13,988 nt of DNA, from contig QNDJ01000010.1 in assembly GCA_003644825.1 (NCBI GenBank), forward strand, positions 1 to 13,988. Direction: 5' to 3'. This DNA comes from B21-G16 sp003644825 [NCBI: Candidatus Zhuqueibacterota bacterium] (GTDB taxonomy: Bacteria > SM23-31 > B21-G16). The translations under genes and the position numbers were made by a program. Within the stretch, counting starts at the first letter, position 1; every line of letters starts with the position of its first letter. Below, piece after piece: positions 1 to 13,988 of this stretch. The notes beneath the pieces are model-generated. The model made no database searches. It worked only from the letters and a program-made list of their open reading frames with translations, and was not told the origin of the DNA.

Positions 1-3000
1 AGATAATGTTAAATCCCTATACTCAATAGACTCATTATTAAAGTTTATATCAATATAGAAGGATGACACAGATTTAACAAATTCAGCGCTAATCTTTAAT
101 AATAATTCGTCATTATTCCTGTCCATATTTTTGAATGTATTGATTGAAATATCAGGATTTTTTATGAAAGAAATTTTAGAAAATAAACTATCTTCAACAG
201 GTAAAGTATTGATTATTCCGGTAACCTTTAATAGTATATAATAAGCGTCATAAGCAGAGACTTCTCCATTGTAGGTTACATCGGCTTTTTCCTTCTGGGA
301 GGACGAGAATTCAATCTGCCCAACTACATACTGTAGAACCCATGATGCATCATAGGAAGTAACACTTTTATCACCCGTAACATCCCCGTATCTCGGTTTT
401 ACTCTAATCGTTGTGGAAGAAAGATCCAGTGGAGGAGTTCCTTCATTAAAATAAGCTTCAACAAATTGAATATATGTAGTATCTCTCATAGCTTCATCTT
501 TAACTGAAAATATCAGGTTCATAGTTCTGTCTGTTCCTCTCAATGTATCCAGGCAATAAGCTGCAACCTTAAGTGTTCCCGGAACAATATTACTTAATAT
601 ATTTAAAGGATTCCCAAACCCTGTAGTATCAATCCCAATCCCATTTAACGTGGTTGAATCATAAGCCAGTTTAAATTGAAAACTTGTTATTCCACCATTA
701 TCAAGATTACCGAAAAAGATAAGAGGAATAGTTAAAGTATCACCATTTGTAACAAGAGTATCGGTAATTCCCAGTTGCAGTGCATAATTTGATATTGTAA
801 CACTTACCTGAACACTGAACTGACTTTCCTGACCGGCACTATCAACAGCTGATATTATGTAATAATACGTTTCACTGGGAACAACATTATTATCAATGTA
901 AAAAGTATCCTCTCTTGATGCTTCACCAATGATGTTATCCAGTGAAGGGGTAAAACCATCAGTTTGACTTCTGTAAATAATATAATAATCGAGATCTGGT
1001 TCAATATTAGCACTCCAGGTTAATCGAACCTGACCTGCCAATCCTTCAATAGAAAAATTCTGAGGCTGCCACGGTGGAGGATTAAATTCCTCATTAACAG
1101 CAAGATACGTATCATCATCTGCTCCTCCAATCGCATAAAGTTTTGTATCATTTAACACTGCGGAGCTGTGTTCTCTTCTTATCGTAATCATTGTATCTCC
1201 TGTAGTCCAGGTATCTGTTATCGGGTCATAAATTTCAACAATACTTAAATTACCTGAACCGTTTTCTCCACCAATTGCATAAATTCTTCCAGCAATCGTA
1301 TTTGCAGTTAAGTTTCTTCTTGCGGTCGGCATAGATGTTTTTGTATTCCACTGGTCACTGGCAGGGTCATATTCTTCAACTGTCGAAAGATAACTACCAT
1401 TATACCCTCCAATGACATATATTTTCCCATTTACAGAAGCAGCAGCATGCCCCCATCTTGGAGTGGGAATGGAAGCTTTATATGTCCAGGTACTGGTAGC
1501 AGGGTCATATTCTTCAACGTGATTCTGATACTGTGTTCCACCTCTTCGCCCACTTATTGCATATAATTTTCCATTACAGGTTACAACAGCAAGGTCTCTC
1601 CTGGACCTATCCATCGGTGTAATTGTTTCCCAGGAATCCGTAGAAGGATCATAGGCTTCGACAGTGGTATACCTGGTATTCCCTTTTCGACCTCCAACAA
1701 TATACAACTTCCCATTAAGTACATCACCTCCAAAATCTTCTCTGTCAGAAGGTAAAGGAGTTTTTGTACTCCAGCTATTTGTTTCCGGGTCATATTCCTC
1801 TACATAACTGGTTCTTCCAGAGGCATCCCTTCCTCCAACAGTATAAATTTTTCCATTTATTGCACCCGAAATTGAGCCTCTTCTTTCATAATTCATCGGT
1901 GATTTTGTTTGCCAGGAGTAATCTATCTCTGGAGAAGGTGTTGCACTAACCTGATTGCTGAACCCGCTGTAATTCCAGGCGCTATCAACAGCAGATATTC
2001 TATAATAATAAGTCTGGTTATTAAATACCGAATTGTCAGTATAAATTGTATCGGTGTAGGATACAACATCAATAGAGTCTTCTGATGCAGGGGTAAATCC
2101 ATCTGTAAGACTTCTAAAAATCACATACTGTAATAAATCATTTTCCGGATTTTTATTCCACTTAAGTTCAACCTGTTTATTTCCACTGACTGCTGTAAGA
2201 TTTAGAGGAGTTGATGGAGCAATTGTATCAAAGGGAGTAGCACTGACTTCACCGCTGAACTCACTTTCATTGTTAAAGCTATCAACAGCTGATATTTTAT
2301 AATAATAAGTTGTATTTACGGTTATAGCACTATCCAGATAAGCAGTATCAGGTGAAAAAACCTCCGTTAAAGAGTCTGACGTTGAAGGTGAAAATCCCTC
2401 GTTTATGCTTCTATAAATTATATATTTAAGTAAATCATTTTCAGTGTTAGGATTCCATGATACCGAAATATACTTTTGACCGGGTACAGCAGTCAAATTC
2501 ACAGGAATATCAGGAGCAGTTGTATCAAAAGGAGTTCCTGAAGCCTGGGCACTGTATTCACTCCGATTAAATGCAGTATCAACAGCACAAATTCTATAGT
2601 AATAGGTTGTTCCAACTGTTACTGAAGAATCTCTGAAAACAGAATCAGGATAGCTTACAAGTGTCAGAGAATCAGAAGAGGTTGGAGTAAAACCATCTGT
2701 TAAACTCCTGTATATTATATAATGCAACATATCATCTTCTGAATTAGATTTCCAGCTTAAATCAAGGTATCTTTCACCAGAATTGACGGTAAAGTTTTCC
2801 GGCACTGCTGGTGGAACAGTATCAATAGGAACACCCTCCGCCTGATTGCTGAATCCACTTTCATTTCCTGAACTATCCACTGCTGATACCCTGTAGTAAT
2901 ATATTTGACCAACAATAACAGAAGAATCTGTAAAAACTGTATCAGGTTTTAATACATATCCTATAGAATCAGAAGGTGCTGGGGTAAATCCATCTGTTTG

Positions 3001-4611
3001 ATTTCTGTATATCTTATAATGCAGTAAATCTGATTCGGGTGAAGAATTCCATACCAGTCGAATACTTTCGTTTAAACCTGTTGCTGTAAGATTTTGCGGT
3101 GGTGATGGTGGAATTGTATCTGCCGGTGTAGCAGAAACTTCTTCACTGAATTCACTTTCATTTCCTGAACTATCCACCGCTGAAATCCTGTAATAATAAG
3201 TAATATTATTAACTAAATTACTATCTACAAATATAGTATCAGGTTTTAAAACACTACCAACCGAATCGGATGAGGTTGGAGTAAAACCAGAACTCAAATT
3301 CCTGTAAATATTATATTGTTTTAAATCTGTTTCAGGGTTAATACTCCATTTTAATGTTACTTTTTTATTGTCAGGTAATGCTACAAGATTTTGCGGCACA
3401 GAAGGAGCAACAGTATCCTGAGGAAAAGCACTTACCTGAGAACTGAACTCGCTCATATTATTGTTGGTATCAACTGCCGAAATCCGATAATAATAAATTG
3501 TATTATTCTGAACATTATTATCAGTAAATGTTGTATCAGGATATAGTGTCCTGCCGATAGAATCCGATGGAGATGGACTAAATCCATCAATCAGACTTCT
3601 ATATATATTGTATTGAAGAATGTCATCCTCGTTATTCTGATTCCATTTTAAGTTTACAATTTTATTTCCAGCAACTGCAGTAAGTCCATCTGGAGTAAAT
3701 GGAATAGCAGGGCTGAATTCTTCATTTACAGATAGGATAGAAGTATTTGCACCACCAATTGCATATATTTTATTATCAATTACACAGGAACCAAAAGATT
3801 CTCTCGCAGTCGGCATAGGTTCAGCCTGACTCCAGGTTTCTGTTATAAGGTTATATTCCTCAACCACAGACTCATATCCATCTTTGTATCCACCAATAGC
3901 AAATAATTTATCTTCTACAACCTGAACTTCAAGGTTTCTTCTTCTTGTTGGCATAGAAGTTTTTGTTATCCAATTATTCGATGACGGGTCATATACTTCA
4001 AAAGTATTGAGGACGCCGCTTGAATTTACTCCACCTATAATATATATTTTTCCATTATAAGCTACTGCAGATGCACCTGCTCTTTCTGTTGGCATAGATG
4101 ATACTACAGCCCAGCTATCTGTGGATAAATCATATTCTTCCACAGTGAATAGATATTGATTATTTCCCCAGCCACCAAAAATATAAATTCTGTTATTTAA
4201 TTCTGCAACACAATAATCTGACCTATCAGAAGTCGTTCCAGATTTAGTATTCCATGTATCCGTTGCAGGGTCATACTCTATTACCCATATTAGTGAATTT
4301 CTTCTTCCAACAACGTAAATCCTGCTGTTAATAACAACACTCTTTACTGTAAAATATTCATCAGGCATAGAAGACTTTGATGACCAGCTATCTGTTTCAG
4401 GATTATATTCTTCAACATTACGGGTAAATTGATACTTATCGGTAAAGCCACCTATCGCATACAGTTTTCCATCAACAGAATTAACTGTTAAATCCCTTCT
4501 ATTTGTTGGCATAGAAGTTTTTGTTGTCCAGCGCTGGGCAAATAAAATAGATGGTATGGTAATCAATATTAAAAAACTTAAATATGAAATATTTTTCCTT
4601 TTAAAAAACAT
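1..4611 (-). CDS. Secreted Kelch/FN3/cohesin/dockerin modular protein, 3' end outside window
   Basis: The reading frame is open from ATG 4609-4611 to base 1, at least 1537 residues with no stop, so the C-terminus is missing. A weak AAGGT lies 4 bases before the start. Residues 1-25 form a signal peptide (KRK, hydrophobic core, LFA|Q). Residues about 26-298 carry six Kelch blades (e.g. LYAIGGF, IYIFGGW, IYAIGGA). Residues 300-893 carry six FN3 domains, each with a YYYRISAVD-type strand. A second set of six Kelch blades spans about 894-1175, and a seventh FN3 spans about 1177-1275. Residues about 1278-1402 look like a cohesin beta-sandwich. Residues about 1406-1465 are a dockerin: two calcium-loop halves, GDVTGDKSVTSYD from residue 1409 and ADVTYNGEVSAYD from 1443. 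After it another cohesin-like strand pattern begins. The protein is probably exported and binds glycans or proteins, possibly assembling with partners through cohesin-dockerin contacts. No enzyme domain is visible. The domain calls are made by eye and the ligand is unknown. Confidence 0.9.
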   Translation of the reverse strand, partial: MFFKRKNISYLSFLILITIPSILFAQRWTTKTSMPTNRRDLTVNSVDGKLYAIGGFTDKYQFTRNVEEYNPETDSWSSKSSMPDEYFTVKSVVINSRIYVVGRRNSLIWVIEYDPATDTWNTKSGTTSDRSDYCVAELNNRIYIFGGWGNNQYLFTVEEYDLSTDSWAVVSSMPTERAGASAVAYNGKIYIIGGVNSSGVLNTFEVYDPSSNNWITKTSMPTRRRNLEVQVVEDKLFAIGGYKDGYESVVEEYNLITETWSQAEPMPTARESFGSCVIDNKIYAIGGANTSILSVNEEFSPAIPFTPDGLTAVAGNKIVNLKWNQNNEDDILQYNIYRSLIDGFSPSPSDSIGRTLYPDTTFTDNNVQNNTIYYYRISAVDTNNNMSEFSSQVSAFPQDTVAPSVPQNLVALPDNKKVTLKWSINPETDLKQYNIYRNLSSGFTPTSSDSVGSVLKPDTIFVDSNLVNNITYYYRISAVDSSGNESEFSEEVSATPADTIPPSPPQNLTATGLNESIRLVWNSSPESDLLHYKIYRNQTDGFTPAPSDSIGYVLKPDTVFTDSSVIVGQIYYYRVSAVDSSGNESGFSNQAEGVPIDTVPPAVPENFTVNSGERYLDLSWKSNSEDDMLHYIIYRSLTDGFTPTSSDSLTLVSYPDSVFRDSSVTVGTTYYYRICAVDTAFNRSEYSAQASGTPFDTTAPDIPVNLTAVPGQKYISVSWNPNTENDLLKYIIYRSINEGFSPSTSDSLTEVFSPDTAYLDSAITVNTTYYYKISAVDSFNNESEFSGEVSATPFDTIAPSTPLNLTAVSGNKQVELKWNKNPENDLLQYVIFRSLTDGFTPASEDSIDVVSYTDTIYTDNSVFNNQTYYYRISAVDSAWNYSGFSNQVSATPSPEIDYSWQTKSPMNYERRGSISGAINGKIYTVGGRDASGRTSYVEEYDPETNSWSTKTPLPSDREDFGGDVLNGKLYIVGGRKGNTRYTTVEAYDPSTDSWETITPMDRSRRDLAVVTCNGKLYAISGRRGGTQYQNHVEEYDPATSTWTYKASIPTPRWGHAAASVNGKIYVIGGYNGSYLSTVEEYDPASDQWNTKTSMPTARRNLTANTIAGRIYAIGGENGSGNLSIVEIYDPITDTWTTGDTMITIRREHSSAVLNDTKLYAIGGADDDTYLAVNEEFNPPPWQPQNFSIEGLAGQVRLTWSANIEPDLDYYIIYRSQTDGFTPSLDNIIGEASREDTFYIDNNVVPSETYYYIISAVDSAGQESQFSVQVSVTISNYALQLGITDTLVTNGDTLTIPLIFFGNLDNGGITSFQFKLAYDSTTLNGIGIDTTGFGNPLNILSNIVPGTLKVAAYCLDTLRGTDRTMNLIFSVKDEAMRDTTYIQFVEAYFNEGTPPLDLSSTTIRVKPRYGDVTGDKSVTSYDASWVLQYVVGQIEFSSSQKEKADVTYNGEVSAYDAYYILLKVTGIINTLPVEDSLFSKISFIKNPDISINTFKNMDRNNDELLLKISAEFVKSVSSFYIDINFNNESIEYRDLTLS
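1933..3714 (-). repeat. Six tandem FN3-coding repeats, exact 297-bp period
   Basis: Within the Kelch/FN3 gene, domain starts fall at residues 300, 399, 498, 597, 696 and 795. Each domain is therefore exactly 99 codons with no indel. From the second repeat on, each opens with a DT(V/I/T)(A/P)P segment followed by (V/T/I/P)P and an N(L/F) pair. Each also has the W-N-P-E/D-D-L, IYRS, GFTP, SDS and YYYRISAVDS-like landmarks. This points to amplification by duplication. The seventh FN3 (residues about 1177-1275) is separate, after the second Kelch propeller. Confidence 0.85.
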
Positions 4612-4700
4612 TTTTACCTTGTGCAAAATATTAAATTTATTTTTTAAAATTTAAAGAATTATTTAGATAAAACAAAGGAAAATATTCCACACTTAAAACT

Positions 4701-5042
4701 TTATTTCTTTCTGGGTTTGTATCTATCTTTATCCTCGAAAATATCCACTGCAAAGAACCTCGTTTTGAATACAGCAGAATGAACAACTCCTTTTGGTATA
4801 TGATACCTGTCTCCTTTGGTTAGAATTTTCTTTTCACCACCAATTATTAAATGCATTTCCCCTTCAATTACAATTCCCCATTGTTCACCGTGAGTGTGAG
4901 CTGGAACTTCACCGATAGGGTCAATATCGAAAAATATGACCTGATGGTTCTCACCCTGTAATATTTTCCCTCTTACTCCTTTATAAGGAATATCTGCATC
5001 AGGTAAATTCTTGATTAAATCAGGATAAATACTGTCAGTCAT
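4701..5042 (-). CDS. Small single-domain cupin protein
   Basis: A 113-residue protein made of one cupin beta-barrel. Cupin motif 1 is seen as G44-x4-H49-T-H51-G-E53-Q54 followed by a glycine-rich turn (IEGEM). Motif 2 is seen as G77-x5-P83-K-G85-x2-H88. The metal site would use H49, H51 and H88 plus E53 or Q54. The acidic ligand sits only two residues after HxH, closer than the usual three or four intervening residues. There is no signal peptide, so it is cytoplasmic. Stand-alone cupins of this size include sugar-binding, isomerase and unknown-function members, and the sequence does not decide which. The start is supported by a strong AGGAGG 6 bases upstream. It lies 89 bases upstream of the Kelch/FN3 gene on the same strand and is divergent from the EamA transporter. 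Confidence 0.85.
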   Translation of the reverse strand: MTDSIYPDLIKNLPDADIPYKGVRGKILQGENHQVIFFDIDPIGEVPAHTHGEQWGIVIEGEMHLIIGGEKKILTKGDRYHIPKGVVHSAVFKTRFFAVDIFEDKDRYKPRKK

Positions 5043-5048
5043 TACAAA

Positions 5049-5054
5049 CCTCCT
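5049..5054 (-). promoter_or_regulatory. Ribosome binding site of the cupin gene
   Basis: AGGAGG on the minus strand, 6 bases before the ATG at 5040-5042. It is the best Shine-Dalgarno match noted in the window and fixes the cupin start. Confidence 0.8.
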
Positions 5055-5071
5055 GTAAGGTTTAATCTATA

Positions 5072-5101
5072 ATATTAATTTATTTCTACTATATTTTTCA
5101 A
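5072..5101 (-). promoter_or_regulatory. Possible sigma70-like promoter for the cupin gene
   Basis: On the minus strand TTGAAA (5096-5101) is followed after 18 bases by TAATAT (5072-5077), about 30 bases before the cupin start. The -35 matches five of six consensus bases and the -10 four of six. The region is very AT-rich, so chance matches are likely, and this phylum may not use this consensus. Confidence 0.3.
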
Positions 5102-5155
5102 TTTAACTAAAAAATAGATTTTAACCAATATCTTTTGTATATTTAAGACTCATAA

Positions 5156-6073
5156 ATGAAGGATAGAGAACCATTGATAAAGGAAAAAGTGGACAAAAGA
5201 CTCTTCGGATTTTTCTTTATAATACTTGGCTCTATTTGTGCAGGAACCCTCGGTGTTTTTGTAAAATTTGGATACAAGTATGGTGCGACACCGATAACCC
5301 TGTTATTCATAAGGTATATTACTGGCACTGCCTTTTTCTGGATTGTAACTTTACTGTTAAGATATAAAATCGAAAGAATTGGAAAGAAAGACCTGTTGAT
5401 TCTGTTTTCAGGCTCAATATTCCTTTTTATTTCATCAATGTGTTACTTTTATGCTTTAACATATATTACCATACCTTTAGCCATAACAATTGTTTATCTT
5501 TATCCTGCTCTTGTTACATTACTCGCTTTTGCATTATTCAAAGAAAAATTAGGAAAAATAAAAACTGTTGCTTTATTTTTAAGCTTTGCAGGTTGTATTA
5601 TACTAACAAAACTGTTTAATTCATCAGGCATTATTTTAAATCCAACAGGGATAATACTCTCTTTAGTATGTGCTTTTTCAGTGGCAATGTATACAATAAT
5701 TATTCAAAAAACCTTAAATAAATATAGAATTTTTGATACAGCAGTATATTTCACTACTTTTTCCGGGGTTATGATTTCGATTTTTATACTACCGAGATAC
5801 CAGATTTTAATATCTTTAAATGTAAAAGTATGGTTGGTCGGAATCTTTATGGCTTTTTTCACCATATTTTTAACAAGAATCCTGTTTTTTCTCGGGATTA
5901 AGTATGTTGGTGCATCAAGGATGTCCATCATTGCGAGTTCCGAGTTGATTTTTGCCTCTATATTAGCTTTTATATTTCTTGGCGAAAGCCTTGATATAGT
6001 TCAGGGTATCGGTGCTCTTCTAATATTTATTGGAGCAATACTGGTAAATTTTGATCATCCTGGAAAATTGTAA
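5156..6073 (+). CDS. EamA-family drug/metabolite transporter
   Basis: A 305-residue inner-membrane protein with about ten hydrophobic helices in two EamA halves (about 17-150 and 163-300). Each half ends in the family's repeated signature: YLYPALVTLLAFALFKEKL at 114-132 and SSELIFASILAFIFLGESL at 261-279. The family exports or imports small metabolites (amino acids, nucleotide sugars, drugs), and the substrate cannot be told from sequence. The ATG at 5156 has no clear Shine-Dalgarno before it. AAGGA occurs inside the reading frame at 5159-5163 and again at 5180-5184, the latter 4 bases before an in-frame GTG (5189). Translation may therefore begin at codon 12, just before the first helix. It diverges from the cupin gene and lies 99 bases before the COG0212 gene, so co-transcription with the downstream pair is possible. 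Confidence 0.9.
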   Translation: MKDREPLIKEKVDKRLFGFFFIILGSICAGTLGVFVKFGYKYGATPITLLFIRYITGTAFFWIVTLLLRYKIERIGKKDLLILFSGSIFLFISSMCYFYALTYITIPLAITIVYLYPALVTLLAFALFKEKLGKIKTVALFLSFAGCIILTKLFNSSGIILNPTGIILSLVCAFSVAMYTIIIQKTLNKYRIFDTAVYFTTFSGVMISIFILPRYQILISLNVKVWLVGIFMAFFTIFLTRILFFLGIKYVGASRMSIIASSELIFASILAFIFLGESLDIVQGIGALLIFIGAILVNFDHPGKL

Positions 6074-6172
6074 GTCCTCTCTTCCAGAAATTGAACATCA
6101 AAAATAAATATTTTATCCTTGCTTTTATTAAAAAATTATTTTTAATTTGAATAAAAACAGTGAAGGAAATCG

Positions 6173-6904
6173 ATGGAAGAAAATGATATTCTAAAAATAA
6201 AACAGGAGCTCCGCCTAAAGGTATGGAAAATAATGGAAGAAGCAAGAATTGTAAGGTTTCCAGGAGCCCAGGGGAGAATTCCAAACTTTATCGGTGCCGA
6301 AAGAGCAGCTGGAAAAGTCGCAAGACTGGAAATATGGCAGAAAGCAAACATTGTTAAATGCAACCCCGATTCACCCCAGCAACCCCTCAGAAAACTCGCT
6401 CTGGAAAAAGGAAAAATCGTTTATATGGCAGTTCCAAGATTGACAAAAAACAAATGTTTTATAGAACTTCATCCTTCCAGAGTGCAGGGAAAATATGATA
6501 GAGCTGCATCAATTAAGGGCGCATTCGAGCTCGGAAAACCGGTCACTCCTGATTTAATGAGGAAACCAGCCATCATTGTAGCTGGCTCTGTAGCCGTAAA
6601 TATCAAAGGTGCTCGAATAGGTAAAGGTGGTGGATTTTCTGACCTGGAGTATGCTATTGCCAGAGAATTTAACCTTGTATCTGAAGAAACGCCCATCATC
6701 ACAACCATACATAAACTCCAGCTTATTGAAGAAGAAATCCCGATGACCGAGCACGATATTCCTGTTGATTTTATTATCACACCGGATAAAATTATTAAAA
6801 CTGAAAAAAGCTATAACAAACCAGCAGGTATCATCTGGAAACTCCTTGATAAAGAAAAAATAAAAAATATACCAATTTTAAAAGAATTAAAGAATGAAAA
6901 ATAA
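6173..6904 (+). CDS. 5-formyltetrahydrofolate cyclo-ligase-like protein (COG0212 / MTHFSD-type)
   Basis: A 243-residue cytoplasmic protein of the COG0212 fold. It is recognised by LKVWKIMEE near 15-23, RFPGAQGRIPNFIGAE at 28-43, VKCNPDSPQQPLR at 61-73, the MAVPRL strand at 85-90, the phosphate-loop-like GARIGKGGGFSDLEYA at 146-161, and HDIPVDFIITPDKII near 194-208. Canonical 5-FTHF cyclo-ligases have GYGGGYYDR at the loop. Here it reads GKGGGFSDLE, as in the divergent branch found in archaea, some bacteria and MTHFSD of animals. That branch has been linked to thiamin metabolism rather than proven to have cyclo-ligase activity, so the exact reaction is uncertain. AAGGA at 6163-6167, 5 bases from the ATG, supports the start. 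The gene ends inside the mannosidase gene with an 11-base overlap, so the two are probably translationally coupled. Confidence 0.85.
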   Translation: MEENDILKIKQELRLKVWKIMEEARIVRFPGAQGRIPNFIGAERAAGKVARLEIWQKANIVKCNPDSPQQPLRKLALEKGKIVYMAVPRLTKNKCFIELHPSRVQGKYDRAASIKGAFELGKPVTPDLMRKPAIIVAGSVAVNIKGARIGKGGGFSDLEYAIAREFNLVSEETPIITTIHKLQLIEEEIPMTEHDIPVDFIITPDKIIKTEKSYNKPAGIIWKLLDKEKIKNIPILKELKNEK

Positions 6905-9641
6905 AACAAAATTCAAAGTTCATATTGTTTCTCATACTCACTGGGATAGAGCCTGGTATCTCACTTTTCAGCAGTTTAGATATCGGCTTGTAACTTTGAT
7001 TGATAAACTTATTGACCTTCTTGAAAACAATCCTGAATACAGAAGTTTCCATCTCGATGGACAGACAATTGTTCTTGAAGACTATTTTGAAATTAAACCC
7101 GAAAAAACTGGTAAATTAAAAAAATTAATTAATAAAGATAAAATTGTCATAGGACCCTGGTATGTCTTACATGATGAGTTTCTTGTAAGTGGTGAGTCAA
7201 ACGTAAGAAACTTAATTATCGGGCATAAAGTCGGGGAAAAATACGGAAAAATCTCAAAGGTAGGATATATCCCTGATTCCTTCGGACACATAAGTCAACT
7301 CCCCCAAATTTTAAAAGGTTTTGACCTGGATAACGTCATATTCACCAGGGGAATGGGTGATGAACTGGAAACTCTGGGAACAGAATTTATCTGGGAAGCC
7401 CCCGATGGAAGTAGTGTCCTTGCGATTAATCAGTTAAATGGATACTGCAATGGAGCTCACATAGGTTATAATAAATACTGGGATAGTAATAAAGATGAAA
7501 TAAAACCAGATTTCAATATCGCTTTAAAACAGATTGAAAAAGAACTAAATGAATTAATAGAATTTGCAAATACAGAACATATTTTAATAAATAATGGATG
7601 TGATCATCTTCATCCACAGCCAGAACTCCCTGAAATAATAATATATCTAAATAAGAGTTTACCGGAATTCGATTTCTTTCATACGGATTACCAGAGCTAC
7701 ATATCAGAAATAAAAAAACACCTTGACAAACTTAAAACTTTTAGAGGAGAATTGAACAGCGGTAAAAGGCATCCTGTTCTGAACGGTGTATATTCAACCC
7801 GAATGTACCTAAAACAGATGAACCATAGGTGCCAGATTCAACTCGAAAAATATGCAGAACCTATCTCTGTAATTTCCTGGAAATTAAATTGCAGTGAATA
7901 TCCATCAGCTTTCCTGGAAAAGGCATGGAAACTACTGCTAAAAAACCACCCTCACGATAATATTTGCGGATGCAGTATAGACCAGGTTCATAGTGAAATG
8001 GTGCCAGTATTTAAACAGGTATCTGAAATTACCGGTGAAATTGTAAAAGATTATCTATCTTTAATAAGTAAAAACATCAATTCCGAAAATAAAAAGGATT
8101 GTATTCCCATAATTATTTTTAATTCCCTTCCCTTCATAAGGAATGAAATAATTAACAGAATTGTGCCTTTACCAGCTGAAATGGAATCGGATTTTTACGA
8201 AATTGTTGATGAAAACGATGAGACCATTCCTTTTTATATAAACAATACATTCAGGCTCAAAATGTGCGATGATTTCTACGATTATTTTTCTTACTCTCAT
8301 TTAGAAAACTTCAGAGAAGAGTTTTTAAGATTCATAAACAATAATGATAACTTCATTGTTAGCAAAAATTTTCCCGGTGAGTATTACATAGTTCTTGATA
8401 TTGCAATGCTTGCAAAAAATATCCCTGCAATGGGTTATAAGACCTTCTTTATCAGAAAATCTGAAAAACCCCGGAGAACAGAAGGTGATGTAAGCGTTAA
8501 TGGAAATAATATCGAAAATAAATTTTTAAAAGTAAGCGTTAAATCCAATGGCTCCTTTGACGTTTACTTTAAAGATATTCAAAAACATTTGAGAAACATA
8601 CATATTTTTGAAGATACAGAAGATTCAGGAGATGAATACGATTACTCTCCTTCACTCAGAAGTGAAACAATTACTTCAGAGGATATTCAGGGAAAAATTA
8701 CTGTTATAGAGAACAACCCACTTTGCGGTAGAATCGAAAGCAGGTTCATACTTAATCTTCCAGAAGGGCTGGAAAAAGATAGAAAAACAAGAAAAAAATC
8801 ATTGAAAAAATGTTCCATTACAACCTTAATAAGTTTGAAATACAATTCTCCAGTAATTGAGATTGAAACAAATGTTAATAACAATGTTGAAGACCATCGG
8901 TTAAGAGCACACTTTCAGATTCCTGTTACCTGCAATTATTCAATTTCTGATGCTCAATTCTGCACAATGAAAAGAAAAATAAAATTTGAAAAAAAAGAAA
9001 ACTGGAAACATAAGCCCCAGGGAATAAAACCCCAGCAAAACTTCTGTTTAATTGAAAATGAAGATTTAGGGATGGCTGTTATTAACCGGGGGATTCCCGA
9101 GTTTGAAGCTTCTAATGTTAAAGACGGTACCGAAATCGCGTTGACCCTGTTCAGAGGGGTCGGCTGGCTCTCAAGAAACGATTTAAAGTCAAGACCATAT
9201 CACGTAGGCCCAATGATAGAAACTCCTGAAGCCCAGTGCAAAGGTATTCTCAAATTTGATTACGGATTACTCTTTTATAAAAACCCCTGGATTGATAATA
9301 AAGTTCATAAACAAGCATTAATTTTCAATTGCCCTCTAATTTCAATTATCACATCTCCATCTAAAGGGAAACTTCCACCTCACTACTCTTTTATGGAAAT
9401 ATCTTCTGACGAAACCATCTTAAGTGCCTTCAAAAAAGCAGAGAATAGAAAGTCTATTATTTGCAGATTCTATAATATATCCGAAAATAATACTGAAACA
9501 ATAATAAAATTTTTCTTTAACATAAAAGAATGCTGGAAGGTTAATCTTAAGGAAGAGAGAATTGAACCTATGCCGATTGAAGGAAACAAAATTTATCTCA
9601 CCCTGCCAGGAAATAAAATAGAAACACTCGAAATCATTTAA
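6894..9641 (+). CDS. GH38 alpha-mannosidase
   Basis: A 915-residue retaining, zinc-dependent glycoside hydrolase family 38 enzyme that releases alpha-linked mannose, for example from oligomannosides or mannosylglycerate. The catalytic domain opens with HIVSHTHWDRAWY. Predicted zinc ligands are H16 and D18, the nucleophile/ligand D128 (YIPDSFGH), and H354 with D355 beside it (NHPHDNICGCS). DGQ (55-57), GPWY (87-90), SGESNVRNL (99-107) and NNGCDHLHPQP (233-243) are further family landmarks. The second half is the usual beta-sandwich region, closing with an LPGNKIETLEI strand. Length is near the bacterial MngB type (about 880 residues). There is no signal peptide, so it acts in the cytoplasm on imported substrate. 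The start is 11 bases inside the COG0212 gene, with only a poor Shine-Dalgarno match, fitting translational coupling. No phosphotransferase or sugar kinase gene is adjacent, so the mannosylglycerate assignment is not proved. Confidence 0.93.
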   Translation: MKNKTKFKVHIVSHTHWDRAWYLTFQQFRYRLVTLIDKLIDLLENNPEYRSFHLDGQTIVLEDYFEIKPEKTGKLKKLINKDKIVIGPWYVLHDEFLVSGESNVRNLIIGHKVGEKYGKISKVGYIPDSFGHISQLPQILKGFDLDNVIFTRGMGDELETLGTEFIWEAPDGSSVLAINQLNGYCNGAHIGYNKYWDSNKDEIKPDFNIALKQIEKELNELIEFANTEHILINNGCDHLHPQPELPEIIIYLNKSLPEFDFFHTDYQSYISEIKKHLDKLKTFRGELNSGKRHPVLNGVYSTRMYLKQMNHRCQIQLEKYAEPISVISWKLNCSEYPSAFLEKAWKLLLKNHPHDNICGCSIDQVHSEMVPVFKQVSEITGEIVKDYLSLISKNINSENKKDCIPIIIFNSLPFIRNEIINRIVPLPAEMESDFYEIVDENDETIPFYINNTFRLKMCDDFYDYFSYSHLENFREEFLRFINNNDNFIVSKNFPGEYYIVLDIAMLAKNIPAMGYKTFFIRKSEKPRRTEGDVSVNGNNIENKFLKVSVKSNGSFDVYFKDIQKHLRNIHIFEDTEDSGDEYDYSPSLRSETITSEDIQGKITVIENNPLCGRIESRFILNLPEGLEKDRKTRKKSLKKCSITTLISLKYNSPVIEIETNVNNNVEDHRLRAHFQIPVTCNYSISDAQFCTMKRKIKFEKKENWKHKPQGIKPQQNFCLIENEDLGMAVINRGIPEFEASNVKDGTEIALTLFRGVGWLSRNDLKSRPYHVGPMIETPEAQCKGILKFDYGLLFYKNPWIDNKVHKQALIFNCPLISIITSPSKGKLPPHYSFMEISSDETILSAFKKAENRKSIICRFYNISENNTETIIKFFFNIKECWKVNLKEERIEPMPIEGNKIYLTLPGNKIETLEII

Positions 9642-9874
9642 AATTCTGAATCCTGAAATATTACCAATTTTATATACCCTCAAAGTATTTTTACAGGTTA
9701 TTTTAAACCGAATAATCTCTTACATTTTCTGTTTTATAAATCCTGATTAATACCCCTGTTCTTCTTTACGAGTGATAGCAAATATTTCTCCATTTAATTA
9801 TTGATTTAATTAAAGCGGTCTGCTAATCCATTGCTTCTGTAAAACAAAAAATTCTCACCTAACAAATTAACCAC

Positions 9875-10973
9875 TTATTTTTCAATCAATTTCTTTGCTT
9901 TATAGTCTGGATAATAATCATAATACATATCTACAATCTCACCTTTTTCGTTTTTATCAAAGATAATTTTAGTCCAGAATCCTCTATGAAAAAATTCAGA
10001 TTCAGATAAAGGTATAAGCAAAGCATCAGACATTCTTGAACCCCTTAAATACAGGTTGCCATCTTTCTCAAATAATGTTACTGTATAATCAGGAATAAAA
10101 AAATCAGAACCAAATTTATAATGACCAGCTATAGCATCTAAAACTATCTGGCTTAATTTTACAGGTTTCAACTCCGGGAGTTTATATTTTTCACCAAATA
10201 TTATTTCTGCAAGGTCAATACCAATCTGAGTTGCAACAGGTGTTTAATTATTTCCAAGAACTATAATGCACATATCATCGTCAATATAACGTGCAAGATA
10301 AGTTGAAAAACCCGGACTTCTACCATTTATATAAATCACCTTTCTATTAAACTTCTTCCGGATAAACCAGCCATACCCAAAATTATCTGCATACATTGTA
10401 AATATTTTATTAATAGAGTTCTTCCTTAAAAGTTTTTCTGTATATAGAGTTCTATCCCATTTATACAAATCTAAAACAGTTTAGTAAAGAGAACCATTCC
10501 CGGTTTTAATTGACCAGTCAAGATAAGGTGCTTTCTCGATACATATCTATAATTTCTTCAATGGAGTGCGGGAATTTTGAGTCTCTATCATAATCAGAAA
10601 TAAACTTAATTAATTTATCATTTACGTTCAAAAGACCTCTCTCCTGAAGAATCATAATAGCAGTTGCAGTAAAAGATTTTGATATAGATGCAAGATGAAA
10701 TCTTGTTTCTGGCGTATTAGGCACATTAAGCTCATAATTTGCCATTCCATATCCCTTGCATATCAATATTTTTCCTTCCCGGGCAATCAAAATCGAACCG
10801 CTAAAATTCCCACCGTCAAGATATGCCTTAATATACTCATCAACCTTCGCCTCAAAACTTTTAACTTTGTTCTGATGAGTTTGAAGATAGACATTACTTC
10901 CGGGAGAAACCAAAAAAAATAAAGCTATAAAAAAGAGTACGAATCTTCTGAATTTCATTATTAACACATCCAT
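9875..10973 (-). pseudogene. Degraded serine beta-lactamase-like hydrolase (PF00144 type)
   Basis: Three stretches of one former gene read in order on the minus strand. The first (10973 to 10518) starts at ATG 10973, or more likely ATG 10958, and has a signal peptide (MKFRRFVLFFIALFFLV). It also has the FHLASISKSFTA segment with the catalytic SxxK. It then jumps directly to SIEEIIDMYRE, losing the usual HLLTHTSG segment. The second stretch is in another frame (APYLDWSIKTG onward), so about 65 residues including the YxN motif are gone. It is cut by TAA at 10481-10483 and then runs as LYKWDRTLYTEKLL to SPGFSTYLARYIDDD. In it the usual HGG before RSPGF reads ING, which removes the third catalytic motif. 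A second TAA (10244-10246) interrupts it before TPVATQIGIDLAEIIFGEKY. The third stretch, in the same frame, is the C-terminal domain ending at 9875. The protein would once have been a secreted or periplasmic peptidase/esterase. The lesions leave no active enzyme. Confidence 0.85.
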
Positions 10974-10990
10974 TTTTATCGGACAATACG

Positions 10991-11015
10991 ATTGGTAAAT
11001 AAATCTCTTACCAAT
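10991..11015. other. Intergenic inverted repeat between permease and pseudogene
   Basis: ATTGGTAA and TTACCAAT form an 8-bp perfect stem around a 9-base loop. It lies 18 bases upstream of the pseudogene's first ATG and 70 bases after the permease stop. There is no T-run on either side, so a simple intrinsic terminator is unlikely. It may be an operator half-site pair or chance. Confidence 0.35.
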
Positions 11016-11084
11016 ATTACTGCATAAAAGCTTTATCTATTTCCATCCATAACCCGGGGTTAGTTCAATTTTCAACATAAGGTT

Positions 11085-12386
11085 TCAATACCGAATCCAT
11101 TTAAAAACTTCCTTCAGTGAAGGTTTTTTACCATACATTAAAATTCCGACTCTATATATTTTTGCAACCAGCATAATTAATAATACTGTTGAAATTCCCA
11201 TTGTAAATATTGATAAGAATGCACCTTTTGGTAAGGAAGGGTCTGTTACGGCAATCCTTGCAAACATAACAACCGGTGTAAAACAAGGTATCAGAGATAC
11301 CCAGAAAGCGGTAGAAGTCTCAGGGTTCTGGGCTACTGAAAACATTATAAAATATCCTATAAGAACAAGAATAATTATGGGAAATAAAAATTGTTGACCC
11401 TCATCTTCTGTATTAACCATTGCACCAATTGCTGCAAATAAACTAGCATAAAATATATATCCCATAAAAAAGAAAAGAAGCATAAAGGCAAATACTACTG
11501 GTGAAAATTCTATATTCCGAACAATGTTTAAAATCTCAGGTCTATTTACACCAAATCTGACAAACAATACTTCACCATAGGTAACAGCCAATAAAATAAT
11601 TACCCCAACCACAAATAGTTGTGTAAGACCCAGAAGACAAATTCCTGCAATTTTACCAAGCATTAGTTCAACAGGTTTGATTGAGGAAATAATCATCTCA
11701 GTTATTCTCTGACTTTTCTCTTCGATAACACTTCTTGTTATTGTCTGTCCAAATACCATAATTAAAATAAGCAGCAGATAAGAAAGAATATACGTTAAAA
11801 TAAAGCTTCCTTCTCCACTTTTTCTGATTTCCCCTTCTTTTGTGACCTGTTTACTAACTAACCTGACACGTCCTAATGCCATTTCTTTGCGTATTTCATC
11901 GGGCGAAAGCCCTTTCCTTTCCAGCCGCAAATTTGTAACTATCCTTGAAAGAGCATTTGAAAATCCACGCTGTTCATCAAAATTGCTGACACTTCTTGCA
12001 GCATATCTAACTTCCCTAACATCAATCAAATCTTCAGGAATTAATAGATATCCATCAATCTTTTTTTCAAGAACCAGTTTTTGATATTCTTCAATAATAG
12101 TATCAAGATTCTCAGCAGAAACCTTCTTTTCAAAAAATAAATATTTTGGTTCACCGTTTTCAAGGGTATCAGAAAGCATATTTACAAAATCTTTATAAAT
12201 CTGACCTGTTTGATCTATTACATAATATTTTTTTGTAGATGGACGAAAAAACTTTGCAAAAAGAAAAATACCTACAAATAAAAATGTCAATATCGTTGGA
12301 AATATCAGGGTACCTATAATGAATCCTTTGGTTCTAACCCTTGTTACATATTCCCTTTTTATGACCGCAAGAACTTTTTTATTCAT
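11085..12386 (-). CDS. ABC-2 type (NatB-like) transporter permease
   Basis: A 433-residue inner-membrane subunit of an ABC-2/NatB-type exporter. The N-terminal MNKKVLAVIKREYVTRVRTKGFI is followed by a first helix (about 22-45), a long extracytoplasmic domain (about 46-193) and then about five helices (195-216, 242-270, 295-323, 332-352, 390-410). Family landmarks are the EEKSQRITEMIISSIKPVE turn at 222-240 before the GK-containing helix, and NTEDEGQQFLFPIIILVLI at 325-343. Such subunits need a separate ATP-binding protein, usually encoded immediately upstream in the same operon. Here the upstream side is gene-free repeat DNA and the downstream neighbour is a pseudogene, so the partner is missing from the window. 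AAGGA at 12395-12399, 8 bases before the ATG, supports the start. Confidence 0.9.
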   Translation of the reverse strand: MNKKVLAVIKREYVTRVRTKGFIIGTLIFPTILTFLFVGIFLFAKFFRPSTKKYYVIDQTGQIYKDFVNMLSDTLENGEPKYLFFEKKVSAENLDTIIEEYQKLVLEKKIDGYLLIPEDLIDVREVRYAARSVSNFDEQRGFSNALSRIVTNLRLERKGLSPDEIRKEMALGRVRLVSKQVTKEGEIRKSGEGSFILTYILSYLLLILIMVFGQTITRSVIEEKSQRITEMIISSIKPVELMLGKIAGICLLGLTQLFVVGVIILLAVTYGEVLFVRFGVNRPEILNIVRNIEFSPVVFAFMLLFFFMGYIFYASLFAAIGAMVNTEDEGQQFLFPIIILVLIGYFIMFSVAQNPETSTAFWVSLIPCFTPVVMFARIAVTDPSLPKGAFLSIFTMGISTVLLIMLVAKIYRVGILMYGKKPSLKEVFKWIRY

Positions 12387-12620
12387 AAAATTAATCCTTC
12401 GATGTTCTTTATTAAAAACTGTTATTCTCGATTTATCCGGTTATATCGAACTTGATTCTATCAGGATTTTATTTGTTATTATTGTAAAATATGAAATCTT
12501 CTTTCATTTAGTAAATTACTTCTACTATTTTTTTAAATTTAATAAACTATCGTTAAAAAATAAATAAAATTTAAATAAATATTTTTTGTATATGCTTATG
12601 TAGGGAAGCTTAGTTTTTTA
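12387..12620. other. AT-rich leader upstream of the permease, no gene seen
   Basis: Very AT-rich non-coding DNA holding the permease ribosome binding site (AAGGA on the minus strand at 12395-12399) and presumably its promoter, which cannot be picked out with confidence. Short minus-strand frames here end quickly. I saw no remnant of an ABC ATPase. Confidence 0.5.
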
Positions 12621-12625
12621 ATCAA

Positions 12626-12834
12626 GAGCTCTGTTATGAGCGATATGTTTGTAGAATGAAGGATTTTAGATAATATTGAGCTCCGTAGGAGCTGTATGTA
12701 AAAGGTTAGGCAAGGATACCTGACCTACAAACCTTGCTTTAATACATCCGTAGAGCAGGTACCTGCTCTATTCTCATTATTGTAGAGATTGCTTCGCCCG
12801 TATGGGCAAGCAATGACAACTCAAATTTTATAAA
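12626..12834 (+). repeat. Composite palindromic repeat unit 1 (A-spacer-A'-B-C-D)
   Basis: About 209 bp. Element A (12626-12657) is a GCTC/GAGC hairpin with the tail CGATATGTTTGTAGAAT. The spacer GGATTTTAGATAATATT (12661-12677) comes next. A' (12678-12700) has the stem GCTCC-GTA-GGAGC. B (12703-12728) pairs AGGTTAGG with CCTGACCT through one G-T wobble. C (12751-12770) is a perfect 20-base palindrome, TAGAGCAGGT followed by its complement. D (12788-12814) pairs ATTGCTT with AAGCAAT and GCCC with GGGC around a bulged C, followed by GACA. The same elements in the same order follow in unit 2. Confidence 0.85.
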
Positions 12835-13050
12835 GAGCTCCGTCAGGAGCGGTATGTTTGTAGAATAAAGATTTTAAAAAATATTGAACTCTGTAGGAAT
12901 GGGATGTATCAGGTCAGGCAGGGATGCCTGACCTACTGCTGTGTTTAATTCCATCTGTAGAACAAGTACTCGCTTGTAAATATTTATAACATATTCAGGA
13001 GATTGCCACGCTCTATATAGGGCTCGCAATGACAGCTATTGTTTAGTCAA
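12835..13050 (+). repeat. Composite palindromic repeat unit 2 (A-spacer-A'-B-C-D)
   Basis: About 216 bp, directly following unit 1 in the same orientation. A (12835-12866) has the stem GCTCC-GTCA-GGAGC and the tail GGTATGTTTGTAGAAT. The spacer AGATTTTAAAAAATATT is at 12869-12885. A' (12886-12908) is degenerate. B (12911-12934) is a perfect 10-bp stem, AGGTCAGGCA/TGCCTGACCT, with loop GGGA. C (12955-12980) keeps ACAAG/CTTGT. D (13002-13030) keeps ATTGC/GCAAT, a diverged interior and the GACA tail. Confidence 0.85.
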
Positions 13051-13125
13051 AAGCTCCGTCAGGAGCGATATGCTTGTAGAATTGAGGATTTTAGATGATA
13101 TTGAGCTCCGATAGGAGCGATATGG
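13051..13125 (+). repeat. Composite palindromic repeat unit 3, A-spacer-A' only
   Basis: A (13051-13082) has GCTCC/GGAGC and the tail CGATATGCTTGTAGAAT. The spacer GGATTTTAGATGATATT (13086-13102) nearly equals that of unit 1. A' (13103-13125) has the stem GCTCC-GATA-GGAGC. The B-C-D part is absent and different hairpins follow. Confidence 0.85.
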
Positions 13126-13132
13126 AATGTTA

Positions 13133-13390
13133 AAATCTCGGTAAAGATTTATAGGTTATGGAAATGTCATTTAATTCTTTTTTCCGCACCAGAATCGAAT
13201 TCTGGTGCTGGAATAATCCAATGGTAAGTCATTGAAATGACTGTTTCAAAGTATCGTAATCCTATTGTTAATATCCCAAAAACAGTCTCTTCAGAGACTT
13301 CCAGATTTTTTTTATCCACTACCAGAATTCTATTCTGGTAGTGATTCGTTACAATTCAAATATTTACAATCTCAAGCTGGAAGCTTGAGA
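13133..13390. repeat. Cluster of six unrelated hairpins
   Basis: Stems seen: AAATCT/AGATTT (13133-13150, 6 bp). GCACCAGAAT/ATTCTGGTGC (13186-13208, 10 bp). AGTCAT/ATGACT with loop TGAA (13227-13242). AGTCTC/GAGACT with loop TTCA (13284-13299). CACTACCAGAAT/ATTCTGGTAGTG (13317-13343, 12 bp). TCTCAAGCT/AGCTTGAGA (13370-13390, 9 bp). The second and fifth share the core ACCAGAAT/ATTCTGGT and so form a further repeat family. No open reading frame of note is present. None has an obvious T-run making it a classical terminator. Confidence 0.8.
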
Positions 13391-13423
13391 TACACTGATT
13401 CATAATCAATATTGATATTTATA

Positions 13424-13492
13424 TGTCGCTCCTACGGAGCTCTATTGTTGTTTTTTATCTATTTTCTACAAACATATCGCCCCTAACGGGGC
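13424..13492 (-). repeat. Reversed A-spacer-A' pair
   Basis: Read on the minus strand, A (13462-13492) has GCCCC/GGGGC with the tail CGATATGTTTGTAGAAAA. A spacer of different sequence follows, then A' (13424-13442) with GCTCC-GTA-GGAGC. It is inverted relative to units 1-3, so with unit 3 (13051-13125) it makes a long inverted repeat around the hairpin cluster. The A stem has C-G pairs where other copies have T-A. Confidence 0.85.
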
Positions 13493-13681
13493 TAAAAGGA
13501 ACAGTGAATTTCGCCGATTTAATGAATTTTAGTTTTTATAGAAACAACGAATTACACTGATTACACTAATTGTTCTTTTTATGCTTCCTTACTATATAGT
13601 TTCGTTTTATAAATCAGTTTTTTGGAGCAGTTACCTGCTATATTCTTAATTGTTAAAAAGGTTAATTTCCAATGATAGGTA
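13493..13681. repeat. Spacer DNA with one lone C-family palindrome
   Basis: GAGCAG-TTAC-CTGCTA with the following TATTCTTAATTGT (about 13624-13652) matches element C and its downstream bases in unit 1 (12752-12783). The rest, including 13493-13620, shows no gene, RNA or clear repeat. Confidence 0.6.
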
Positions 13682-13855
13682 TGATTTTGATAAAAAGCTC
13701 CGTAGGAGCTGTATGTAAAAGGTCAGGCAGGGATGCCTGACCTACAAGTCTATGTTAAATTCAATCTGTAGAACGAGTATCTGTTCCTGAATGGCTTTCA
13801 TACAGTCAGGAGTTTGCTTCGCCCGTACGGGCAAGCAATGGCTCCATAAGGAGCA
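13682..13855 (+). repeat. Composite palindromic repeat unit 4 (spacer-A'-B-C-D-A)
   Basis: The A element at the left is lost, but a spacer-like TGATTTTGATAAAAA (13682-13696) remains. A' (13695-13716) has GCTCC-GTA-GGAGC and the GTATGTAAA tail seen in unit 1. B (13720-13743) is identical in its stem and loop to that of unit 2. C (13767-13786) has GAAC/GTTC ends. D (13813-13839) has GCCCGTACGGGC inside TTGCTT/AAGCAA. A short A-type hairpin GCTCC-ATAA-GGAGC (13841-13855) closes the unit, where the next unit would begin. Confidence 0.85.
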
Positions 13856-13988
13856 ATATAAAGGAAATGACTGCCTTTTTTATCCTCAGAGTATGAAGTT
13901 ATAATTCAATAAATCAAACTTCATAAGAAACTCTGTGAAGATTTAAAACATTACCTGAAATCCAATCTTACATCAAATAATATAATAA
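13856..13988. other. Window-end sequence without recognised features
   Basis: AT-rich DNA with only a marginal CTTCA/TGAAG inverted repeat near 13919-13940. No gene start, RNA or member of the A-D repeat families was seen. Confidence 0.5.

Follow-up and report, generated by a model that had tools for sequence, protein, structure and literature searches.

An intergenic mosaic of palindromes in a Candidatus Zhuqueibacterota genome, probably built on the cognate repeat of TnpAY1 subclass 1.2 transposases

The TnpAY1 subclass 1.2 transposases are single-domain HUH enzymes near the IS200 TnpA, and their role was open: they had been described as IS200 relatives without insertion-sequence properties or repeats. 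In the consulted part of the survey by Quentin et al. (2018, PMC6006769) they are ~148 aa long, carry the motifs DH[IV]H, WQ and Y---Q--HH, and occur in low copy number, mostly in Cyanobacteria and Bacteroidetes; that part lists no REP for them and reports that they generally show no typical terminal structures. It also describes GTAG-tagged hairpins within the frame of subclass 2.4 genes, between the HUH and Y motifs. For the REPs themselves, the consulted part of Di Nocera et al. (2013, PMC3733652) gives TGTC as an allowed tag variant of the CGTC repeats. The literature searched, with preprints and most subscription papers outside its scope, yielded no published report of repeats for subclass 1.2.

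The locus described here belongs to a MAG of 2.48 Mb in 493 contigs, 83.6% complete. By the window we mean the whole stretch of DNA analysed, the 13,988 nucleotides of contig C10. Mechanical repeat finding and reading of the sequence delineate an intergenic array of ordered hairpins of ~1.2 kb at 12,624-13,860, in the final 1.4 kb of the window and upstream of a minus-strand ABC-2 type permease gene (ORF 11085-12386); the program-made ORF list has no frame of at least 80 aa past 12567. A Pfam search of eight of the 13 listed frames found no transposase in the window, and no Rfam family matched 12300-13988 over its gathering score (best E-values 0.54 and 0.96). The elements are as follows, R1 being a model of the A-A' doublet derived from foreign tnpA flanks.

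12624-12705, plus strand: A-A' doublet 1 (hairpin, GATATGTTTGTAG, spacer, hairpin); R1, E 4.1e-11
12704-12728, minus strand: B1, GTAG-tagged hairpin; pattern match with 3 mismatches
12750-12770, plus strand: C1, GTAG-tagged hairpin (GTAGAGCAGGTACCTGCTCTA); sequence and family match
12787-12818, plus strand: D1 palindrome (other strand TGTCATTGC...GCAATC); repeat finding and family search
12833-12913, plus strand: A-A' doublet 2, with A' degraded; R1, E 6.8e-8
12912-12936, minus strand: B2, GTAG-tagged hairpin; exact match
12957-12979, plus strand: C2, GTAG-tagged hairpin, diverged; sequence, under the family-search threshold
13001-13034, plus strand: D2 palindrome; family search
13049-13131, plus strand: A-A' doublet 3, bounding the E-F-G-E-H block on the left; R1, E 5.2e-10
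13184-13212, no strand assigned: E1 palindrome (CACCAGAATCGAATTCTGGTG); repeat finding, family search and alignment
13223-13243, plus strand: F palindrome (GGTAAGTCATT..AATGACT); 29 copies on 58 contigs, alignment
13276-13305, plus strand: G palindrome (AGTCTCTTCAGAGACT); 29 copies on 58 contigs, alignment
13317-13343, no strand assigned: E2 palindrome (CTACCAGAATTCTATTCTGGTAG); repeat finding, family search and alignment
13368-13392, no strand assigned: H palindrome (TCTCAAGCTGGAAGCTTGAGA); 20 copies on 58 contigs
13415-13496, minus strand: A-A' doublet 4, inverted, bounding the E-F-G-E-H block on the right; R1, E 1.9e-15
13542-13557, plus strand: K repeat (AAACAACGAATTACAC); 33 copies on 58 contigs
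13693-13722, plus strand: A' opening the last unit (partial doublet); R1, E 0.0085
13721-13745, minus strand: B3, GTAG-tagged hairpin; exact match
13768-13790, plus strand: C3, GTAG-tagged, diverged; sequence, under the family-search threshold
13810-13840, plus strand: D3 palindrome, sharing 94% identity with D1 across 31 nt; repeat finding
13840-13860, plus strand: closing A-type hairpin without a clear RTAG; sequence and family search

Direct repeats of A (12626, 12835, 13051) and of A' to B (12679, 12887, 13696), recovered mechanically, bear out the fixed-order hairpin families and coordinates proposed in the initial annotation. Units 1 and 2 read A-A'-B-C-D, unit 3 is A-A' alone and the last unit is A'-B-C-D-A. 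The full order is A-A' (12624), B, C, D, A-A' (12833), B, C, D, A-A' (13049), E, F, G, E, H, followed by an inverted A'-A (13415-13496), K (13542) and the last unit A'-B-C-D-A (13693-13860). Within this order, 13150-13680 forms a second composite: a block of E-F-G-E-H palindromes bounded by doublets in inverted orientation, its order repeated elsewhere in the genome. The composite does recur in order, as had been claimed, but it is larger and more mixed than first described, the E-F-G-E-H block having been overlooked. Of the four families originally named, C is the weakest, with just four copies above threshold on 58 contigs, including C1 of the window, while C2 and C3 are diverged.

The same elements are spread over the source genome. 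Array DNA gave at least 152 matches genome-wide, the window included, with 40 of 117 candidates scored. Core A (up to 3 mismatches) occurs 56 times vs 2 for the reversed pattern, and the B pattern 52 times vs 0, copy numbers that are far above chance. Order was assessed on 58 of the 493 contigs, 56 chosen for matching (window included) and two for Y1 genes: across 47 arrays with 388 elements the neighbour-order score was 703, as against 346 +/- 10 in 2000 permutations, none of which scored as high. Gaps between elements are near-constant (A-a 23-24, D-A 28, B-D 68, F-G 37 and G-E 11 nt). In the 25 copies of the F-anchored segment, identity is 0.895 in palindrome columns and 0.686 in spacers; since the spacers are homologous too, composites were copied rather than single hairpins. 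The non-random order of these dispersed hairpins, together with the block alignment, upholds the earlier view of the composite as the recurring unit.

Only one of 64 doublets lies mostly inside a stop-to-stop frame of at least 120 codons, and such frames make up 82% of the contigs selected for matching. On the contigs selected for matches, or for Y1 genes in two cases, 56 of the 64 lie no more than 1.5 kb from a contig end, a zone that holds 47% of the bases. Adjacent doublets within one array differ in orientation in 24 of 32 neighbour pairs. In the copies of the A-A'-FGEH-A'-A block, homology continues past the doublets into D on one side and K on the other; thus, the sharp edges of units in a Poribacteria genome, described below, are not seen here. 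We also considered whether K had been cleanly inserted between E2 and H and rejected this, the block's two sub-types differing by more than one insertion. The composite DNA, searched in ten other genomes (G001-G007, G015, G025, G032), gave three weak A-type matches, all in G004.

The A-A' doublet has a characteristic layout: a hairpin, ~9 nt, RTAG, ~22 nt and a second hairpin. In an alignment of 26 doublets, hand-picked from 20 related loci, the stems can pair in 91.7% of 312 cells; two-sided changes number 58 and one-sided ones are absent, the loci being related and the cells thus not independent events. The stem covariation signal is abolished by shifting the pairing partner, and further pair types in this alignment do not rise above shuffles (14 vs 15.0). 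The absence of one-sided (G-U) steps favours DNA hairpins over RNA, and with the lack of an Rfam match in 12300-13988 it speaks against the structured RNA that had been among the suggested roles. Model R1 was made from these 26 sequences, none of which comes from the source genome. It recovers four doublets and a fifth, partial one in the window, and 65 matches at E<=0.1 on the other 57 contigs. The source-genome A core (GGAGCGATATGTTTGTAG, up to 4 mismatches) was tried as a probe of 51 related loci (16 matches vs 2 reversed) and set aside as too narrow, because the stems covary.

Pfam Y1_Tnp matches two places in the source genome, on contigs C338 and C167. C338 encodes one intact 150-aa IS200-like Y1 transposase frame (PF01797, 104.5 bits, cutoff 23), a copy count limited by the MAG completeness of 83.6%, such that further copies could be missing. 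A-A' doublets stand on both sides of this gene, inverted and pointing at it, with a third farther out (R1 matches at 68-148 plus, 628-709 minus and 794-875 plus of locus L011). Its product scores over the NCBIfam IS200/IS605 cutoff (NF033573, 83.9 vs 55 bits) and below the RAYT cutoff (NF047646, 36.1 vs 80), and its best solved-structure match is the IS608 transposase (E 4.5e-8). By its length and motifs (PDHIH, FQWQ, YINNQEKHH, i.e. DHIH, WQ and Y..Q..HH), the enzyme is judged to fit TnpAY1 subclass 1.2. C167 carries a RAYT-like Y1 gene fragment (DHFH, WQ, YILNNP, one stop) with GTAG-tagged hairpins inside the frame, between the HUH and Y motifs, which it shares with subclass 2.4, although its DHFH is unlike the NH[IFV]H given for 2.4 in the consulted part of PMC6006769. 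The remark that no transposase is nearby stands for the window, as far as the eight frames go, but misses the two Y1 places of the genome, one of them A-flanked; the suggested search for a RAYT- or IS200-like gene in the same genome returned both an intact IS200-like TnpA and a RAYT-like fragment.

The association of gene and doublet extends to related loci. We collected 51 related genes or loci from named genomes, mostly Bacteroidota, with relatives also in MAGs titled Ignavibacteria, Poribacteria, Planctomycetota, Brocadiaceae and Verrucomicrobia; 43 of the 51 carry Y..Q..HH. At these 43 loci the density of a strict hairpin followed by RTAG[AG]A is 0.643 per kb up to 350 nt from the gene, as against 0.004 per kb more than 1 kb away and 0.014 in shuffled sequence; the motif is present at 15 loci and on both sides at two. 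Perfect-stem doublets at the same 43 loci number 20 in the 42.0 kb near the gene and one in the 232.7 kb far from it (16 loci); with one mismatch allowed there are 33 near vs 10 far (23 loci). With R1 at E<=1e-3, 98 of the 99 matches at the 51 loci, training copies included, fall within 1 kb of the gene (97 kb), leaving one in the remaining 271 kb; 37 of the 51 loci have such a doublet within 1 kb, nine have them on both sides, and 64 of the 98 near matches point toward the gene. Matches were found at 17 of 25 signature loci outside the R1 training set, where L096, L113 and L116 look near training loci. At E<=1e-3 there was none at eight of the 43 signature loci, and R1 did not match L134-136, three loci whose Y motif is 1.1-like. 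A control of 29 loci of other Y1 genes, most of undetermined subclass, gave two R1 matches with E-values of 0.021 and 0.3. In Pedobacter, most of the orthologues compared, among those listed, lie between the same neighbour genes, as expected of a RAYT-like, vertically kept gene; empty sites at orthologous tnpA loci were sought in Pedobacter (among those listed) and Mucilaginibacter, which proved too rearranged for clean presence/absence. This direct genetic association of the doublet with a Y1 gene agrees with the initial suggestion of a BIME- or REP-like array served in trans by a TnpA/RAYT-type enzyme.

Whole genomes were scanned with R1 at E<=0.01, up to 150 candidates per genome being scored, in the source genome and in 19 others chosen from the 51, 12 of them with training doublets. 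The source genome has 62 places, and matches were found in 18 of the 19 other gene-bearing genomes: a Poribacteria MAG has at least 149, followed by a Verrucomicrobiia MAG (120), Mucilaginibacter pankratovii (75) and an Ignavibacteria MAG (49), while the others range from 1 to 31. The gene-bearing genome of Sphingobacterium paludis (L125) had no match genome-wide. With the doublet searches, these counts substantiate an earlier impression that A-like palindromes occur elsewhere, and do so across phyla. Five phylum relatives with at most weak matches to the gene had R1 counts of 0, 0, 0, 12 (G004) and 2 (G005). In 80 genomes of the Bacteroidota genus of M. pankratovii (G050), with the gene called at E<=1e-40 and doublets at E<=1e-3, doublets occur in all 45 genomes with the gene and in 17 of the 35 lacking it (Fisher p 1.3e-8, for genomes that are not phylogenetically independent), with medians of 33 and 0 (at most 57 scored); a looser gene threshold of 1e-20 gives 47 of 48 vs 15 of 32. 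Each gene-positive genome of this set has 1-6 gene matches. The genomes with doublets but without the gene (17 of the genus set, G004 and G005) may hold relics, or their genes may have been missed.

The unit of dispersal is clearest in the Poribacteria genome G042, where many of the listed doublets are abutting inverted pairs. For 15 such units of 154-173 bp, selected from the match list, identity is 0.89-0.90 just inside the edges and 0.31/0.29 outside, with 0.27 expected by chance, and the edges are mostly TC/TTYAG ... CTRAA/GA (edge at the slash). The segment from the A hairpin through RTAG is near-invariant, while the inner spacer is variable. These sharp-edged inverted pairs are REPIN-like. 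Five units from two Mucilaginibacter genomes of the genus set show the opposite arrangement, with A inside.

The hairpins other than A fall into further kinds. In B and C, GTAG stands directly 5' of the hairpin, as in GTAG REPs. The tag place reads TGTA or CGTA in 52 of 63 B cores, each word being the GTA that opens GTAG plus the preceding base, and on the other side of the cores neither is among the eight commonest words; GTAG followed by a hairpin of at least 7 bp is found at 28 per 1000, B copies included, vs 0-2.9 for nine other tetranucleotides. The likeness of B and C to GTAG REPs is drawn from the description in the consulted part of PMC3733652. D carries TGTC before ATTGCGAG (ATTGC), and TGTCATTGC is present in most of the 25 copies listed out of 65. 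Judged likewise by description, D may belong with the CGTC REPs of that source, whose TGTC tag variant it carries; those repeats have a stem starting in AT, a short loop and a CCA tail, but the loops of D are longer and its tails mostly not CCA. The initial annotation had held that a match to a named repeat would remove the novelty: no Rfam family matches, but D does resemble the published CGTC-type repeats. No candidate enzyme was found for palindromes E-K.

We consider it likely that the array is a BIME-like mosaic and that the A-A' doublet, which forms its backbone, is the repeat cognate to the TnpAY1 subclass 1.2 transposases. The doublets adjoin subclass 1.2 genes in several phyla, covary as DNA hairpins, reach tens to more than 100 copies in many gene-bearing genomes and form sharp-edged inverted pairs in one. 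The array in the window is best explained as a mosaic of A-A' with the GTAG-tagged B and C, the TGTC-tagged D and unclassified palindromes, that is, with at least two other kinds of repeat. A-A' is probably mobile; we infer both its movement and its cleavage to be the work of subclass 1.2 transposases on single-stranded DNA. The enzyme would bind the A hairpin on single-stranded DNA and cut near the conserved RTAG, which follows the hairpin after ~9 nt; in this way doublets, single or as inverted pairs, would spread in trans, with the gene itself staying few-copy. RAYTs are thought to spread REPs and REPINs in this manner. In the source genome, doublets would have become joined with the GTAG-tagged hairpins (B, C), with D and its TGTC tag and with the remaining palindromes (E-K), and the resulting composites would then have been copied as wholes to new intergenic sites, either by transposition from the A ends or by recombination.

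Other readings of the doublet draw on parts of the same evidence. A and A' might simply mark the two ends, left and right, of a conventional IS200-type insertion sequence, its dispersed copies being dead MITE-like remnants; the profile scores of the enzyme, over the IS200/IS605 and under the RAYT cutoff, and the IS608 transposase entries as its best solved structures point this way. We nevertheless regard it as unlikely: the source genome has one intact gene, gene-positive members of the genus set have 1-6 matches each, and most of the listed Pedobacter orthologues compared lie between the same neighbours. Moreover, the doublets at C338 and 64 of the 98 near matches point at the gene, inverted on its sides rather than arranged as same-strand ends, and the inverted pairs selected from G042, at 154-173 bp, are too small for the gene. 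An improbable variant takes the doublet as a mimic of an RE-LE junction, with A as right end, RTAG as cleavage site and A' as left end, so that the mobile unit would run A'-B-C-D-A between RTAG sites. The ~9 nt and ~22 nt around RTAG are reminiscent of IS608 ends, and the last unit of the window does span A' to A. However, composites in the source genome continue past RTAG, and in G042 the dispersed units end on the outer flank of the A hairpins and not at RTAG; this register of the unit is accordingly not the best reading.

It is also conceivable, though quite unlikely, that the palindromes persist because they act as RNA (as terminators, mRNA stabilisers or an sRNA) or as protein binding sites, with recombination alone producing the order. 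Intergenic placement and the greater conservation of palindrome columns over spacers (0.895 vs 0.686 in 25 copies) would suit such roles. The lack of an Rfam match in 12300-13988, the absence of one-sided (G-U type) changes in 312 cells and the differing orientation of 24 of 32 neighbouring doublet pairs would not, and such roles leave the link to one transposase subclass unexplained. On the favoured reading, with A-A' as the repeat of subclass 1.2, a defined DNA substrate makes these enzymes testable at once and adds a repeat-transposase pair founded on class 1 enzymes; it also accounts for the origin of one class of palindromes found between genes in Bacteroidota and in uncultured phyla. The array itself is a case of several repeat families merged into ordered composites, possibly one reason for the fragmentation of the assembly into 493 contigs.

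With IS200/IS605 (subclass 1.1) the system shares a single-domain TnpA, scoring over the family cutoff at C338, and subterminal hairpins. It is unlike them in that no multicopy insertion sequence is seen: instead of near-identical copies there is one intact gene in an 83.6%-complete MAG, the locus is the same in several Pedobacter species, and the flanking doublets are mostly inverted. With REP/RAYT systems, REPINs and BIMEs it shares a small, few-copy HUH/Y1 enzyme, a flanking and dispersed intergenic hairpin repeat, inverted pairs and mosaics. As in RAYT/REP loci, the gene is flanked by dispersed repeats, on both sides at C338 and at nine of the 51 relatives (E<=1e-3). Inverted pairs dispersed as a unit, the mark of REPINs, are seen in the 15 units of G042 and not cleanly in the source genome, and the neighbour-order test reveals the ordered mosaic of several REP types that characterises BIMEs. 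Yet RAYTs are class 2 enzymes (Y---NP), whereas the C338 enzyme is of class 1 (Y---Q--HH) and falls below the RAYT profile cutoff; and in REPs GT[AG]G stands at the hairpin's 5' foot, whereas A-A' is a two-hairpin doublet with RTAG ~9 nt 3' of the A hairpin. The C338 enzyme agrees with subclass 1.2, as given in the consulted part of PMC6006769, in length, DH[IV]H, WQ, Y---Q--HH and low copy number; that part describes the subclass without a REP-like repeat, whereas here it has a cognate doublet and relatives in further phyla. With doublets less than 1 kb from 37 of the 51 relatives and also flanking the gene on C338, the published description of subclass 1.2 is revised. We lean, if only slightly, towards seeing in it a second, separately evolved kind of RAYT that was domesticated on the IS200 side, is widespread outside Bacteroidota too and keeps genome-wide, REPIN-like inverted doublets with a 3' RTAG in place of a 5' GTAG, to which other palindromes have been added here as passengers in large composites.

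Among the Mucilaginibacter loci encoding the TnpAY1 subclass 1.2 transposase (tnpA), which is the proposed partner of the doublet (the A-A' two-hairpin repeat with RTAG between the hairpins), five (L103, L109, L111, L121 and L100) show, downstream of tnpA, the end of what is seemingly one common gene, with L099 being an exception in which tnpA lacks this shared neighbor. The recurrence of the same adjoining gene end in these five loci suggests that tnpA occupies a conserved locus. In one of them, from Mucilaginibacter sp. OK268 (L100, 4463-5181), partial doublets of about 71 nt form a tandem array adjoining tnpA.

A second Y1 group, with about 33% identity to the TnpAY1 subclass 1.2 query, is likewise present in genomes of the Mucilaginibacter genus set. 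One of these genomes, G133, contains 49 doublets, yet this second group is the sole type of Y1 gene found in it.

In the Poribacteria genome G042, the doublets are also embedded in a longer repeated context (L163-L167, L171, L178, L179), the terminus of which is TTAACTGGCACAAGTCGT, or close to it, in most copies.

Beside its doublets, the window array carries the palindromes E, F, G, H and K (13184-13392 and copies), which recur in a fixed order and are without a candidate enzyme; across copies of this segment the palindromes are better conserved than the spacers. Elsewhere in the window are:

1-4626, large protein with Kelch repeats and a dockerin type I domain (cohesin similarity weak, below cutoff); incomplete, interrupted by the contig end

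10518-10973, 151-aa frame whose match to the Pfam Beta-lactamase (serine hydrolase) model is confined to model positions 1-85; apparently truncated

Elsewhere in the same genome, contig C167 (L012, 2-2020) encodes a partial Y1/RAYT-like gene with GTAG-tagged hairpins within its frame, which continues in frame into DNA methyltransferase-like sequence (DPPY motif, judged by eye); the whole stretch has one internal stop. This joining of the two parts possibly represents an insertion or a fusion.
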